DNA of 64,000 bases from Labilibaculum sp. (GTDB lineage Bacteria > Bacteroidota > Bacteroidia > Bacteroidales > Marinifilaceae): NCBI GenBank assembly GCA_016342745.1, contig JAEINT010000002.1, forward strand, positions 310,001 to 374,000, written 5' to 3'. This document shows, piece after piece, positions 1 through 64,000 of the stretch (its first letter is position 1; each line of letters opens with the position of its first letter). The notes below the pieces were generated by a model, which saw only the letters and a list, made by a program, of their open reading frames with translations, ran no database searches and was not told where the DNA came from. Both the position numbers and the translations under genes were made by a program.

Positions 1-16
1 AAGTCAGTTATTTCAA

Positions 17-802
17 TTGGAAAAATCCATAATTGGAATGGTGCACGTGCAAGCCTTACCGGGTACACCAAAAAATAAATATTCTCTTGCCGAAATTTGT
101 GATATTGCAGTAGCTGAAGCAAAAACATACGAAGAAGCTGGCGTAGATGCTGTCATGATTGAGAACATGCACGATGTTCCTTACCTGAAAGGTTCTGTTG
201 GCCCAGAAATAACAGCTGCAATGGCTGTTGTAGCAAAAGCAATACGTGATGCGGTGCAATTACCATTAGGAATACAAATTCTGGCTGGGGCTAATAAAGA
301 AGCGCTGGCTGTCGCAAAAGCTGCAAATTTTCAATTTATTAGAGCCGAAGGATTTGTATTTGGTCATGTTGCCGACGAAGGCTACATTGACGCTTGCGCA
401 GGGGAATTAATGCGTTATCGGAAAACAATTGGTGCCGAAGATATTGCCGTTTTCACGGATATAAAAAAGAAACACAGTTCGCATGCAATTACTTCGGATG
501 TAGATATTGATGAAACAGCACATGCGGCAGAATTTTTCTTGAGCGATGGAGTGATTATTACAGGATCTTCGACAGGAAAAGCGGTTTATTTACACGAATT
601 AAAATGCCTGAAAGATAAAATTCAGATTCCAGTCTTAATTGGATCAGGTATAACTGCAGATAATATTCAAGAATATTGGGAATATGCTTCTGCTTTTATT
701 GTTGGTTCCCACTTTAAGGAAGAAGGGTATTGGGAGAATAAAATTTCGGAAATGCGACTTCAAAAATTCATGAAAACTGTGAAACGATTGGCGAACGCAT
801 AA
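17..802 (+). CDS. BtpA/SgcQ family protein, possibly 5'-partial
   Basis: A TIM-barrel-like protein of 261 residues counted from the TTG at 17. The opening IIGMVHVQALPGTP, the VDAVMIENMHDVPY segment and the late IPVLIGSGITADNI phosphate-site-like loop are typical of the BtpA family, named after a photosystem I biogenesis factor; SgcQ is an enteric member. The role in Bacteroidota is not established. The reading frame stays open to base 2, so the real start may lie outside the window. The next gene, a histidine kinase, follows after about 60 bp on the same strand with no clear terminator between, so cotranscription is possible. The family call is from motif recognition. Confidence 0.8.
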   Translation: MEKSIIGMVHVQALPGTPKNKYSLAEICDIAVAEAKTYEEAGVDAVMIENMHDVPYLKGSVGPEITAAMAVVAKAIRDAVQLPLGIQILAGANKEALAVAKAANFQFIRAEGFVFGHVADEGYIDACAGELMRYRKTIGAEDIAVFTDIKKKHSSHAITSDVDIDETAHAAEFFLSDGVIITGSSTGKAVYLHELKCLKDKIQIPVLIGSGITADNIQEYWEYASAFIVGSHFKEEGYWENKISEMRLQKFMKTVKRLANA

Positions 803-864
803 CTAAATTAAGTAGAACTCGTAATAAATTTAATAGAGCATTTTATTGAATTTATTACTTGTGC

Positions 865-3800
865 ATGAATATCCTTAAAGTTCGGATTCGAATTTTATTA
901 ACACAATTATTAAACTTGTGTTTTATTCTAATTTTACTTTTGATTTTCGAAGGTAAAAGTTCTTATGCCCAAAAAAATAATTCATACTTATTCGAGCACA
1001 TTTCAGAATTAGACGGTCTTGGAAATAACAATGTATTATTTGTAAAACAAGACAGTAAAGGGTTTATTTGGGTTGGTACAGAAGGCGGTTTAAACAAATA
1101 CGATGGACATAGGTTCAAACACTATAGACATGACCCTAAAGATAGTTTAAGTATTAGTGATAATTATGTCACCTCCTTATGTGAGCTTTCCCATAATAAG
1201 TATTTGGTTGGTACAATGAATGGATTAAATATTTTTAATCCAGAAAAGGGCACTTTTAAACCTTACAATTTAGAACCAACAGGATTTGACAATTACAATT
1301 GGGTAACCTGTATCGTGCCTTCAAAAAATGGTGGTGCTTGGATTGGATCAAGAAGTGGTTTGTATCGCTATCAGGATAACTACAATACAATTTCATGGTT
1401 AACTCATGAAAATAGAAAAGAATATATTTTCCAAGCTGACGATTTGGAGTTACTTCACTACAAAAATGAAAATACCTTAGGTAAGCAATTAAATGACGAT
1501 GCTATTTCTTCTGTTCTAGAGGACAAAAAGGGAAATGTTTGGATTGCCACAGATTTTGGTGGTGTTGCGAATGGTGCTCTGCATAAAATGGAACCGGGTC
1601 CATACTTTGACTATCCAGAAATCTCAAAAAAACTAAAATTTGATGAGGAAAAGAATGAGAACTCAATTGGAAAATTTCCTGCTTCATTATTTGAAGATAA
1701 GAATGGGAATATTTGGTTGGGAACATGGATGTTTGGCTTATACCGTATAAATCCAGAAACCTATGAAATAACTCGATTTCATGAAAAAACGAAGAATGCA
1801 GAGAGTCAAATGTGTAATAATATTTTTACGATGGTGGAGGATTCACATAAAAACATGTGGATTGCTACCTACAATAAAGGTTTGTATAGGTTAGATGCAA
1901 GCGAATTAAACTCTGATTCGCCATCCTTTATGAATTTCAAAGTGAATCATTCTAGATTAAATAGTATTACGAGTAATCATTTAAGAAATCTATATTTCGA
2001 TGAGGCTGGTGTTTTGTGGATATCAACTTTAGGAAGTGGCATTAACAAAATGACAGAGGAAAGTACTTTTTCTTTCTTAAAAGCAGATGAAAGCAACGAA
2101 AAATCACTTCCTAATGATGATATAACTGGTCTGTATCTAGAAGATGACAATTTCATTTGGTTGGGGTTTCACGAAGGATCATTTTCAAAATACAACATCA
2201 AAACAGAAAAAGTTAACAATTACAAGTTGATGGATGAAGATAGTGAGATTCGCTGTTTAATCCGATTAAATAAGGACGAAATTCTTTTGGGTATTTACGA
2301 AGGAGGATTACACTTGTTTAATGAACGAAGTAAAATAATAAAGAATGTTATAAAGGATTATTCTGCTGCTGATTCGCTTCAAAAGAAGTCTTTTGAGTGT
2401 TTCAAAAGACTAAATGATAGCATCATTTTGTGCGGGATGTCGAGTATGACGGGATTAATAGAATTCAATACCAATACGAAGAAATTTATCCAAATAGGGA
2501 ATCATAAATTTGTAAATGATATTGTTCTGGATTCAAACGAGAATATTTGGGTATTTAGTTCTTGGGAGGATATTAATGTGCTTGATCGATCTTATAAAAT
2601 AATTAAATCAATACCAAGAATTAAGAATTACAATATTTTTCATTCAGGTGCCATGGATATAAAAGGGAACACATGGCTTGCGTCCAAATTCGGACTTAGA
2701 ATTATCGATTCAACATTTGTAATGAAATCCTTTGACTATGATGAAAGTTTGAGTCATGGAGAAATTAACGGTGTAATTAAAGGAACAAATAATTGCATGT
2801 GGGTATTTGGGATTAGTGGAATAGCCAAAGTAGATCCAAATAAAAGAACTGTTCTTAGATTAGATGGAACTAGAGGATTGGTTTTTAAAAAAGCCGTAAA
2901 ATCACCAAAAGGGGAAATTTATTTCTCTACCAATGGAGGTTTGGTTTCCTTTCATCCAGATAGTCTTGCTTCGAAAACAGTAGTGCCTAAAGTTGCTATT
3001 ACGCGATTTGATATTTTTAACAAAGAAATTAATGTTGGTGATACCCTTTACGGAAGACAAATTCTAAGTACAGATATTTCTTATACCGACCATATTGAAC
3101 TCACCCACAAATCGAATGTATTGTCTTTTGAATTTTCGTGTTTGGATTACTCAGCAACTTATAAAAATCAATATGAATATGTATTAGAAGGCATCGATAA
3201 GGAATGGGTGCATCAGGATGGAAACAGAAATTTTGCAAGTTATGCAGGATTACCACATGGGGAGTATACGTTTAGAGTGCGGGCAGCAAATAGTATTGGT
3301 GTTTGGAATGAAAAAGGAGTCAGTTTAACGATAGAAATTTTGCCTCCTTGGTGGGCAACATTGTGGTTTAAGCTCTTCATTTTTATTATTCTGATTGTTA
3401 TTATTTGGATGATTGTATACTACAAGCAGATGAATCTGAAACGAGCTAATCTTCGTTTGGAAAAAACGGTTGCAATAAAAACAGAAGAATTGCTTTCAAC
3501 GAATGAACAATTAAGAGATTTACTTCAATCTAAGGATCGATTTTTCTCCATTCTTGCTCATGATTTAAGAAACCCTTTTGGCACGATTGAACAGCTTTTA
3601 ACAATCTTGTATGATGATTATAAGGATTACAGTGAAGAAGAACGAAAAGGGCTTTTAGGAGATTTAAAACAGCTTTCTAGCAATACCTACATTATTCTTG
3701 AGAATTTATTGATTTGGGGACGCAGGGAAAATGATCAGCTAAATGAATCTAAAATCAAAAACATGAATTTGAAGGAGCAAGTTGGATTGGTAATAAATCA

Positions 3801-4206
3801 ATTTAAAAAGCATCCTAAGAAAATCAAATTATTGGTTGGTGAGATCCCTAATGTTACTGTTCTGGCTGATTATTCGTTGCTTGATTTCATTCTTCGAAAT
3901 TTAATTCAGAATGCGATAAAATTTAGTGCTGCTAATGGGAAAATTGAAATTTTTACCAAGACTGATGAGGATAAAGTATGGGTGATGATTAAAGATCACG
4001 GAATTGGTATGAATAAGAGTCAAATTGAATCGTTACTCGTGGATAATATGATTGAATCTCAGAGTGGAACCATGGGAGAAAAGGGAACAGGCTTAGGTAT
4101 TTTTAATTGTCGTGATTTTATTACTAAAATGAATGGTGAGTTTAATGTGTTAAGTGAAGAAGGAAAGGGCAGTACATTTATGTTTTCATTACCATTGGCA
4201 AAATAA
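865..4206 (+). CDS. Two-component regulator propeller sensor histidine kinase without receiver or HTH
   Basis: A 1113-residue membrane histidine kinase. The ATG at 865 is preferred over an upstream in-frame TTG at 859 because it begins a good signal peptide ending SSYA-Q. The periplasmic half has many WVGTEGGLNKYDG-like propeller repeats, then a Y_Y_Y domain (about 745-835). A membrane helix near 840-865 leads to a coiled linker, a HisKA H-box (SILAHDLRNP, His about 899), an N-box (RNLIQNAIKF), and G-boxes (DHGIGM, GEKGTGLGIF). The protein ends after the ATPase domain. Hybrid two-component systems in Bacteroidetes usually continue into a receiver and AraC-type domain, so this one must pass phosphate to a separate regulator. 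The ligand is unknown; related sensors detect oligosaccharides. Confidence 0.9.
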   Translation: MNILKVRIRILLTQLLNLCFILILLLIFEGKSSYAQKNNSYLFEHISELDGLGNNNVLFVKQDSKGFIWVGTEGGLNKYDGHRFKHYRHDPKDSLSISDNYVTSLCELSHNKYLVGTMNGLNIFNPEKGTFKPYNLEPTGFDNYNWVTCIVPSKNGGAWIGSRSGLYRYQDNYNTISWLTHENRKEYIFQADDLELLHYKNENTLGKQLNDDAISSVLEDKKGNVWIATDFGGVANGALHKMEPGPYFDYPEISKKLKFDEEKNENSIGKFPASLFEDKNGNIWLGTWMFGLYRINPETYEITRFHEKTKNAESQMCNNIFTMVEDSHKNMWIATYNKGLYRLDASELNSDSPSFMNFKVNHSRLNSITSNHLRNLYFDEAGVLWISTLGSGINKMTEESTFSFLKADESNEKSLPNDDITGLYLEDDNFIWLGFHEGSFSKYNIKTEKVNNYKLMDEDSEIRCLIRLNKDEILLGIYEGGLHLFNERSKIIKNVIKDYSAADSLQKKSFECFKRLNDSIILCGMSSMTGLIEFNTNTKKFIQIGNHKFVNDIVLDSNENIWVFSSWEDINVLDRSYKIIKSIPRIKNYNIFHSGAMDIKGNTWLASKFGLRIIDSTFVMKSFDYDESLSHGEINGVIKGTNNCMWVFGISGIAKVDPNKRTVLRLDGTRGLVFKKAVKSPKGEIYFSTNGGLVSFHPDSLASKTVVPKVAITRFDIFNKEINVGDTLYGRQILSTDISYTDHIELTHKSNVLSFEFSCLDYSATYKNQYEYVLEGIDKEWVHQDGNRNFASYAGLPHGEYTFRVRAANSIGVWNEKGVSLTIEILPPWWATLWFKLFIFIILIVIIWMIVYYKQMNLKRANLRLEKTVAIKTEELLSTNEQLRDLLQSKDRFFSILAHDLRNPFGTIEQLLTILYDDYKDYSEEERKGLLGDLKQLSSNTYIILENLLIWGRRENDQLNESKIKNMNLKEQVGLVINQFKKHPKKIKLLVGEIPNVTVLADYSLLDFILRNLIQNAIKFSAANGKIEIFTKTDEDKVWVMIKDHGIGMNKSQIESLLVDNMIESQSGTMGEKGTGLGIFNCRDFITKMNGEFNVLSEEGKGSTFMFSLPLAK

Positions 4207-4233
4207 CGATAAGATCATTTTAAAAAATTTTAG

Positions 4234-4260
4234 GCTCAGTGAATAACCACTGAGCTTTCT
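4234..4260 (+). terminator. Intrinsic terminator after the propeller kinase gene
   Basis: An 8-bp perfect stem, GCTCAGTG/CACTGAGC, with an AATAAC loop, is followed by a short T-rich run. It lies 28 bp after the kinase stop codon. Confidence 0.65.
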
Positions 4261-4450
4261 TATGCCTCATAAGCTGATGTATTATGAGGATATCTTTCTC
4301 AACAAATAGTTGATTCATTCTATCTAATGATAAGTCATATATAGAACTTCTGCTTCCGAATTTTCTGAAAAAAATTCTATAATTCACGTTTAAAATTTCT
4401 TCAATTAATTTATCGAAACTGGTTTTTTCGTTGAATAACTGGTTTTTTAG

Positions 4451-4480
4451 TTGTCGTAACGAAAAAAATAGTTACATTTG
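4451..4480 (+). promoter_or_regulatory. Bacteroidetes-type promoter for the BlaI/M56 pair
   Basis: A TTG (4451-4453) and TACATTTG (4473-4480, matching TAnnTTTG) are separated by 19 bp. Transcription should start near 4487, downstream of the ATG at 4483. This argues that the repressor is translated from the ATG at 4522. Confidence 0.6.
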
Positions 4481-4521
4481 ATATGTCAACATTATTCATG
4501 GTATATAAAAAAGGCAATTTA

Positions 4522-4896
4522 ATGCATACAAAACGATTAACGAAACGGGAAGAAGATGTGATGAAGATATTGTGGAATGCAGGTAAAGGCTTTGTAAAAG
4601 ACTTATTAAAGCAACATACGGAACCTAAACCACACTACAATACATTTAGCACAATTATTCGCGGATTAGAGGAAAAAGGGTTTGTAGCTCACAATTCCTA
4701 CGGTAATACACATGAATATTATCCAGTAATTACAAGAGAGGATTATCGGAAGTTATTTATAAAAAATGTAGTATCGGATTATTTTGAATCTTCTTATCAA
4801 AATGTGGTTTCATTTTTTGTAAAGGAGGAAAAACTAAATGTTGATGACCTTAAGGAGCTCATTGATCTGATTGAGAAAAAAGAAGATAAGGAGTAA
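4522..4896 (+). CDS. BlaI/MecI/CopY family transcriptional repressor
   Basis: A winged-helix repressor of 124 residues from ATG 4522. A longer 137-residue reading from 4483 is disfavoured because the predicted transcription start lies downstream of that ATG. The N-terminal LTKREEDVMKILW motif is the classic BlaI/MecI helix 1, followed by a wing region around YNTFSTIIRGLEEKGFVAH; the C-terminal helices would dimerise. Family members repress their own operon until an M56 peptidase partner signals cleavage. The partner gene starts 3 bp downstream, so the two form an operon. The inducing signal is unknown; a cell-envelope signal is likely, but a beta-lactamase is not present nearby. Confidence 0.9.
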   Translation: MHTKRLTKREEDVMKILWNAGKGFVKDLLKQHTEPKPHYNTFSTIIRGLEEKGFVAHNSYGNTHEYYPVITREDYRKLFIKNVVSDYFESSYQNVVSFFVKEEKLNVDDLKELIDLIEKKEDKE

Positions 4897-4899
4897 GCT

Positions 4900-6183
4900 A
4901 TGATCGAAATGTTTTGGGAATATCAAATAAAAGGTGGAATTGTATTAGCTGTATCGGTTCTTATTTATGTGCTGGTATTATCGAACGATAGGTTTTTTAA
5001 ACGCAACAGGCTTTGGCTAATTGGCAGCCTTTTATTACCATGGATAGTGCCATTACTTGCCATGCCTTTGTGGATGAAAAAGATGTTATTCGCTAATGAA
5101 GGTGGAATTGTACCCATACATACGTTTGTTTTGGGAAATGAAATGAATCCTGTACCAGTTTCGATGATGAATCATTTTTCTTTTTCATTTGAGTTTTTTG
5201 GTATTTTGCTGTATGGTCTAATAAGCCTTGTATTATTAATTCGGCTTGCATATGGCTATGCATCTATTATGAGTCTAAAAAAGAAAGTAGAATGTAAATC
5301 CTACAAAGGTTTTTCATTGGCTATTTTACCAGATTCGAAAATGGGAGCCTTCTCTTTTTTCAGAACGATCTTTATTCCGGAGGAGTTGAAAAAAAGGGAA
5401 GACAGTACGCTTATTTTAGAGCACGAAAAAGCTCATTGCGCCGGATGGCACTCTATTGATTTGATGTTAATAGAATGTATGTTAATCTTTCAATGGTGGA
5501 ATCCTTTTGCATGGTGGTTACGAAATTTAATTGCTAGTAATCATGAATTTTGTGTTGACAACATCATGCTAAAGAATCTATCAGAACCGAAGGATTATCA
5601 ATATTCCTTGCTCAATATAGTACAAAAGCAAGGGCAAAATCAGTTGGTTAATAATTACAATCAAAGTCTTACTAAAAAAAGAATAATCATGATGAATAAA
5701 TCAGATAAAAATAGAATAATTGATCGGTTAAAGGGATTACTTGTATTGCCAATATTGGCATTTAGCCTGTTGGCTTTTACAAATCCTAATAAAGCGGATG
5801 ATGTAAAGTTGGAAAAGAAGTCTGAGAAGACAATATCTAACTCTTTGGATTTACAAAAGTTTATTGCCAGATCGGTTAAGTATCCTTTGGTAGCTCGCAA
5901 CAACAATGTAGAAGCAGATATAATTGCTAGGACTACAGTTGACAAAAATGGGAATGTAAAGGGCGTAAAAATTGTGCAGCAAAGAGGAGAAAATGTAGTG
6001 GAAATTGATGAAGTAGTGATTGTTGCCAAAAAAGATTCTAAGAATACTCAGAATAATGTTCAGGAAGGTCGCAAGAGTCTCGAAAAAGAGACCAAACGCA
6101 TTCTTAAATCTTTACCACGTATTACTGATAAAAATTGGATGGGGAAGGAGCTTGAGTTTAAGCTTAAATTTAAACTGCAATAG
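4900..6183 (+). CDS. M56 family (BlaR1-like) membrane peptidase with TonB-like C-terminus
   Basis: A 427-residue membrane protein. Helices near the N-terminus (about 10-30, 40-60 and 105-130) frame the M56 peptidase domain, whose zinc motif is HEKAH at residues 175-179. Another helix lies near 278-295. The extracytoplasmic tail, about 325-427, resembles a TonB C-terminal domain (ARTTVDKNGNVKGVKI) rather than the penicillin-binding sensor domain of BlaR1. It should partner the BlaI-type repressor just upstream, cleaving it or causing its cleavage on signal. M56-TonB fusions recur in Bacteroidetes, but their signals are undefined. Confidence 0.88.
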   Translation: MIEMFWEYQIKGGIVLAVSVLIYVLVLSNDRFFKRNRLWLIGSLLLPWIVPLLAMPLWMKKMLFANEGGIVPIHTFVLGNEMNPVPVSMMNHFSFSFEFFGILLYGLISLVLLIRLAYGYASIMSLKKKVECKSYKGFSLAILPDSKMGAFSFFRTIFIPEELKKREDSTLILEHEKAHCAGWHSIDLMLIECMLIFQWWNPFAWWLRNLIASNHEFCVDNIMLKNLSEPKDYQYSLLNIVQKQGQNQLVNNYNQSLTKKRIIMMNKSDKNRIIDRLKGLLVLPILAFSLLAFTNPNKADDVKLEKKSEKTISNSLDLQKFIARSVKYPLVARNNNVEADIIARTTVDKNGNVKGVKIVQQRGENVVEIDEVVIVAKKDSKNTQNNVQEGRKSLEKETKRILKSLPRITDKNWMGKELEFKLKFKLQ

Positions 6184-6257
6184 GTCTACTTCTTTATTAA
6201 AATCTGTAAAAGGAAAGAAATCTATTTTATAGATAAAGTGTAAAATTAGAAGCATAA

Positions 6258-6284
6258 AAAAAGCAGCCATTTGGCTGCTTTTTG
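6258..6284. terminator. Bidirectional terminator between M56 gene and frr
   Basis: A GCAGCC/GGCTGC stem (6263-6278) with a 4-nt loop is flanked by A-rich sequence on the left and T-rich on the right. It suits both convergent genes. Confidence 0.8.
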
Positions 6285-6288
6285 TCTA

Positions 6289-6852
6289 TTATATTGTCAT
6301 GATATCTTTCTCTTTTTCAACAAGTAGTTGATCAATTTTTCTACCAAAATTATCAGTCATAGATTGAACTTCTGCTTCAGCATCTTTTTCTGCATCTTCC
6401 GATAAACCTTCTTTAATTAACTTCTTTAATTCAACGTTAGTATCTCTTCGAGCATTTCGAACGCTAATTTTCGCATTTTCGCATTCTGCTTTCGATTGTT
6501 TTACTAAATCGCCTCTTCGTTCTTCAGTTAGAGCAGGTATGTTAATTCGGATAACTTCTCCATTGTTATCTGGGTTAAAGCCTAGATTAGAGTTCATAAT
6601 TGCCTTTTCGATAGGTACAATCATTGCTCTTTCCCATGGTTGAACTGCAATTGTTCTTGGATCTGGAACGCTTACATTGGCAACTTGAGCTAGGGGAGTC
6701 ATACTTCCGTAGTAGTCAACCATTACGCCATTTAGCATACTTGGGCTGGCTTTACCCGCACGAATTTTAACTAATTCATTATTAAGATGGTCAACGGCAG
6801 CTTCCATCTTTTCCTTTGCATCTTCAAGATACATTTGAACTTCTTCATTCAT
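6289..6852 (-). CDS. frr: Ribosome recycling factor
   Basis: A 187-residue protein, close to the usual 185. It splits post-termination 70S ribosomes together with EF-G. Diagnostic stretches are VKIRAGKASPSML (domain I), TIAVQPWERAMI, and RINIPALTEERRGDLVKQ. It is last in the minus-strand run pyrH-frr; the 132-bp gap to pyrH contains TATTTTTG at 6904-6897 (minus strand), a good -7 element with an imperfectly spaced -33, so frr may also have its own promoter. Start ATG follows an A-rich leader. Confidence 0.97.
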   Translation of the reverse strand: MNEEVQMYLEDAKEKMEAAVDHLNNELVKIRAGKASPSMLNGVMVDYYGSMTPLAQVANVSVPDPRTIAVQPWERAMIVPIEKAIMNSNLGFNPDNNGEVIRINIPALTEERRGDLVKQSKAECENAKISVRNARRDTNVELKKLIKEGLSEDAEKDAEAEVQSMTDNFGRKIDQLLVEKEKDIMTI

Positions 6853-6984
6853 CGGAGAAAGATTTTAATTTGTTTTATTGATCAATGTATAGTGTACAAA
6901 AATAACAAAAATCTGTAATCAATTAAAGATAGTTTTTTTTTATTTAAACTAAAATGATCAAGCACATAAAGAGATGAAGAACGA

Positions 6985-7695
6985 TTAGTTGTGTACTAAT
7001 GTTCCAATGTTTTTACCTTCAATTACTTGTTTCAAGTTTCCTTTAGTATCCATATCAAAAACAATTATTGGTAAATTGTTTTCTTTACACATAGTTGTTG
7101 CCGTTAAATCCATAACCCTCAAATCTTTGTGATAAACTTCATCAAAAGTAATGGTTTCGAATTTGGTTGCATTAGGGTCTTTTTCTGGATCGGCAGTGTA
7201 AATACCATCAACACGAGTACCTTTTAACATGGCATCGGCTTCAATTTCAATTCCTCTTAACGAAGAACCTGTATCTGTTGTAAAATAAGGGTTACCTGTA
7301 CCTGCAGAGAAGATAGTTACATATCCATTTTCAAGAAAATCTACGGCTTTTTGCTTTGAATAGAATTCACCTATTGGTTCCATTCTAATAGCAGTTAATA
7401 CTCTCGATTTACATCCTATTGCCTCTAAAGCTGAGTTAAGAGCTAAGCTATTAATTACAGTTGCTAACATCCCCATTGAATCGCCTTTAACACGATCAAA
7501 ACCTTTAGCAGCACCGCTTAAGCCACGAAAAATGTTTCCACCACCAATTACGATACCTACTTGAACACCAAGTTCAGTAATCTCTTTAATCTGTTCAGCG
7601 TAATCATTTAATCTTTGTGAGTCGATACCATATTGCTGCTCACCCATTAGTGATTCACCGCTTAATTTTAATAGTACACGTTTGTATTTAACCAT
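6985..7695 (-). CDS. pyrH: Uridylate kinase (UMP kinase)
   Basis: A 236-residue hexameric bacterial UMP kinase of the amino-acid kinase fold, converting UMP to UDP in pyrimidine synthesis. Visible motifs are KLSGESLMG (phosphate loop), GIVIGGGNIFRG, and TDTGSSLRGIEIEADAMLKG near the nucleotide-binding centre. It follows tsf after a strong terminator, so it is probably expressed in part from its own promoter. The tsf-pyrH-frr order is conserved in many bacteria. Confidence 0.97.
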   Translation of the reverse strand: MVKYKRVLLKLSGESLMGEQQYGIDSQRLNDYAEQIKEITELGVQVGIVIGGGNIFRGLSGAAKGFDRVKGDSMGMLATVINSLALNSALEAIGCKSRVLTAIRMEPIGEFYSKQKAVDFLENGYVTIFSAGTGNPYFTTDTGSSLRGIEIEADAMLKGTRVDGIYTADPEKDPNATKFETITFDEVYHKDLRVMDLTATTMCKENNLPIIVFDMDTKGNLKQVIEGKNIGTLVHN

Positions 7696-7743
7696 TATTT
7701 CAATTTTTTAATACCCAAAGGTGAGAAAATTCTACGATAAGAT

Positions 7744-7773
7744 AAAAAAAAAGAGTTCCCATTGGGAACTCTT
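7744..7773 (-). terminator. Intrinsic terminator after tsf
   Basis: GAGTTCCC (7753-7760) pairs perfectly with GGGAACTC (7764-7771) around an ATT loop. On the minus strand a long U tract follows. Confidence 0.85.
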
Positions 7774-7796
7774 TTTAATATGTAATAATAATTGTA

Positions 7797-8621
7797 TTAA
7801 GCATTCAATGTGAAACGCTTCATTTCAACCACTGTTAGATCTTTGCTAGAGCTAGAAAGATACTGCTTAACAGTTTGCTTTCCGTCTTTAACGAAATCTT
7901 GGTTTAATAAAGTAGTTTCTTTGAAGAATTTACCTAAACGTCCTTGAGCAATTTTGTCAAGCATAGCTTCTGGTTTTCCTTCAAGACGAGCTTTTTCTTT
8001 TCCAATTTCAAGCTCTTTTGCAATTACGTCAGCATCTACATCATCCTTATCGATAGCGATAGGTGCCATAGCTGCTGCTTGCATTGCAACATCTCTACCC
8101 ATTTGTTCTTCAACAGATTGGTTGAAGCCAATTAAAGTAGATAATTTGTTTCCTGCGTGGATATATGCTACAGAATATTCTGATTCCATTTTATCGAAGA
8201 AACTTAAATCAATTTTTTCACCAATAACACCTGTTTGTTCGGTTACGTGTGCTTCAATTGTTCTTCCTTCAAGATCTAAAGCTTTCAAAGCTTCAAGGTC
8301 AGCTGGCATATTTTCTAAAGCAATATCAAGAATTTTTGCTGCAAATGCTACAAAATTATCGTTCTTAGCAACGAAATCTGTTTCACAATTTAATGTGATC
8401 ATTGCACCTTTTTTCTTGTCTTCAGAAACTTTTGCTAATACAACACCTTCAGTTGCTTCTCTGTCGGCACGTTTGTTAGCAATTGCCATTCCTTTTTTAC
8501 GAATGATACTTACTGCTGCGTCAAAATCCCCTTCAGCTTCAGTAAGGGCATTTTTACAATCCATCATTCCTGCGCCAGTTGCTTTACGCAACTTAGCTAC
8601 ATCTGCTGCTTTAATAGACAT
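7797..8621 (-). CDS. tsf: Elongation factor Ts
   Basis: A 274-residue guanine-nucleotide exchange factor for EF-Tu. The N-terminal UBA-like domain reads VAKLRKATGAGMMDCKNAL, followed by the Tu-contact motif TDFVAKND and the C-terminal segment LLNQDFVKD. Length is normal. It lies 25 bp downstream of rpsB, as in most bacteria, and a terminator follows. Long plus-strand open frames here are antisense shadows. Confidence 0.98.
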   Translation of the reverse strand: MSIKAADVAKLRKATGAGMMDCKNALTEAEGDFDAAVSIIRKKGMAIANKRADREATEGVVLAKVSEDKKKGAMITLNCETDFVAKNDNFVAFAAKILDIALENMPADLEALKALDLEGRTIEAHVTEQTGVIGEKIDLSFFDKMESEYSVAYIHAGNKLSTLIGFNQSVEEQMGRDVAMQAAAMAPIAIDKDDVDADVIAKELEIGKEKARLEGKPEAMLDKIAQGRLGKFFKETTLLNQDFVKDGKQTVKQYLSSSSKDLTVVEMKRFTLNA

Positions 8622-8646
8622 GATATATCTAATTTTTGTTAGTTAA

Positions 8647-9504
8647 TTATTCCTTATCATTCTTTGTTTCTTCAGTAGCAGGAGCTTCTGGAGTTGCTTC
8701 AGGCTTAGCCTCAACTGCTTCAGGCTTAGCTTCTACTGCTGCTTTAGGAGCTTCTTCCTTTTTAGCTTTTCTTGGCTTAGCTGCTTTTTTGTCTGAAGAA
8801 TCTTTCTCTTTTTCTACTTTTCTTTCTGATAAACCGTCTTTAACTGCAGCGGTTACAATGTCAAGAATTAGAGAAACTGAGTTAGAAGCATCATCATTAG
8901 CAGGGATAACGAAATCTACACCTTCTGGGCTTGAATTAGTATCAACTATTGCAAAAACTGGAATACCCAAACGGTTTGCTTCTTTAACAGCAATATATTC
9001 TTTCATTACGTCAACTACAAATAGAGCTGCTGGCAATCTGGTCAGATCAGCAATACTACCTAAGTTTTTTTCCAACTTAGCTCTTTGACGAGATACTTGT
9101 AATTTTTCTCTTTTAGAAAGGTGATTTAAAGTTCCATCAGCTTCCATTTTATCAATAGAAGTCATTTTCTTAACAGCCTTTCTGATTGTAGGGAAGTTGG
9201 TTAACATTCCACCAGCCCAACGTTCAGTAACATATGGCATGTTTACTGCAAGAACTTTTTCAGCAACGATATTTTTTGCTTGCTTCTTAGTAGCAACAAA
9301 AAGTATCTTTCTTCCTGATTTAGCGATTTGTTTCAATGCTGCGGCAGCATCATCTAGCTTTACAGCTGTTTTGTGCAAGTCAATGATGTGAATTCCATTG
9401 CGCTCCATGAAAATATAAGGAGCCATTTTTGGATTCCATTTTCTTGTCAAGTGACCAAAGTGGCAACCTGCATCTAATAATTCTTCAAATGTAGTATTTG
9501 ACAT
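8647..9504 (-). CDS. rpsB: 30S ribosomal protein S2 with long charged tail
   Basis: A 285-residue S2. The core carries FEELLDAGCHFGHLTRKWNPKM at the start, NMPYVTERWAGGMLTNF, and the end motif ANDDASNSVSLILD. It is about 45 residues longer than E. coli S2 because of a low-complexity Lys/Ala/Glu/Pro tail after residue 240 with repeated EAKPEA units; similar tails occur in other Bacteroidetes. Its gene starts the rpsB-tsf pair. TATTTTTG on the minus strand at 9605-9598 may be its -7 element. Confidence 0.98.
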   Translation of the reverse strand: MSNTTFEELLDAGCHFGHLTRKWNPKMAPYIFMERNGIHIIDLHKTAVKLDDAAAALKQIAKSGRKILFVATKKQAKNIVAEKVLAVNMPYVTERWAGGMLTNFPTIRKAVKKMTSIDKMEADGTLNHLSKREKLQVSRQRAKLEKNLGSIADLTRLPAALFVVDVMKEYIAVKEANRLGIPVFAIVDTNSSPEGVDFVIPANDDASNSVSLILDIVTAAVKDGLSERKVEKEKDSSDKKAAKPRKAKKEEAPKAAVEAKPEAVEAKPEATPEAPATEETKNDKE

Positions 9505-9605
9505 TTTTTGTTTTTTTATTCGTTTACATTCATTTTATGGCAATTGCTAAGTAGTCCGAAAATCGAAGTCTTACCAATTTAGATACTAAACCTGCCACAA
9601 AAATA

Positions 9606-9992
9606 TTAACGCTTGCTAAATTGAAATTTCTTACGAGCTTTTGGTTGACCTGGTTTCTTACGTTCAACCTCACGAGGATCACGTGTCATGAATCCAGCTG
9701 TTCTTAAAGCTGCTTTATCTTCAGCGTCAATTTTCACTAAAGCTCTAGAGATAGCCAAACGAAGTGCTTCTGCTTGACCTGTAACTCCACCTCCATCAAG
9801 ATTAACCTTGATATCATACTTATCAGCAACCTCTAAAAGGTTTAATGGCTGTAGTACAACATACTGAAGAGTCCCGGTAGTAAAGTACTCTTTAAGCTCT
9901 TTTTTGTTGATGGTAATCTGACCTTTACCTTCGCTAACATAGATACGAGCAACTGCCGATTTTCTACGTCCAATAGCATTAATAACTTCCAT
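9606..9992 (-). CDS. rpsI: 30S ribosomal protein S9
   Basis: A 128-residue S9. The motifs IGRRKSAVARIYV, LDGGGVTGQAEALRLAISRAL and the terminal basic tail ending KARKKFQFSKR, which reaches the P-site tRNA, are all intact. It starts 5 bp after the rplM stop, forming the universal rplM-rpsI pair. Confidence 0.98.
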   Translation of the reverse strand: MEVINAIGRRKSAVARIYVSEGKGQITINKKELKEYFTTGTLQYVVLQPLNLLEVADKYDIKVNLDGGGVTGQAEALRLAISRALVKIDAEDKAALRTAGFMTRDPREVERKKPGQPKARKKFQFSKR

Positions 9993-9997
9993 ACCTA

Positions 9998-10453
9998 TTA
10001 TTTAATAGTGTTTAAATCTAATTTCTTTGGATTTTGAGCCTCATGTTTGTGCTCAGGTCCTACATTTACATATAGGTTTGTGTAAAGAGTTCTTCCCAAA
10101 CGATTCTTTGGAAGCATACCTTTTACAGCCTTCTCAATTAATCTTTCTGGATGTTTTTCCATAAGATCAGCTGGAGTTTTAATTCTTTGTCCACCTGGGT
10201 GGCCTGTGTAAGAAAAATACTTTCTGTCTGTCATTTTGTTTCCAGTCATACGTATTTTCTCTGCATTGATAATGATCACGTTGTCTCCACAGTCAACGTG
10301 AGGAGTGTAATTAGGCTTGTATTTACCTCTAATTAGCTTTGCTACTTTAGAGCTAAGTCTACCTAACACCTGATCTGCTGCATCAATAACAATCCATTCT
10401 TTATTAACGGTTGCTTTGTTTGCAGAAACTGTTTTGTAACTTAATGTATCCAC
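9998..10453 (-). CDS. rplM: 50S ribosomal protein L13
   Basis: A 151-residue L13. Typical motifs are WIVIDAADQVLGRLSSKVAKLIRGK, VDCGDNVIIINAEKI, and the conserved AVKGMLPKNRLGR. It heads the rplM-rpsI-rpsB-tsf run; a well-formed promoter lies about 60 bp upstream. Confidence 0.98.
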   Translation of the reverse strand: MDTLSYKTVSANKATVNKEWIVIDAADQVLGRLSSKVAKLIRGKYKPNYTPHVDCGDNVIIINAEKIRMTGNKMTDRKYFSYTGHPGGQRIKTPADLMEKHPERLIEKAVKGMLPKNRLGRTLYTNLYVNVGPEHKHEAQNPKKLDLNTIK

Positions 10454-10507
10454 GGTTAAAAACTTTTAATAATTAATACTTTAATACAATTATTCCAATT
10501 TGGCTTG

Positions 10508-10538
10508 CAAAAGTACAAGAATCCTATAAATACACCAA
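10508..10538 (-). promoter_or_regulatory. Promoter for rplM-rpsI
   Basis: On the minus strand TTG (10538-10536) and TACTTTTG (10515-10508) are 20 bp apart, matching the Bacteroidetes consensus. The predicted transcript starts near 10501, leaving a leader of roughly 50 nt. Confidence 0.65.
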
Positions 10539-10614
10539 TTTTTTAGTCGATTAATTGACAAATACTTAACCTGATGTGGATAATCGGGGTAAAGTGGAGT
10601 AGGTAAAGTCAGTC

Positions 10615-10725
10615 AAAAAATCAAATTGATATATTTCCCAATAATGAATCCTTTACTTGCTAAGGGTAGTAGAATCAAGTTGTTGGGGTAGGGAGTCCTT
10701 ACATGTAAGCCCATCGTCACAATTT
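10615..10725 (-). ncRNA. Candidate small RNA, possibly 6S-like
   Basis: On the minus strand, TACTTTTG (10738-10731) could start an RNA at about 10725. Its first bases AAATTG can pair with CAATTT at 10628-10623, which is followed by GA and six U, so a closing stem and U tail define a unit of about 111 nt. Inside, CUUACAUGUAAG is self-complementary, CCCAA can pair with UUGGG, and ACUUG with CAAGU. No open frame of note is present. Size and a long closed stem recall the 6S-Flavo family, but I cannot confirm membership, and the -33 element is poor. Confidence 0.35.
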
Positions 10726-10803
10726 CTCTGCAAAAGTAGGAAATAAATTTATTTTAAAGCTCATTTTTAATCATTTTTTTACAAAGATTTCTATTTGGAT
10801 GAT

Positions 10804-10837
10804 TTGATATGCAGTTAGTAAGGATTGTTTACATTTG
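10804..10837 (+). promoter_or_regulatory. Promoter for the DNA glycosylase gene
   Basis: TTG (10804-10806) and TACATTTG (10830-10837) lie 23 bp apart, at the upper limit of the usual spacing. Transcription would begin only about 7 nt before the ATG at 10851. Confidence 0.5.
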
Positions 10838-10850
10838 TTTATACTAAATT

Positions 10851-11375
10851 ATGATTGTTTTGAAGCAGCGTTTAAAAAGATCATTTTTCCAGCGAGATGT
10901 TAGGCTAGCTGCCGACCAGCTAATAGGGAAACTTATTGTAAGAAAATTTGAAAATGGAGAGATGGAGTCTTTTCGAATTACCGAAATTGAAATGTATGTC
11001 GGTGAAGAGGATTTGGCTTGTCATGCTGCTAAAGGAAGAACCAAACGAACCGAAGTAATGTATCTAAAAGGTGGTTTGGTGTATGTATACCTTATATATG
11101 GAATGTATTGGATGTTTAATATTGTTTGTGGACCAGAAGAAAACCCTCAGGCCATATTGGTTCGGGCAGTTGAAAATATTGATGGGCCGGGTAAGTTAGG
11201 ACGAAAATTAAGACTGGATAAAAATTTTTATGGCGAAGACCTGGAGCAATCAGACAGAATATGGATTGAAGATGATGGTAGACGACCCAATTATACCAAA
11301 CACGGCAGAATAAATATTGATTACGCTGGCGATACATGGAAAAATAAAGCTTACCGATATAGAATCAAGGATTAG
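10851..11375 (+). CDS. DNA-3-methyladenine glycosylase (AAG/MPG family)
   Basis: A 174-residue base-excision repair enzyme that removes alkylated purines such as 3-methyladenine. The family core is clear: LAADQLIGKLIVRK, ITEIEMYVGEEDLACHAAKG with the catalytic Glu region, GLVYVYLIYGMYWMFNIV, and AILVRAVE. The C-terminus DYAGDTWKNKAYRYRIKD matches the family end. It is slightly shorter than most bacterial members (about 190-200). It is a single gene with its own predicted promoter and overlaps the convergent porin-like gene by 4 bp at the stop codons. Confidence 0.92.
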   Translation: MIVLKQRLKRSFFQRDVRLAADQLIGKLIVRKFENGEMESFRITEIEMYVGEEDLACHAAKGRTKRTEVMYLKGGLVYVYLIYGMYWMFNIVCGPEENPQAILVRAVENIDGPGKLGRKLRLDKNFYGEDLEQSDRIWIEDDGRRPNYTKHGRINIDYAGDTWKNKAYRYRIKD

Positions 11376-12499
11376 TTCCACTTAAGATTTCTCAAAAAGA
11401 AATCTCCGTTTATTCTTAAATAGATTGATGTGGCAAAATTTTCAACAGACTTGGCTAAGTCAGAGTAAACATCTAATTTGCCACCGATGTGGATTCCTTT
11501 GGCTACTTTATGCTCGTAATAATAGTTAAGGGTAGCTAGTTCTTTTCTTGTTTCTGCGTAGTTTTCACTTGAGATTACTTTTGTTGTAAATAATTCTGAT
11601 CCTCTTGAAGAGGCAAATTTGTAGGCATTCCAATATCCTAAACTAAGACGAGATTTTTTAGTGTGAATACTAAGCTGTGGATAGAAAGCATGTCCTCTGT
11701 TGTAGGTAAATTCCTTCTGGGATGAATTATCAGAGAAATAGTATGCCATTGTTTTAAAGCTCCATGATTTTATTTTGGAGTTTTCAATTTTTCGAACGAA
11801 CTCCAAACCTGAGGCAAAATTCCCAATGGTTTGAACTGATCCGTCAGAGCTATCAATTTCACCACCACGATGAGCAAACATGATTTCCACTGGTACGGAT
11901 AAGATATTATTAGCGGCATTTGAATTTAATTTCCAACGACCAGTTAAGCCGAAGGTGAATTTTTCCTGAAAAGGATCATTCTCAAGGATAAACTGTTCCC
12001 AGTTGATCCATGTGTCGAATTCTAATTTGCTTGATTTGTATTGTAGCTGAAAACCGTTTTCGCCAGTATCAGTAAAATAACGTTCTGGTTCAAACATTGG
12101 TTCCGATAAATTGTGGTTGTTGTCTTGATTTAAGCTACCAAGAATAAAGTTTACTTTATCTGAAGCTTTGTAAATTGCTGAAAATATAGGTTCCGATTCT
12201 GTGAAATTTTCACGGCCAGAATATTTTTGTAGTCTAGCTCCTGCTTCAATTCTAAAATTTTTACTAGGGTAATAAACCAGCTTAGGTGTAGCCAAATATC
12301 CGACCCAAGTCGTTCCGTTTAAGTGTTCACCATTGTATTCATTGTTTTTTACAAAATTCAAATTCTCAAAACGAAAGAATAATTTACTACTGTCTTGAGG
12401 ATTGAAATCCTTAAAGTGATTGAATGGACTTATTGTTTGAGCTGTTATCACTTGAAATGTGATCGTCAAGAGTAATATAAGAGTAGAGATTTTTTTCAT
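11372..12499 (-). CDS. Predicted outer-membrane beta-barrel protein
   Basis: A 375-residue secreted protein of unrecognised family. A signal peptide ends VITA-Q. The mature part alternates polar and hydrophobic residues with many aromatic girdle positions (for example FRIEAGARLQKY and LEFDTWINWEQF), and ends in an aromatic strand, IYLRINGDFFLRNLKWN, as outer-membrane barrels do. It may be a porin or a small-solute channel; no substrate can be named. A minus-strand TACTTTTG at 12527-12520 may serve as its -7 element. Confidence 0.7.
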   Translation of the reverse strand: MKKISTLILLLTITFQVITAQTISPFNHFKDFNPQDSSKLFFRFENLNFVKNNEYNGEHLNGTTWVGYLATPKLVYYPSKNFRIEAGARLQKYSGRENFTESEPIFSAIYKASDKVNFILGSLNQDNNHNLSEPMFEPERYFTDTGENGFQLQYKSSKLEFDTWINWEQFILENDPFQEKFTFGLTGRWKLNSNAANNILSVPVEIMFAHRGGEIDSSDGSVQTIGNFASGLEFVRKIENSKIKSWSFKTMAYYFSDNSSQKEFTYNRGHAFYPQLSIHTKKSRLSLGYWNAYKFASSRGSELFTTKVISSENYAETRKELATLNYYYEHKVAKGIHIGGKLDVYSDLAKSVENFATSIYLRINGDFFLRNLKWN

Positions 12500-12604
12500 T
12501 GTATTCTATTTAGGCCGCACAAAAGTAAAACAAATCAAATTTGTATTTTGTTAACAGTTCCTAAAAATATAAAATGTTGTATAAACAATTGATTGAATTG
12601 TGAA

Positions 12605-12645
12605 TAAAATAAAAGGTTTCTTCCCGTTTAGAGAAGAAACCTTAA
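12605..12645 (-). terminator. Terminator after the PspC/PadR operon
   Basis: AAGGTTTCTTC (12613-12623) pairs with GAAGAAACCTT (12633-12643) across a 9-nt loop. On the minus strand a U-rich stretch follows. Confidence 0.7.
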
Positions 12646-12771
12646 CTTTTTTGAATGCTTTGGTTACAGATTGATGAAAAAGACTAAATACTTTCTAAAC
12701 CAAATTTAGCCAAAGCCTGCATTCAAATTATACTAAACAAATAGTATGAGGTAATATTTAGATAAAAACAG

Positions 12772-12969
12772 TTACACTGTTTTGTATTTGGTATCTGGCA
12801 ATACTAACGCTAGAATAAAATAAGCAAGAAGCATTAGTGGATTAAATAAAGTGAGAATTAACCATGCTGCACGAATAATTATTGGGTCGAGTTCAGGATT
12901 AATGTATTGAGAAATACCTCCGCACACTCCTGCTATTTTCTTCTCCTCAGATTTTACTAAGCGTTTCAT
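12772..12969 (-). CDS. Small PspC domain protein
   Basis: A 65-residue membrane protein that is almost only a PspC domain: KRLVKSEEKKIAGVCGGISQYI, then a proline-containing hydrophobic helix ending in LALVLPDTK. PspC domains take part in envelope stress responses and membrane protection. It is the last gene of the five-gene minus-strand operon that includes a larger PspC protein and PadR regulator. Confidence 0.9.
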   Translation of the reverse strand: MKRLVKSEEKKIAGVCGGISQYINPELDPIIIRAAWLILTLFNPLMLLAYFILALVLPDTKYKTV

Positions 12970-12997
12970 ATTTCTTCTTTTTAGTTATTTTTTTCAA

Positions 12998-13507
12998 TTA
13001 ATTTTCATCTTCGTCATCATCATCAAAAGTAAAGTGTGATAAGGTTTTTAACTCATCAACTTTAAAATCACCGAAAAAGGATACTAATGATGTTCTGTTT
13101 TCGTTGTGATGCAATACGTGGAATTCGCTAAACTTCTTTTTGCCATTGGCTTTGGCGTAAAAATGAACATCGTCGGAATTGTCATCATCGTCGCGGTCAG
13201 TTAGTACTTCTTTGTAAGAGTTCCCTTTTGTTAATTGCGATGATACAATGTTTTTAAATTTTGTTTCTGTTCCTGTCGCGTGTTTGTATGATAGGAATTT
13301 AATGTTTTTACAGTCTCCTGTGATGTTTTTTTCTAATTCATCTTCATCTACGTCAAAATCTAAATTTTTAAGAAAACTACCAGCAAAACTAAAGCTGTTA
13401 AATCCGTCAATGTTAGAATATTTAGCATGTAAACTTTCGCCTTTTGTTTGTGCTTGAAGCAAAAATGGAAATGCAATTACCGCTATAATAAGAACTATTT
13501 TTTTCAT
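12998..13507 (-). CDS. DUF4252-type secreted protein
   Basis: A 169-residue protein with a signal peptide (ending LLQA-Q). The body, with KNIKFLSYKHATG and LVSFFGDFKVDELKTLS, resembles DUF4252 proteins that are common in Bacteroidetes next to PspC or sigma-factor genes. It has a strikingly acidic end, DDDDEDEN, and an internal DRDDDDNSDD segment. The function is unknown; the operon suggests envelope homeostasis. It lacks a lipobox, so it is likely periplasmic. Confidence 0.75.
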   Translation of the reverse strand: MKKIVLIIAVIAFPFLLQAQTKGESLHAKYSNIDGFNSFSFAGSFLKNLDFDVDEDELEKNITGDCKNIKFLSYKHATGTETKFKNIVSSQLTKGNSYKEVLTDRDDDDNSDDVHFYAKANGKKKFSEFHVLHHNENRTSLVSFFGDFKVDELKTLSHFTFDDDDEDEN

Positions 13508-13591
13508 GATTAATTATTTTAAGATTCTTGCACACACCGACAAGTTGTGTATTGAAAAAGGAGCCAGTGCAATGCAAGAACGTTATTGATT

Positions 13592-15178
13592 TTAATTTTC
13601 AAGTAAGCTTAATCCGTCTTTTTCCATGATCCACTTAAGGTCTAACATATCGTAATCCCATGTATCTGATGTGTTTTCGATGTCATGAATAATTTTACCC
13701 ATAGAATCATCTAGGTAAATTACCTTTCCTTCTGGTACTTTAATCGTAATGTGAAGTTTCTGATTTCTCCACTTAGATTCAAGAGGAAGCGTAAAGAATT
13801 GATTGAATGTAATCAGGGAATCATTTTGAGTCCATTTGTATTCAATATGTTCTGCATTATCTATTGCTTTATCGGGTGATTTGCCTCTTGATTTTTTTCG
13901 AAGCTTAATCTCAAATTTATTAGTGTGGCTTTTCTCGATGTCTAAAGTTGGTTTCCCAATCATTATTTCATGATCATTTTTTGTAATAACCTTAATTTGA
14001 TCGAGGCTAAGATGACCGTCGTGATAGTCAAAGTCCACATTATCTGTCGATTTAAGATAGAGCGTATCGTTTGCAAAAGTTTTTACTTCATGATTCTCTG
14101 AATGACGAGTGCTGCTATGCATATATCCCTTTACTTGAGAAAAACTTAAACTGATAACAAGGATGATTCCAAGTAGCCACGCAGCAAGTGCCGAAAAGCC
14201 TATTATTTTATTGTTGGTTTTAAAATTGAATAGAAGTTTTAAGCCCGCAAAAATTAGAAGCAAAAGCGGAATTCCAATGATAATTATAATTCCAATCGTG
14301 AATAGTGTAATGCTTGTTCCGTCAAGAAATAGATGAGGGAATGATGATCCAGGGAAATCAAAATCTGAGAATGGACCAAAAAAGCTATTGGCAAAAATCA
14401 TTGAACCAATAAAGCTAAGAAGTGTTACAAATCCAGCAAATACAAATCCTATACCCAATAGTATAATTACGACTTTAAGAATGAGCCGTAAAGCTGTTCC
14501 AAGAAAATCAATTACTCGATCAAAGCCGTCACGAACATGAGGTTCATTTTTGTCACGAATTTTTTCAAAACTTTCTTTTACTTCCTTGTATTCATCTTTA
14601 ATCGATTCCTCGATATTGGAAATGTTAACTTTTTTTCCTTTCATTTCTAACTTTTGGGTTGTTGTTACCGCTTTAGGAACAGCAATCCATAAAATGATAT
14701 AAAGAGGTAAAGAGAATCCATATCCTAGGAAGAACAATATTGCAAACAATAATCTAATTACAACAACATCGATTCCAAAGTAGCCAGCTAATCCACTTGC
14801 AACACCACCTAAAACTCGATGGTCTGGATCTCTGTATAGCCTGCGTTTTCTTTTGCCATTAGATGTAGGTGCTGATTCAGTATTTTCTTCTTCTCTTTCA
14901 GCATTTTCTTCATCGGTAGCAAAAATTTCTTCAGGTTTTCCCATAATGGTGATTGTTTCTTCAACCATTTCGGTGTTCACAACCTGATCTTTTGAGCTTA
15001 GCTTCTCTTGAAATATCTCAGCAATACGTGCTTCAATGTCAGTTATAATTTCGCGACCTTCTTCACTTGCACCATAATGAGAACTAATCGTTCGTAAGTA
15101 CGATTGCAATTGGTCAAAAGCATCCTCATCGATATGGAAAATGCTTCCACTTATATTAATTGTTAATGTCTTTTTCAT
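13592..15178 (-). CDS. Large PspC domain membrane protein
   Basis: A 528-residue protein. Residues 1-100 form a cytoplasmic acidic region with a helical repeat (IITDIEARIAEIFQEKL). The PspC domain at about 110-170 has LYRDPDHRVLGGVASGLAGYF. Further membrane helices follow near 225-265, 285-320 and 325-350. The C-terminal 180 residues form a soluble domain, probably facing the periplasm, with regular beta-strand character. It lies 21 bp after padR. The family is widespread in Bacteroidetes, where PadR and PspC genes travel together; its precise task is not known. Confidence 0.88.
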   Translation of the reverse strand: MKKTLTINISGSIFHIDEDAFDQLQSYLRTISSHYGASEEGREIITDIEARIAEIFQEKLSSKDQVVNTEMVEETITIMGKPEEIFATDEENAEREEENTESAPTSNGKRKRRLYRDPDHRVLGGVASGLAGYFGIDVVVIRLLFAILFFLGYGFSLPLYIILWIAVPKAVTTTQKLEMKGKKVNISNIEESIKDEYKEVKESFEKIRDKNEPHVRDGFDRVIDFLGTALRLILKVVIILLGIGFVFAGFVTLLSFIGSMIFANSFFGPFSDFDFPGSSFPHLFLDGTSITLFTIGIIIIIGIPLLLLIFAGLKLLFNFKTNNKIIGFSALAAWLLGIILVISLSFSQVKGYMHSSTRHSENHEVKTFANDTLYLKSTDNVDFDYHDGHLSLDQIKVITKNDHEIMIGKPTLDIEKSHTNKFEIKLRKKSRGKSPDKAIDNAEHIEYKWTQNDSLITFNQFFTLPLESKWRNQKLHITIKVPEGKVIYLDDSMGKIIHDIENTSDTWDYDMLDLKWIMEKDGLSLLEN

Positions 15179-15199
15179 TTGTATATCGGTTTAAGGGTC

Positions 15200-15523
15200 T
15201 TACTTATTGATTGTACTTACGGCATCAACTAATTCTTGCCAGGAATGATTTAATTCTCCAAGAAATTCTTTTCCTAAGTCTGCAATGGTATAGTATTTTC
15301 GTGGAGGTCCTTGGGTCGATTCTTCCCATCGGTAGCTTAATAGTCCTGCATTCTTTAATCGAGTAAGAAGAGGGTATAGAGTTCCTTCCACAACAATCAT
15401 TTTTGCTTCTTTTAACTCCTTAATAATATCGGAGGCGTAAGCATCATTTCTTGATAAGATGGAAAGAATACAATATTCCAGCACTCCTTTACGCATTTGG
15501 GCTTTAGTGTTTTCTATCTTCAT
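15200..15523 (-). CDS. PadR family transcriptional regulator
   Basis: A 107-residue winged-helix regulator. Motifs include QMRKGVLEYCILSILSRNDAYASDII and EGTLYPLLTRLKNAGLLSYRWEESTQGPPRKYY, the hallmark PadR helix-wing. It is of the short subfamily without a long C-terminal dimerisation helix. It probably represses its own operon. It lies 12 bp after the lipoprotein gene and 21 bp before the pspC-like gene. Confidence 0.93.
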   Translation of the reverse strand: MKIENTKAQMRKGVLEYCILSILSRNDAYASDIIKELKEAKMIVVEGTLYPLLTRLKNAGLLSYRWEESTQGPPRKYYTIADLGKEFLGELNHSWQELVDAVSTINK

Positions 15524-15535
15524 GGTTGGAATAAA

Positions 15536-15964
15536 TTAAATTCTTGTTTTTGTATTTCCCGGATGATTCCAAAAGCTTTTTCTCTTCTTAAGGATTCTTT
15601 TTGGTTCCTTAATAATATCAGTTGTGTCTGCTTTAATTTGCTTAGGGATTTCTGATTTTTGTTTTGTTGTACATAGGCTATCATTTTTTCCGGTAATAAT
15701 ATCTTTGCATAGCTGTATGTTTTCTTTAAATAAGAACAAACTAGAGCTGATGTAACTTTTTTCTCTATCTGAATTCAAATCTAGTCTTGGCATTTCAGAG
15801 TTCCCACCATAAATTGTTTCTGTTGCAATCTTCATAATTGGAGAAAGAACTTTTATTTGCTTCGTGGCAATGGATGCGAATTGAGCATTAACTTCTGTCG
15901 AACAGGAGAATAAAACAATTATAATTATACTGAGCTTCCAAAGTGAACAACTATTTGTTTTCAT
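15536..15964 (-). CDS. Hypothetical lipoprotein, first gene of the PadR/PspC operon
   Basis: A 142-residue protein with a lipobox, LFSC (Cys about 20), although an alternative signal cleavage at VNA-Q is also possible. The rest is Lys/Thr/Ser-rich and predicted to be mostly unstructured, ending with KKRKSFWNHPGNTKTRI. I do not recognise the family. The promoter 50 nt upstream would make it the first gene of the operon. Confidence 0.65.
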   Translation of the reverse strand: MKTNSCSLWKLSIIIIVLFSCSTEVNAQFASIATKQIKVLSPIMKIATETIYGGNSEMPRLDLNSDREKSYISSSLFLFKENIQLCKDIITGKNDSLCTTKQKSEIPKQIKADTTDIIKEPKRILKKRKSFWNHPGNTKTRI

Positions 15965-16020
15965 GATTGGGTGTTTTTTTTATTTCAATAATACTATTGC
16001 ATACACGCAAGCTTGTTATA

Positions 16021-16052
16021 CAAATATACGTACAAAAAAAGGTAATATGCAA
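16021..16052 (-). promoter_or_regulatory. Promoter for the lipoprotein-PadR-PspC operon
   Basis: On the minus strand TTG (16052-16050) and TATATTTG (16028-16021) are 21 bp apart. Transcription would begin near 16014, 50 nt before the first gene. Confidence 0.6.
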
Positions 16053-16181
16053 AGCATAGTACTGTAAATATTGACGCACGCACATTAACTGTCTGAAAAT
16101 CAATGATAAAAATTTCAAATAATTTTATATTACTTTTGATCTTTGTTAGAAATTCATGATTTTTTGTAAAAATAAATCCTA

Positions 16182-16406
16182 ATGGCAAGAGTGTTGCAGG
16201 TAAGAAGTAGGTGTATTGGATGTGCTTATTGTGTAGAAATAGCTCCTGAGTTTTGGAGTATGAATAGTGAAGATGGGCGTTGTGATTTAATTGGGGCAGA
16301 AATTCGAAATGGAACTTTTGTGTTGGAAATTTTCGAGGATGAGATTGCTAAAAATGAAAAATCTGCAGAAATATGTCCAAGTAATTGTATTCGTGTGGAG
16401 TTATAA
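16182..16406 (+). CDS. Single-cluster ferredoxin-like protein
   Basis: A 74-residue protein with Cys11, Cys14, Cys17 and Cys65 in the C-x2-C-x2-C...CP pattern of one [4Fe-4S] cluster; Cys69 and Cys34 are extra. It would carry electrons in the cytoplasm. TACTTTTG at 16131-16138 is a likely -7 element, with a start about 45 nt before the ATG. It stands alone, with typA convergent, so the redox partner is not evident. Confidence 0.85.
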   Translation: MARVLQVRSRCIGCAYCVEIAPEFWSMNSEDGRCDLIGAEIRNGTFVLEIFEDEIAKNEKSAEICPSNCIRVEL

Positions 16407-16456
16407 GTTGCTTAATTATCAATAGAGTAAAATTTCACTTCATTTGTTTTAAAATA

Positions 16457-16492
16457 AAAAGAGCGACAACCATTTGGGTTATCGCTCTTTTC
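16457..16492. terminator. Bidirectional terminator between ferredoxin gene and typA
   Basis: GAGCGA/TCGCTC with an inner AACC/GGTT stem (16461-16487) is flanked by A-rich and T-rich runs. A second hairpin, AATGTGAT/ATCACATT (16504-16528), lies closer to the typA stop. Confidence 0.8.
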
Positions 16493-16539
16493 TATGAATT
16501 GGTAATGTGATCAGTTTGCAATCACATTAGTGGTCTTTA

Positions 16540-18336
16540 CTATTTAGCAGCTCTTTTACGATCTGTTTCCTTCAAGAAGATTTTTCTTAAACGAATATTG
16601 TTAGGAGTTACCTCAACATACTCATCACCTTGAATGTATTCCAAAGCTTCTTCAAGTGTGTGAATGATTGGAGGAGCTAATCTAACCTTATCATCAGTAC
16701 CTGAGGTACGCATGTTGGTAAGTTTTTTAGTTTTAGTTACGTTTATAACCAAATCTCCTGCACGGTTGTTTTCTCCAATAACCTGACCTTCGTAAATTTC
16801 AGTAGTAGGAGCAACAAAGTAAGTTCCTCTGTCTTGTAATTTACCTAATGCGTAAGCAAAAGTAAGCCCTGTTTCCATAGCGATTAATGAACCATTAATA
16901 CGTCCTGGAATAACACCTTTGTGTGGTTGGTATTCTAAGAATCGGTGAGAAATAACAGCTTCTCCTGCAGTTGCAGTTAACATCTGATTTCTTAAGCCAA
17001 TAATACCACGAGATGGAATGTGGAATTCAAGGTGAATACGATCAGCCTTACGCTCCATGGTTAACATTTCACCTTTACGCTGAGTTACGATTTCAATTGC
17101 TTTTCCTGATACATCTTCTGGAAGGTCGATGTACAATACTTCAATTGGCTCACATTTTTCACCACCAATTTCTTTGATGATAACCTGTGGCTGTCCAACT
17201 TGGATTTCGTATCCTTCACGACGCATTGTTTCAATTAAAACAGACAAGTGAAGAACACCACGACCAAATACGATATATGAATCAGCAGATTCAGTCTTTT
17301 CGACTCTAAGTGCTAGATTTTTTTCTAATTCTTTATTTAAACGGTCAATAAGGTGACGAGAAGTAACGTATTTACCATCTTTTCCATAGAATGGAGAGTT
17401 GTTAATGGTAAAAAGCATACTCATTGTTGGCTCATCAATTGCGATAGGCTCTAAAGGCTCTGGATTCTCAAGGTCGCAAATTGAATCTCCAATATCAAAA
17501 CCATCAATTCCTACTAATGCACAAAGTTCACCAGAAGCTACAGATTGAACTCTTTCTTTACCTAAACCAGTAAATACATGAAGTTCTTTAATTCGTTGCT
17601 TTTTGATGCTTCCATCAGGCTTCACTAAATTTACATCCATTCCTTCACGCAATTCACCACGGTGAACACGTCCTACAGCAATACGTCCAACATAAGCTGA
17701 ATAGTCAAGAGACGTAATCAACATTTGAGGAGTACCATTAATTGTTTTTGGTTCAGGAATAAATTCAATTACAGCATCAAGGATAGCAGTAATGTCTGTG
17801 GTTGGTTTTTTCCAGTCTTTCGACATCCAACCTTGTTTAGCAGAACCGTAGATGGTTGGGAAATCCAACTGTTCTTCAGTTGCGTCCAAATTGAACATCA
17901 ATTCAAAAACTTGTTCTTGTACTTCTTCAGGACGACAATTTGGTTTGTCAACCTTGTTTACTACAACAACAGGTTTTAGACCCAAAGCCAAAGCTTTTGA
18001 TAATACGAATCGAGTCTGTGGCATGGTTCCTTCAAAAGCATCTACTAAAAGTAATACTCCATCAGCCATGTTTAAAACACGCTCAACTTCTCCACCAAAA
18101 TCCGAGTGACCAGGAGTATCGATAATGTTAATTTTAACACCTTCGTACTCAAGAGAAACGTTCTTCGACAAGATGGTGATCCCTCTCTCTCGTTCCAGGT
18201 CGTTATTATCTAGGATTAACTCGCCTGGAGTCTCATTTTTTCTAAAAATGTTACTATGCATTATCATTTTATCCACCAAAGTAGTTTTACCGTGGTCAAC
18301 GTGTGCGATAATTGCAATGTTTCTCAATTTCCTCAT
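16540..18336 (-). CDS. typA: Ribosome-associated GTPase TypA/BipA
   Basis: A 598-residue translational GTPase. The G1 AHVDHGKTTLVDKM, G3 DTPGHSDFGGEVE and G4 NKVDKP motifs are intact, followed by domain II and a BipA-type C-terminus (LTFAYALGKLQDRGTYFVAP). It binds ribosomes in an EF-G-like manner and aids 50S assembly and growth at low temperature or stress in other bacteria. TACTTTTG at 18511-18504 (minus strand) may be its -7 element. Confidence 0.97.
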   Translation of the reverse strand: MRKLRNIAIIAHVDHGKTTLVDKMIMHSNIFRKNETPGELILDNNDLERERGITILSKNVSLEYEGVKINIIDTPGHSDFGGEVERVLNMADGVLLLVDAFEGTMPQTRFVLSKALALGLKPVVVVNKVDKPNCRPEEVQEQVFELMFNLDATEEQLDFPTIYGSAKQGWMSKDWKKPTTDITAILDAVIEFIPEPKTINGTPQMLITSLDYSAYVGRIAVGRVHRGELREGMDVNLVKPDGSIKKQRIKELHVFTGLGKERVQSVASGELCALVGIDGFDIGDSICDLENPEPLEPIAIDEPTMSMLFTINNSPFYGKDGKYVTSRHLIDRLNKELEKNLALRVEKTESADSYIVFGRGVLHLSVLIETMRREGYEIQVGQPQVIIKEIGGEKCEPIEVLYIDLPEDVSGKAIEIVTQRKGEMLTMERKADRIHLEFHIPSRGIIGLRNQMLTATAGEAVISHRFLEYQPHKGVIPGRINGSLIAMETGLTFAYALGKLQDRGTYFVAPTTEIYEGQVIGENNRAGDLVINVTKTKKLTNMRTSGTDDKVRLAPPIIHTLEEALEYIQGDEYVEVTPNNIRLRKIFLKETDRKRAAK

Positions 18337-19092
18337 CTCGAATTTTTTATATTGGAGAATTTTTATCCTCTAAAAGCTTGTAATTGTGGATAAACTTACT
18401 CTTTCCTTATTCCTATGTTAATGTTGCTTGAGTTTGCACTGCTCCCTTCATATTGTTGAAATATGTTGTGAGTGAATCGATTGCGCTACTCAAAATGCGG
18501 CTGCAAAAGTACGCTTTATTTTTGTGAAATAGTCTTTTCAAGTGGATTAATTTTTTTTTTATAAAAAATGATCCTTTTTACCATTTTGATAATGTTAAAT
18601 TAACAAGTGTTTTGACGTGAATGGCTTTCTTTGTGTCGGTATCAAAAATGAAACATTATTCTAATTTAGAATTAAAATAAGTAATAAGTGTTAGAAGTTT
18701 AAGAAACTTTATAATCCTTGTCAATTCTAGAGTGTCAATAATGAATTGTTTGTCAGAGTGTAAATCATATTTTCAAACTAAGTTTTTGGTTGGTTTTATC
18801 ATTATGGATTTCAAAAGAATAATATTACCTTCCGTGTCCATTTTTTAATTGATTAAATTCGTTTGCACTGATTTTTATTTTGTAAAAAGTTGAAAATGTG
18901 TCCCAATTTCCGATGAGAAATGAACTTTTTCGATGAATAGCTAAATAAAGACGACGAACAACGAAAATTAATTTGCTTAATTTTTGTTAAAAAGTTAAAA
19001 ACAAACCATTTTTGTGATCCTTTTCTTCGGAAAAATGTAAGATGATTTTGTGGCAATTTTGCCACACAATTACTAACCTAACAATTCTTTTT
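18337..19092. other. Long noncoding gap between typA and the TonB receptor
   Basis: About 755 bp of very AT-rich DNA. It holds the typA leader on the left and the receptor's leader on the right. I see no convincing gene: a 70-codon minus-strand frame at 18853-19065 has no family features. A near-perfect inverted repeat, GTGGCAATTTTGCCAC (19050-19065), lies 27 bp before the receptor start. Confidence 0.5.
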
Positions 19093-21642
19093 ATGAAAAA
19101 AATGATGAGAAGTATTTTGTTAATGGCAGCAGTTATGATGTTGTCCGTTGCAGCTATTGCTCAAAGCACCGTTAAGGGTGTGGTCGTAGATGGTGGCACT
19201 GGTGAGAGTTTACCAGGTGCATCTATCGTTGTTGCCGGAACAACTTCCGGAACAGTTACAGGTTTTGATGGCTCATTTGTACTTGAATTGCCTCAGGGAG
19301 CTAGCAAGTTAGTTGTAAGTTTTGTAGGATTTCTTGAAAAAGAGGTTTCTATTAACGGAGCGCAGGATTTAGGTTCTATTAAATTGGAATCAGATGCTGT
19401 AGGTTTAAAAGAAGTAAGCGTTATGGCTTCGATTGTTACTGATCGTCAAACGCCTATCGCGGTATCTACTATTTCTTCGGATATAATAGAGAACAAATTA
19501 GGATCTCAGGAGTTTCCTGAAATTTTAAAATCTACTCCATCTATCTATACATCTAAAGAAGGTGGTGGATTTGGAGATGCTACTGTTTATGTACGTGGTT
19601 TTGATTCAAATAATGTTGGAGTATTGATTAACGGTATCCCTGTTAATGATATGGAAAACGGAAAAGTTTACTGGTCTAACTGGGCTGGACTTTCTGATGT
19701 GACTCGTACTATGCAAATTCAGCGTGGTTTGGGAGCTTCAAAACTTGGACTTTCTTCTGTTGGTGGTACAATTAATGTACTAACAAAATCAACTGATGCA
19801 AAAAAAGGTGGTTCTGTTAAGTCTTCTATTGCAAATGATGGTTATAAGAAGCAAGTTTTCTCTTTATCTACTGGTTTAATGGATAATGGATGGGCTGTTT
19901 CACTTTTAGGTTCTCATACATATGGTAACATGTGGAGTAAAGGTTCTGAATTTGATGCTTGGAACTATTATGCTAGTGTATCTAAAAAGATAAACGAAAA
20001 GCATACTGTATCTTTCATGATTACTGGTGCACCACAATGGCACAACCAACGTGGAAACAAGCATACTATTCAGCAGTATAGAGATAACAAAGATGAATTC
20101 AAATACAATTCAGATTATGGTATCCGTGATGGCAAGCAGTATGGTGGTGGATATGGTTACAACTATTACCACAAACCTCAGGCTCAGTTGAATCACTATT
20201 GGAATATCGATGAAGAAACTTCATTAATTTCTTCATTCTATGCTTCAATCGGTTCAGGTGGAGGAAGAAGAGTTTCTGGTGAAGGATCGGCTTGGTTAAG
20301 TGTTAATAACAAAACAGGCGAGGATGATGCAGAAATCATGAGAACTGGTGATGGCTTATTGGATTTTGACGGTGTTGCAGCAAGAAATGCTACTTATACT
20401 GCTTTAGGATCTCAAGCAATTATTGGAAATTCTGTTAATGAGCACGTTTGGACTGGATTAATTTCTACTTTAACTCATAACTACAAGCAGTTTACTTTTA
20501 CTGCAGGTTTAGATGCACGTTACTATGTAGGTAAGCATTATAGAGAAGTTGATGATTTATTAGGTGGAGCATTCTTCTTGGATGATTCAAATGATAATCG
20601 TGACGCTGATAAGTGGTTAAAAAAAGGAGATAAGTATTCTTACCACAATGATGGTAAAGTTTTATATACAGGTCTTTTTGGACAGGCGGAATATGTAACA
20701 GATGATTATTCTGCTTTCATTTCAGCTGCTGCTTCAAGAAAATCTTACAAGCGTGTTGACTATTTCCAATATGCTCCAGGAAGCCAGGAAACTGATTGGG
20801 AACATTTCCTTCCTTGGAATGTTAAAGGAGGATTTAATTACAAAATTAACTCAATCCACAATGTTTTTGTAAATGGTGGATATGTTCAGAGAACTCCTTA
20901 TTTTTCGAATGTTTTCTTGAACTACGGAAATACTGTTAATGAAGATGTAAAGTATGAGAAAATCATTACTGCTGAACTTGGATATGGCTATACAGCTTCC
21001 AATTTTACAGGAAAAGTAACTTTATATCGTACGAACTGGAAAGATAGAGGTCTTGTTAAGAGTATTCAAGGTGAGACAGTTAATATTGCTGGTTTAAATC
21101 AACTACACCAGGGTATTGAGATCGAAGGAGAATACAAGCCTTCTAAGAAATTAACCATAAGCGGTATGATTTCTATTGGAGATTGGACTTATCAAAATGA
21201 TGTAAATGCAGCAAGTTTTGATGAAGATCAAAATTTAACTGGTGAATTTACTGCCTATTTGAAAGATGTTCATGTTGGTAACTCTGCACAATTAACTGGA
21301 TCTTTTGCTGTTGATTATGAAGTATTGCCTAAGTTAACTGTTGCTCTTGATTACAATTACTATGGTAATCACTATGCTGATTTTGATGCTACAAAGAGAA
21401 CAAGAACAGACAACATTGGTGATTCATGGGAAATGCCAGACGTTAACTTAATTGATTTAGGTTTCCGTTACAAGTTCGAAATTGCTGGTCTTAGCTCTAC
21501 TTTAAACGCAAATGCTTACAATGTATTTGATGTAGAATATATTTCTAAAGCTCAAGATGGTGATTATCACACATCAAATGAAGCTTTGGTTTATTACGGG
21601 TTTGGAAGAACTTGGTCTGCAGGTTTAAAAGTTAAATTTTAA
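19093..21642 (+). CDS. TonB-dependent outer-membrane receptor with CarboxypepD_reg-like N-terminus
   Basis: An 849-residue receptor from ATG 19093, chosen over an in-frame ATG at 19042 because it directly begins a signal peptide ending AAIA-Q. Domains: carboxypeptidase-regulatory-like fold (about 25-105, GVVVDGGTGESLPGASIVV), plug (about 115-235, with VYVRGFDSNNVGVLING), then a 22-strand barrel ending WSAGLKVKF. It is shorter than a SusC protein, and no SusD follows. The next gene, 33 bp on, is a repeat lipoprotein, likely its surface lid or substrate binder. Substrate unknown; see the convergent secreted nuclease. Confidence 0.9.
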   Translation: MKKMMRSILLMAAVMMLSVAAIAQSTVKGVVVDGGTGESLPGASIVVAGTTSGTVTGFDGSFVLELPQGASKLVVSFVGFLEKEVSINGAQDLGSIKLESDAVGLKEVSVMASIVTDRQTPIAVSTISSDIIENKLGSQEFPEILKSTPSIYTSKEGGGFGDATVYVRGFDSNNVGVLINGIPVNDMENGKVYWSNWAGLSDVTRTMQIQRGLGASKLGLSSVGGTINVLTKSTDAKKGGSVKSSIANDGYKKQVFSLSTGLMDNGWAVSLLGSHTYGNMWSKGSEFDAWNYYASVSKKINEKHTVSFMITGAPQWHNQRGNKHTIQQYRDNKDEFKYNSDYGIRDGKQYGGGYGYNYYHKPQAQLNHYWNIDEETSLISSFYASIGSGGGRRVSGEGSAWLSVNNKTGEDDAEIMRTGDGLLDFDGVAARNATYTALGSQAIIGNSVNEHVWTGLISTLTHNYKQFTFTAGLDARYYVGKHYREVDDLLGGAFFLDDSNDNRDADKWLKKGDKYSYHNDGKVLYTGLFGQAEYVTDDYSAFISAAASRKSYKRVDYFQYAPGSQETDWEHFLPWNVKGGFNYKINSIHNVFVNGGYVQRTPYFSNVFLNYGNTVNEDVKYEKIITAELGYGYTASNFTGKVTLYRTNWKDRGLVKSIQGETVNIAGLNQLHQGIEIEGEYKPSKKLTISGMISIGDWTYQNDVNAASFDEDQNLTGEFTAYLKDVHVGNSAQLTGSFAVDYEVLPKLTVALDYNYYGNHYADFDATKRTRTDNIGDSWEMPDVNLIDLGFRYKFEIAGLSSTLNANAYNVFDVEYISKAQDGDYHTSNEALVYYGFGRTWSAGLKVKF

Positions 21643-21675
21643 TCACGCTTTTGTTTAATAAAAAAAGATAGACAG

Positions 21676-22902
21676 ATGAAAAAAATATTATATATGGCAT
21701 CCATTTTTGCATTGTTGTTCACTTCTTGTGATCCAATGGAGGATGTGTATGACGAAGTTGACAAAGCAAATGCTGATGAGTTAGCTGATCAGAAATTTTT
21801 CTCAGACAAAACCCTTATCACTAATGGTTACGAGCTAACAGAAGCTGATTTTGCTCTATCTTCGAATGAAGATGTTGCGAAATACAAGAATTTCTCGAAG
21901 TACGCTACTGCGGCAGATAATTTAGCAGATATCTTAACCAACAAGAAGTTGTATGGTGAGGCTGGTATTGAATATACCGTTATTTATAATTTTTACAGAG
22001 GCAGTCTTTCTTATTTAGGAGATTACCTTGATTTCCTAGAGGAATTAGCCGCAATTGATTCTTATACATTATCTACTGCAGATTATGATTCTATGGGAAC
22101 TGGTAATGATGAGCCTGGAAAATATAATAACTTTTCTGGTTCAACTCCTGCTGAAGATTATTTGCCAAACTTTTTGTTAGGAAAGTATCCTGATGCCGTT
22201 GACGGTGATGAACTTGCTATAACCTATAAGTTTTATGACGGTAGTGTATCCGAAATCACAGAATTTTGGGCATTTGATGGTTCGGTTTGGGCTGAATCTT
22301 CTAAGTCTGCACCTGAAGTGCCAAGTGATGTTGAGATTTATGAGTTAGTTTCTGCTGATTATGATTCTATGGGAGCTCCTGGTAAATACAATAATTTCTC
22401 TAGTTCTGATGCTCCGGAAAGTTATTTGCCAAATTTCCTTGGGCAAAAATTCCCTTATGCATTAGAAGGTGATAAAATTGCTCCTATTTATAAGTATTAT
22501 GATGGGGGAGTTGAAAGCAGAATGAAAGAATATACTTTAACTGATGGTGTTTGGGTTGAATATTCAAGTACGATAGATGCTTCTGCTTTAGTTGCATTTA
22601 AAGATAAAGCATGGGTATTTGTACCACCAATTAAATTTATCAAATCTGAAAAAGCTGCTACTGAGCAATATACTTTGGTAGATGCTGATTACGCTTTAGT
22701 TGGTAATGGAAATTACAAAAACTTTGACGTGAGAGATGGTAAAGGAGAAGCTGATGAGGCTGTTGTTATTGCCAAGCTTACAATGATTCTAAAAGCTAAT
22801 TTTGAATTGGTTGTTGGTAATGTTTACGAAGTGACTTATGATATTTATGACGGTGCTAACGGTACTGCCACAATGAAATTAGAAGCTGTAGAAGACAATT
22901 AA
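21676..22902 (+). CDS. Repeat-containing surface lipoprotein partner of the TonB receptor
   Basis: A 408-residue lipoprotein (lipobox LFTSC, Cys18). It contains four imperfect repeats starting at Tyr52, Tyr130, Tyr222 and Tyr332, each with a pattern Y-x-L-x-x-A-D-[YF]-x-x-[MLS], then K-Y-x-N-F, a proline/leucine helix, and ending [YK]-[FY]-Y-D-G. Repeats 2 and 3 are the closest pair. No known domain name is certain. It lies 33 bp downstream of the TonB receptor and is followed by a strong terminator, so the two genes make a bicistron. It probably binds the receptor's substrate at the cell surface. Confidence 0.75.
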   Translation: MKKILYMASIFALLFTSCDPMEDVYDEVDKANADELADQKFFSDKTLITNGYELTEADFALSSNEDVAKYKNFSKYATAADNLADILTNKKLYGEAGIEYTVIYNFYRGSLSYLGDYLDFLEELAAIDSYTLSTADYDSMGTGNDEPGKYNNFSGSTPAEDYLPNFLLGKYPDAVDGDELAITYKFYDGSVSEITEFWAFDGSVWAESSKSAPEVPSDVEIYELVSADYDSMGAPGKYNNFSSSDAPESYLPNFLGQKFPYALEGDKIAPIYKYYDGGVESRMKEYTLTDGVWVEYSSTIDASALVAFKDKAWVFVPPIKFIKSEKAATEQYTLVDADYALVGNGNYKNFDVRDGKGEADEAVVIAKLTMILKANFELVVGNVYEVTYDIYDGANGTATMKLEAVEDN

Positions 22903-22925
22903 GAAGATATATTTATCTTTATTAT

Positions 22926-22958
22926 AGGCCCGAATCCATAGGATTCGGGCTTTTTTTA
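22926..22958 (+). terminator. Strong intrinsic terminator after the repeat lipoprotein
   Basis: A perfect 10-bp stem, GCCCGAATCC/GGATTCGGGC (22928-22950), with an ATA loop is followed by seven T. Confidence 0.92.
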
Positions 22959-23220
22959 TGCTATTAAATTGAAATGGTGATATCGTACTTGTTTCTTTAT
23001 TAACCTGCGTGAAGTTACTTAAGAATGATATTTAGTGTTGTTGTTTTTGGTAAGCTAGCTTAGAATGTCTGTGTTCATGCTATTATTGGCTAAGTTATGA
23101 AGAGGCTAACTTTTTCTTAGTGTAGTTCAGAATTGCAAATGATATAGGTCGCACTGATGTTAATGTTCAAAATAAGTCAATTTTGTGTCAACTTATTTCA
23201 GGACTAGATAGAGACATAAA
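22959..23220. other. Noncoding gap between convergent genes
   Basis: AT-rich sequence between two terminators. I see no gene, repeat or RNA structure in it. Confidence 0.5.
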
Positions 23221-23255
23221 AAAAGCTCACTTCTATAAAGAAGTAAGCTTTTTAA
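23219..23255 (-). terminator. Terminator after the endonuclease I gene
   Basis: AAGCTCACTTC pairs with GAAGTAAGCTT (23223-23250) with a single internal mismatch and a 6-nt loop. A U tract follows on the minus strand. Confidence 0.75.
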
Positions 23256-23273
23256 TATCATTTAAAGAGGTTT

Positions 23274-25025
23274 TTATCGTTTTAAAAGTTTCTTGGTGAC
23301 TCTATTGCCATTCTTGGTAATAAAGGTCACAAAATACATCCCTTTTGGTAAATTAGTTATTGAAATTCTGGAATCTGGAGATTTTATTTCCATGATGTTT
23401 CGACCTGTTAAATTCGAAATATGCATAGACTCTACATCTTCCATATTTGTTATGCGAATTTCATTTTTTGCAGGATTTGGGTAGAATGAAGGACTTTTTT
23501 CTGCAAAGAAATCATCTATACCAGTTGGTAGCTCCGTTGTAAAGGACCAATAAGTATCCGAGTCAATACCTTTAAAAGCTGCACCATTTGCACTTACAAA
23601 TGCATTCTCATCAATAATAACATTGTATTCTGTGTTCTCATTTAGCGCTTCAGAAAGCTCAATTGTCACATACTCGCCATCAAATGTAGCTGCAACAGAT
23701 GCTAACATTTCCATGACTTTTGTTCCATTACTATAGATCGATATTTGACCATTTCCAGCTTGCACGTCTTTATCAAAAGTGATTTCTAAATCAGTATCAA
23801 CAGATACCGATTCGCTATCATCTTCTGGTGAGAATTCCACAATAGTTGGAGGAGCATAGGTTGCAGTAAAATTCCAAGTCTCTTTATCAGATATACCATC
23901 AAAAGAATTAGAAGATGCGTCGGTAATTACACCATTATCAATGGTCACGTAATACTTTGTTCCTTCTTCAAATTTAGCCTCAGGATTGATAAGAACTTTG
24001 TTATTTGTAAATGTAACTCTAGGATTGTTGACCGCACTTAAGGTTTCAAATTCAGAATCATCATTATATCTTTTTATTACGATATTGCCAGTTCCTTCTT
24101 GCACTTCTTCGTTAAAACTTAGTGTAAGATTTGCAGTTAAAGATACTGAGGTAGTTCCATTTTCTGGAGCATATTCGGTAATGCTTGGGCTGTTGCTGTC
24201 AGTCTCAACCCAAATGGTGTTGGCCCATTCTGGGTGATCAATGAACGGATTTCTATTGCCCTGAATTTCATGTACTTTGTTGTTTCTAGAAAGTTCGAGA
24301 TCATCAACAGGATCAAGAGAGTTCCACTCAAGTAAAGTAGATAATTTCCCAAAGAAAGGAGCAGTATAATTTTCCTTGCTATAGGTCATGTCGTTGGTCA
24401 TCTCTAAATCAGGATTGTTTCCTTCACCTTCGTATCGAACTGCCATGTATAAGATCATTCTCGCAATATCACCTTTGACAGCATCTCGTGGTTCCCATGA
24501 ATCGTCGTCACTTGAGCATTCTGTTGCTTCTGAATGTGCATCACCGCCATTGTCGAAAAATAAATTGCTTCGATCTGAATTTACGCTTTTGTCGCAAGGA
24601 CGTAAAGCATGAATATCGGTAGCAGCACCTGGGTTTTCTCTAGGATCACCACCAAAACCGTGGGATTTTGCCCAAATATGTTCTCTATTCCAAGCATCAG
24701 CATCACTCGTTCCATCATCTTTGTGTGTTTTAAGATCACTTCTGCCAGTATAGATTAGGATAACGTTGTTCGAGTTTGCCGGATCTTCATCGGTAAGTTC
24801 TAGTGCTTCCCATACATTGTAATCATCACCATCTGCTTTTGACGTATAAGGCAGTACCGTATGATCACTAATGATAAAATGAAGCGCTGTTTTTAGTTCG
24901 CCGCCAGTTTTATTAGACGCGGATTGATAGTATTCTTCAATATTAACTTGAGCCGCCGAAGAAAAAACGAAGGTTACAAGAAGTGTTAAAGAAAGAAAGA
25001 GTTTTGAGTGTAAAAATTTTATCAT
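23274..25025 (-). CDS. Secreted endonuclease I with two Ig-like (Big_5) domains and T9SS tail
   Basis: A 583-residue secreted protein. A signal peptide ends SSAA-Q. Residues about 30-275 are an endonuclease I domain with WNREHIWAKSHG and TDIHALRP, the zinc/magnesium ββα-metal region of this family. Two SbsA/Big_5 domains follow (about 285-385 and 390-495; EYAPENGTTSVSLTANLTL and EFSPEDDSESVSVDTDLEI). The last 75 residues (FYPNPAKNEIRI ... GMYFVTF ... KKLLKR) form a type A T9SS sorting domain, so the protein crosses the outer membrane by type IX secretion. It likely degrades extracellular DNA or RNA. Confidence 0.92.
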   Translation of the reverse strand: MIKFLHSKLFLSLTLLVTFVFSSAAQVNIEEYYQSASNKTGGELKTALHFIISDHTVLPYTSKADGDDYNVWEALELTDEDPANSNNVILIYTGRSDLKTHKDDGTSDADAWNREHIWAKSHGFGGDPRENPGAATDIHALRPCDKSVNSDRSNLFFDNGGDAHSEATECSSDDDSWEPRDAVKGDIARMILYMAVRYEGEGNNPDLEMTNDMTYSKENYTAPFFGKLSTLLEWNSLDPVDDLELSRNNKVHEIQGNRNPFIDHPEWANTIWVETDSNSPSITEYAPENGTTSVSLTANLTLSFNEEVQEGTGNIVIKRYNDDSEFETLSAVNNPRVTFTNNKVLINPEAKFEEGTKYYVTIDNGVITDASSNSFDGISDKETWNFTATYAPPTIVEFSPEDDSESVSVDTDLEITFDKDVQAGNGQISIYSNGTKVMEMLASVAATFDGEYVTIELSEALNENTEYNVIIDENAFVSANGAAFKGIDSDTYWSFTTELPTGIDDFFAEKSPSFYPNPAKNEIRITNMEDVESMHISNLTGRNIMEIKSPDSRISITNLPKGMYFVTFITKNGNRVTKKLLKR

Positions 25026-25199
25026 ATAATATGCCTTAACATGTTAATTAAATTGGTTGAGTAGCATAAAAATGGTTGGTCGGTTGTTGTAATACGAATA
25101 AATCAACAAAAGGTGACAGTATTGGAGAAAATATTCGAGTGCAAATTAAAAAATATAATGCAGACGACCTTAGCTAAGCAAGTTGTTTTGATGAAAAAA

Positions 25200-25232
25200 A
25201 TGAAAAAATCCCAACTGAGTGGGATTTTTTTA
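25200..25232 (-). terminator. Terminator after the MFS transporter gene
   Basis: ATCCCA/TGGGAT (25208-25225), extended by A-T pairs on both sides, forms a symmetrical hairpin that works in either direction. It serves the minus-strand transporter. Confidence 0.78.
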
Positions 25233-25269
25233 TTTTATAATTAGTTTGATCCTTTCTTTTGCAATGGGT

Positions 25270-26874
25270 TTATGCTTTTTTATTTAGTAGTAATCTATCG
25301 TAAAAATAAAGAGCTACAACGGCAAAAAGGCCAATCGCTAAAATCACATACCATATTTTCGATGGATTATATGAAGTCCATAAATAATTCGTTAATTCAT
25401 TCGGATTCATATTCATAGATGCAGCAGCCTGATTGAAGTATTCATTTTGGGAAAGACTTTCAGAGATTTCCAAACCTCTTTTAGCAACTTCTTGTTTCAC
25501 AAATGTTGTTTTGTCAGACATATTCTGATAAACATTACCAGAAATAAAACCGGCAAATACATTTCCAAGGAATACTGGAATAAATGAATAACCCATGTAA
25601 AGAGCTTTTTTATCAGCAGGAGCAATTCGTCCGATGTACTCCGTAATTTTTGGAGATCCAGCCATTTCACCAATTGCAAAAATATAAATTGCAGCAAAAG
25701 TAAAGAGTACATTTTGTGTGAAAAGCGTCAAGGACATGCCGACTGCACAAACTAAAAAGCCGGTCATCATGGTTCGTAGAGGTTTCCATTTCATAACAAT
25801 TGTGGAAACAATGATCTGGAAAATAATTATGAACAAGGCGTCGAAGTTCACAACAAATTCAGCCTCCATTTGACCGTTATGTGTGCCATAATTTTCACTA
25901 AAGAATGGTAAGTAAGTGTGAAAGAAATTAAACACAACAGATGTGTCAACCCATTGGGCAATGAATACAGGAAGAGTGAAAAATAGTTGGTTATACATTG
26001 TCCAGAAGCCCGCAACGATCACGAGAAAGGTAATGAATTTCGCATCATTAAAAATATCTGTAATGTTGGAAAAAACATTTTTGTTTGATTCTCCAATTGG
26101 TAAACTGTTAACTATATTAACCCATCTGAAACTAATTTTTTGACCGTAATTTAAAAAAGAAAAAGGAAGTTCAATAATCCAGATAATGAGGAAAATAATA
26201 AAGGCAGAAATAAATATTATAATTGAACTGATAAGAGTACCGATAATTTCAAAATAAGTTAATATCCCTTTATCATTTTCACGTTTTTCAGCTCCCGGCT
26301 CTTTATAGAACAAAAGAAGTATGAAATTCAGAGCAATAATTCCTGCCGAAATATTAAATATTAGATTTGGAGTGTCCTTGTATAACATTGTTACCATTGG
26401 ACCAAAAAAGGCTCCAATATTTACCATCATATAAAATATTCCAAATCCGATTGAGGCAGTCTCGTCGGTGGTAGTTTTGGCGATGGTTGCCGATATTACA
26501 GGTTTAAAAAGTGCTGCTCCTAATGCCAAATAGAGATACATGATAAATACGCCAGTAAATGTATCGAACATAGGTAACAAGATAAAGGCGGAAGTGTATA
26601 TAATGAATGCGATTAATAATACTTTTTTGTAGCCATATTTATCAGCAATAGATCCGGTAATTACAGGAAGGAAATAGAGGATTCCAGTGCCAATTCCCAT
26701 AAGCATACCCTTTTGAGCCTGGGTAAATTCAAGCCCACCAACATCTGATGATCCCGTTAGGTAGTTAGCAAAAAGCATAAAGAATCCATACCAAGCCCAG
26801 CGTTCGAATAATTCAATGGTATTTGCAACCCAAAAGGTTTTAGGGAATTTTTTAAAGACACTTGTTAAGCTCAT
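25270..26874 (-). CDS. MFS transporter, POT/PTR-like
   Basis: A 534-residue membrane protein with about 12-14 helices. The first helix carries ELFERWAWYGFF, close to the ExxERFxYY proton-coupling motif of proton-dependent oligopeptide transporters. The loop GSIADKYGYKKVL is the MFS A-like motif. The central region has an extra long loop with amphipathic helices. The likely substrate is di- or tripeptides, but the POT-like motif is imperfect, so a generic MFS label is safer. It lies 31 bp after the PAP2 gene and is probably cotranscribed. Confidence 0.8.
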   Translation of the reverse strand: MSLTSVFKKFPKTFWVANTIELFERWAWYGFFMLFANYLTGSSDVGGLEFTQAQKGMLMGIGTGILYFLPVITGSIADKYGYKKVLLIAFIIYTSAFILLPMFDTFTGVFIMYLYLALGAALFKPVISATIAKTTTDETASIGFGIFYMMVNIGAFFGPMVTMLYKDTPNLIFNISAGIIALNFILLLFYKEPGAEKRENDKGILTYFEIIGTLISSIIIFISAFIIFLIIWIIELPFSFLNYGQKISFRWVNIVNSLPIGESNKNVFSNITDIFNDAKFITFLVIVAGFWTMYNQLFFTLPVFIAQWVDTSVVFNFFHTYLPFFSENYGTHNGQMEAEFVVNFDALFIIIFQIIVSTIVMKWKPLRTMMTGFLVCAVGMSLTLFTQNVLFTFAAIYIFAIGEMAGSPKITEYIGRIAPADKKALYMGYSFIPVFLGNVFAGFISGNVYQNMSDKTTFVKQEVAKRGLEISESLSQNEYFNQAAASMNMNPNELTNYLWTSYNPSKIWYVILAIGLFAVVALYFYDRLLLNKKA

Positions 26875-26905
26875 GATTTTGGTTTTTGTGGTATAGTTAG
26901 CTTGT

Positions 26906-27646
26906 TTAAAATTTTATTACAATTCCATTTCCATTGAAAAGGACACGTTGGTTTTTTCTTTTGTGAAAATAAAGGCCTGCAAAGTAGCCAATTCCTCCTC
27001 CTAAAACAACATCGGAAAACCAGTGGCGATTACGATACATTCGTGCTAAACTAACCGAAGCAGGAATTGCATAAATCCATTTGCTATATTCTTCGGCAAA
27101 AGGTGTGAATACTGCCCATGCTACAAATGCATGTCCTGATGGAAATGATTTGGTGTTGTTGTTGGTTCCTCCAAAAGCATCAAAATGCATATTTCCTTTG
27201 TTTTGATCAGGTCTGGATCTTCCTGCAATTATTTTGATTCCTTCGGTCAAAATAGCACCTGTTAACAATGCTTTTCCTGAGTTTAAAGCTGTCGTTGAGA
27301 GTCTTTCATCTTTAATTATCGTCCCGATAGCCCATACAGCAAGAATTGACGGTGCAACCATTTTTTTTTCACCAAACTCATTAAAGAAATTGGTGTATTT
27401 GCTAGCAAAAGAACTTTGGTTGTCTTGTATTGTATTACTTGCCCACTCATCCATTAAAAAAGCCCCACCTAACAAACTACCGAAAACAATTAAATTCTTC
27501 TTCGAAAAGACTTCTTTTCCTAAACCTGGATTCAGAATGTTTTTTGAGTGCTTGAAATAGGGAATAGAATCTTGAGATTGGCTAAAAGTCTTTAGCTGAA
27601 AAGATAGAATAATTATTAAAATAAGTAGACAGCGAATGTTCTTCAC
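26906..27646 (-). CDS. PAP2 family phosphatase
   Basis: A 246-residue membrane-linked phosphatase with the three conserved boxes: KIIAGRSRPDQ (KxxxxxxRP), SFPSGHAF (PSGH), and LARMYRNRHWFSDVVLG (SRxxxxxHxxxD-like). It starts with a signal peptide or anchor (ending KTFS-Q). Typical substrates are undecaprenyl pyrophosphate, phosphatidate or related lipid phosphates. TATTTTTG at 27676-27669 (minus strand) may be its -7 element. The tRNA-Asn array lies just upstream. Confidence 0.9.
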   Translation of the reverse strand: MKNIRCLLILIIILSFQLKTFSQSQDSIPYFKHSKNILNPGLGKEVFSKKNLIVFGSLLGGAFLMDEWASNTIQDNQSSFASKYTNFFNEFGEKKMVAPSILAVWAIGTIIKDERLSTTALNSGKALLTGAILTEGIKIIAGRSRPDQNKGNMHFDAFGGTNNNTKSFPSGHAFVAWAVFTPFAEEYSKWIYAIPASVSLARMYRNRHWFSDVVLGGGIGYFAGLYFHKRKNQRVLFNGNGIVIKF

Positions 27647-27731
27647 ATGATGAATTTTAGAATTTTAACAAAAATAGAAGAATTTTTGAACAGATGTTCG
27701 ATTTAATAAAGAGAAATTTTTGAGCACAAAA

Positions 27732-27756
27732 AAAGCCATTCGCAATGAATGGCTTT
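27732..27756 (-). terminator. tRNA-Asn terminator hairpin, copy 1
   Basis: A perfect 10-bp stem AAAGCCATTC/GAATGGCTTT with a GCAAT loop and a U tract on the minus-strand side. It is the same hairpin that ends the intact tRNA-Asn cluster (29136-29160). Confidence 0.85.
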
Positions 27757-27762
27757 CTGTTG

Positions 27763-27815
27763 CTCCCTCTCTTGGACTCGAACCATCCCGACCAGTCGGG
27801 ACTGATTAACAGTCA
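27763..27815 (-). pseudogene. Truncated tRNA-Asn fragment 1
   Basis: The acceptor 3' strand and T-arm 3' part (CTCCCTCTCTTGGACTCGAA on the plus strand) and the anticodon arm (TGACTGTTAATCAG on the minus strand) match the intact tRNA-Asn. The 5' half is missing and replaced by the GIY-YIG gene. The T-stem 5' strand and variable loop are replaced by TCCCGACCAGTCGGGA (27786-27801). Confidence 0.85.
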
Positions 27816-28108
27816 ATCGATATTGTTTTTAGGAGATCAGAAAATATTTTTTCTCCTTCCATCGGATCTAATAGTTTTTCTAGATATATCCGACTCTTCA
27901 TTTTCTTTATTTTTCGTTCTATTTTTAATGCAAGTGTTCTATTGTCTCCAACTTTAAGTGCTTTTTTGAGAATCCAAGGCTTGTGTTTTAAAGTAAAACT
28001 TGCTCTTATGGGATTGTTATGCATGAAAATTCGTTTGGAAACATTTTCAGTGGATCCTAAATAATATTTATCAGATGTTGGCGAGTATAGAATATATATG
28101 AAAAACAT
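27806..28108 (-). CDS. GIY-YIG nuclease-like protein, copy 1
   Basis: A 100-residue single-domain GIY-YIG protein of the URI/UvrC N-terminal type. The signature reads FIYILYSPTSDKYYLGST (IYI ... YYLG), followed by the catalytic-type Arg in VSKRIFMHN and the metal-binding Glu in LKIERKIKKMKS. It is not linked to a DNA-binding domain. Its last residues (ISIDC) and stop come from the tRNA anticodon arm. It is identical in protein sequence to copy 2, 448 bp away. Such small nuclease genes are often found beside tRNA genes in Bacteroidetes (from general knowledge), and may act as homing or mobility nucleases. Confidence 0.88.
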   Translation of the reverse strand: MFFIYILYSPTSDKYYLGSTENVSKRIFMHNNPIRASFTLKHKPWILKKALKVGDNRTLALKIERKIKKMKSRIYLEKLLDPMEGEKIFSDLLKTISIDC

Positions 28109-28179
28109 AAATTTAATTTAGGGAAATTTCTAAATATATGCAGGATTTGGCAGGGAAGGAGAAATTTTTGAGCACAAAA

Positions 28180-28204
28180 AAAGCCATTCGCAATGAATGG
28201 CTTT
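28180..28204 (-). terminator. tRNA-Asn terminator hairpin, copy 2
   Basis: Identical to copy 1 in stem and loop. It lies about 50 bp upstream of GIY-YIG copy 1 and could end transcription of unit 2 before copy 1 is read. Confidence 0.8.
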
Positions 28205-28210
28205 CCGTAG

Positions 28211-28263
28211 CTCCCTCTCTTCGACTCGAACCATCCCGACCAGTCGGGACTGATTAACAGTCA
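28211..28263 (-). pseudogene. Truncated tRNA-Asn fragment 2
   Basis: Same structure as fragment 1, with the palindrome at 28234-28249. It carries one extra change in the T-arm (TTCGACTCGAA for TTGGACTCGAA on the plus strand). Confidence 0.85.
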
Positions 28264-28556
28264 ATGGATATTGTTTTTAGGAGATCAGAAAATATTTTTT
28301 CTCCTTCCATCGGATCTAATAGTTTTTCTAGATATATCCGACTCTTCATTTTCTTTATTTTTCGTTCTATTTTTAATGCAAGTGTTCTATTGTCTCCAAC
28401 TTTAAGTGCTTTTTTGAGAATCCAAGGCTTGTGTTTTAAAGTAAAACTTGCTCTTATGGGATTGTTATGCATGAAAATTCGTTTGGAAACATTTTCAGTG
28501 GATCCTAAATAATATTTATCAGATGTTGGCGAGTATAGAATATATATGAAAAACAT
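28254..28556 (-). CDS. GIY-YIG nuclease-like protein, copy 2
   Basis: A 100-residue protein with exactly the same amino-acid sequence as copy 1. The coding DNA differs at one position I can see (Ser codon TCC against TCG near the end), a silent change. This points to a recent tandem duplication or ongoing gene conversion. The stop codon again overlaps the GTT anticodon of the tRNA remnant. Confidence 0.88.
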   Translation of the reverse strand: MFFIYILYSPTSDKYYLGSTENVSKRIFMHNNPIRASFTLKHKPWILKKALKVGDNRTLALKIERKIKKMKSRIYLEKLLDPMEGEKIFSDLLKTISIDC

Positions 28557-28627
28557 AAATTTAATTTAGGGAAATTTCTAATTATATGCAGGATTTGGCA
28601 GGGAAGGAGAAATTTTTGAGCACAAAA

Positions 28628-28652
28628 AAAGCCATTCGCAATGAATGACTTT
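28628..28652 (-). terminator. tRNA-Asn terminator hairpin, copy 3
   Basis: Same as the other copies except for one G-to-A change on the plus strand (GAATGACTTT) that breaks a stem pair. Confidence 0.65.
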
Positions 28653-28658
28653 CTGTTA

Positions 28659-28740
28659 CTCCCTCTCTTGGACTCGAACCATCCCGACCAGTCGGGACTG
28701 ATTAATAGTCAGATGCTATAACTATCTGACCTAGAAGGGA
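28659..28740 (-). pseudogene. Degenerate full-length tRNA-Asn-like sequence 3
   Basis: Both halves are still recognisable, but the D-arm is altered and the anticodon loop reads ATT instead of GTT. The 16-bp palindrome (28682-28697) replaces the T-stem 5' strand, so a normal T-arm cannot form. I regard it as a pseudogene. Confidence 0.75.
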
Positions 28741-28881
28741 TTGTGTTTTAATTTTCTTATGAATCGTACCGCTTATCCCTTATATTCAGTATGTAAGTTA
28801 TTTTTAGAAGATTATAAAATATATGCTTAAGATTAAATTTTTCACAAATTTTGTGGGGAAATATAAATTCAGGGCACAAAA

Positions 28882-28906
28882 AAAGCCATTCGCAATGAAT
28901 GGCTTT
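28882..28906 (-). terminator. tRNA-Asn terminator hairpin, copy 4
   Basis: A perfect copy of the 10-bp stem and GCAAT loop. Confidence 0.8.
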
Positions 28907-28912
28907 CTATTG

Positions 28913-28994
28913 CTCCCTCTCTTGGACTCGAACCATCTCGACCAGTCGGGACTGATCAACAGTTAAGTGCTATAACTATCTGATCTAGAAGGGA
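28913..28994 (-). pseudogene. Degenerate full-length tRNA-Asn-like sequence 4
   Basis: It keeps a GTT anticodon, but the anticodon stem has several changes and the T-arm 5' strand is again replaced by the palindrome, here with one mismatch (28936-28951). It differs from copy 3 by transitions only. Confidence 0.75.
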
Positions 28995-29135
28995 TTGTGT
29001 TTTAATTTTCTTATGAATCGTACCGCTTATCCCTTATATTCAGTATGTAAGTTATTTTTAGAAGATTATAAAATATATGCTTAAGATTAAATTTTTCACA
29101 AATTTTGTGGGGAAATATAAATTCAGGGCACAAAA

Positions 29136-29160
29136 AAAGCCATTCGCAATGAATGGCTTT
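29136..29160 (-). terminator. Terminator of the intact tRNA-Asn cluster (copy 5)
   Basis: The perfect hairpin lies 6 bp beyond the 3' end of the last intact tRNA-Asn and has a U tract on the minus strand. It is the probable source of the other four copies. Confidence 0.9.
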
Positions 29161-29166
29161 CTGTAG

Positions 29167-29240
29167 CTCCCTCTCTTGGACTCGAACCAAGGACCCTCTG
29201 ATTAACAGTCAGATGCTCTAACCAGCTGAGCTAAGAAGGA
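29167..29240 (-). tRNA. tRNA-Asn (GTT), copy A
   Basis: A 74-nt cloverleaf: acceptor TCCTTCT/AGAGGGA, D-arm GCTC...GAGC, anticodon arm TCTGA CTGTTAA TCAGA, T-arm CTTGG TTCGAGT CCAAG, discriminator G. CCA is not encoded. It is the distal member of the three-tRNA transcript. Confidence 0.96.
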
Positions 29241-29285
29241 ATACTGTCCTAAATTATTTTGAAAGCAATTAGGCTGCTTTTGTAG

Positions 29286-29359
29286 CTCCCTCTCTTGGAC
29301 TCGAACCAAGGACCCTCTGATTAACAGTCAGATGCTCTAACCAGCTGAGCTAAGAAGGA
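29286..29359 (-). tRNA. tRNA-Asn (GTT), copy B
   Basis: Identical to copy A over the 74 nt. The 45-bp spacer between A and B resembles the one between B and C. Confidence 0.96.
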
Positions 29360-29405
29360 ATGCTGTCCTAAATTATTTTAAAAGCAATTAGGCTGCTTTT
29401 TGTTG

Positions 29406-29479
29406 CTCCCTCTCTAGGACTTGAACCTAGGACCCTCTGATTAACAGTCAGATGCTCTAACCAACTGAGCTAAGAAGGA
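29406..29479 (-). tRNA. tRNA-Asn (GTT), copy C
   Basis: Same cloverleaf, with compensatory T-arm changes (CTAGG TTCAAGT CCTAG) and one D-loop change. It is the promoter-proximal copy. Confidence 0.96.
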
Positions 29480-29543
29480 GTATAATTCTCAATTTTCTTC
29501 TGAGTTGTACATTTGGCGTACATTCTGGAGGAAAATTGCGATG

Positions 29544-29574
29544 CAAAACTAATAGGATTTGTTCAATAATACAA
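29544..29574 (-). promoter_or_regulatory. Promoter of the tRNA-Asn cluster
   Basis: On the minus strand TTG (29574-29572) and TAGTTTTG (29551-29544) are 20 bp apart. The transcript would start near 29537, 58 nt before the first tRNA. Confidence 0.65.
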
Positions 29575-29864
29575 CAACTCGCTCAAAATTTTTTCAAAAA
29601 AATATAATTTTCTTTTTATGATGGTGTTTTAACATCAGTAAAAAAGGATCTATGTGTTTGTTTTTCAATATTGATAATGACAAGTTGGGTGAACAGGGAG
29701 AATTCTGAAAGAATTTAATATTTACAGTAAACTTTACTTTGGAAAGAAGAAAAAGAGATGGAAAAAACAGTTTATCACTTCGGATGAAGACAAATTTTAT
29801 TGTAATTTTGATGTGAAATTTTGAATACACTCAAACACTAATACAAAATAAACAGCAAACAATC
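29575..29864. other. Divergent upstream region of tRNA-Asn cluster and kbl
   Basis: AT-rich DNA without a convincing gene; the 78-codon minus-strand frame at 29594-29830 has no family features. A TAATTTTG at 29803-29810 is a plausible -7 element for kbl. Confidence 0.5.
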
Positions 29865-31055
29865 ATGTACGGAAAATTTAAAGATTATTTGACTGAGGAA
29901 ATTCAGTCGATTAAAGATGCAGGTTTGTATAAAAATGAGCGAGTAATTACAACTCCTCAAGGTGCAGAAATAAAAGTGAGTACTGGTGAGACAGTTTTGA
30001 ACTTTTGTGCAAACAACTATTTAGGATTGTCTTCTAATGCTCGTGTTATGGAAGGAGCTTCGAAAGCTTTGAAATCTCATGGTTATGGAATGTCATCAGT
30101 ACGTTTTATTTGTGGAACTACAGATATTCATAAAGAGTTGGAAGAAAAGATTGCAACTTTCTTCGGAATGGAAGATACCATTTTGTATGCTGCAGCTTTT
30201 GATGCTAATGGAGGTGTTTTTGAGCCATTATTTACCAAAGAAGATGCGATTATCTCAGATGAGTTGAATCATGCTTCTATTATTGATGGAGTGCGTTTGT
30301 GTAAAGCTGCTCGTTATCGCTACAAGCATGCTGATATGGCTGATTTGGAAGCTCAATTGAAAATTTCTCAAGCACAGCGTTTTCGTATCATTGTAACTGA
30401 TGGAGTTTTCTCTATGGACGGTGATATCGCTAGATTAAACGAGATTTGTGATTTAGCTGATAAGTACAATGCTTTGGTAATGGTTGATGATAGTCACGCT
30501 TCTGGTTTTATTGGGGAAACAGGCCGCGGAACGCACGAATACCATAACTGTATGGATCGTGTTGACATTATCACCAGTACATTAGGAAAAGCCTTAGGAG
30601 GAGCCTTAGGTGGGTTTACAACAGGTAAAGCAGAGGTTATTGATATGCTACGTCAGCGTTCTCGTCCATATTTGTTCTCAAACTCTTTATCTCCTGTAAT
30701 TGTAGGTGCTTCTATTGCTGTATTCGATATGCTAACAGAATCTACCGATTTACGTGATAAGGTGATCTCGAATGCTCAATATTTCAAGGAAAGATTATTG
30801 GATGCAGGTTTTGATGTAAAACCATCTGATTCGGCAATTAATGCATTAATGCTTTACGATGCAGTATTGTCTCAGCAGTTTGCTGCTAAACTATTGGAAG
30901 AAGGAATTTATGTAATCGGATTCTACTATCCAGTAGTAGCAAAAGGGCAGGCTAGAATTAGAATTCAGTTATCTGCTGCTCATACAAAAGAGCATTTGGA
31001 TAAAGCATTGGCTGCTTTCATTAAAATTGGAAAAGAATTAAAAGTGATTGAATAA
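29865..31055 (+). CDS. kbl: Glycine C-acetyltransferase (2-amino-3-ketobutyrate CoA ligase)
   Basis: A 396-residue PLP enzyme of the alpha-oxoamine synthase family. It cleaves 2-amino-3-oxobutyrate with CoA to glycine and acetyl-CoA in threonine breakdown. Seen are [23 protein letters not shown] and the PLP lysine in STLGKALGG (Lys242). Length matches E. coli Kbl. Threonine dehydrogenase, its usual partner, is not in this window. A close relative, 8-amino-7-oxononanoate synthase or serine palmitoyltransferase, is possible, but the [11 protein letters not shown] and N-terminal sequences favour Kbl. Confidence 0.93.
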
Positions 31056-31073
31056 ATCATTTTAAAAGAATAG

Positions 31074-31106
31074 AAAATGGGAGCCAAATCGGTTCCCATT
31101 TTTTTG
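31074..31106 (+). terminator. Intrinsic terminator after kbl
   Basis: A 10-bp stem with one G-U pair, AATGGGAGCC/GGTTCCCATT (31076-31100), is followed by a T run. Confidence 0.85.
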
Positions 31107-31140
31107 TATTTTAGCAGTACAAAAATTAAAGTTTCAGTCA

Positions 31141-31800
31141 ATGAATTTAAGATATCTACTCTTCTTAGTTGCCATACTTGGTTTTTTTTCAAAAAGCAAC
31201 GCACAATATTACAAGGATGGTAAATTTTTAATTGGAGCCTCAGTTGGTTACCAATACCCTTTAGGTGATTTTGGAAAACAAGCAAAAGCTGGACCTTCGT
31301 TTAAAGCAATAGGTCAAATGATGCTAAATAAGAAAATTGGAGTTGGAGCTGAATTGGGTTATAGTACCTTAGGTCAAGATGATTTTTGGAACGGTAGCCA
31401 TTTGGGCAATTATGATGTGAATTATTCTATCCTATCAGCACAACTAAAGGGATCTTTTTATTTTGATACTTGGGATCGTGATTTTCGACCTTATGCCACT
31501 TTAGCTTTTGGTTATTTTCTATACCGAAATGAAATTGGGTTTATTTCAACTTCAAGCGGGAGTGTTAATCAAAAAAGAACAATTAAAGAAAATAAAGTTG
31601 GTCTAACGCCAATTGTAGGCTTTTTGTATCATTTATCAGACCAATGGAGTTTCGATATGAACCTAAGATATACCTACATTCCTGATTTCCCTCAAACAGT
31701 TGATGCGAAGAACGAATTGGGAGAGACCTATCAGTATTATTTGGGATTTGACAAGATCTCCCTTCCCGAATTGTCTATTGGATTGTTTTATCGTTTTTAA
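31141..31800 (+). CDS. Outer-membrane beta-barrel protein, OprF-N/OMP_b-brl type
   Basis: A 219-residue protein with a signal peptide (ending SNAQ) and about eight predicted beta strands: KFLIGASVGYQYPLGDF, KKIGVGAELGYSTL, FRPYATLAFGYFLY, ending in LSIGLFYRF with C-terminal Phe as in outer-membrane barrels. The function is not known. Its stop overlaps the convergent kinase gene by 4 bp. Confidence 0.78.
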   Translation: MNLRYLLFLVAILGFFSKSNAQYYKDGKFLIGASVGYQYPLGDFGKQAKAGPSFKAIGQMMLNKKIGVGAELGYSTLGQDDFWNGSHLGNYDVNYSILSAQLKGSFYFDTWDRDFRPYATLAFGYFLYRNEIGFISTSSGSVNQKRTIKENKVGLTPIVGFLYHLSDQWSFDMNLRYTYIPDFPQTVDAKNELGETYQYYLGFDKISLPELSIGLFYRF

Positions 31801-32411
31801 AACAATCCGTGAATTTGAGCTTCTACTTTATCCACAATCCCATTTAAATCTTCTGGGTTTTCAAGAAAATCAAGATTTTCGGCATCGATAATAAGTAGTT
31901 TCCCTCTTGAATAATTTTTAATCCAATTTTCGTAACGAGTATTCAAATTCTTTAGGTAATCTAAACGAATGGTTTCTTCGTAATTACGACCTCTTTTTTG
32001 GATGTTGTTAACCAAAGTAGGTACTGAAGATCTTAGATAGATTAGCAAATCTGGCGCTTGAACCATCGATCCCATTAATTCGAATAGGTTATTGTAGTTT
32101 TTAAAATCACGCTCGCTCATTAGCTCCATATCGTACAAATTAGGAGCAAAAATCATGGCGTCTTCGTAAATGGTTCTATCTTGAATTACGTTTTTACCCG
32201 ATTTACGGATTTCCATAATCTGATTGAAACGGCTCTTTAAAAAATAGATCTGAAGATTAAAAGACCATCTTTGCATATCATCGTAGAAATCATTTAGATA
32301 TGGATTTTCATCCACTTCTTCGTAATGTGCTTCCCAATTGTAATGTTTCGCTAAGAGTTCTGTAAGGGTAGTTTTCCCAGATCCGATATTACCGGCTACT
32401 GCAATATGCAT
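31797..32411 (-). CDS. Deoxynucleoside kinase, copy 1
   Basis: A 204-residue kinase that phosphorylates deoxynucleosides (deoxyadenosine/deoxyguanosine-type family). Seen are the P-loop GNIGSGKTT, the EEVDENPYLNDFYDD segment, QDRTIYEDA (the DRS-like substrate motif) and the LID Arg motif RGRNYEETI. It salvages DNA precursors. The upstream neighbour is a paralogue of the same length. Roughly two thirds of residues match. The two may differ in base preference, as in Bacillus dAK/dGK pairs. Confidence 0.92.
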   Translation of the reverse strand: MHIAVAGNIGSGKTTLTELLAKHYNWEAHYEEVDENPYLNDFYDDMQRWSFNLQIYFLKSRFNQIMEIRKSGKNVIQDRTIYEDAMIFAPNLYDMELMSERDFKNYNNLFELMGSMVQAPDLLIYLRSSVPTLVNNIQKRGRNYEETIRLDYLKNLNTRYENWIKNYSRGKLLIIDAENLDFLENPEDLNGIVDKVEAQIHGLF

Positions 32412-32465
32412 AGTGTTATTGAATTAAGAGTTGTTCGTAATGAATTTGAAATTCATTCACCTAAA

Positions 32466-33080
32466 TTAAAATAGACCGTTTAGTTGAGCATCAATCTTAT
32501 TAATAACTTCACTTAGGTCTTTTGGCTTACCCATAAAATCGATGTTATCTACATCAATAATCAAAAGTTTACCATTCTTATAGCCACTAATCCAAGCTTC
32601 GTATCGTTCATTTAATCTTTTCAGATAATCCAAACGAATGGTTTCTTCGTAATCGCGACCTCTAGCCTGAATGTGTTCAACCAAAGTAGGTATCGAAGCA
32701 CGTAAGTATATCAGTAAATCAGGAGGTTGTATAAGTGAACTCATGATGTTGAAAAGAGAAAGGTAATTGTCAAAATCTCTTTTTGGCATCAGACTCATCG
32801 ACTCTAAATTAGGAGCAAAAATATAAGCATCCTCGTAAATCGTTCTATCTTGAATAATTTCTTTTCCAGATTTTCGTAATGCCAATACTTGATTGAATCG
32901 ACTGTTTAAAAAGTGGATCTGCAGGGCAAACGACCATCTTTTCATATCGTCGTAAAAATCATTTAAATACGGGTTTTCATCTACATCTTCGAAATGAGCT
33001 TCCCATCCGTAATGTTTTGCTAATAATCCTGCTAGTGTAGTTTTACCTGCACCAATATTTCCGGCAACTGCAATGTGCAT
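32466..33080 (-). CDS. Deoxynucleoside kinase, copy 2
   Basis: A 204-residue paralogue of the next gene, with P-loop GNIGAGKTT, EDVDENPYLNDFYDD, QDRTIYEDA and RGRDYEETI. Differences concentrate in the substrate-lid region (SLMPKRDFDNYLSLFNIM versus ELMSERDFKNYNNLFELM) and the C-terminal half. The 54-bp spacing and shared orientation suggest one transcript. Confidence 0.92.
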   Translation of the reverse strand: MHIAVAGNIGAGKTTLAGLLAKHYGWEAHFEDVDENPYLNDFYDDMKRWSFALQIHFLNSRFNQVLALRKSGKEIIQDRTIYEDAYIFAPNLESMSLMPKRDFDNYLSLFNIMSSLIQPPDLLIYLRASIPTLVEHIQARGRDYEETIRLDYLKRLNERYEAWISGYKNGKLLIIDVDNIDFMGKPKDLSEVINKIDAQLNGLF

Positions 33081-33178
33081 GTTATGTTTACTTTAAATAA
33101 AAAAGGCAACTAAAATTAAGAATTTATTTCTGGATATCAATTGGTTAAAAGTCGCACTAAAGTGCAGATCGGTTTTAA

Positions 33179-33949
33179 TCAGTTAGTTAATGGTGTAATT
33201 GATATTGATTTTTTATTGGAGAGGTAGATTTTATAGTCATAAATCACTACATTTTGAATCTCTTGCTTCTCAAATTGATAAATTAATGTGTCTTCTTTTT
33301 GAAGAGCATTAAAAGAGTAGAGGCCAGATTGCTTGGCGTAAATAATAGAATTTTGATTTACCTGAAAATTTTGAATTTCAGGAATAGATATCTTTTTTTT
33401 GAATTGTCCGTTTTGGTCCAATATTAAAATTCCTTTTTCAGGATAAAGAAGGTACAAGTCGTTTGCATAAACATGCATGGATGATGGGATTGTACTTTCC
33501 CAAAAATCAGATAATAAAATACTTTTATTGATTGTTTTTCCAAATTCAGAAATATGCACCGTTTGGTTATCTATAGAGTTATAGATCCAAAAACCACCAT
33601 GAGGAGAAGAGCATAACAACTCCGTTTCATTTTCAGAATATTCGTACAAGTCAATTTCAGTCCCAATTTCAGCTAAATTGCGATCGAGAAAGAGTACTTG
33701 GTTGAATTCTTTGTAAAATACCAGTAAGCGAAGAGGGTTAGAGGCATCAATTGTCGCTATTTCTCCTAACATAGAATTGGAAAAAGAAGCGATTTTATCA
33801 CCTTTGGAATTGAATGTTTGAATTTCGTTATTTCCAACCATGATGATATTGCCCCAATGATCCACTACAAAAAAATCATGAGAATGGTTTATTATTGGGG
33901 CTTGTTGAACTGGAAGAATATAAATCAACCAAATAAGAAATTGTAACAT
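33179..33949 (-). CDS. Hypothetical beta-propeller-like secreted protein
   Basis: A 256-residue protein with a hydrophobic N-terminal signal and repeated beta-strand units (for example DFFVVDHWGNIIMVGNNEI and QVLFLDRNLAEIGTEI) that suggest a 6-bladed propeller. I do not recognise a named family. It starts 7 bp after the GH3-family gene stop, so the two are cotranscribed. Confidence 0.65.
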   Translation of the reverse strand: MLQFLIWLIYILPVQQAPIINHSHDFFVVDHWGNIIMVGNNEIQTFNSKGDKIASFSNSMLGEIATIDASNPLRLLVFYKEFNQVLFLDRNLAEIGTEIDLYEYSENETELLCSSPHGGFWIYNSIDNQTVHISEFGKTINKSILLSDFWESTIPSSMHVYANDLYLLYPEKGILILDQNGQFKKKISIPEIQNFQVNQNSIIYAKQSGLYSFNALQKEDTLIYQFEKQEIQNVVIYDYKIYLSNKKSISITPLTN

Positions 33950-33955
33950 AGTTGT

Positions 33956-35467
33956 TTACTTGTTTTTTTCGAGTAGCTCATCAATTAAGCTTCTGTTGTT
34001 CGAAAGTCTCGGAACTTTATTCTGACCGCCTAATTTACCCTTTTCTTTTAACCATTGATAAAATAAACCAGGTTTAGCAATGGTAACTTGTGGTTTTACT
34101 AGCGTAATGCTCTTGTATCTTTTGGCTTCATAGTCCGAATTTACACTCATTAAAGCATTGTCAAGAACAAAAGTAAATTCGTCAATATTATTAGGTGCTT
34201 TTTCAAATTCAATTAACCATTGGTGTGTTCCTTTCTGGTTCGATGCCATAAATATAGGTGCTGCAGTGTATTCTTTAACAATCGAATTTGTTTTTAAGCA
34301 TGCGGTTTGGACTGCTTTCTCTGCATTGTCGATGATTATTTCTTCTCCAAAGGCATTCATAAACAATTTGGTTCTACCAGAAATCTTAAATTTGAAAGGT
34401 TCTTTTGAAGTAAAGAAAATGGTATCCCCAATTTGATATCGCCATAAACCTCCATTTGTTGTGATGATGATAGCATAGTTTTGGTACAATTCAACATCTT
34501 CTAAACTAATAACTTTAGGATTTTCATCATCAATAAATTCCAATGGTATAAATTCATAGTAAATGCCATAATCCAACATCAAAAGCATCGAATCATCGAA
34601 AGGATCGTCTTGTATGCCAAAAAACCCCTCTGACGCATTATACGTTTCCAGATAATTCATATTTTCAGAAGGGAGTATGTTTTTGTATTGCTCTCGATAG
34701 GGCGTAAAACTAACGCCTCCGTGAACAAAAAGTTCTAAGTTTGGCCAAATTTCATGAATGTTACTTTTACCAGATACTTGTAAAATATGTTTTAACAGAA
34801 CTAGAAACCAAGATGGAACACCAGAGAGACTTGTTACATTTTCATTAAGTGTAGCTTCTGTCATTAAGTTTAGCTTCTCTTCCCATTCCTCCATCAATAC
34901 AATAGAAGTGTCTGGTGTGCGAATAAAATCAGCCCAAAAGGGTAAGTTTTGAATTATTATTGCTGATAAATCGCCATAGTAAGAGTCGTTGTTGATGTTG
35001 TTGATTTGGTGACTACCACCTAAGGTCAAGCCTTTCCCTTTTAAGATTCCTGTTTCTGGGAAAAGAGAAGTGTAAATGGCAAGAATATCTTTGCCTCCTC
35101 TAAAATGACAATCCTCTAGAGCTTCCTTGCTAACAGGAATAAATTTACTTTTAGAATTGGTTGTTCCCGATGATTTGGCAAACCATTTGATTTCCGATGG
35201 CCAAAAAATATTCTGTTCTCCTTTTCGCAGACGATCAATATAGCCTTCAACACTTTCGTAGGTTGTTATAGGCAATCGCTTTTGAAATTCAGCAAGTGAA
35301 TGAATGTTATTGAAGTTATACTTCTTGCCCCATTCCGTATTGGATGCTTGATCAATTAATTGGGTTAGGGTTTCCATTTGAGTTTCTATCGGATGATTTT
35401 TGAAAAAATCGATCTGAGAAAGTCTTTTTGTATTAAACCAGCTAACCAGAGAATTTATTAAAGCCAT
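33956..35467 (-). CDS. GH3 auxin-responsive-promoter family acyl-acid adenylating enzyme
   Basis: A 503-residue member of the GH3 (acyl-adenylate/amide synthetase) superfamily, named after plant GH3 and not a glycosidase. Motifs are FAKSSGTTNSKSKFIPVS (nucleotide-binding, TSGT-like), ETYNASEGFFG, and YQIGDTIFF. It should adenylate a carboxylic acid and perhaps conjugate it to an amine or thiol. These proteins are common but uncharacterised in Bacteroidetes. The substrate is unknown. Confidence 0.88.
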   Translation of the reverse strand: MALINSLVSWFNTKRLSQIDFFKNHPIETQMETLTQLIDQASNTEWGKKYNFNNIHSLAEFQKRLPITTYESVEGYIDRLRKGEQNIFWPSEIKWFAKSSGTTNSKSKFIPVSKEALEDCHFRGGKDILAIYTSLFPETGILKGKGLTLGGSHQINNINNDSYYGDLSAIIIQNLPFWADFIRTPDTSIVLMEEWEEKLNLMTEATLNENVTSLSGVPSWFLVLLKHILQVSGKSNIHEIWPNLELFVHGGVSFTPYREQYKNILPSENMNYLETYNASEGFFGIQDDPFDDSMLLMLDYGIYYEFIPLEFIDDENPKVISLEDVELYQNYAIIITTNGGLWRYQIGDTIFFTSKEPFKFKISGRTKLFMNAFGEEIIIDNAEKAVQTACLKTNSIVKEYTAAPIFMASNQKGTHQWLIEFEKAPNNIDEFTFVLDNALMSVNSDYEAKRYKSITLVKPQVTIAKPGLFYQWLKEKGKLGGQNKVPRLSNNRSLIDELLEKNK

Positions 35468-35603
35468 AATAAGTTAGTTTACTGTTTTAAATATATATAT
35501 AAATTTTACATGTTGTATTGTCTCTTCTCTATTTAATATACGTTAATTATGTTGGTTTTTAGTTATATTTGGTGAGCATTGTCTAATTTGAAAAAGATAA
35601 CAA

Positions 35604-36146
35604 ATGAGTATAATCGATATATTAATTGGTATTCCCTTGCTTTGGGCAATGGTAAAAGGATTTAAGAATGGTTTAGTTTTTGAAGTTGCAACGCTTCTAG
35701 CTTTGGTTTTGGGGATTTATGGAGCCATTCATTTTTCAGATTTCACAGCGCAATTTATTAGAGATCGATTCGACTATAACCCAGAATACTTGGGCTATAT
35801 TGCTTTTGGTGTGACATTTATTGTTATCGTAATCATTGTTAATGTAATTGGGAAACTTTTAAATTCGTTAATCGAAGCTATTGCTTTAGGAATGGTCAAT
35901 CGAATTTTCGGGATGTTATTTGGTCTTCTTAAAGGAGTAATAATTATAGGTATCGTAGTCTATTTTGTTAGTTACCTGGATAAAAAATTTAATTTTATTT
36001 CCGATGAAAAAAAGGAATCCAGCTATTTGTACGAACCAATGAAAAAAGTTTCTGAAACCATGTTTGATCTTTTTGATTCGGATTTTGGTGAAACAAAGGA
36101 TAAGATTAAAGAAAAAGTGAAAAAGGAACTTCCGATTGACGTCTAA
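35604..36146 (+). CDS. CvpA family membrane protein
   Basis: A 180-residue protein with four predicted helices; the opening DILIGIPLLWAMVKGFKNGLVFEVATL is typical of CvpA (colicin V production). It ends in a charged cytoplasmic tail. TATATTTG at 35564-35571 is a candidate -7 element. The stop codon overlaps the next start (TAATG), so the two are translationally coupled. In other bacteria CvpA proteins affect envelope integrity. Confidence 0.88.
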   Translation: MSIIDILIGIPLLWAMVKGFKNGLVFEVATLLALVLGIYGAIHFSDFTAQFIRDRFDYNPEYLGYIAFGVTFIVIVIIVNVIGKLLNSLIEAIALGMVNRIFGMLFGLLKGVIIIGIVVYFVSYLDKKFNFISDEKKESSYLYEPMKKVSETMFDLFDSDFGETKDKIKEKVKKELPIDV

Positions 36147-37168
36147 TGAAGAATACAATCAAAAAATACATTCAAAAATTACCAAGACGTAAAACAGTTC
36201 ATTTCGAAGGCTTCTGTGCGAATTGTGAGCACCCCGTTAACGGTAGTTACTGCTCAAATTGTGGGCAATCTGTAAAAAGTTTTCATCGTCCATTTTTTAG
36301 TGTAGTTTCTGAATCTTTGGGAGATGCCTTATCGATTGATAATCGTTTTTTTCATACCTTATTGCCACTTATTGTTCGTCCAGGCTTTATAACCAAAGAG
36401 TTCATGAAGGGACGAAGAGCGAGATACACACCCCCTTTTCGCTTGTATCTGTTTTTAACTTTTTTCGCCTTTTTACTCCTTTCTCATAATCATAGACCTG
36501 AAACCGAGGCTGAAAAAAATATAACATTTGAGAATGGAGATGGAGAACAAGTTGAAGTCTTGTCTTTTTTAGAAGAGATCGTTTCGAAAGACAGCATTAA
36601 TATGGATAGTTTGCAAAGGCAGGCAGCCTTAAAAAAAGGAATATTAAATGTTGATATTGATACAAAACCAGTAAGCGAATTAGACTCAATTTCTGTATCA
36701 ACCAAAAGGGCGACCAATAGTGATTTTATTACTCAAAATAAGGCCATTAAGAATTTAATTGAAATGTGGCGCTTAAATCCAGAGGTGATGATCGACATGG
36801 CATTTAAGAAACTATCGCAGCTGTTACTCGTTGTTCTGCCAGTTTTCGCGCTGTTTTTAGCCTTGTTTTACATTCGCAGGAAGCGTTACTTACTTGAGCA
36901 TTTATTAATTTCGCTTAATTATCATTCTTTTATATTTGTAATCGTAATTTTAAGCGAATTAATAATTCTGACGGAAATTGTGGCCATACAATCATTTGCA
37001 ATTTACCTTTATCTGCTCATACCATTACAGCTTTTTTTGACTTTGAAATTTTATTATCAACAGTCATGGATTAAGACAACGATCAAGTTTATAATGCTAT
37101 CATTTATATACAATATGTTACTGGTTTTAGGGATTTCATTTGCTCTGGCATCATTCGTTATGGAATAG
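36146..37168 (+). CDS. DUF3667 zinc-ribbon membrane protein
   Basis: A 340-residue protein. Residues about 20-45 hold a zinc ribbon, FCANCEHPVNGSYCSNCGQ, then the DUF3667 core TLLPLIVRPGFITKEFMKGRRARYTPPFRLY. Membrane helices lie near 105-120, 225-250 and in the last 100 residues, with a polar insert between. Function unknown. It overlaps cvpA by 1 bp. Confidence 0.87.
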   Translation: MKNTIKKYIQKLPRRKTVHFEGFCANCEHPVNGSYCSNCGQSVKSFHRPFFSVVSESLGDALSIDNRFFHTLLPLIVRPGFITKEFMKGRRARYTPPFRLYLFLTFFAFLLLSHNHRPETEAEKNITFENGDGEQVEVLSFLEEIVSKDSINMDSLQRQAALKKGILNVDIDTKPVSELDSISVSTKRATNSDFITQNKAIKNLIEMWRLNPEVMIDMAFKKLSQLLLVVLPVFALFLALFYIRRKRYLLEHLLISLNYHSFIFVIVILSELIILTEIVAIQSFAIYLYLLIPLQLFLTLKFYYQQSWIKTTIKFIMLSFIYNMLLVLGISFALASFVME

Positions 37169-37268
37169 CTAAAATATAGAGGAAAATAAAATGGTAAATT
37201 TCTTATCTTTGCCATTCGAATAGAAAATTGATAATTAGATCCGTATCAGGAATAAAAATACAGAACAC

Positions 37269-38561
37269 ATGAATTTTATTGAAGAACTCCAATGGCGAGG
37301 CATGATTCACGATATGATGCCAGGAATAGAAGAACAACTTGCAAAAGAATTAACATCAGCTTATGTAGGAATCGATCCGACTGCTGATTCGTTGCATATT
37401 GGGCATCTTGTAGGTGTAATGATGCTTAAGCATTTTCAGGTAGCAGGACACAAGCCAATTGTTTTGGTTGGTGGGGCAACAGGAATGATTGGGGATCCTT
37501 CAGGAAAGTCGCAAGAAAGAAATTTGTTGGATGAGAAAACACTTCGCCACAATCAGGATTGCTTGCGTGCACAGCTGTCTAAGTTCATGGATTTTGACTC
37601 GGATGAGGTAAATGCAGCCGAAATGGTAAACAATTACGATTGGATGAAAGACTTTTCTTTTCTTGATTTCATTCGTGATATTGGAAAGCATATCCCTGTA
37701 AATTATATGATGAGCAAGGATTCAGTAAAGAAAAGATTAAGTGCTGATTCAAAAGCTGGAATGTCATTTACTGAGTTTACTTACCAACTGGTTCAAGGAA
37801 CAGACTTTTTGGAATTGTACCGCTCAAAAAATTGCAAATTGCAAATGGGTGGATCGGATCAGTGGGGAAATATTACTACTGGAACTGAGTTGATTCGCAG
37901 AAAAGAAGGTGGGACAGCATGGGCAATTACCTGTCCTTTAATTACCAAAGCTGATGGTGGCAAGTTTGGTAAAACTGAATCAGGAAATATTTGGTTAGAT
38001 CCTAAACGTACTTCTCCATATAAATTCTACCAGTTCTGGTTGAATACATCTGATAGTGATGCAGAAAAATATATTAAAATTTTCACTTTAATTTCACATG
38101 ATGAAATAGCAGCTCTAATTGCCGAGCATCAAGAAGCTCCTCATATGCGATTATTGCAGCAGCGTTTGGCAAAAGAGGTTACAACAATGATCCACTCTGA
38201 AGAGGATTACAACACAGCAGTTGAAGCTTCTCAAATTTTATTTGGAAAGGCTACTGCCGATGTATTAAAAAAATTAGATGAAGATACATTCTTATCTGTT
38301 TTCGAGGGTGTACCTCAATTTTCTGTTAGCAAATCAGAGTTTGAAAATGGTGTAGATGTTTTAGAACTGTTGGCAGTTAAAACGGATGTTTTTCCTTCGA
38401 AAGGTGAATTAAGAAGACTTTTTAAAGGAAATGCAATAAGTATTAACAAGGAGAAAGTACAAGATTCAGAAATGGTGATCACAAAAGAACACCTAATTGC
38501 GGATAAATATTTTCTTGTTCAAAAGGGGAAAAAGAATTATTTCCTTGTTGTTGCTTGTTAG
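37269..38561 (+). CDS. tyrS: Tyrosyl-tRNA synthetase
   Basis: A 430-residue class I synthetase. The HIGH motif is HIGHLVG (43-46), and the KMSKS counterpart is KFGKT (232-236), the form of the bacterial TyrRS clade with KFGKT. Tyr-recognition residues [12 protein letters not shown] and [10 protein letters not shown] are intact. The C-terminal 65 residues form an S4-like RNA-binding domain. TATCTTTG at 37204-37211 is a likely -7 element. Confidence 0.97.
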
Positions 38562-38621
38562 TTTGCTGCTTATCAACTATTTTTAGAGAAGCTAATCAAA
38601 TCAAAAACTAAAATCATTAAA

Positions 38622-39056
38622 ATGAAATTATTAAAATACGCCTTGGTTACATTGTTTTCAGTAGGATTAATGAGTTGTGGAAGCAGCGGAGGAGGAGACG
38701 ATACAGATAAAGTAGCTCCTGGAATTACGATAACTACTCCGACAGCAAATCAGACAATTGCTCCTGGAGAAACAATTAGTGCAAGTTTTACAGCAACAGA
38801 TAACGAGGCATTAAAGTCTTATATTGTAAGTGTTGACTTTTTTCAAGCAGTAGGAATGACAGTTAAAACAACTCCTGTTGAGTTTACTTTTGACAAGTCA
38901 GGAACATTGTCAGGAACATCTCAAGTTGTTACTTTCAATATGGATCTTCCAACCGATGCAAAAGAAGGAAAGTACAAAATGTTAGTAAAAGTTACAGATG
39001 CTTCTACGGAAGCAAATGAAAAAACAGAGGAACGTACTTTCATTATTCAGAAGTAA
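38622..39056 (+). CDS. DUF4625 lipoprotein
   Basis: A 144-residue lipoprotein (lipobox GLMSC, Cys about 19) with a Gly/Ser linker and one Ig-like DUF4625 domain (PGITITTPTANQTIAPGETI, YKMLVKVTDAS). Such proteins sit at the outer membrane in Bacteroidetes. Function unknown. A very strong terminator follows. Confidence 0.8.
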   Translation: MKLLKYALVTLFSVGLMSCGSSGGGDDTDKVAPGITITTPTANQTIAPGETISASFTATDNEALKSYIVSVDFFQAVGMTVKTTPVEFTFDKSGTLSGTSQVVTFNMDLPTDAKEGKYKMLVKVTDASTEANEKTEERTFIIQK

Positions 39057-39079
39057 TTATTTTACGAATAGCTATAAAG

Positions 39080-39114
39080 TAAAAAGGATCGGCATTGCCG
39101 ATCCTTTTGTTTTT
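39080..39114. terminator. Bidirectional terminator, 12-bp stem
   Basis: A perfect stem, AAAAGGATCGGC/GCCGATCCTTTT (39082-39108), with an ATT loop. It serves the lipoprotein gene and the convergent phosphatase gene. Confidence 0.92.
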
Positions 39115-40337
39115 TATAATGAATTAAATTCGATTCCGAATAAGGATATATCATCAATAACTGCTTTGTTCTTTTTGCCAATATCTATATGTTGAATTAG
39201 ATCACTAAAGGTATCGGATAAACTTTTAGGTGTTGCGAACATTTTAGTTAAAAAGTGAACGCCAACTTCCATATGATCACCTCTTTCTAGTTCAATTAAA
39301 CCATCTGTATAGCAAAGTAATTTAGAGTTATCCTCAATGGTAATTTCCCCAACCGTAATTTTAGGGATTTCATCTAACATCCCTAATCCAATACATCCTT
39401 CTTTAAGCAAAGTAGTTTCTCCCTTTTCAAAGTTGTAAAGCAAAGGAGGATGATGACTGGCATTTACATATTTTAATTTTCTTGTGGTGTAGTTGTAAAT
39501 TCCTATAAAGAAGGTTAAGAATTTTTCGCTACTTGAATTTTCACAAACCTTTTGATTTAGTTGTCTCATCAATTCATCCAAAGGAGTTTCTGGACGAAAT
39601 AAGGCACGCAAAGTCGCTTGGAAGTTAGACATGATTAGAGCAGCAGGAATTCCTTTTCCTGATACATCTCCAATACAAAAACCCAATTCTTGATTGTTAA
39701 AGTTGATAAAATCGTAATAATCGCCGCCAATTTCTAAATGTGGTTGATAATAGCCACGAGTAGAAATGTATTGATTTTGTGGAAGAGAACTTTGATTTGG
39801 GATTAATAGATTTTGAATTTTTGAAGCCAATTCCATTTCCTTCTTAAATGCCTCCTGTATTAGCAATTGCTTATACATGCGCTTGTTCTCCATAGCAACA
39901 ATAATAATGTTGGAAATGGTCTGTATAAAGCTTAAATGTCTAATTGCTGGGCTCATTCCTTCCATTTCCTCATCAATATCACCAATTAGAATATAGGCAA
40001 GTACTGAATTTTTATGGAATACTGGAATGATAAAATCAAAAGACTGGAAAACATCTGGTAAATCACTAGATATATAAGTGATTTCGGAAAAATTAGATAG
40101 GTGTTTCTCAATTTTAATTTTGTCGATATAATCTCTGGAAATACCCGAAACCAATAGTTTTTCCCAGCGAGAATTAAACTTAAAAACAGCAATTTTACCA
40201 ATCTTAAGATCTTCGAAAAGAATATTTTGGTATTGCTGCAAAAGTTCGTCAACCGATAAATTTTCATTTATCGCTTGCGTGATTTTTAGAATTAGCTCGA
40301 GCTTAAATTTGCTGTTTACAGATTGTTGCTTGATCAC
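39114..40337 (-). CDS. GAF/SpoIIE-type PP2C phosphatase
   Basis: A 407-residue soluble protein: GAF-like sensor (about 15-165), a helical linker, and a PP2C/SpoIIE phosphatase (about 200-400) with YYQPHLEIGGDYYDFI, GDVSGKGIPAALIMS and LLCYTDGLIEL metal-site motifs. Such RsbU-like phosphatases reset anti-sigma-antagonist switches; no partner kinase or antagonist is adjacent. Confidence 0.9.
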   Translation of the reverse strand: MIKQQSVNSKFKLELILKITQAINENLSVDELLQQYQNILFEDLKIGKIAVFKFNSRWEKLLVSGISRDYIDKIKIEKHLSNFSEITYISSDLPDVFQSFDFIIPVFHKNSVLAYILIGDIDEEMEGMSPAIRHLSFIQTISNIIIVAMENKRMYKQLLIQEAFKKEMELASKIQNLLIPNQSSLPQNQYISTRGYYQPHLEIGGDYYDFINFNNQELGFCIGDVSGKGIPAALIMSNFQATLRALFRPETPLDELMRQLNQKVCENSSSEKFLTFFIGIYNYTTRKLKYVNASHHPPLLYNFEKGETTLLKEGCIGLGMLDEIPKITVGEITIEDNSKLLCYTDGLIELERGDHMEVGVHFLTKMFATPKSLSDTFSDLIQHIDIGKKNKAVIDDISLFGIEFNSL

Positions 40338-40402
40338 GATTGGGAATTTATTGTTTATGCTAATTTAGGAAATATCAAATCAGTACCAAATTTCAGTTAT
40401 AA

Positions 40403-40438
40403 ATAAAAAAAAAGGATTCCATAAAGAATCCTTTTTTG
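40403..40438 (-). terminator. Terminator after efp
   Basis: AAAGGATTC (40411-40419) pairs with GAATCCTTT (40426-40434); A and T runs on either side. On the minus strand it ends efp. Confidence 0.85.
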
Positions 40439-40456
40439 ATGATGAATTTATGTAAA

Positions 40457-41026
40457 TTAAGCTTTTACACGTTCCGAGTAAGAGCGATCACGAGTATCAA
40501 TTTTAATTTTGTCACCAGTATTAATAAATAATGGGACCATAATTGTTGCTCCAGTTTCAACAGTAGCTGCTTTTAAAGAGTTTGTTGATGATGTATCACC
40601 TCTTAAGCCTGGCTCTGTATAAGTAACTTCCATAATAACGTGAGCAGGAAGATCTACGTATAAAGGAGTTTCAGTATCTGCATGAAATACAGCCTCTACA
40701 GTATCACCTTCTTTTAATAGATCAGGAGCATTGAATAACTCTTCTTGTAAAGCAACTTGCTCATAAGTTTCAGTATGCATTAAGTTGTAACCCATATCAT
40801 CTTTGTAAAGAAATTGATGAGGGCGTCTCTCAATACGAGCAACATCAACTTTTACACCAGAGTTGAAAGTATTATCGATGATTTTACCTGTTTTTACATT
40901 TTTCAGTTTTGTTCTAACAAAGGCAGGACCTTTACCAGGTTTAACATGCTGAAAACTAACAATAGTATATAGATCGGTCTTGTAATGGATACACATTCCA
41001 TTTTTAAAATCTGAAGTAGATGCCAT
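40457..41026 (-). CDS. efp: Elongation factor P
   Basis: A 189-residue EF-P that rescues ribosomes stalled at proline runs. The modification-loop lysine is Lys32 in KPGKGPAF (Lys34 in E. coli). The KOW-like N-terminus and the two OB domains (ending [13 protein letters not shown]) are complete. No lysyl-modification enzyme is in this window. A minus-strand TACTTTTG at 41104-41097 is a likely -7 element. Confidence 0.97.
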
Positions 41027-41175
41027 GATATAAAATTATTTTTTTAATTATCGTTTCATTCAACTAATTAGAAGTAGTTAAGACTTCTAAGTTGTGCAAA
41101 AGTAAGAGAAACAATTAATAAACTGAAATATTACAAGGCTTTGTTTGAATAAGATAGTAGAGAAGTGCAGATATT

Positions 41176-41943
41176 TTATTCCTTGTTTAAAAGAGAATTG
41201 GATGAAAAGTCTGAAAAATTCATCAGATCGCAACGTAAGGAGCCGATGAAAAGATCGAATTGTACTCTTACAGGAATTCTATTTGCATCGGCCGAAACCC
41301 ATATTTTCATATCATCTTCATCTTTGAATGCTCTACCAGTTTCAACAATCGGAATAAATTTGTAACATTTAATGTTTCCAATTTTGCTGTTGATTGTTTC
41401 GTATCCCATAAAACGAAATTGAAGAAGAAATAATTCATCGGAAAAATAAGTTTGAATTTTTACAATCTCCCCTTCCACCAAGTCAGAATTAAAATGATTT
41501 GCTCTAGCAAAATAAAAAGCCGATAAAATGTCATGAATACCTTCAGGTACTTTGTGCACACCAGATCTTTGACTTGTTAGCTCATTTTTTTCACGATCAA
41601 ACTTTATTTCATTGTATCTCTTATAGCTTCCCTCACGGATGTCTCTAATGGCTTTAACTGGCAATAAGGTTTTGGGAGTTATAAAGCTCTCGTAGGTATC
41701 TCTAACCTTGTACAAGGTATTAAAAAGGCCAACTGTTTTGCCGGTAAGTGTAGCATGGTAAATATCTTCACCATTTAATTTCTCACTTTTTATTTTTAAA
41801 CTGGCCTTGCCTCCACGAATAATACCGTAATGAATTACATATTTTAAATGTTCTCCCTTTTCATTAGCACCTACAGGAAATTCTGCAAGCGATATGGTAT
41901 AGCTTGATAACAATAGCAGAATGAAAAGGGAAAGTTTACGCAT
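41176..41943 (-). CDS. DUF3108 family secreted protein
   Basis: A 255-residue protein with a signal peptide and a lipocalin-like barrel of the DUF3108 family: LKYVIHYGIIRGGKASLKI, the VRDTYESFI segment, and MKIWVSADANRIPVRVQF. Function unknown; likely periplasmic. It lies 18 bp downstream of tsaB. Confidence 0.85.
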   Translation of the reverse strand: MRKLSLFILLLLSSYTISLAEFPVGANEKGEHLKYVIHYGIIRGGKASLKIKSEKLNGEDIYHATLTGKTVGLFNTLYKVRDTYESFITPKTLLPVKAIRDIREGSYKRYNEIKFDREKNELTSQRSGVHKVPEGIHDILSAFYFARANHFNSDLVEGEIVKIQTYFSDELFLLQFRFMGYETINSKIGNIKCYKFIPIVETGRAFKDEDDMKIWVSADANRIPVRVQFDLFIGSLRCDLMNFSDFSSNSLLNKE

Positions 41944-41961
41944 ATGCTTTTCTATTAGTTC

Positions 41962-42675
41962 TTACTTAAAGATATTCTTTTTAGGTGTTGTTGCAACAAA
42001 ATCCTTCAAATAAAAGGGCTCAAAATAGGCTACATCTTCAAATTCTTGTTTTTGAAATTTTGCTTCAGCCAATTCAATCATTCCAGTTGCTGTTGGTGTT
42101 ACATGATCAAGAAAGATGCCATTTTTACTTTCGATGATTTCTTTGCACTTCGCAGCACCATCTCCAAAGAATACAATTTCTCTTTCCGATAGCTCCTTTG
42201 CATAGGAGTTTTCATCAATAATATCTGCTGAAATATCTTTTTTCAATTCATTTTTGTGATTGTAGAACGCGGTATACACTTCCATTCTTCGAGCATCAAT
42301 CATTGGGCAATAATAGGCCTTTTCAGGATTTTTTAATTGCGATTGAATGTTTTCATTGGCTAGTAATGGTTTTGTCATTGCTTGCAATGTACTTATGGCA
42401 ATTAAAGGAAGTTCAGCACCGTAACAGATTCCTTTTGCAGTAGAAACACCAATTCTTAAGCCAGTGTATGAGCCTGGGCCCATGCTAATCGCAATTCCAT
42501 CTAAATCGGAAGTTGAAAAACCATTCTCCTTTAGGATGTTTTCAATAAATACCGTTAGATGAGATGCGTGTTTCATCCCTTCTTTAGTTTCTTTTAGAGC
42601 TAGTAATTCTCCGTCTTTTCCTAAACCAACAGAACAAACTGCTGTTGATGTTTCGATATGTAAAAGTAATGCCAT
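41962..42675 (-). CDS. tsaB: tRNA threonylcarbamoyl adenosine modification protein TsaB
   Basis: A 237-residue protein from ATG 42675. The longer reading from 42741 adds a poor N-terminus. It starts LLLHIETSTAVCSVGLG and contains SMGPGSYTGLRIGVSTAKGI, the ASKHA-fold signature of TsaB. It forms a complex with TsaD and TsaE to make t6A at position 37 of ANN-decoding tRNAs, which include the tRNA-Asn of this window. Confidence 0.92.
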   Translation of the reverse strand: MALLLHIETSTAVCSVGLGKDGELLALKETKEGMKHASHLTVFIENILKENGFSTSDLDGIAISMGPGSYTGLRIGVSTAKGICYGAELPLIAISTLQAMTKPLLANENIQSQLKNPEKAYYCPMIDARRMEVYTAFYNHKNELKKDISADIIDENSYAKELSEREIVFFGDGAAKCKEIIESKNGIFLDHVTPTATGMIELAEAKFQKQEFEDVAYFEPFYLKDFVATTPKKNIFK

Positions 42676-42837
42676 CTGATAAAAATTTAAATCACTGCAA
42701 AATAAAGGATAAAATAGTAATTGTGAATGATAACTAATCAAATAAATAGACTTTATCCATATAAAATTACAATCAAAAAGAAATCATTGTTCTATATCTA
42801 AGACAAATGATCAAACCAATACACGTATTCGGGTATA

Positions 42838-42873
42838 AAAAAACTCTCAACAAACTTATTGTTGAGAGTTTTG
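42838..42873 (-). terminator. Terminator of the export operon
   Basis: AAACTCTCAACAA (42841-42853) and its complement TTGTTGAGAGTTT (42859-42871) form a long perfect stem with a 5-nt loop just after the tolC-like gene. Confidence 0.92.
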
Positions 42874-42893
42874 AATTGGTAATGTAAACTTGA

Positions 42894-44258
42894 TTATAAA
42901 TTGATCTCAATTCCGTTATAGAAGTCAAGAATTTTAGTTCTGAAAATGTATTCGTATTTCGCCTGAAGTAAATCAGATTTAGATTTGTACAGGTTATTTT
43001 TCTCTTGATTGTAATCAACAGAGTTTACCAAACCTAAGTTGAATTTTTCCTCGGTGTATCGAAATGCTTCTTCGGTAGAGGAAACAGCAGTTTCGCTAGA
43101 GAAAAACTTTTTCATGGATGCTTTTGCATTTGCATGAGCTTGCTGAATGTCTTTGCGTAATGCATTTTTCGAGCTTTCCATGTTTAAACGAGAACGATCG
43201 ATATTGATTTTTGCATTACTGATGTTTCGATTAACCGATCCTCCATTAAAAATTGGTATGCTTAAGTTGAAACCAAAACTCTTCGATTCAAATAATTTTA
43301 ATTGATCGTTAAGTTTCATTTCTTTTCTGATCATGATTGGACTACCATTTGTATTAAAACCATCAAACTCTGGTTGATTTTTACGGTAGCCTGAATTCCA
43401 TGATCCAGACATGGAAAGAGTTGGAATTCTTTGTCCTTTAGCAATAAGTAAACCTTTTTCAGAACTTTCTAAGCGATATTGTGCAGCTTTCATTTCTGGA
43501 CGAAAAGTAAGTGCATTAACAAATACCGACTCAGGATCAACCATCGATTTTGTTGCATTTAAAACAGGAAGTTCAGGAGTTTTGATATCAAACTGATCTG
43601 CACTTTCTAAATCTAAAAGTTGAGCAAGATCTAAGAGAGCAATGTCTAGAGAATTTTGAGCATTAACCACTGCAAGGTCTTCTCGAGCAGCTTGAGCTCT
43701 TTGTTCCATTAAAGTTCCCTTAGGCAATGTTCCAGCTTCAACCAATACTTCTGTTCTTTTAATTTGAAGATCAGTAACCTTTAGTTGTTCGTGAGCAACT
43801 TGCAAAAGTTCTTTTTTAAATAAAATATCTAAATAGTAAGAAGTAATGTTTAAAGCTAAATCTTCTTTCGCCTTTTCAACATCTTGTAAATTCGCCTGTA
43901 AGTCCAATTCATTTTGCTTTACCGTATTCCAATTCTGAAAACCATCGAATAAAGTAACTCTTGATGAAAGGCCTAAAGAACCAGTTTGACTGTTTTGATT
44001 CTCATAGGTGTTATCTGCCTTAAGCGAACGACCATAATTAAAATTGTAGCCTGTACTACCATTTAAATTAGGCAACAAGCTCAATTTTGATTGCTTGGTG
44101 TTATTCGCCTGAACCTCAGCATCCAGTTTTCTTAACTGTAGGCTAATGTTGTGTTCTTTTGCATGGTTAATGCATTTTTCCAAATCCCATAATTCCTGAG
44201 CATTAACTGCCGAGATGGAAAAAATAAAGGCAAGTATGGGTAATAATATTTTTTTCAT
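42894..44258 (-). CDS. TolC family outer-membrane efflux protein
   Basis: A 454-residue protein; ATG 44258 is preferred over one at 44288 because it begins the signal peptide (ending AVNA-Q). Two OEP repeats with long heptad coiled coils are visible. It would form the outer-membrane channel for the inner-membrane ABC exporter encoded upstream. It is last in a five-gene operon. Confidence 0.92.
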   Translation of the reverse strand: MKKILLPILAFIFSISAVNAQELWDLEKCINHAKEHNISLQLRKLDAEVQANNTKQSKLSLLPNLNGSTGYNFNYGRSLKADNTYENQNSQTGSLGLSSRVTLFDGFQNWNTVKQNELDLQANLQDVEKAKEDLALNITSYYLDILFKKELLQVAHEQLKVTDLQIKRTEVLVEAGTLPKGTLMEQRAQAAREDLAVVNAQNSLDIALLDLAQLLDLESADQFDIKTPELPVLNATKSMVDPESVFVNALTFRPEMKAAQYRLESSEKGLLIAKGQRIPTLSMSGSWNSGYRKNQPEFDGFNTNGSPIMIRKEMKLNDQLKLFESKSFGFNLSIPIFNGGSVNRNISNAKINIDRSRLNMESSKNALRKDIQQAHANAKASMKKFFSSETAVSSTEEAFRYTEEKFNLGLVNSVDYNQEKNNLYKSKSDLLQAKYEYIFRTKILDFYNGIEINL

Positions 44259-44364
44259 GTGTGTAATTTTTTGATCTAACGAGAACATGATATCCGGCCA
44301 TTAATGGCATAAATTTAAGATAAAGATGGCAAATTTATTGGGTTGCCATATTTGTAAAATAAGC

Positions 44365-45489
44365 TTACGCTTCGTCCTTATCCTTTTTTATTGTGTCAAT
44401 TTTTTTCTTCTTTTCGCCTTTCAGCTTATCATCTTTCGTAATTCCTTCTAGTACTTCGATGTTTATACCATCCGATATACCTGTTTTAATATAGCGTTGT
44501 TCGAATTCTTGTTCCGATGTTTCAACTTCTACAAAAGTGGAATCATTTTTAAATTCAAGAAGACTCTCGTTTACAGCTAACACATTTTTTCTGTGATCTA
44601 AAACAATTTCAGCATTTGCACTGTAGCCAGATCTAATAAAGAAATCTTTTTGAAGTTTTACCGATGCTTTAATTTCGAATTGAATAGCTCCATTCTCTTC
44701 AACACCTTTTGGTGATATGTATTCAAGATGAGCATCAAACTTCACATCTTCAATTGCTCCAATGGTTAATTCTAAATTCATTCCTTGAGTAATTTTACCA
44801 ACTTCAGTTTCATCAACTTTTCCTTGGAAAATCATTTCGCCCATATCGGCAACAATTGCAACAGTAGTTCCATCGTTAAATGAATTACTTTGAATTACCG
44901 AGTTTCCTTCCTTTACAGGGATATCCAAAATCATACCTTGAATGGTCGATCGGATAATTGTATTGGTTGCACTTGCTGAACTTTTCGTTACACCTTCTTT
45001 AATTAATTGAAGATTGTCTTTTGCCGTTTGCAATTCAACTCTTGAGTTTCTGTATGATAATTGCGTTTTTTGAAAATCGGTAGCTGAAATAACTTTTTTA
45101 TCAAATAAAGCTTTGTCTCTGTTGTAGTTAAGTTCAGAGTCTTCAAAATTAATTTGAGCAACATTTACTCTAGATTCAGCGCTGTTCAAGTTAATCATAT
45201 CTGGAATGATCTTAATTTTAGCAATTGGATCACCTTTTTTAAGCATTGCGCCAGCCTCTACATATAGGGTTTCAATAATACCTGAAACTCCTTGAGGCTT
45301 AATTGCAATTTCCTTTCTTGGGACAACAGAACCGGTAGCAACTGTTTTTTTAATAATATCAGTTATTTCTGCAGATTTTGTATTGTAAACTACAGGTTTA
45401 GCTTTCGATTTATTGTATAGAAACCAAATTGTTCCTACAAATAGAACGATTAAAAATACAACTATGGCAATTCTAAAAATTTTTTTCAT
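44365..45489 (-). CDS. Periplasmic adaptor (HlyD/MacA-like)
   Basis: A 374-residue membrane-fusion protein: one N-terminal helix (about 5-25), a lipoyl-like half-motif AGAMLKKGDPIAKI, a coiled-coil hairpin (about 100-165), a second lipoyl part VKEGNSVIQ, then beta-barrel domain. The charged tail is KGEKKKKIDTIKKDKDEA. It links the ABC permeases to the TolC channel. Confidence 0.92.
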   Translation of the reverse strand: MKKIFRIAIVVFLIVLFVGTIWFLYNKSKAKPVVYNTKSAEITDIIKKTVATGSVVPRKEIAIKPQGVSGIIETLYVEAGAMLKKGDPIAKIKIIPDMINLNSAESRVNVAQINFEDSELNYNRDKALFDKKVISATDFQKTQLSYRNSRVELQTAKDNLQLIKEGVTKSSASATNTIIRSTIQGMILDIPVKEGNSVIQSNSFNDGTTVAIVADMGEMIFQGKVDETEVGKITQGMNLELTIGAIEDVKFDAHLEYISPKGVEENGAIQFEIKASVKLQKDFFIRSGYSANAEIVLDHRKNVLAVNESLLEFKNDSTFVEVETSEQEFEQRYIKTGISDGINIEVLEGITKDDKLKGEKKKKIDTIKKDKDEA

Positions 45490-45519
45490 GGCTAGTGCTA
45501 TTTTCGGATTATCAATTAT

Positions 45520-46770
45520 TTATTCGTATCGTAATGCATCAACAGGTTTAATTCTTATGGCTCTTTGAGCAGGCAACAATCCTGCCAGAACACCAAAAAA
45601 GACTAAAACACCGAGTGCTATAAATGCAACATTAATATCAACATATGGGTTTAATATTTGAGGATTTGGATTTCCTTCTGTCATTTTACCGATCAATTCA
45701 ACGATAAGAACTCCCAGAACTAAACCCCAAAATCCGGCAAAGGTGGTTAAGAAAACCGATTCATTTATAATCTGTCCAACTACCTCGCTTGGGCGAGCAC
45801 CAATTGCTCTTTTAATTCCCAACTCTCGAGTTCTTTCTTTTACAACCACGTGCATAATATTACTTACACCAATGATACCAGTAAGTAAAACTCCAAAACC
45901 AATAATCCAAAATAAGAAGCCAATACTATTAAAAAGGCCGAATATTTTTTGGAATAATTTGGCAATGTTAAAATTCCCAATTGCTTGTTTGTCATCAGGA
46001 TGAATGCTGTGACGTCGAGCTAGAATTGAAAATATACTATTTTGAAGCTCCTCAACCGATTCACCAACTTTGGCCGTTGCAATAAAAGAATAGAATTTAT
46101 CACCTCTGTTATACAAGCGCTGAAGTGTTGTATATGGCATTTGAATAATGTCATCACGATTACCCATGTTTTGACTTAATGGTTTAATCGTTCCTACAAC
46201 TAGTAGATAAATTCCGTTTACTTTAAGGTATTGACCAACTGGATCTTCATCTTCGTCGAACATTAATTCTTGGACACGAGGTCCAATGGTAATTACCTTT
46301 CTGAATTCTTTTAAATCATTTTCATTGATAAAGCGACCAGCTGTAATGTCAACAGGATTTACTTTATTCATTTCAGGTGAGGTTCCTTTTATTCTAAAAT
46401 TCCCTTTTTTTTCTGCTCTAAAAGTATTGTGAGTAGCACCGCCACTCCATCCATTAATTTCTGGAGCTATATTTTTTAATTCAGGAACTGATCTTTTAAT
46501 TGCGGCTAAATCTTCATTTGTAAACTGATAAAATCGATTTCGAGGCAATCCTTTATATGCTTTGGTTGTTCTTTGCACCCAAAATACGGTAGAATTGGTT
46601 GCGAAATTCCCCAAAGAAGATTGTATGTTATTCTGAAAACCTCTACCAATTCCCAGCAGTGTCACGAGAATTAAAATCCCGAACATTACCCCCAAACCGG
46701 TAAGTATGGTTCTTAGTTTATTCTTTTTAAGTGCGGCAGTTATTTCTTGCCATTTATCCAAATCGAGCAT
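45520..46770 (-). CDS. MacB-type ABC transporter permease, subunit 1
   Basis: A 416-residue permease with an N-terminal helix, a large periplasmic MacB_PCD domain (about 45-260), and three C-terminal helices carrying the FtsX motif VKERTRELGIKRAIGA. It lacks a fused ATPase. It is one of two different permeases in the operon and is likely to form a heterodimer with the next. Confidence 0.93.
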   Translation of the reverse strand: MLDLDKWQEITAALKKNKLRTILTGLGVMFGILILVTLLGIGRGFQNNIQSSLGNFATNSTVFWVQRTTKAYKGLPRNRFYQFTNEDLAAIKRSVPELKNIAPEINGWSGGATHNTFRAEKKGNFRIKGTSPEMNKVNPVDITAGRFINENDLKEFRKVITIGPRVQELMFDEDEDPVGQYLKVNGIYLLVVGTIKPLSQNMGNRDDIIQMPYTTLQRLYNRGDKFYSFIATAKVGESVEELQNSIFSILARRHSIHPDDKQAIGNFNIAKLFQKIFGLFNSIGFLFWIIGFGVLLTGIIGVSNIMHVVVKERTRELGIKRAIGARPSEVVGQIINESVFLTTFAGFWGLVLGVLIVELIGKMTEGNPNPQILNPYVDINVAFIALGVLVFFGVLAGLLPAQRAIRIKPVDALRYE

Positions 46771-46798
46771 GATCTGATTGTTTATTTTAGTCTAAATA

Positions 46799-48052
46799 CT
46801 ATTCGTCTCTTAATGCTTCTATCGGTCTAATTCTAGCAGCTTTTCTGGCTGGGAAAAATCCAGCTAATGCTCCTGTTACTACCAATACTATTGTTGCTCC
46901 GATGGCTATTCCTAAATCAACTTGTGGATTTAAGAAATAAATTGCTGCTGGAGGATATATTTTGTAAATAAGATCGTATTGCGTAATCACTTCGAGCAAT
47001 CCAACACCCGCAATTAGTCCAAAATAGCCCGAGGCTGCGGTAATAAAAACGGCTTCCATTAAAATTAAACCTACCACCGAAGCTGGCGAAGCACCAATTG
47101 CTTTTCTTACTCCAATCTCTTTGGTTCTTTCTTTCACAACAATCATCATGATATTGAAAACTCCGATCACGCCAAGAGCAATGGTGAAAATTCCAATAAT
47201 CCAGACAAACATTTCAATAGCTGTAAAAAGGGCAGCAAAAGATTGAGAGTTTTCAATGTTATTTTGTATCCACAAGGCACTTTTGTCTTCTTTGCTAAAT
47301 CCGTGCTCGTCAGCCATTTTGTAGATGACTTGTTGTACTACATTTTTACTTTCTTCTACGGAAATATCATTGAGTGTAAAGGATATTCTTCTTAGGTGAT
47401 CGTTGTTGTTGAAAATCTTTTGAGCAACCGTTATAGGTATATAAATTTCTCTCGAGTTATCATCAAAGCTAGATTGATGAAAAACACCAATTACCTTAAA
47501 TTTAATGTTGTTGATTGTAATAAACTTGTTGACTGCTGTTTCTTTTGGGAAAAGAACTTCTTTAACAACATCTTGAATAGCAACCACTTTTCTATTCTCT
47601 TTAATATCTTTTTGGTTTAAAAATCGACCTTTTAGAATATCAAAGTTTTTAATTTCTTTATAGGTATCGTGAACAGGAGAAACGTTAAAGTTTCCAAAGT
47701 TATTCTTGTACGATATAGTTTCGGCCCCTGGAATGTAAGACATAGCCGAAATAACATCTAGTTTTTCAATCGATTTTTTAAGGTTCAGATAGTCATTATT
47801 AACCATCTGAATTCTCTTTCCTTCAGGTGTTCCTTTGTATGCTTTAGTGGTTCTTCCTCCGTAAATTTGCATACTGTTAGTAGCATCTTGAGCAAAAACT
47901 GAAGTCATTCCATTTCTCAGGCCTCTTCCTGCACCCAAAAGAAAAATCAACATGAAAATTCCTGTTGCAACCGAGAAACCCGTTAGAATGGTTCTGGTTT
48001 TATTTTTTCGAATGGTGCTAAATATTTCGTGCCATTTATCTCTGTCGAACAT
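46799..48052 (-). CDS. MacB-type ABC transporter permease, subunit 2
   Basis: A 417-residue permease, similar in layout to the downstream one, with FtsX motif VKERTKEIGVRKAIGA. It shares start sequence features (DKWHEI) and end (RPIEALRDE) with its neighbour, so they arose by duplication. The pair is separated by 28 bp. Confidence 0.93.
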   Translation of the reverse strand: MFDRDKWHEIFSTIRKNKTRTILTGFSVATGIFMLIFLLGAGRGLRNGMTSVFAQDATNSMQIYGGRTTKAYKGTPEGKRIQMVNNDYLNLKKSIEKLDVISAMSYIPGAETISYKNNFGNFNVSPVHDTYKEIKNFDILKGRFLNQKDIKENRKVVAIQDVVKEVLFPKETAVNKFITINNIKFKVIGVFHQSSFDDNSREIYIPITVAQKIFNNNDHLRRISFTLNDISVEESKNVVQQVIYKMADEHGFSKEDKSALWIQNNIENSQSFAALFTAIEMFVWIIGIFTIALGVIGVFNIMMIVVKERTKEIGVRKAIGASPASVVGLILMEAVFITAASGYFGLIAGVGLLEVITQYDLIYKIYPPAAIYFLNPQVDLGIAIGATIVLVVTGALAGFFPARKAARIRPIEALRDE

Positions 48053-48088
48053 AGCTTAATTGTAGAGCGTTTTTTTGATTAGGTTGCC

Positions 48089-48805
48089 TTATGCTTGGTG
48101 ACTTTGAATTGTCTCGGAACTATTGATTTTTTTATTTTCAATAATCGATTCAATTAAACCATCTTTGAGATTAATGATGCGATCTGTCATGTGAGCAATG
48201 TCGTTTTCGTGCGTTACGATAATAACAGTAATACCACTTGCATTAATTTCTTTAAGGATATCCATAACCTCAACTGAAGTTTTAGAATCTAATGCTCCAG
48301 TTGGCTCATCGGCCAAAATTATCTTTGGATTTGTTATAATCGATCGAGCAATTGCAACTCTTTGTTTTTGACCACCTGAAAGCTCATTAGGCATGTGTTC
48401 TGCCCAATCCTTAAGACCTAACTTATCTAGATAGTCAACCGCCATTTTATTTCTTTTCTTTCTAGATACTTTCTGGTAGTATAATGGAAGTGCAACGTTT
48501 TCCATTGCATTTTTAAAAGAAATCAAATTAAATGATTGAAAAACAAATCCCAAAAGGTCATTTCGAAGCTTGGCAGCTTTCGTTTCACTCATGGCTTTAA
48601 TCTCTTCCTGATTCAAAGTATATACACCTTCATCGTGGTTATCTAGAAGACCAAGAATGTTTAAAAGTGTGGATTTACCAGAACCAGATGATCCCATTAT
48701 GGAAACCAATTCACCTTCTTTTATGTGTAAATCGATCCCTTTTAATACATGCAACTTGTTAGTTCCAGTAATATACGATTTATGAATGTTTTGTAATTTG
48801 ATCAT
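48089..48805 (-). CDS. ABC transporter ATP-binding protein (MacB/LolD-like)
   Basis: A 238-residue ATPase from ATG 48805, which also fits the predicted transcription start near 48860 better than the ATG at 48865. Walker A is GSSGSGKST, the signature LSGGQKQRVAIARS, and Walker B IILADEPTGALD. It drives the two permeases. Exported substrates are unknown; macrolide, peptide or lipoprotein export are options. Confidence 0.95.
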   Translation of the reverse strand: MIKLQNIHKSYITGTNKLHVLKGIDLHIKEGELVSIMGSSGSGKSTLLNILGLLDNHDEGVYTLNQEEIKAMSETKAAKLRNDLLGFVFQSFNLISFKNAMENVALPLYYQKVSRKKRNKMAVDYLDKLGLKDWAEHMPNELSGGQKQRVAIARSIITNPKIILADEPTGALDSKTSVEVMDILKEINASGITVIIVTHENDIAHMTDRIINLKDGLIESIIENKKINSSETIQSHQA

Positions 48806-48866
48806 AATAGCTAGTGGTATTTGAAAATCTGTAAACAATATTACTGTTAAACATTCACATTGCAAA

Positions 48867-48899
48867 CAAATTTAGATAAACGCATTTTTTTATCGACAA
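48867..48899 (-). promoter_or_regulatory. Promoter of the export operon
   Basis: On the minus strand TTG (48899-48897) and TAAATTTG (48874-48867) lie 22 bp apart. It would drive ATPase, two permeases, adaptor and TolC. Confidence 0.6.
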
Positions 48900-49209
48900 A
48901 CCAGTGAATATGACTGATAAGGTCAAATTGTAATCGATAAATAAGTTAAGAAAAAAATCACCTCAAATTCTCATAGTATAATCAATAGATATGCCACAGA
49001 TGTAATTGTGTTGATAATTAGGATTTTAGCATGATTAATGCATTTCAGTGTTAGTTCCATTGTGTCCGTAAATATTACATGCACTGTACGATAATGTACG
49101 CTATATTAATCAAAAATAAGTTAAACTATGCTTGATTTTATTAATATATGTGAATAAATACGAACACATGTGATCAAAGAAAATATTTAATGTATTTTTA
49201 GATTTTTAA
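48900..49209. other. Divergent intergenic region before dgt
   Basis: About 310 bp of AT-rich DNA. No gene is visible. I could not find a clean TAnnTTTG element for dgt. Confidence 0.5.
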
Positions 49210-50565
49210 ATGAAAAAAATGGAGTGGAATAGCTTATTATCGGCAAAACGATTTGGTCAAGAAGACCAGTTTTCTTCTGTACAACAGATAGATATTAGAT
49301 CTCAATTTCAACGCGATTATGATCGATTAATTTTTTCGTCGCCATTTCGTCGTTTACAAAATAAAACACAAGTATTTCCGCTCCCAGGAAGTATTTTTGT
49401 GCACAATAGATTAACACATAGTTTGGAAGTCTCAAGTGTAGGTAGATCTTTAGGAAATGCGCTTGCTGATAAGTTAATACAACTAAAAATATCAGATGAT
49501 CTTTCTAGTATTAAAGAAATTGGAAGTATTGTAGCTGGTGCCTGTTTGGCGCATGATTTAGGAAATCCACCATTTGGTCATTCTGGAGAGAAGGCGTTAT
49601 CTCACTATTTCTCAGATGGGAAAGGCAAAGAATTAAGGGAGAAATTTACCAATGATGAATGGGCAGACCTAACCAATTTTGAGGGAAATGCAAATGCCTT
49701 GCGTTTGTTAACCCATGCATTTAAAGGTAGACGGAAAGGTGGTTTTGCTTTAACGTATTCAAGCATTGCTTCCATTGTTAAATATCCTTGGGAAAGTAAT
49801 AAAATTAAAGTTGTTGGTAAGAAAAAGTATGGTTTTTTTCAAGCTGAAAGAGAAGATTATCTGAAAATTGCAAAGGAATTGGGAATTCCTGAATTATCGG
49901 ATGGAATTTATGCACGTTTTCCTTTGGTTTACTTGGTTGAAGCTGCTGACGATATTTGTTATCAGATAATGGATATTGAAGATGCTCACAAATTAAAGAT
50001 TTTGAGCACAGAGGAAACAAAGGAACTCTTATTGAGTTTTTATCATCCCGAAAAGGATAAAGCTACTTTTGATAAAATTGATGAAACCTGTAAAGAGGTA
50101 ACCGATATAAATGAGCAGATTGCATATATGCGTGCCGGTGTTATTGGTAAGTTGGTGTCGGAATGTGTTGCGGTATTTGTGAACAACTATGAGCTTATCA
50201 TGAGTGGTGAGTTTAAATCTACTTTGATTAAGGAAATTAATGAAGATGCTTTGCAGGCTTATAAAAAGTGCACGAAGGTTGCTATTTCCAGAATTTACCG
50301 CCATCGATCGGTTGTGGAAATTGAGTTGGCGGGTTATAAAATTTTAGGCACTTTACTAGAAGAATTTGTAACGGCGGTTTTAGAACCTGATAATTTCTAC
50401 TCGAAAAATCTCTTGTCTTTAATTCCAGAGCAGTATGATATTGATTCCGATACCGATTATGGGAAAATCATGTCAATTTTGGACTTTATATCTGGCATGA
50501 CCGATATTTTTGCTTTGGATTTATACAGAACTATAAAGGGAATTGAGCTTCCGGGCATTAATTAA
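49210..50565 (+). CDS. dgt: dGTP triphosphohydrolase-like HD protein
   Basis: A 451-residue HD-domain enzyme that hydrolyses dNTPs to deoxynucleosides and triphosphate. The start FQRDYDRLIFSSPFRRLQNKTQVFPL, HNRLTHSLEVSSVGRSLG and the HD motif CLAHDLGNPPFGHSGE match Dgt family type 2 proteins. It acts in the opposite direction to the two deoxynucleoside kinases at 31.8-33.1 kb. Whether it prefers dGTP cannot be told. Confidence 0.92.
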   Translation: MKKMEWNSLLSAKRFGQEDQFSSVQQIDIRSQFQRDYDRLIFSSPFRRLQNKTQVFPLPGSIFVHNRLTHSLEVSSVGRSLGNALADKLIQLKISDDLSSIKEIGSIVAGACLAHDLGNPPFGHSGEKALSHYFSDGKGKELREKFTNDEWADLTNFEGNANALRLLTHAFKGRRKGGFALTYSSIASIVKYPWESNKIKVVGKKKYGFFQAEREDYLKIAKELGIPELSDGIYARFPLVYLVEAADDICYQIMDIEDAHKLKILSTEETKELLLSFYHPEKDKATFDKIDETCKEVTDINEQIAYMRAGVIGKLVSECVAVFVNNYELIMSGEFKSTLIKEINEDALQAYKKCTKVAISRIYRHRSVVEIELAGYKILGTLLEEFVTAVLEPDNFYSKNLLSLIPEQYDIDSDTDYGKIMSILDFISGMTDIFALDLYRTIKGIELPGIN

Positions 50566-50614
50566 GGTGTTTTTTTTTCTGAAATTCCATTGATAAGATT
50601 TAATAATTGATTGT

Positions 50615-51139
50615 ATGAAGTACCTGTTTTCTTTTCTTATTGTTTTCGCATTTTTAATCAGTTCTGCTTCGGCGCAAATTGAATGGTTAACATCAAAATC
50701 GGTTGAGTCGAATATTAGTTTTGATATGCCAGAAAAGCCATTTGTGCAAAGAAAAGAATTGAATGGTATTACTGTAGAAGTATTTAGTTATAAAGATGCA
50801 GTTACTGTTTTTGGTGTTGTTGCTTCTAATTTCTCTGGTGTTGGTTTGGATTTTACGCATTCCGATCCGACAGAATATTATAATGAGATGAAAGAGGGAA
50901 GCTTGGTTAGAGGAAGTACAGTCTTAATTTCAGAAAATTCGGTGGCTTATAAAAGAATGCTAGGAAAAGAAATTGTGTATACTCAGATGGTAGGGAAGCA
51001 CGAATACACCTATTTTAAGCGATTCTTCTTTAGAGGAAAATTTATTTATCAAATTGCAATTGGTGGACCTTCTCGAATGAAACAATTATTAATTGATAAG
51101 AAGGATTTATTTTTTAGTTCAATAGACTTTACAGAGTAA
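50615..51139 (+). CDS. Hypothetical secreted protein
   Basis: A 174-residue protein with a signal peptide (ending ASA-Q) and about 155 mature residues of mixed alpha/beta character (ISFDMPEKPFVQRKELNGI, KRFFFRGKFIYQIAIGGP). I do not recognise the family. It lies 49 bp after dgt and may be cotranscribed. Confidence 0.65.
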   Translation: MKYLFSFLIVFAFLISSASAQIEWLTSKSVESNISFDMPEKPFVQRKELNGITVEVFSYKDAVTVFGVVASNFSGVGLDFTHSDPTEYYNEMKEGSLVRGSTVLISENSVAYKRMLGKEIVYTQMVGKHEYTYFKRFFFRGKFIYQIAIGGPSRMKQLLIDKKDLFFSSIDFTE

Positions 51140-51236
51140 AAAAAGTGATTTGATAAGTTTAGATTACGTAAATGTGAACTGAAAACACGTCTTTAGAAAC
51201 TCATATTACGTAATTATTAAGTCAGGCTAAATCTCC

Positions 51237-51267
51237 TTGAATATTACTAATATTCATGCTAAATTTA
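51237..51267 (+). promoter_or_regulatory. Promoter with an operator-like palindrome upstream of a small ORF
   Basis: TTG (51237-51239) and TAAATTTA (51260-51267, one mismatch to TAnnTTTG) are 20 bp apart. Between and overlapping the TTG is a perfect 19-bp palindrome, TGAATATTACTAATATTCA (51238-51256, 9-bp arms), where a dimeric regulator could bind. The transcript would start near 51274, 25 nt before the small ORF. Confidence 0.45.
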
Positions 51268-51298
51268 TAGAAGTGTAATAACAATAAAATTTAGTAGT

Positions 51299-51448
51299 AT
51301 GAGAATTTTTAGAATGATTAAGGAGATGTTTTCATCAATAGATGAGGATTTTGTAGTTGTTGATTTAACAACAAAAATGATTCAATCTATGAATTCAAAA
51401 GATTGGAATCGCCTGCGCGATAAGAAGAATTATATGGTGATAAGATAG
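51299..51448 (+). CDS. Possible 49-residue small protein
   Basis: A short frame, MRIFRMIKEMFSSIDEDF to KNYMVIR. The first half is amphipathic with an acidic patch; the last 15 residues are basic. No family is recognised. It is bracketed by a promoter with palindrome and by an intrinsic terminator 103 bp downstream, so a transcript of about 300 nt is likely; translation is less certain. It may alternatively be a noncoding RNA. Confidence 0.4.
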   Translation: MRIFRMIKEMFSSIDEDFVVVDLTTKMIQSMNSKDWNRLRDKKNYMVIR

Positions 51449-51548
51449 TATTGGATTGTAAATTAATCCTAATACAGAATAGAACAAATTGCTTAAGTTA
51501 TGATTGCATTTGTTTTATTTAGGAATTGTATGCTCCAGTGATTATTGT

Positions 51549-51576
51549 ATAATCGGTTAATACCGATTTTTTTGTG
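51549..51576 (+). terminator. Terminator downstream of the small ORF
   Basis: AATCGGT/ACCGATT (51551-51568) with a 4-nt loop is followed by a T run. It ends a plus-strand transcript here, which the dgt-distal region otherwise would not need. Confidence 0.7.
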
Positions 51577-51590
51577 CTTTATTGAAAAAG

Positions 51591-52037
51591 CTACTTATTC
51601 TCTTTTACGATTTGAAAATTGTTATTCACAACATCCATTAATTTTTTTGATGTTAGGGGTTTACTAATAAATCCTTTTAAATTATTATTTTCCTCAGACT
51701 TATCAATGTCATCTTGATTTAAACTTGAGGTGAGCATTGCCATTACAATCTTTCCTTTTTGTTCTTCAGGAAGTTTAACGTACTCCTCTAAAAACTCCCA
51801 GCCGTTCATTTTAGGCATGTTAATATCTAGAAATATAATTCCGGGTTGCGGATATTCTTTAGCCTCCTGATACCTACCAGAGCATGTTAAAAACTCTAAT
51901 GCTTCTATACCATCGTAGGTTACCTGCACGAAAGTGTCAATTTTAGCATGTTTTATTATCATTTGATGCAAGTAGTTATTCGACTCTTCATCATCAATAA
52001 GTAGAATGCAATTTAGGCCGTTATATTTTTTCATCAT
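51591..52037 (-). CDS. Single-domain response regulator (Rcp1-like)
   Basis: A 148-residue receiver only. The acidic pair is Asp15/Asp16, the phospho-acceptor Asp71 in IIFLDINMPKMNG, and the conserved Lys in GFISKPLT. It overlaps the kinase gene by 17 bp and is the natural partner. No output domain is attached, so it acts through another protein. Confidence 0.93.
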   Translation of the reverse strand: MMKKYNGLNCILLIDDEESNNYLHQMIIKHAKIDTFVQVTYDGIEALEFLTCSGRYQEAKEYPQPGIIFLDINMPKMNGWEFLEEYVKLPEEQKGKIVMAMLTSSLNQDDIDKSEENNNLKGFISKPLTSKKLMDVVNNNFQIVKENK

Positions 52038-53520
52038 TTTTAATGTTTGAGTTTATGGAAAAGTAAAAGGTACTGCCTTTTCCAACTTCTGATTCTACCC
52101 AGATATTTCCATTGTGAAGTTCTACTATTTTGCGGCAGTGAGCAAGTCCAATACCTGTTCCTTCATATTCGTTACGGCCATGAAGGCGTTGGAATATGGT
52201 AAATATTTTTTCATTGTATTTTGGATCAATTCCAATTCCGTTGTCTTTAACTGAAAAACTGGTTTGGCATTTGTCTTGGCTTGCAGTAATTGATATTTCT
52301 GGAGTTTTTTCTGGGTCCATAAATTTAATGCTATTACTAATCAAATTTTGAAATAACAATCGTAATTCTGTTTCGTAGGCAAAAGTGAATGGCAAATCAC
52401 CAACTGTAATTTTTGCATTTGTTTTCTTAATGATGTAATCAAGGTCGTGGCAAACGGATTGAACTAATGATTTGGAATTTAGCTTTTTCATTTCAGCTTT
52501 GTTTCCCAACCGACTATAATCTAAAAGTCCTTTAATCAACTCTTTCATTCGAGTAGAGGCTTGATTAATGAATTTAAAACTGTCCTTTTCTAAATCATTA
52601 TAATCTCTATCTGGATGATTCTCTATGATTTCGATGAAACTGATGATTGTATTAAGAGGCTCTTGAAGATCGTGTGAAGCGATGTAAGTAAATTGTTCTA
52701 ATTCCTTATTTTTTGCTTCTATCTTTTTTGATTGTAGTTTTGTGGCTTCTTCAATCTTTTTTCGTTCTGAAATATCAATTATCGATGCCAATACTTGGTT
52801 TCCATTTACTGTTTCTAAAGGATTTAATCCAATTTCTACAGGAAATTCACTTCCATCTTTTCGAATTGCAAAAAGATCTCTACCGGCTCCCATTGCCCTT
52901 GTTTGTGGTGCAGCTAAAAAGTGATTCCGTAAGTTTGGGTGATTTGATTTATAGCGAGATGGGAGTAATACTTCCATTTTTTTTCCGACTAATTCCTTTC
53001 TAGTATAACCAAAAAGAACCTCTGTTTGTTTATTAATCAAATTTATAACACCCAAGTTATCAACTAAAATAATGGCATTTGGAGCTGATTCTACTACCAA
53101 TCGAAATTGTTCATTTGCTTTTTTGCGAGTGGTAATATCAATAATTGAAGCCAAAACAAGAGAACCATCAACAGTTACAATTGGATTTAAGCCAATTTCT
53201 ACGGGAAATTCAGACCCATCTTTTCTTAAGGCATAAAGATCTCTATTAGCGCCCATTTGTCGACTAGATGGATTGTTAAAATAAGTTTTTAATAGGTTTG
53301 GATGTTCTTTTTTAAATTTATTTGGGATTAGAATTGATAAATCCTGACCTATCAATTCTTGTTTTTTGTATTGAAACAATTCTTCAGCAAAACTATTCAA
53401 GTAGGCAATTTTACTCATATTATTAATGAGAACTAAAGCATTTGGTGATGCTTCAACCATTAATTGAAATGTAAGTTCGTTTTGTTTGAAGTTAGTCATG
53501 TTTTGTTTTTTTTCCACCAA
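52021..53520 (-). CDS. PAS-PAS histidine kinase
   Basis: A 499-residue soluble kinase: two PAS domains with PAC motifs (about 15-125 and 140-250; similar to each other, with DGSEFPVEIGLNP in both), coiled linker, HisKA with IASHDLQEPLNTI and HATPase with NLISNSIKFM, DNGIGIDPKY, GTGIGLAHCRKIV. The start may be ATG 53520 or 53499. No membrane helix is present, so it senses a cytosolic signal such as redox state or light. Confidence 0.93.
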   Translation of the reverse strand: MVEKKQNMTNFKQNELTFQLMVEASPNALVLINNMSKIAYLNSFAEELFQYKKQELIGQDLSILIPNKFKKEHPNLLKTYFNNPSSRQMGANRDLYALRKDGSEFPVEIGLNPIVTVDGSLVLASIIDITTRKKANEQFRLVVESAPNAIILVDNLGVINLINKQTEVLFGYTRKELVGKKMEVLLPSRYKSNHPNLRNHFLAAPQTRAMGAGRDLFAIRKDGSEFPVEIGLNPLETVNGNQVLASIIDISERKKIEEATKLQSKKIEAKNKELEQFTYIASHDLQEPLNTIISFIEIIENHPDRDYNDLEKDSFKFINQASTRMKELIKGLLDYSRLGNKAEMKKLNSKSLVQSVCHDLDYIIKKTNAKITVGDLPFTFAYETELRLLFQNLISNSIKFMDPEKTPEISITASQDKCQTSFSVKDNGIGIDPKYNEKIFTIFQRLHGRNEYEGTGIGLAHCRKIVELHNGNIWVESEVGKGSTFYFSINSNIKNDEKI

Positions 53521-54099
53521 TTCAGAACCTATTGAATAAATTTATTATGTATTCAATTTAAGAATTTTAATTCTGATTAAGAAATATAAGTGACAGAATA
53601 AAATTTGTTTATGTAGACTGTTATTTTGTTTCACAAAGGATGTATTTTCTTCATCAGGTTTAGTGTGTTTTTATGCTCTATATTCTTAAAAGGATATTTA
53701 TTTGATAAATCAAAAAGAGATAAACAAATCGGATGGTTTTGAGTATCTATATAGATAATTACACATTGGTTTCAGGCGACTTTTTTTTGGATATTTAAAA
53801 AAATGAAGATCAATGCCTAAAACACCAATTGTTTTTACGCTAATTAAAAGTGAAATGGAGACTTGTAAGTGGTTATAAGTTAGCTTAGTGGAGGATATTA
53901 AACCTTCTTTGGAAGATTTTAAACTTTCATCGAAGGTGTAAATGGTAAACTTGTAATCGAGGAAAAGTTGGAGCTAATGCAAAGGTTTGAATTATTGTTT
54001 TAAAAGATCAATAATGAAAAATTTAAGGTTGTTCTTCTATTCTCGCTAACTGATATTGAATGAATTTCAATATTCCTATTCTAATCTAATTACTAAACA
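53521..54099. other. Noncoding region before the xylan locus
   Basis: About 580 bp, AT-rich, with no gene and no clear consensus promoter. An inverted repeat, ATATTGAA-(5)-TTCAATAT (54053-54073), lies 26 bp before the susC start and may be a binding site or leader hairpin. The remainder shows nothing I can assign. Confidence 0.5.
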
Positions 54100-57000
54100 A
54101 TGAAAAGAAGTCTTAATTTATTACTCTTGATGCTTGTTTTAAGTCTGTCGGCTTATTCACAGCAGCAGGTAGTATCGGGTAAGGTAATTGTAAAAGGTAC
54201 TCGGGATGCTTTGCCGGGTGTTACTGTAATCGAAAAGGGAACTACGAATGGTACCACTACCGATATTGATGGTAACTATCATTTATCTGTAGCTTATAAT
54301 GGAACTTTAGTTTTTTCATTTATTGGTTTCGAAACAGTAGAAATTGCAGCTACTAAAGCTATTGTTGATGTTGATTTATCAGAATCTTCAATTGGCTTGA
54401 ATGAAGTAGTAGCAGTTGGTTACGGTGTTATGAAAAAAAGTGACTTAACTGGATCTGTTGTTTCTGTTAAAGGAGAAACAATGGAAGATCAACCATTTGC
54501 TGGTATCGACCAAGCTTTGCAAGGACGTGTTGCTGGTGTTACGGTGACTCAGAATTCAGGTGCTCCAGGTGGAGGTGTTTCTTTACGTGTTCGTGGTATT
54601 ACTTCCTTAACCGGAAATAATGAGCCATTGTACGTTATTGATGGTGTGCCTTTGCAAGGAAATTCAAATAATGATTCTTTCACATTCTCTGCTTTGGGTG
54701 GGGGTAATGGTCAGACTAAAGTAAGTGCTCTTTCAAGTATTAACCCTTCAGATATCGAATCGATTGAGGTGTTGAAAGATGCTTCTGCATCTGCCATTTA
54801 TGGATCTCGTGGTGCAAATGGAGTTGTTCTGATTACTACTAAGAGTGGTAAGAAAGGAAAATCAAAAGTATCGTACGAAGGTTATTATGGGGTTCAGCAA
54901 GTTGGTAAATATATCGACGTAATGAACTTAAAAGAATATGGAGAATACTATGCAGATGTATTAACAACGCAAGGGAAAGATGTTCCTTTCGAATTCCAAA
55001 ATCCCGAGTTATTAGGAGAAGGAACCGATTGGCAAAAAGAAATTTTCCGAGCTGCTCCTATTCAAAATCACCAAATTTCAGTATCAGGTGGTAATGACAA
55101 GACTAAGTTTTATACTTCTTTAAGTTATTTTGATCAGCAAGGTATCGTTATCAATTCAGATTTTCGCAGATTTTCAATGCGTATGAATTTGGATCATAAA
55201 GTGAATGATTGGATTAAAGTCGGTAACAATGTTTCGATGAGTAATTCAAAAGAACACATTACTTTAAATGATGATGAAGCTGGTGTTATTAGTTCAGCAC
55301 TAAGACAATCTCCAAACATTCCTGTTACCTATTCTGACGGAAGTTGGGGTGGACCAACCGATGGAATTGGTGTTGGAAATGGTCGAAATCCTGTTGCATG
55401 GTCAGCGATCCGAAATAGTGAGTTAGAGCGTTATAAAATCAATGGAAATTTTTTCCTTGATTTAACTTTAGCTGAAGGTCTAACATTCAGAAATGAAATA
55501 GGTTATGACTTCAATTTAAACAAGACAAACGTATTTAATCCTACCTATGAAATTGGTAGAGAAACGAATGAAATTAGTACTTCGTCAAAATCTAGCAGTG
55601 ATAGTTTCTTTTGGGTATTGAAGAACTATTTAAACTACTTAAAATCTTTTGGTGATCATTCATTCAATGCAATGGTTGGTCATGAGTCTCAAAAGTCAAC
55701 TTATGAGAATCTAAGTGGTGCAAGAACAGGATTTCTTACCAATGATATTACTGCATTGAATGCTGGGGATGCATTAACCGCAACCAATGGGAATTCAATG
55801 GGAACTCATAGTATCGAATCTTATTTTGGTCGTTTTAACTATGGTTTCAAAGGGAAATATTTAATGACAGCAACACTTCGTGCTGATGCATCATCGAATT
55901 TTGGACAGAATAACAAATGGGGTTATTTTCCATCATTCTCAGGTGCTTGGGTAATTACCAAGGAGCCTTTTATGGAGAAATTTGTTGATGTTGTTAATTA
56001 TGCAAAATTTCGCGCAGGTTACGGTGAAGTTGGAAATCAGGATATTGGAGGCTATGCTTATGGTGCAAGTTTAAGAAGTATCACTACTGTTTACGGTACT
56101 GGATTCTCACAAGCTAACATTGCAAATCCTGATGTGAAATGGGAATCAACAAGATCAACTAACATTGGTTTAGAGCTTGGGTTCTTGGATAACAAAATCA
56201 AACTGGATGTTGATGTATACAAAAAGACTTCGAAAGATTTCTTGTTTCCTCAACCGCTTCCAAGTTATTTAGGAGCAATGAATTCAGCTTCTTATATGGG
56301 ATTAAGACCTCCAATGGTGAATTTAGGAGAAATGGAAAACAAAGGAATCGATATTTCTTTAACAACTAGAAACATTACGAAACCTAACTTTACTTGGTCA
56401 TCAACATTTGTCTTCTCTACGTATAAAAATGAGTTGATTAGCATGAATAGTGACGAAGGAGCAATATTTCAAACTTTCGAATTTAACAATACATTGACTA
56501 AAACTGCTGAAGGTGAAGCTGTAGGACAGTTTTACGGATATCAAGTTGAAGGACTTTTTAAAGATGAGGCTGATGTAAATTCAAGTCCATCTCAAGGAGA
56601 TATTGGAGAAGTAAATGGTGTTTGGGTAGGAGATATCAAATTTAAAGATATCAACGGAGATGGTAAAATTGATGATGCCGATCGTACTTATATTGGTAAT
56701 CCTCACCCAGATTTTACTTACAGTATTTCAAATGAAATGTCGTATAAAAATTTCGATTTTTCATTCACATTACAAGGATCTCAGGGGAATGATATTTACA
56801 ACTGGACTCGTAAGTTAACCGAAGGAATGAAAGAGGTTACAGGTAATCAAGCTCAATCGGTATCTAATCGTTTTATTGCAGGAGTAAATGAAGATACTAA
56901 CATTCCTCGTTTCGCATTTGGTGATCCTAATAACAACAGTAGAGTTTCTGATCGTTTTGTTGAGGATGGTTCATTCTTGAAAATTCAGAATGTAACACTA

Positions 57001-57216
57001 GCTTATACATTCAACAAGAAGCAATTGGCAAGATTGTCTTACATCAGCAAGTTAAGAGTTTATGCTACTGTTCAGAACTTACACACATTTACGAAGTATT
57101 CTGGTTACGATCCTGAAATTGGTGCTTACAATCAGAATTCTCTTCTAATGGGTGTTGATAATGGTCGTTATCCTGTACCACGTACATTTATGATGGGTGT
57201 TAATGTTGAATTCTAA
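54100..57216 (+). CDS. SusC/RagA family TonB-linked outer-membrane protein
   Basis: A 1038-residue SusC homologue. A signal peptide ends SAYS-Q. Order: carboxypeptidase-regulatory-like domain (about 22-105), plug (about 115-235, with the SusC signature SAIYGSRGANGVVLITTKSGK-like segment), then barrel ending FMMGVNVEF. With the next gene it forms the SusCD importer; the locus's enzymes indicate xylo-oligosaccharides. Confidence 0.97.
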   Translation: MKRSLNLLLLMLVLSLSAYSQQQVVSGKVIVKGTRDALPGVTVIEKGTTNGTTTDIDGNYHLSVAYNGTLVFSFIGFETVEIAATKAIVDVDLSESSIGLNEVVAVGYGVMKKSDLTGSVVSVKGETMEDQPFAGIDQALQGRVAGVTVTQNSGAPGGGVSLRVRGITSLTGNNEPLYVIDGVPLQGNSNNDSFTFSALGGGNGQTKVSALSSINPSDIESIEVLKDASASAIYGSRGANGVVLITTKSGKKGKSKVSYEGYYGVQQVGKYIDVMNLKEYGEYYADVLTTQGKDVPFEFQNPELLGEGTDWQKEIFRAAPIQNHQISVSGGNDKTKFYTSLSYFDQQGIVINSDFRRFSMRMNLDHKVNDWIKVGNNVSMSNSKEHITLNDDEAGVISSALRQSPNIPVTYSDGSWGGPTDGIGVGNGRNPVAWSAIRNSELERYKINGNFFLDLTLAEGLTFRNEIGYDFNLNKTNVFNPTYEIGRETNEISTSSKSSSDSFFWVLKNYLNYLKSFGDHSFNAMVGHESQKSTYENLSGARTGFLTNDITALNAGDALTATNGNSMGTHSIESYFGRFNYGFKGKYLMTATLRADASSNFGQNNKWGYFPSFSGAWVITKEPFMEKFVDVVNYAKFRAGYGEVGNQDIGGYAYGASLRSITTVYGTGFSQANIANPDVKWESTRSTNIGLELGFLDNKIKLDVDVYKKTSKDFLFPQPLPSYLGAMNSASYMGLRPPMVNLGEMENKGIDISLTTRNITKPNFTWSSTFVFSTYKNELISMNSDEGAIFQTFEFNNTLTKTAEGEAVGQFYGYQVEGLFKDEADVNSSPSQGDIGEVNGVWVGDIKFKDINGDGKIDDADRTYIGNPHPDFTYSISNEMSYKNFDFSFTLQGSQGNDIYNWTRKLTEGMKEVTGNQAQSVSNRFIAGVNEDTNIPRFAFGDPNNNSRVSDRFVEDGSFLKIQNVTLAYTFNKKQLARLSYISKLRVYATVQNLHTFTKYSGYDPEIGAYNQNSLLMGVDNGRYPVPRTFMMGVNVEF

Positions 57217-57247
57217 ATCTACTTGTTTACGTCAAAAAATTACAATC

Positions 57248-58774
57248 ATGAAAAATAAAATAATCATATTATTTCTCCTTTTCCTTTCGGCGTCATGTTC
57301 AGAAAGCTTTCTGGACAATGCACCTGAAGATTCATTGGTAGTTGATAATTATTATAACACCAATGAACAGGTAATGAGTGCTGGAGCTCCATTATACGGA
57401 TATCCTTGGTTCTACTTTAACGAGAAATTCCTGATTTGCGTTGGGGATAATTACAGCGGTAATTCAACAGGAACTTATTCTGATATTGCTCAGTTTACTT
57501 TATTCTCTGTAAATCAGGGAAATCAATTTGCAACCGAAGGATGGGATGCTTTATATAATGTTGTTGCAACTGCAAATACATTGCTTTACAATTTAGATAC
57601 AAAAGTTGCTGGTGATGTTGATGAAGAAGTAATTGAAGCCGTTCGTGGTGAAGCTTACTTTATGAGAGCAACGGCCTATTTTTACTTGGTAAGAACTTGG
57701 GGTGCTGTGCCAATTATTCACGATATGAGTCAATACAATGCCGAAACAGATGTGTACAGAAATACAGTTGAGGATGTGTATACTTTTATCTTGAACGATT
57801 ACAACAATGCAGTAACTAGAGTTCCTGCTCAAAGATCAGACAGTGAAGCTGGTAGGGTTATTCAATCGGCATGTAATGCGATGATGGCTAAGGTATATCT
57901 TACTCAAAAAGATTATACTAATGCAAAGGCAAAGGCAGAATTGGTAATCAATTCAGGAGTGCATGGTTTGTTAGATAATTACGGTGATGTATTTCATCCT
58001 CGTAACAACAATAGCCGTGAGTCTATTTTTGCTTTACAATGGGTTGCTAACCAAGGTTGGGGATATCAAAATGTAAGTCAAGCATACTTAGCAGCTTCGC
58101 CAAAATTAACCAATGCTGGTGACGGTTGGGGAACTTTTCAACCAAGTATTGATTTTCAAAATGCATACGAAGCTGGTGACTTGAGAAGACACGAAACGAT
58201 TATGGAGCCAGGTGATTTCTATCCTGATTTAGTAACTGCTGAAGGTGGTTATACTGTTCCTTCTGCTGGAATGACAAGTACAATTGCAGGCTGGAGAAAA
58301 TATGTTGTTGGCTCAAAAGATGAGTGGTCAGATGTTGGTTTCATGTCAACAAATTTGAATACACACATCATTAGATATGCAGAAGTATTGTTAATTCATG
58401 CCGAAGCGATTCTAGGAAGTAGTGCTTCAACTACTGATTCAAAAGCTTTGGAATCATTTAACGCAGTTAGAAAAAGAGCAGGTTTAGCAGATAAGGCTTC
58501 TTTAACATTCGATGATATTCTTCAGGAAAGAAGAATGGAATTAGCTGTTGAAGGCAAGTATTGGTACGATTTAGCTCGTATGGATAGAACAAAAGCCATA
58601 GCTATCCTTTCAAATCAGGAAAGAGGAGATTACAATGATGGAGATTACAATAACATCACTACTCGAAAAGTTACTCCTTCTGCAGGTGATTTCTTATTGC
58701 CTATTCCAGGTTCTGAAGCGGATTTGAATCCACTATTGTTAGAAGAGCCAGTTCCTTTTGATTTTAACAACTAA
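57248..58774 (+). CDS. RagB/SusD family glycan-binding lipoprotein
   Basis: A 508-residue SusD homologue from ATG 57248 (an earlier frame starts at 57197, within the susC end). Lipobox SASC, Cys17. The TPR-rich SusD fold is visible: EEVIEAVRGEAYFMRATAYFYLVR and VRKRAGLADK; the C-terminal RRMELAVEGKYWYDLARM motif is classical. It is the hinged lid of the SusC pore. Confidence 0.96.
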   Translation: MKNKIIILFLLFLSASCSESFLDNAPEDSLVVDNYYNTNEQVMSAGAPLYGYPWFYFNEKFLICVGDNYSGNSTGTYSDIAQFTLFSVNQGNQFATEGWDALYNVVATANTLLYNLDTKVAGDVDEEVIEAVRGEAYFMRATAYFYLVRTWGAVPIIHDMSQYNAETDVYRNTVEDVYTFILNDYNNAVTRVPAQRSDSEAGRVIQSACNAMMAKVYLTQKDYTNAKAKAELVINSGVHGLLDNYGDVFHPRNNNSRESIFALQWVANQGWGYQNVSQAYLAASPKLTNAGDGWGTFQPSIDFQNAYEAGDLRRHETIMEPGDFYPDLVTAEGGYTVPSAGMTSTIAGWRKYVVGSKDEWSDVGFMSTNLNTHIIRYAEVLLIHAEAILGSSASTTDSKALESFNAVRKRAGLADKASLTFDDILQERRMELAVEGKYWYDLARMDRTKAIAILSNQERGDYNDGDYNNITTRKVTPSAGDFLLPIPGSEADLNPLLLEEPVPFDFNN

Positions 58775-58786
58775 AAGTCTCCAATT

Positions 58787-59941
58787 ATGAAATTTAAATA
58801 TAAAATGAACAATATCATTAGCGCGGTAGCCGTGCTAATGGTAAGTGTCATGAGTTATTCATGTGATGATGACTCAAGCCTAAGTCCTGTTGTTGATGTG
58901 ATGGTTTCTGAGGATACCGATTTAAATATAAATTCGGGATTACCAAACGATTTGATTATTGCTGAAGGAAACGATCTTCAGAATATTAAAACAGTTACCT
59001 TCAAGGCAGTTAGTGCGCCAGAAGAAAGTATTGTTGATGTAGTATTCAACCCTGTTTTGAATTCAGATTTAGCAATCATGTTTAAGGTTCCTTTCGATGA
59101 AACAAAAGGATCAGAATTTGGAGCTCAAGTGGTAACCATTACCAACAAAGATGGTGCAGTATTAACACATGATTTTACAATTATTCAACCAGAACCAACA
59201 ATTGGAGTATTTACTCCAGAACGTCCTAAAGCAAACGAAACAGTTAGCATTGCAGGAGAATGGTTTCAGAATGTTGTTTCTGTTACTTTTGGAGGAACAC
59301 CTGTAGAATATACAATGGTTTCTTCAACTGAGATTTCAATGGTAGTTCCTGATGGAACAACTCTTGGAGCTGATGTAACTGTGGTTACTCCAGCTGGTGA
59401 AGCATCTGCATTTCTTGATGTTGACATAGGATACAACCTTTATTTGGTTGCTGATTTTGATGGCGGCGGATTACGCCCATTAAATAATTGGGTTTTTTAT
59501 GGTGATGCAGGTTCTTTAGAATATATCACTGGCGGTCCTACTGGAACTTTTGCTGAATTTAAATGGTTAGGCGATACCTCAAATGGATACAATGGTTGTC
59601 AATCAGACGCTGCCGAAACAATGGTTGTAGAATCAGATCCTGAAAAAGTGATGTATTTAATCGATGTAAATTGTAATGGTGCGATTGGTTCTGTTGCTGA
59701 ATTCCTTATTGTTGACCGCGATGGTGGCAACTGGGCATTCCGTCACGAATTTACCGAAGATGGATGGCATACAATTGAAACTCCTGTTTCAGCATTTGGA
59801 GCGAACTACGATCCAGGTAATCAGGGTAGTGGTGATGTAGATCCAACACAGATTAATCAAGTTAAAGTTACAATCGCAGAGTGGGGTGCAAATCCTTCAA
59901 CTGTACAGTTTGATAACATTCGTTTTCACGGATATTATTAG
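58787..59941 (+). CDS. Surface glycan-binding protein with IPT/TIG and C-terminal binding domain
   Basis: A 384-residue lipoprotein (lipobox MSYSC). Around 30-130 is an Ig-like region; an IPT/TIG domain at about 135-215 (GVFTPERPKANETVSIAGEWF); the C-terminal 170 residues form a jelly-roll-like glycan-binding domain ending AEWGANPSTVQFDNIRFHGYY, as in xylan or xyloglucan surface-binding proteins. It lies 12 bp after susD and precedes a terminator. Confidence 0.83.
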   Translation: MKFKYKMNNIISAVAVLMVSVMSYSCDDDSSLSPVVDVMVSEDTDLNINSGLPNDLIIAEGNDLQNIKTVTFKAVSAPEESIVDVVFNPVLNSDLAIMFKVPFDETKGSEFGAQVVTITNKDGAVLTHDFTIIQPEPTIGVFTPERPKANETVSIAGEWFQNVVSVTFGGTPVEYTMVSSTEISMVVPDGTTLGADVTVVTPAGEASAFLDVDIGYNLYLVADFDGGGLRPLNNWVFYGDAGSLEYITGGPTGTFAEFKWLGDTSNGYNGCQSDAAETMVVESDPEKVMYLIDVNCNGAIGSVAEFLIVDRDGGNWAFRHEFTEDGWHTIETPVSAFGANYDPGNQGSGDVDPTQINQVKVTIAEWGANPSTVQFDNIRFHGYY

Positions 59942-59951
59942 AGATTAGTTT

Positions 59952-59996
59952 TTTCAGGCTTGCGTCATGGGTTGCAAGCCTGAAATTTTTTATTAT
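59952..59996 (+). terminator. Hairpin terminator or attenuator between binding protein and xylanase genes
   Basis: TTTCAGGCTTGC (59952-59963) pairs with GCAAGCCTGAAA (59974-59985), 12 bp, loop 10, followed by a T run. It should lower expression of the downstream xylanase relative to SusCD. Confidence 0.85.
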
Positions 59997-60049
59997 TTAC
60001 AGCTGTTTATATAATGGCTTTTTACAACCAATAGTAATTGCAAAACAAG

Positions 60050-61405
60050 ATGAACGATTTCAGATTTAGATACTTATCAATTTTACTAGGCATGTTGGTT
60101 TTCATCACTAGCTGCTCAAGTGGTGGTGGCGGTTCAGAACCAGAAATTGAATTGGGTGATCCGATTGCCAAACAGGCTACAAATATTACTTCTTCAGGCT
60201 TTACGGCAAGTTGGTCTAGAGTATATCGTGCCGAAAGTTACCTTTTGGATGTATCTGAAGATGCTGGTTTTGCAACATTTTTATCAGGCTACAATGGGAA
60301 ATCATTGGTTTCTTTAAACGAAGAAATTACTGGATTGGAAAGCAATATGCTGTATTACTATCGAGTAAAAGCTGTAAGTGGAACTGTTGTTTCCAGTTAC
60401 TCAAATATAGTAGAAACTACGACTTCATTTATTCCTGATCCTGATCAAACCTTAAAGAAAGCTGCCGATACATTCCTTGTAGGCGTTGCAGTTCAATCGG
60501 GAAAACTAACAGGACAATACGATGAAAATTACCAAAAAGAATTTAGCAGTATCACTGCTGAGTGGGAAATGAAGATGAATGTGATGCATCCATCAGAAGA
60601 TACTTTTGATTTTGGACCTGCTGATGCAATTGTGAACTATGGAGAAACAAACGGGATTAATGTTCATGGTCATTCGCTAATTTGGCATAACTCAACCCCA
60701 GATTGGGTAAAGAATTTTGCTGGAACTGATCAGGAATTCGAAGACATGATTGAAGATTATATCACGACAGTTGTAAGCCGATACAAAGGAAAAATAACCT
60801 CTTGGGATGTGGTGAATGAAGCATTAGAAGATAATACGGGAAGCCTTAGAAATTCAATCTATCGTCAGAAAATGGGCGACGATTACATTGCCAAATGTTA
60901 CCAGTTTGTTCGCGCTGCCGATCCTGATGTATTGATTTTTTATAATGATTACAACATGATTACCGACCAAACAAAACAGGATGCTGTTTTTACTATGGTT
61001 GATGATTTTATAGCAAGAGATATCCCAATTGACGGAGTCGGATTTCAAATGCACATTTCTCATGATTATCCTTCGAAAGAAGATATCCAGAAAGCTACCG
61101 ACCGAATTGTAGAAAGAAATTTAAAAGTTCACTTCTCTGAATTGGATGTAAGAGCGAATCCAAATAAGGATTTATCAAGCTTAACATCAGAAAGATCCTT
61201 ATCGCAAAAAGCGAAAGTGAAAGAAGTTGTTGAAGTGTACAATGGTATTCCGAATGACAATAAATATGCATTAACCGTTTGGGGATTGAAAGACTCAGAA
61301 TCTTGGTTGTTGAATTTCTATGGACACATGGATTGGCCATTGTTATTCGATGGAAATTACAACAAAAAAGATGCTTACTACGGATTTTTAGAAGGCTTGC
61401 AATAA
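60050..61405 (+). CDS. GH10 endo-1,4-beta-xylanase, lipoprotein with FN3 domain
   Basis: A 451-residue enzyme from ATG 60050 (an in-frame TTG at 60038 is less likely). Lipobox ITSC, then a Gly-rich linker, an FN3-like domain (about 45-130), and a GH10 TIM barrel (about 135-451). The catalytic acid/base Glu257 lies in WDVVNEALED and the nucleophile Glu364 in HFSELDVR; HGHSLIWHN is the -1 subsite motif. It cuts xylan at the cell surface. The GH10 insertion of a carbohydrate-binding module seen in some Bacteroides enzymes is absent here. Confidence 0.95.
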   Translation: MNDFRFRYLSILLGMLVFITSCSSGGGGSEPEIELGDPIAKQATNITSSGFTASWSRVYRAESYLLDVSEDAGFATFLSGYNGKSLVSLNEEITGLESNMLYYYRVKAVSGTVVSSYSNIVETTTSFIPDPDQTLKKAADTFLVGVAVQSGKLTGQYDENYQKEFSSITAEWEMKMNVMHPSEDTFDFGPADAIVNYGETNGINVHGHSLIWHNSTPDWVKNFAGTDQEFEDMIEDYITTVVSRYKGKITSWDVVNEALEDNTGSLRNSIYRQKMGDDYIAKCYQFVRAADPDVLIFYNDYNMITDQTKQDAVFTMVDDFIARDIPIDGVGFQMHISHDYPSKEDIQKATDRIVERNLKVHFSELDVRANPNKDLSSLTSERSLSQKAKVKEVVEVYNGIPNDNKYALTVWGLKDSESWLLNFYGHMDWPLLFDGNYNKKDAYYGFLEGLQ

Positions 61406-61427
61406 CTACCAACTACTACCGATAATT

Positions 61428-64000
61428 ATGACTTTAAATAAAATATTACCTGCCTTTCTTTTATTCAGCTTGTTTTCATGCTCGCATAGTCTGCAAAAGC
61501 ATGAAGATGCTAATTTTTCATTTGAAGAAAGAGCTGATTACTTGGTTTCACAGATGACTTTGGCCGAAAAAGTTTCTCAGATGAGTTACGAATCACCTGC
61601 CATCGATCGATTGAGAATTCCTGAACACAATTGGTGGAATGAATGTCTTCATGGAGTTGCACGTGCCGGAGTGGCAACGGTTTTTCCTCAGGCAATTGGA
61701 ATGGCTTCAATGTGGGATCGCGAGCAGATGTTCGAGGTGGCCAATGCCATTTCTGATGAGGCCAGAGCGAAACATCACAATTTTGCTGCAAAAGGGAAAC
61801 GTGGAATTTATCAGGGGCTAAGCTTCTGGACACCTAATGTAAACATTTTTAGAGATCCACGTTGGGGAAGAGGAATGGAAACTTATGGTGAAGATCCATA
61901 CTTAACAGGTGAGCTTGGTGTTCAATTTATTAAAGGTCTTCAAGGAGATGATGATACCTATTACAAGCTGATTGCAACCGCAAAACATTTTGTAGTTCAT
62001 AGTGGACCAGAATCTGAAAGACACAGTTTCAATGCAACACCAAGTCAGTATGATATGTTGAATACTTACAGTCCGCATTTCGAAAAAGTAGTTAGAGAAG
62101 CTGGTGTATATTCGGTAATGTGCGCTTACAATAGTTACAATGGCTTGCCATGTTGTGGAAATAAATCTCTTAGTAATTTACTAAGAGAAGAGTGGGGATT
62201 CAAAGGTTATATTGTATCGGATTGCTGGGCTATTAATGATTTTTACATGCCAAATGCTCACGAAGTTACTTCCTCTAAGCAAGAAGCAGCAGCTATGGCG
62301 GTAAAAGCAGGTACAGACCTAAATTGTGGGGATTCGTATCCATCTTTAGTCGAGGCAGTTAAGAATGGTTTAATCTCAGAAGCTGAATTAGACGTTTCGG
62401 TACAGAGATTATTATTAGCACGTTTAAAATTAGGTTTGTTTGCACCCAAAGGAGCCGTAAAGTATGAAAATATTTCCTACGATGTAGTCGATTCTGAGAT
62501 GCATCGATTATTGGCTTTGCAAACTGCTAGAAAGTCGATGGTTCTTCTAAAAAACAAGAACAATTTACTTCCTCTCGATAAATCAATAAAGAAAGTTGCT
62601 GTAATTGGTTCCAATGCCAACGATTTGGAAGTGTTATTGGGAAATTACAATGGTTATCCATCTGCTCCTGTTACGCCTTTGGCTGGTATCAAGCAAAAAT
62701 TACCAAATGCAGAAGTAAAGTATGCTGCGGGTTGCAAGTTGGCCGAAGGTTTGCCAATTTTTGAAGCCATACCTTCTTCTGTTCTTTTTACGGATAAGGC
62801 TTGTACAACAAATGGGTTAGCTGCTGAATATTTTAACAATAAAGAGTTAAAAGGAGAGCCAACTCATTCAAGAATTGATTCAAATGTTGATTTTGTTTGG
62901 GGAACAACACCTCCTTTTTCTGATCTGAACTACGATGAATTTTCGGTACGCTGGACAGGTGTAATTAAGGTTAAAGAATCGGGAGATTACGCATTAGGAG
63001 GAGAAGGATTTTTAGGGATGAAATTGTTCTTCGGAGATTCTCTCTTGGTGGAAAGAAGCAATGTTCATCATCCACGAAAGGAATATGAATATGTACACTT
63101 GGAGGCTGATAAAGCATATCCAATTAAGTTGGAATACACACAAGATAATGTAGAGCATGCCATGATGCGTCTATTGTGGGAAAAGCCAAATGATAATTTA
63201 GCAGAAGAGGCAATTGCGATTGCAAAAGAAGCTGAGGTAGTTATTTTCTGCATGGGGATTAGCCCATTACTCGAAGGCGAAGAAATGAAAGTTAAAGTAG
63301 AAGGTTTTGCTCATGGCGATCGTTTGGATATTAAATTGCCAAGAACACAAACTGCTTTAATGAAAGAAATTAAAAAGTTAGGCAAGCCAATGGTTTTGGT
63401 ATTGTTGAACGGAAGTGCATTGGCAATTAATTGGGAAAATGAAAACATTCCGGCAATTGTTGAGGCGTGGTATCCAGGACAAGCAGGAGGTACTGCAATT
63501 GCTGATGTTTTGTTTGGCGATTACAATCCAGCTGGTCGTTTGCCATTGACTTTTTACAAGAGTGTAGATGATATTCCTGCTTACAGCAATTACGATATGA
63601 GAGGCAAAACCTATCGTTATTTCGAAGGAGAAGCTTTGTACGATTTCGGTTTTGGTTTAAGTTATTCTGATTTTACCTATTCAAACCTAAAAACTCCAGA
63701 TCATATTTCTCCTGGCGATTGTGTTGAAATATCTATAGATGTAACAAACAACAGCAAAATTGATGGGGAAGAGGTAATACAATGTTATGCTGCAAATCCG
63801 CAAGCTGGAGGAGTAAATCCTAATAAATCATTAGTTGAATTTCAAAGAGTAATGATTAAAGCTGGCGAATGCAAAACAATCCATTTTACAATTAATCCAG
63901 ATCAATTAACGATTGTTGATGAGCAATTCAAGAAAACGGTTTTAGCAGGAGAACTAAAAATATCAGTTGGAGGTGCACAGCCTACTGCAAAACGAATTCG
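61428..64000 (+). CDS. GH3 family glycosidase (beta-xylosidase/beta-glucosidase), 3'-partial
   Basis: Open from ATG 61428 to the window end (857 codons, no stop seen). Lipobox SLFSC, Cys18. GH3 N-domain with EHNWWNECLHGVARAG and the nucleophile Asp265 in YIVSDCWA; a PA14 domain is inserted at about 464-585 (LAAEYFNN to LLWEKP); then the C-domain and a fibronectin-like domain. PA14-inserted GH3 enzymes are often beta-glucosidases, while this sequence context suggests beta-xylosidase. It should split xylo-oligosaccharides released by the GH10. Confidence 0.93.
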   Translation, partial: MTLNKILPAFLLFSLFSCSHSLQKHEDANFSFEERADYLVSQMTLAEKVSQMSYESPAIDRLRIPEHNWWNECLHGVARAGVATVFPQAIGMASMWDREQMFEVANAISDEARAKHHNFAAKGKRGIYQGLSFWTPNVNIFRDPRWGRGMETYGEDPYLTGELGVQFIKGLQGDDDTYYKLIATAKHFVVHSGPESERHSFNATPSQYDMLNTYSPHFEKVVREAGVYSVMCAYNSYNGLPCCGNKSLSNLLREEWGFKGYIVSDCWAINDFYMPNAHEVTSSKQEAAAMAVKAGTDLNCGDSYPSLVEAVKNGLISEAELDVSVQRLLLARLKLGLFAPKGAVKYENISYDVVDSEMHRLLALQTARKSMVLLKNKNNLLPLDKSIKKVAVIGSNANDLEVLLGNYNGYPSAPVTPLAGIKQKLPNAEVKYAAGCKLAEGLPIFEAIPSSVLFTDKACTTNGLAAEYFNNKELKGEPTHSRIDSNVDFVWGTTPPFSDLNYDEFSVRWTGVIKVKESGDYALGGEGFLGMKLFFGDSLLVERSNVHHPRKEYEYVHLEADKAYPIKLEYTQDNVEHAMMRLLWEKPNDNLAEEAIAIAKEAEVVIFCMGISPLLEGEEMKVKVEGFAHGDRLDIKLPRTQTALMKEIKKLGKPMVLVLLNGSALAINWENENIPAIVEAWYPGQAGGTAIADVLFGDYNPAGRLPLTFYKSVDDIPAYSNYDMRGKTYRYFEGEALYDFGFGLSYSDFTYSNLKTPDHISPGDCVEISIDVTNNSKIDGEEVIQCYAANPQAGGVNPNKSLVEFQRVMIKAGECKTIHFTINPDQLTIVDEQFKKTVLAGELKISVGGAQPTAKRI

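Follow-up and report, generated by a model that had tools for sequence, protein, structure and literature searches.

An array of tRNA-derived units in the chromosome of Labilibaculum sp. has the look of a small selfish genetic unit of a kind that has not been described. It lies in a stretch of 64,000 nucleotides (hereafter the window), in which intact tRNA-Asn genes are followed by damaged copies, two of them joined to a gene for a minimal GIY-YIG nuclease. We read the array as a tandem of small selfish nuclease units that live on tRNA genes and copy themselves by break-induced recombination between tRNA copies, a reading on which our belief and our doubt weigh about equally. Full-text searches of one literature library returned no account that pairs GIY-YIG genes with broken copies of tRNA genes, and no paper joining GIY-YIG and repetitive extragenic palindromic. 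If the reading is true, minute nuclease parasites reside at the tRNA genes of an entire bacterial phylum, and we would expect them to be annotated merely as a GIY-YIG protein or, at best, with a tRNA fragment beside it. The recently described amplification of tRNA genes by SegB would then have its chromosomal counterpart, and the units could drive the copy number of tandem tRNA genes and would be candidates for the agent behind the palindromic repeats of the phylum. One small protein and short DNA substrates would suffice for a direct test.

The 64-kb window contains three tRNA genes, all tRNA-Asn(GTT) on the minus strand (ARAGORN; 29405 to 29479, 29285 to 29359 and, last of the cluster, 29166 to 29240), and a hairpin follows the last at 29136 to 29160. 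Beyond them, in the direction of transcription, four damaged copies on the same strand occupy two units of 254 bp and then two of 448 bp. This is the architecture that a preliminary description of the DNA had given, and it was recovered both from direct repeats and Tandem Repeats Finder (periods of 448 over 27711 to 28711, with 98% matches, and of 254 over 28620 to 29189, with 96%) and from a hairpin-bearing 71-nt block present five times at spacings of 448, 448, 254 and 254. Units 4 (28861 to 29114) and 3 (28607 to 28860) each hold a full-length but degenerate pseudo-tRNA-Asn (28913 to 28994 and 28659 to 28740) and no GIY-YIG gene; when remnants of the gene were sought there, only short, weak matches were found outside the shared tRNA part. 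In units 2 (28159 to 28606) and 1 (27711 to 28158), a GIY-YIG gene of 100 aa (minus strand, 28254 to 28556 and 27806 to 28108) replaces the 5' half of the tRNA, and the 3' half can be aligned at 28211 to 28262 and 27763 to 27814. The two proteins are identical, as the preliminary description had stated, and each gene ends with a TAA stop codon that falls within TGTTAA, the anticodon-loop sequence of the pseudo-tRNA. Units 1 and 2 differ at 5 of 448 positions and units 3 and 4 at 18 of 254, so these are distinct copies of different age.

An inverted-repeat search found five copies of a 25-nt terminator-like hairpin on the minus strand, the first at 27732 to 27756 and the others starting at 28180, 28628, 28882 and 29136. 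The preliminary description had each unit beginning with the cluster's own terminator hairpin; the hairpin is indeed present, but in the direction of transcription it closes each unit, and a terminator scan called none at this hairpin, the name being that description's reading and ours. A second structure, absent from the preliminary description, lies within the damaged copies themselves. All four carry the 16-bp palindrome TCCCGACTGGTCGGGA in the variable-loop/T-stem region (27786 to 27801, 28234 to 28249, 28682 to 28697 and, with one mismatch, 28936 to 28951), and with at most one mismatch it occurs at these four sites only in the entire genome.

Both 100-aa proteins match PF01541 with an E value of 1.2e-12, and Y5, Y16, R26, H30 and E64, which we take to be the catalytic residues of the GIY-YIG domain, are invariant in all 22 members compared. 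The preliminary description had pointed to mobile or homing enzymes; the protein is instead nearest to the minimal UPF0213/Slx1 type, and not to known homing endonucleases. An hmmsearch of the PDB ranked 1zg2 (UPF0213; 2.4e-12) and 1ywl (4e-10) ahead of the best SLX1 (5.2e-7) and I-TevI (0.035). The AF2 model of the window protein has a mean pLDDT of 88, and the top Foldseek rows are At-HIGLE/SLX1, with a best E of 4.3e-3 and none below 1e-3. The window protein lacks an additional DNA-binding domain. Weak signals toward homing enzymes came from two PHROG families labeled homing endonuclease, of which PHROG 314 matched 3 of the 22 members and PHROG 7168 one (best E, 4.8e-5). UPF0213 (BH0048 and EF2693) and Slx1 are thus the nearest solved sequences and fold, with a minimal GIY-YIG domain in common; Slx1, however, is a repair enzyme, whereas the window gene is nested in tRNA copies. 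Prokaryotic Slx1 members are reported to have a minimal GIY-YIG domain and no auxiliary domains (PMC1564403); tRNA is named there three times, in one passage for a TrmH fusion and not for adjoining tRNA genes. The GIY-YIG protein is under purifying selection: dN/dS is 0.10 to 0.27 over 15 pairs of six genes of the tRNA-Asn family, with dS saturated in several. Its distribution is patchy, with a match at an E of 1e-3 in 28 of 96 genomes, its own included.

Related genomes hold both empty and filled sites. At the corresponding tRNA-Asn/PAP2 locus, G021, G028 and G018 are empty, and the window, L014 and L017 are filled, with flanking direct repeats made of the tRNA 3' end and its hairpin. In relatives, the number of GIY units at this locus is zero, one or two, and those examined have two to four intact tRNA-Asn genes in tandem, against three in the window; L012 gives five ARAGORN calls, two of which contain the palindrome. 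The preliminary description had tied a small GIY-YIG nuclease to a tRNA locus with intact copies upstream and duplicating units, and had reasoned that an array whose copy number and divergence stay constant in distant genera would speak against it. The window and its relatives bear out the former, and the latter is not what they show, since unit number varies. Its further suggestion, that the nuclease may invade the locus and convert it, stands as a hypothesis. We saw no sign that the host protects itself by recoding its intact tRNAs: by eye the intact tRNA-Asn genes around the proposed site are the same in filled and empty genomes (G030/G021 and G035/G028). If they are the target, the host therefore keeps several cuttable copies, which counts against the reading that we prefer.

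Nor is the arrangement local to the window. A search for GIY-YIG genes joined to tRNA 3' parts, which the preliminary description had proposed, found the order same-strand tRNA, GIY gene and repeat of the 3' end of that tRNA in 53 of 166 GIY hits (43 loci) among pooled loci, with 28 of the 53 from the phylum sample and 15 tRNA identities represented across the phylum. Duplicate records (L038 and L040-L043) are excluded from these and later counts and from the tree, with L040-L042 and L044 used for the fold. The 53 include L035, where the upstream tRNA, called Phe-aaa, is in fact a broken copy of a Val tRNA. Three loci (L163, L211 and L213) have the upstream tRNA and no recognizable broken copy downstream, and in four mirror units (L200, L171, L194 and L206) the order is reversed, the broken part preceding the gene and the intact tRNA following it. 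At the disrupted site, 36 of 47 distinct pseudo-tRNAs contain an inverted repeat whose arms are at least 6 long; in the equivalent stretch of the intact tRNA 7 of 47 do. This count misses imperfect hairpins such as the inserts visible by eye in L223, L190 and L167; L162 has no clear hairpin insert. The hairpins lie mostly in an arm or the variable region.

A phylum survey and tree place this association on one side of the GIY-YIG family. The survey took the best-scoring PF01541 matches from 80 genomes of the phylum irrespective of context, which gave 109 loci, of which 107 contribute a domain to the tree (one match with a 435-aa frame and G147:C34:9539 were omitted). The tree retains 145 of 166 rows, domains of fewer than 60 residues and duplicates having been dropped (L158 and L185 are absent as duplicate or short). 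It has two sides, with an SH-aLRT value of 78% for the deep split. Among the best-scoring matches, an intact tRNA lies within 400 bp at 34 of 42 loci on the side of the window protein versus 1 of 65 on the other (36 of 50 versus 1 of 67 by protein row; Fisher p = 1.6e-17), and every tRNA within that distance is on the strand of the GIY gene, none on the opposite strand. Runs of at least two consecutive GIY hits occur on the tRNA side at 17 of 66 loci and on the other side at 2 of 68. Nuclease lineage is tied to tRNA identity as well: when the nearest GIY is taken from a different taxonomic family, its tRNA has the same identity in 18 of 42 cases, against a shuffled mean of 2.5 and none of 2,000 shuffles as high, with 20 of the 61 identities assigned by hand and fMet being our reading of tRNA features. 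This tie could also come from vertical inheritance. Of the hand-assigned labels for hairpin position, T, AC and V are each clustered on the tree (0 of 500 shuffles as low), and AC+T is unclustered (500 of 500).

In the reading that we prefer, a unit would comprise the minimal GIY-YIG gene, the broken, hairpin-bearing 3' part of a tRNA and that tRNA's own terminator-like hairpin. The nuclease would make its break in one of the arms of the tRNA gene, probably at the position that the hairpin occupies in the broken copy, and repair by recombination through the common tRNA 3' end would put a unit into an empty tRNA locus or add one in tandem, with one complete tRNA gene rebuilt per round. The hairpin may render the broken copy refractory to cutting; if any disruption gave protection, deletions should be as common as hairpins, a point against the reading. 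Units may also be transferred between strains. Relatives of the window protein number zero among 50,697 phage records at an E of 1e-3, and a pattern scan of viral contigs found 24 stretches that fit the pattern, none encoding a relative, so no vehicle is known from the records and contigs searched.

Several known systems share parts of this anatomy. Some integrative elements, those with tyrosine integrases, use tRNA 3' ends, and they too leave an intact tRNA upstream and a duplicated 3' part downstream. The window unit differs in its 448 bp, in a downstream copy that carries a hairpin and in having no integrase-sized ORF: in each 448-bp unit the GIY-YIG gene is the sole ORF of at least 100 aa, so that none of that length encodes a site-specific recombinase. 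Two smaller ORFs, of 70 and 82 aa, overlap on the plus strand. We also rejected a group I intron in a tRNA, given that the gene lies beside a broken copy, that the intact tRNAs are continuous and that TIGR01453 scores 22.1 bits, far below its cut-off of 56.05. The closest analogue in action is SegB of phage T6, a GIY-YIG enzyme reported to cut inside tRNA genes and to be required for tandem amplification of a tRNA segment; its preferred cleavage motif is, on our reading, the tRNA T-loop (PMC13096335). On the T4 map SegB adjoins same-strand tRNA genes, like the window unit, and free-standing homing endonucleases of its type share with the window family both the location at tRNA genes and the tandem segments. 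SegB, however, is phage-borne and has 221 aa, whereas the window protein is chromosomal, has 100 aa, comes with a hairpin-bearing pseudo-tRNA and gives no more than a weak match to T4 SegB (26 columns at a probability of 29% in hhalign). By hhalign and TIGR01453, it does not group by sequence with SegB or with the group I intron endonuclease family. The main text of the SegB paper does not contain "palindrom", and its sections 9 and 10 describe no such broken tRNA copies (PMC13096335).

The affinity to UPF0213 (1zg2) and SLX1 in sequence and fold also suits a different model, which we consider rather unlikely, in which the hairpin is the substrate: a structure-selective, Slx1-like nuclease would cut the cruciform or hairpin, unequal repair would grow and shrink the arrays, and dispersed palindromes would be non-autonomous sites comparable to REPs and their RAYTs. 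RAYTs are HUH-type (Y1) transposases partnered with REP elements. The window system has in common with them a small nuclease gene, palindromic repeats and, as far as the arms of the palindrome go, related palindromes in the genome (the exact window palindrome occurs in the array alone), but its enzyme is GIY-YIG and not HUH. Hairpins recur in units of unrelated sequence, and the sameness of intact tRNAs in filled and empty genomes is in keeping with this model. REP-like palindromes lie near the GIY gene in most of 18 loci, nearly all in the other clade, although these loci had been selected for flagged repeats or palindromes. Palindromes of the form TCCCGA-N-TCGGGA are dispersed over whole genomes, with 22 in the window's own genome versus 2 for the reversed control, 66 versus 1 in G018 and 44 versus 0 in G011, which rules out the arms TCCCGA/TCGGGA as a motif private to the units. 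Such palindromes are, however, just as much a feature of a genome in which the window protein has no detected relative (21 in G021); cutting of the donor alone would leave an empty site unfilled, and the hairpins sit in tRNA arms, a position that the model does not require.

The genome-wide dispersal of palindromes also fits passive build-up, in which tRNA genes duplicate in tandem by ordinary unequal recombination, palindromes land in the spares and the GIY gene is a hitchhiker with no role. Units 3 and 4 keep their hairpins with no GIY gene, and L034 has a single GIY gene surrounded by eight exact palindromes. We nevertheless think this account unlikely, given the purifying selection on the protein, the one-sided proximity of same-strand tRNAs on the tree (34 of 42 versus 1 of 65 loci) and the recurrence of the gene-plus-copy order at many tRNA identities. 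Improbable, in our view, is an effect at the RNA level, with the hairpin-bearing tRNA fragment as a 3' untranslated structure that stabilizes or regulates the nuclease mRNA and that RNase P would leave alone for want of the 5' acceptor strand. That strand is absent from the GIY units examined, the hairpin often substitutes for an arm of about equal size, and the pseudo-tRNA and hairpin of unit 2 fold better than shuffles (z = -3.3), but the mirror units could have no such 3' structure and the hairpin is retained in units lacking the gene. A service to the host, in which the unit would supply extra tRNA genes when they are needed (to withstand toxins that cut tRNAs, for instance), has a precedent in SegB of phage T6 (PMC13096335) and fits the tandem intact tRNA-Asn genes, but it is very improbable when the empty genomes G021 and G028 have as many or more of these genes (four each) and the nuclease is so patchily distributed.

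More tentatively, and leaning toward doubt, we extend the reading of selfish tRNA-borne units to a phylum-wide, undescribed class that would be among the smallest mobile units. Its Slx1-type GIY-YIG genes would occupy or adjoin the hairpins of structured RNAs that the cell cannot do without: the arms of tRNAs and, in two genomes, P3 of the one RNase P RNA gene detected there. On insertion they would restore the host gene, and they would leave palindromes in the broken copies or move them there. With a sister clade of these nucleases among REP-like palindromes, one nuclease family would drive both the tRNA arrays and the REP-like repeats. Whether palindrome type tracks GIY type was considered and dropped, the TCCCGA and TCCGCC counts being inseparable from relatedness. 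In G016, 8 of 12 sites of the TCCGCC-type palindrome lie inside one array.

Three intact tRNA-Asn(GTT) genes lie on the minus strand at 29405-29479, 29285-29359 and 29166-29240, in order of transcription, and downstream of them follow four damaged units with periods of 254, 254, 448 and 448 bp. Units 4 and 3, which differ from each other at 18 of 254 positions, are degenerate tRNA-Asn genes of full length. Units 2 and 1 have kept the tRNA from the anticodon loop onward, its 3' half, the place of the 5' half being occupied by a 100-codon ORF whose TAA stop lies within the anticodon loop (TGTTAA) of the broken tRNA copy; 5 of 448 positions differ between these two units, whose proteins are identical. 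In all four units the stretch AGGGTCCT, which in the intact genes comprises the end of the anticodon stem, the variable loop and the start of the T stem, is swapped for a palindrome, TCCCGACTGGTCGGGA, one of the four copies having 1 mismatch. Searched across the whole genome with at most one mismatch, this palindrome occurs in four places only, all of them in the array units. Every unit is closed by the hairpin of the last intact tRNA, AAAGCCATTC..GAATGGCTTT, with a base change in one copy.

A genome search with the tRNA-Asn anticodon arm (at most two mismatches) returned 17 places, of which the three intact genes alone were exact matches; three others are broken copies, and of the remaining eleven, nine were examined with ARAGORN and hold no tRNA. 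The assembly, 99.96% complete, thus appears to have no tRNA-Asn genes besides these three, although a very divergent anticodon arm would escape such a search.

The ORF product belongs to the GIY-YIG superfamily (PF01541, E 1.2e-12), and its nearest group there is the minimal UPF0213/Slx1-like one. Residues Y5, Y16, R26, H30 and E64 are invariant in an alignment of 22 sequences, and the AlphaFold2 model has a mean pLDDT of 88. UPF0213 proteins and SLX1 are the closest solved sequences, and At-HIGLE and SLX1 the closest folds, though the fold scores are modest (best E 4.3e-3). Among 15 pairs from six members of the tRNA-Asn family dN/dS is 0.10-0.27, dS being saturated in several pairs; the gene thus appears to be maintained for its protein product. 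Its sequence did not place the protein in the SegB or intron-endonuclease families, with weak PHROG signals pointing the other way; the units may act like those enzymes despite the mismatch in sequence.

The window protein has a match at E 1e-3 in 28 of 96 genomes, its own counted, the weakest matches lying away from tRNAs. Its close relatives are located at the tRNA-Asn cluster next to the PAP2 gene, and the number of units at this site differs: none in genomes G021, G028 and G018, where the site is empty; a fragment, judged by eye to be decayed, in G008; one unit at loci L012, L013, L014 and L017; one broken copy and one unit with an internal stop at L011; and two at L015, where the contig end truncates the second. 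At filled sites the last tRNA is duplicated from its T arm through the hairpin, so that the GIY gene is flanked on both sides. The order tRNA-GIY-copy is likewise found at L016, with the PAP2 gene ~3.6 kb beyond.

The association with tRNA genes extends across the phylum. We examined 109 loci with the best-scoring PF01541 domains among the matches listed for 80 phylum genomes; the sample was drawn by score so as not to select by context. In a tree, the 145 distinct GIY domains from this sample, the relatives and the window protein (L001) fall into 75 and 70 rows at a weak dividing branch (78% SH-aLRT). For the sampled loci on the side that holds the window protein (hereafter the tRNA side), 34 of 42 have an intact tRNA no more than 400 bp away, or 36 of 50 rows, versus 1 of 65 loci on the other side. 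On the tRNA side a same-strand tRNA stands upstream in 29 of these 36 rows and downstream in 8, and in none of the 50 is there an opposite-strand tRNA within 400 bp. When all loci are pooled, 53 of 166 GIY hits, spread over 43 loci, follow a same-strand tRNA whose 3' end is duplicated past the GIY gene; the phylum sample contributes 28 of these hits and the relatives 25. These tRNAs span Ala, Asn, Asp, Gln, Gly, Leu, Lys, Met, Phe, Pro, Ser, Thr and Val, to which a further analysis adds Cys and Arg. Runs of at least two consecutive GIY hits mark 17 of the 66 tRNA-side loci versus 2 of the 68 on the other side.

Hairpins recur in the broken copies, at positions that vary with the tRNA: in the anticodon arm for Val, Lys, Gly, Gln and others; in the T arm for Ser, Thr and others, several placed exactly between GGTTC and GA; and in the variable region for initiator Met and for Asn of the window-protein family. 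Some copies have two. By an automatic measure, 36 of 47 distinct disrupted sites hold an inverted repeat whose arms are 6 or longer, versus 7 of 47 matching stretches of intact tRNA. The hairpin-position labels T, AC and V cluster on the tree (0 of 500 shuffles as low), and the label AC+T shows no clustering in 500 shuffles. When each taxonomic family contributes a single representative for each tRNA identity, the closest GIY from a different family sits at the same identity in 18 of 42 cases, where 2000 shuffles gave a mean of 2.5 and a maximum of 11. Such a tie is expected if units spread via homology to their own tRNA gene or are specific for it; vertical inheritance in place would also give it.

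A published study (PMC13096335) describes a precedent in SegB, a GIY-YIG enzyme of phage T6 that adjoins tRNA genes: it cleaves within them, it is required for tandem amplification of a tRNA segment, and its motif is given as RAWTSGAAC, which on the opposite strand, GTTCSAWTY, can be read as the tRNA T-loop. Several of our units have their hairpin in that loop. The anatomy of the units, their tie to tRNA genes, their conservation, the empty sites and the varying unit number are observed; from the precedent we infer cutting, its position and the movement of units: breaks at tRNA arms would start their spread and multiplication, and recombination via the tRNA 3' end would repair each break and rebuild an intact tRNA every time. 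The hairpin may shield the broken copy from the nuclease, as the precedent of SegB and the hairpin's location in tRNA arms would suggest; alternatively, it may be what a Slx1-like nuclease cuts, which the unchanged intact tRNAs and the protein's kinship to Slx1 favor. A full-text literature search, with subscription papers mostly outside its reach, found no description of GIY-YIG units with broken tRNA copies. The nearest known kind is that of tRNA-linked free-standing nucleases, and there is a fair chance that the units form a class of their own.

Mirror units, in which the intact tRNA lies downstream of the GIY gene and a broken 5' part upstream, occur at tRNA-Arg (L200, L171, L194), tRNA-Ala (L206) and tRNA-Leu (L179); their palindrome is in or near the D arm, or at L194 in the anticodon stem. 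In two genomes, G159 (L180/L245; contig C1, GIY hit 1050839-1051042) and G148 (L148/L246; contig C16, 190971-191171), the GIY gene reads as sitting inside the P3 hairpin loop of the genome's only detected RNase P RNA gene. Inverted repeats flank it, and the RNase P covariance-model match begins only where it ends. Placement of the RNA's 5' strand upstream rests on sequence, the fold of the joined flanks and the congeners G120, G132 and G163, which have a similar 5' strand with a short P3 at that place.

Eighteen loci, almost all from the other clade, were inspected since repeats or palindromes had been flagged there, and in most of them REP-like palindromic repeats surround the GIY gene. Such repeats accompany other-clade GIY genes at L140, L141, L145, L215, L156, L157, L153, L189 and L161, the last with three GIY genes in tandem with them; the repeat types are GTCATCCTGAAC..GTTCAGGATGAC, whose orientation is reversed from one side to the other, ATTGCGAGG..GAAGCAATC and GTCATTCCCGCG. 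Palindromes of the form TCCCGA-N3-9-TCGGGA are dispersed in many phylum genomes (G000, the window's own, and G004, G011, G018, G028, G030, G066 and others) and far exceed a reversed control, for example 66 versus 1 in G018; of 16 loci inspected, only L006 and L049 have them within tRNA copies. At L034 (~830-2000; G016:C5:22852-24127), one GIY gene stands amid eight exact palindromes of the TCCGCC type, most of them spaced at 128-129 bp; they lie in tandemly repeated initiator-tRNA fragments that share a terminator-like hairpin.

Elsewhere on the minus strand of the window, an endonuclease I that has Ig-like domains and a sorting tail for type IX secretion is encoded at 23274-25025, and two adjacent, similar 204-aa ORFs at 31797-32411 and 32466-33080 form a tandem duplicate pair, presumably of deoxynucleoside kinases (GNIGSGKTT and GNIGAGKTT).
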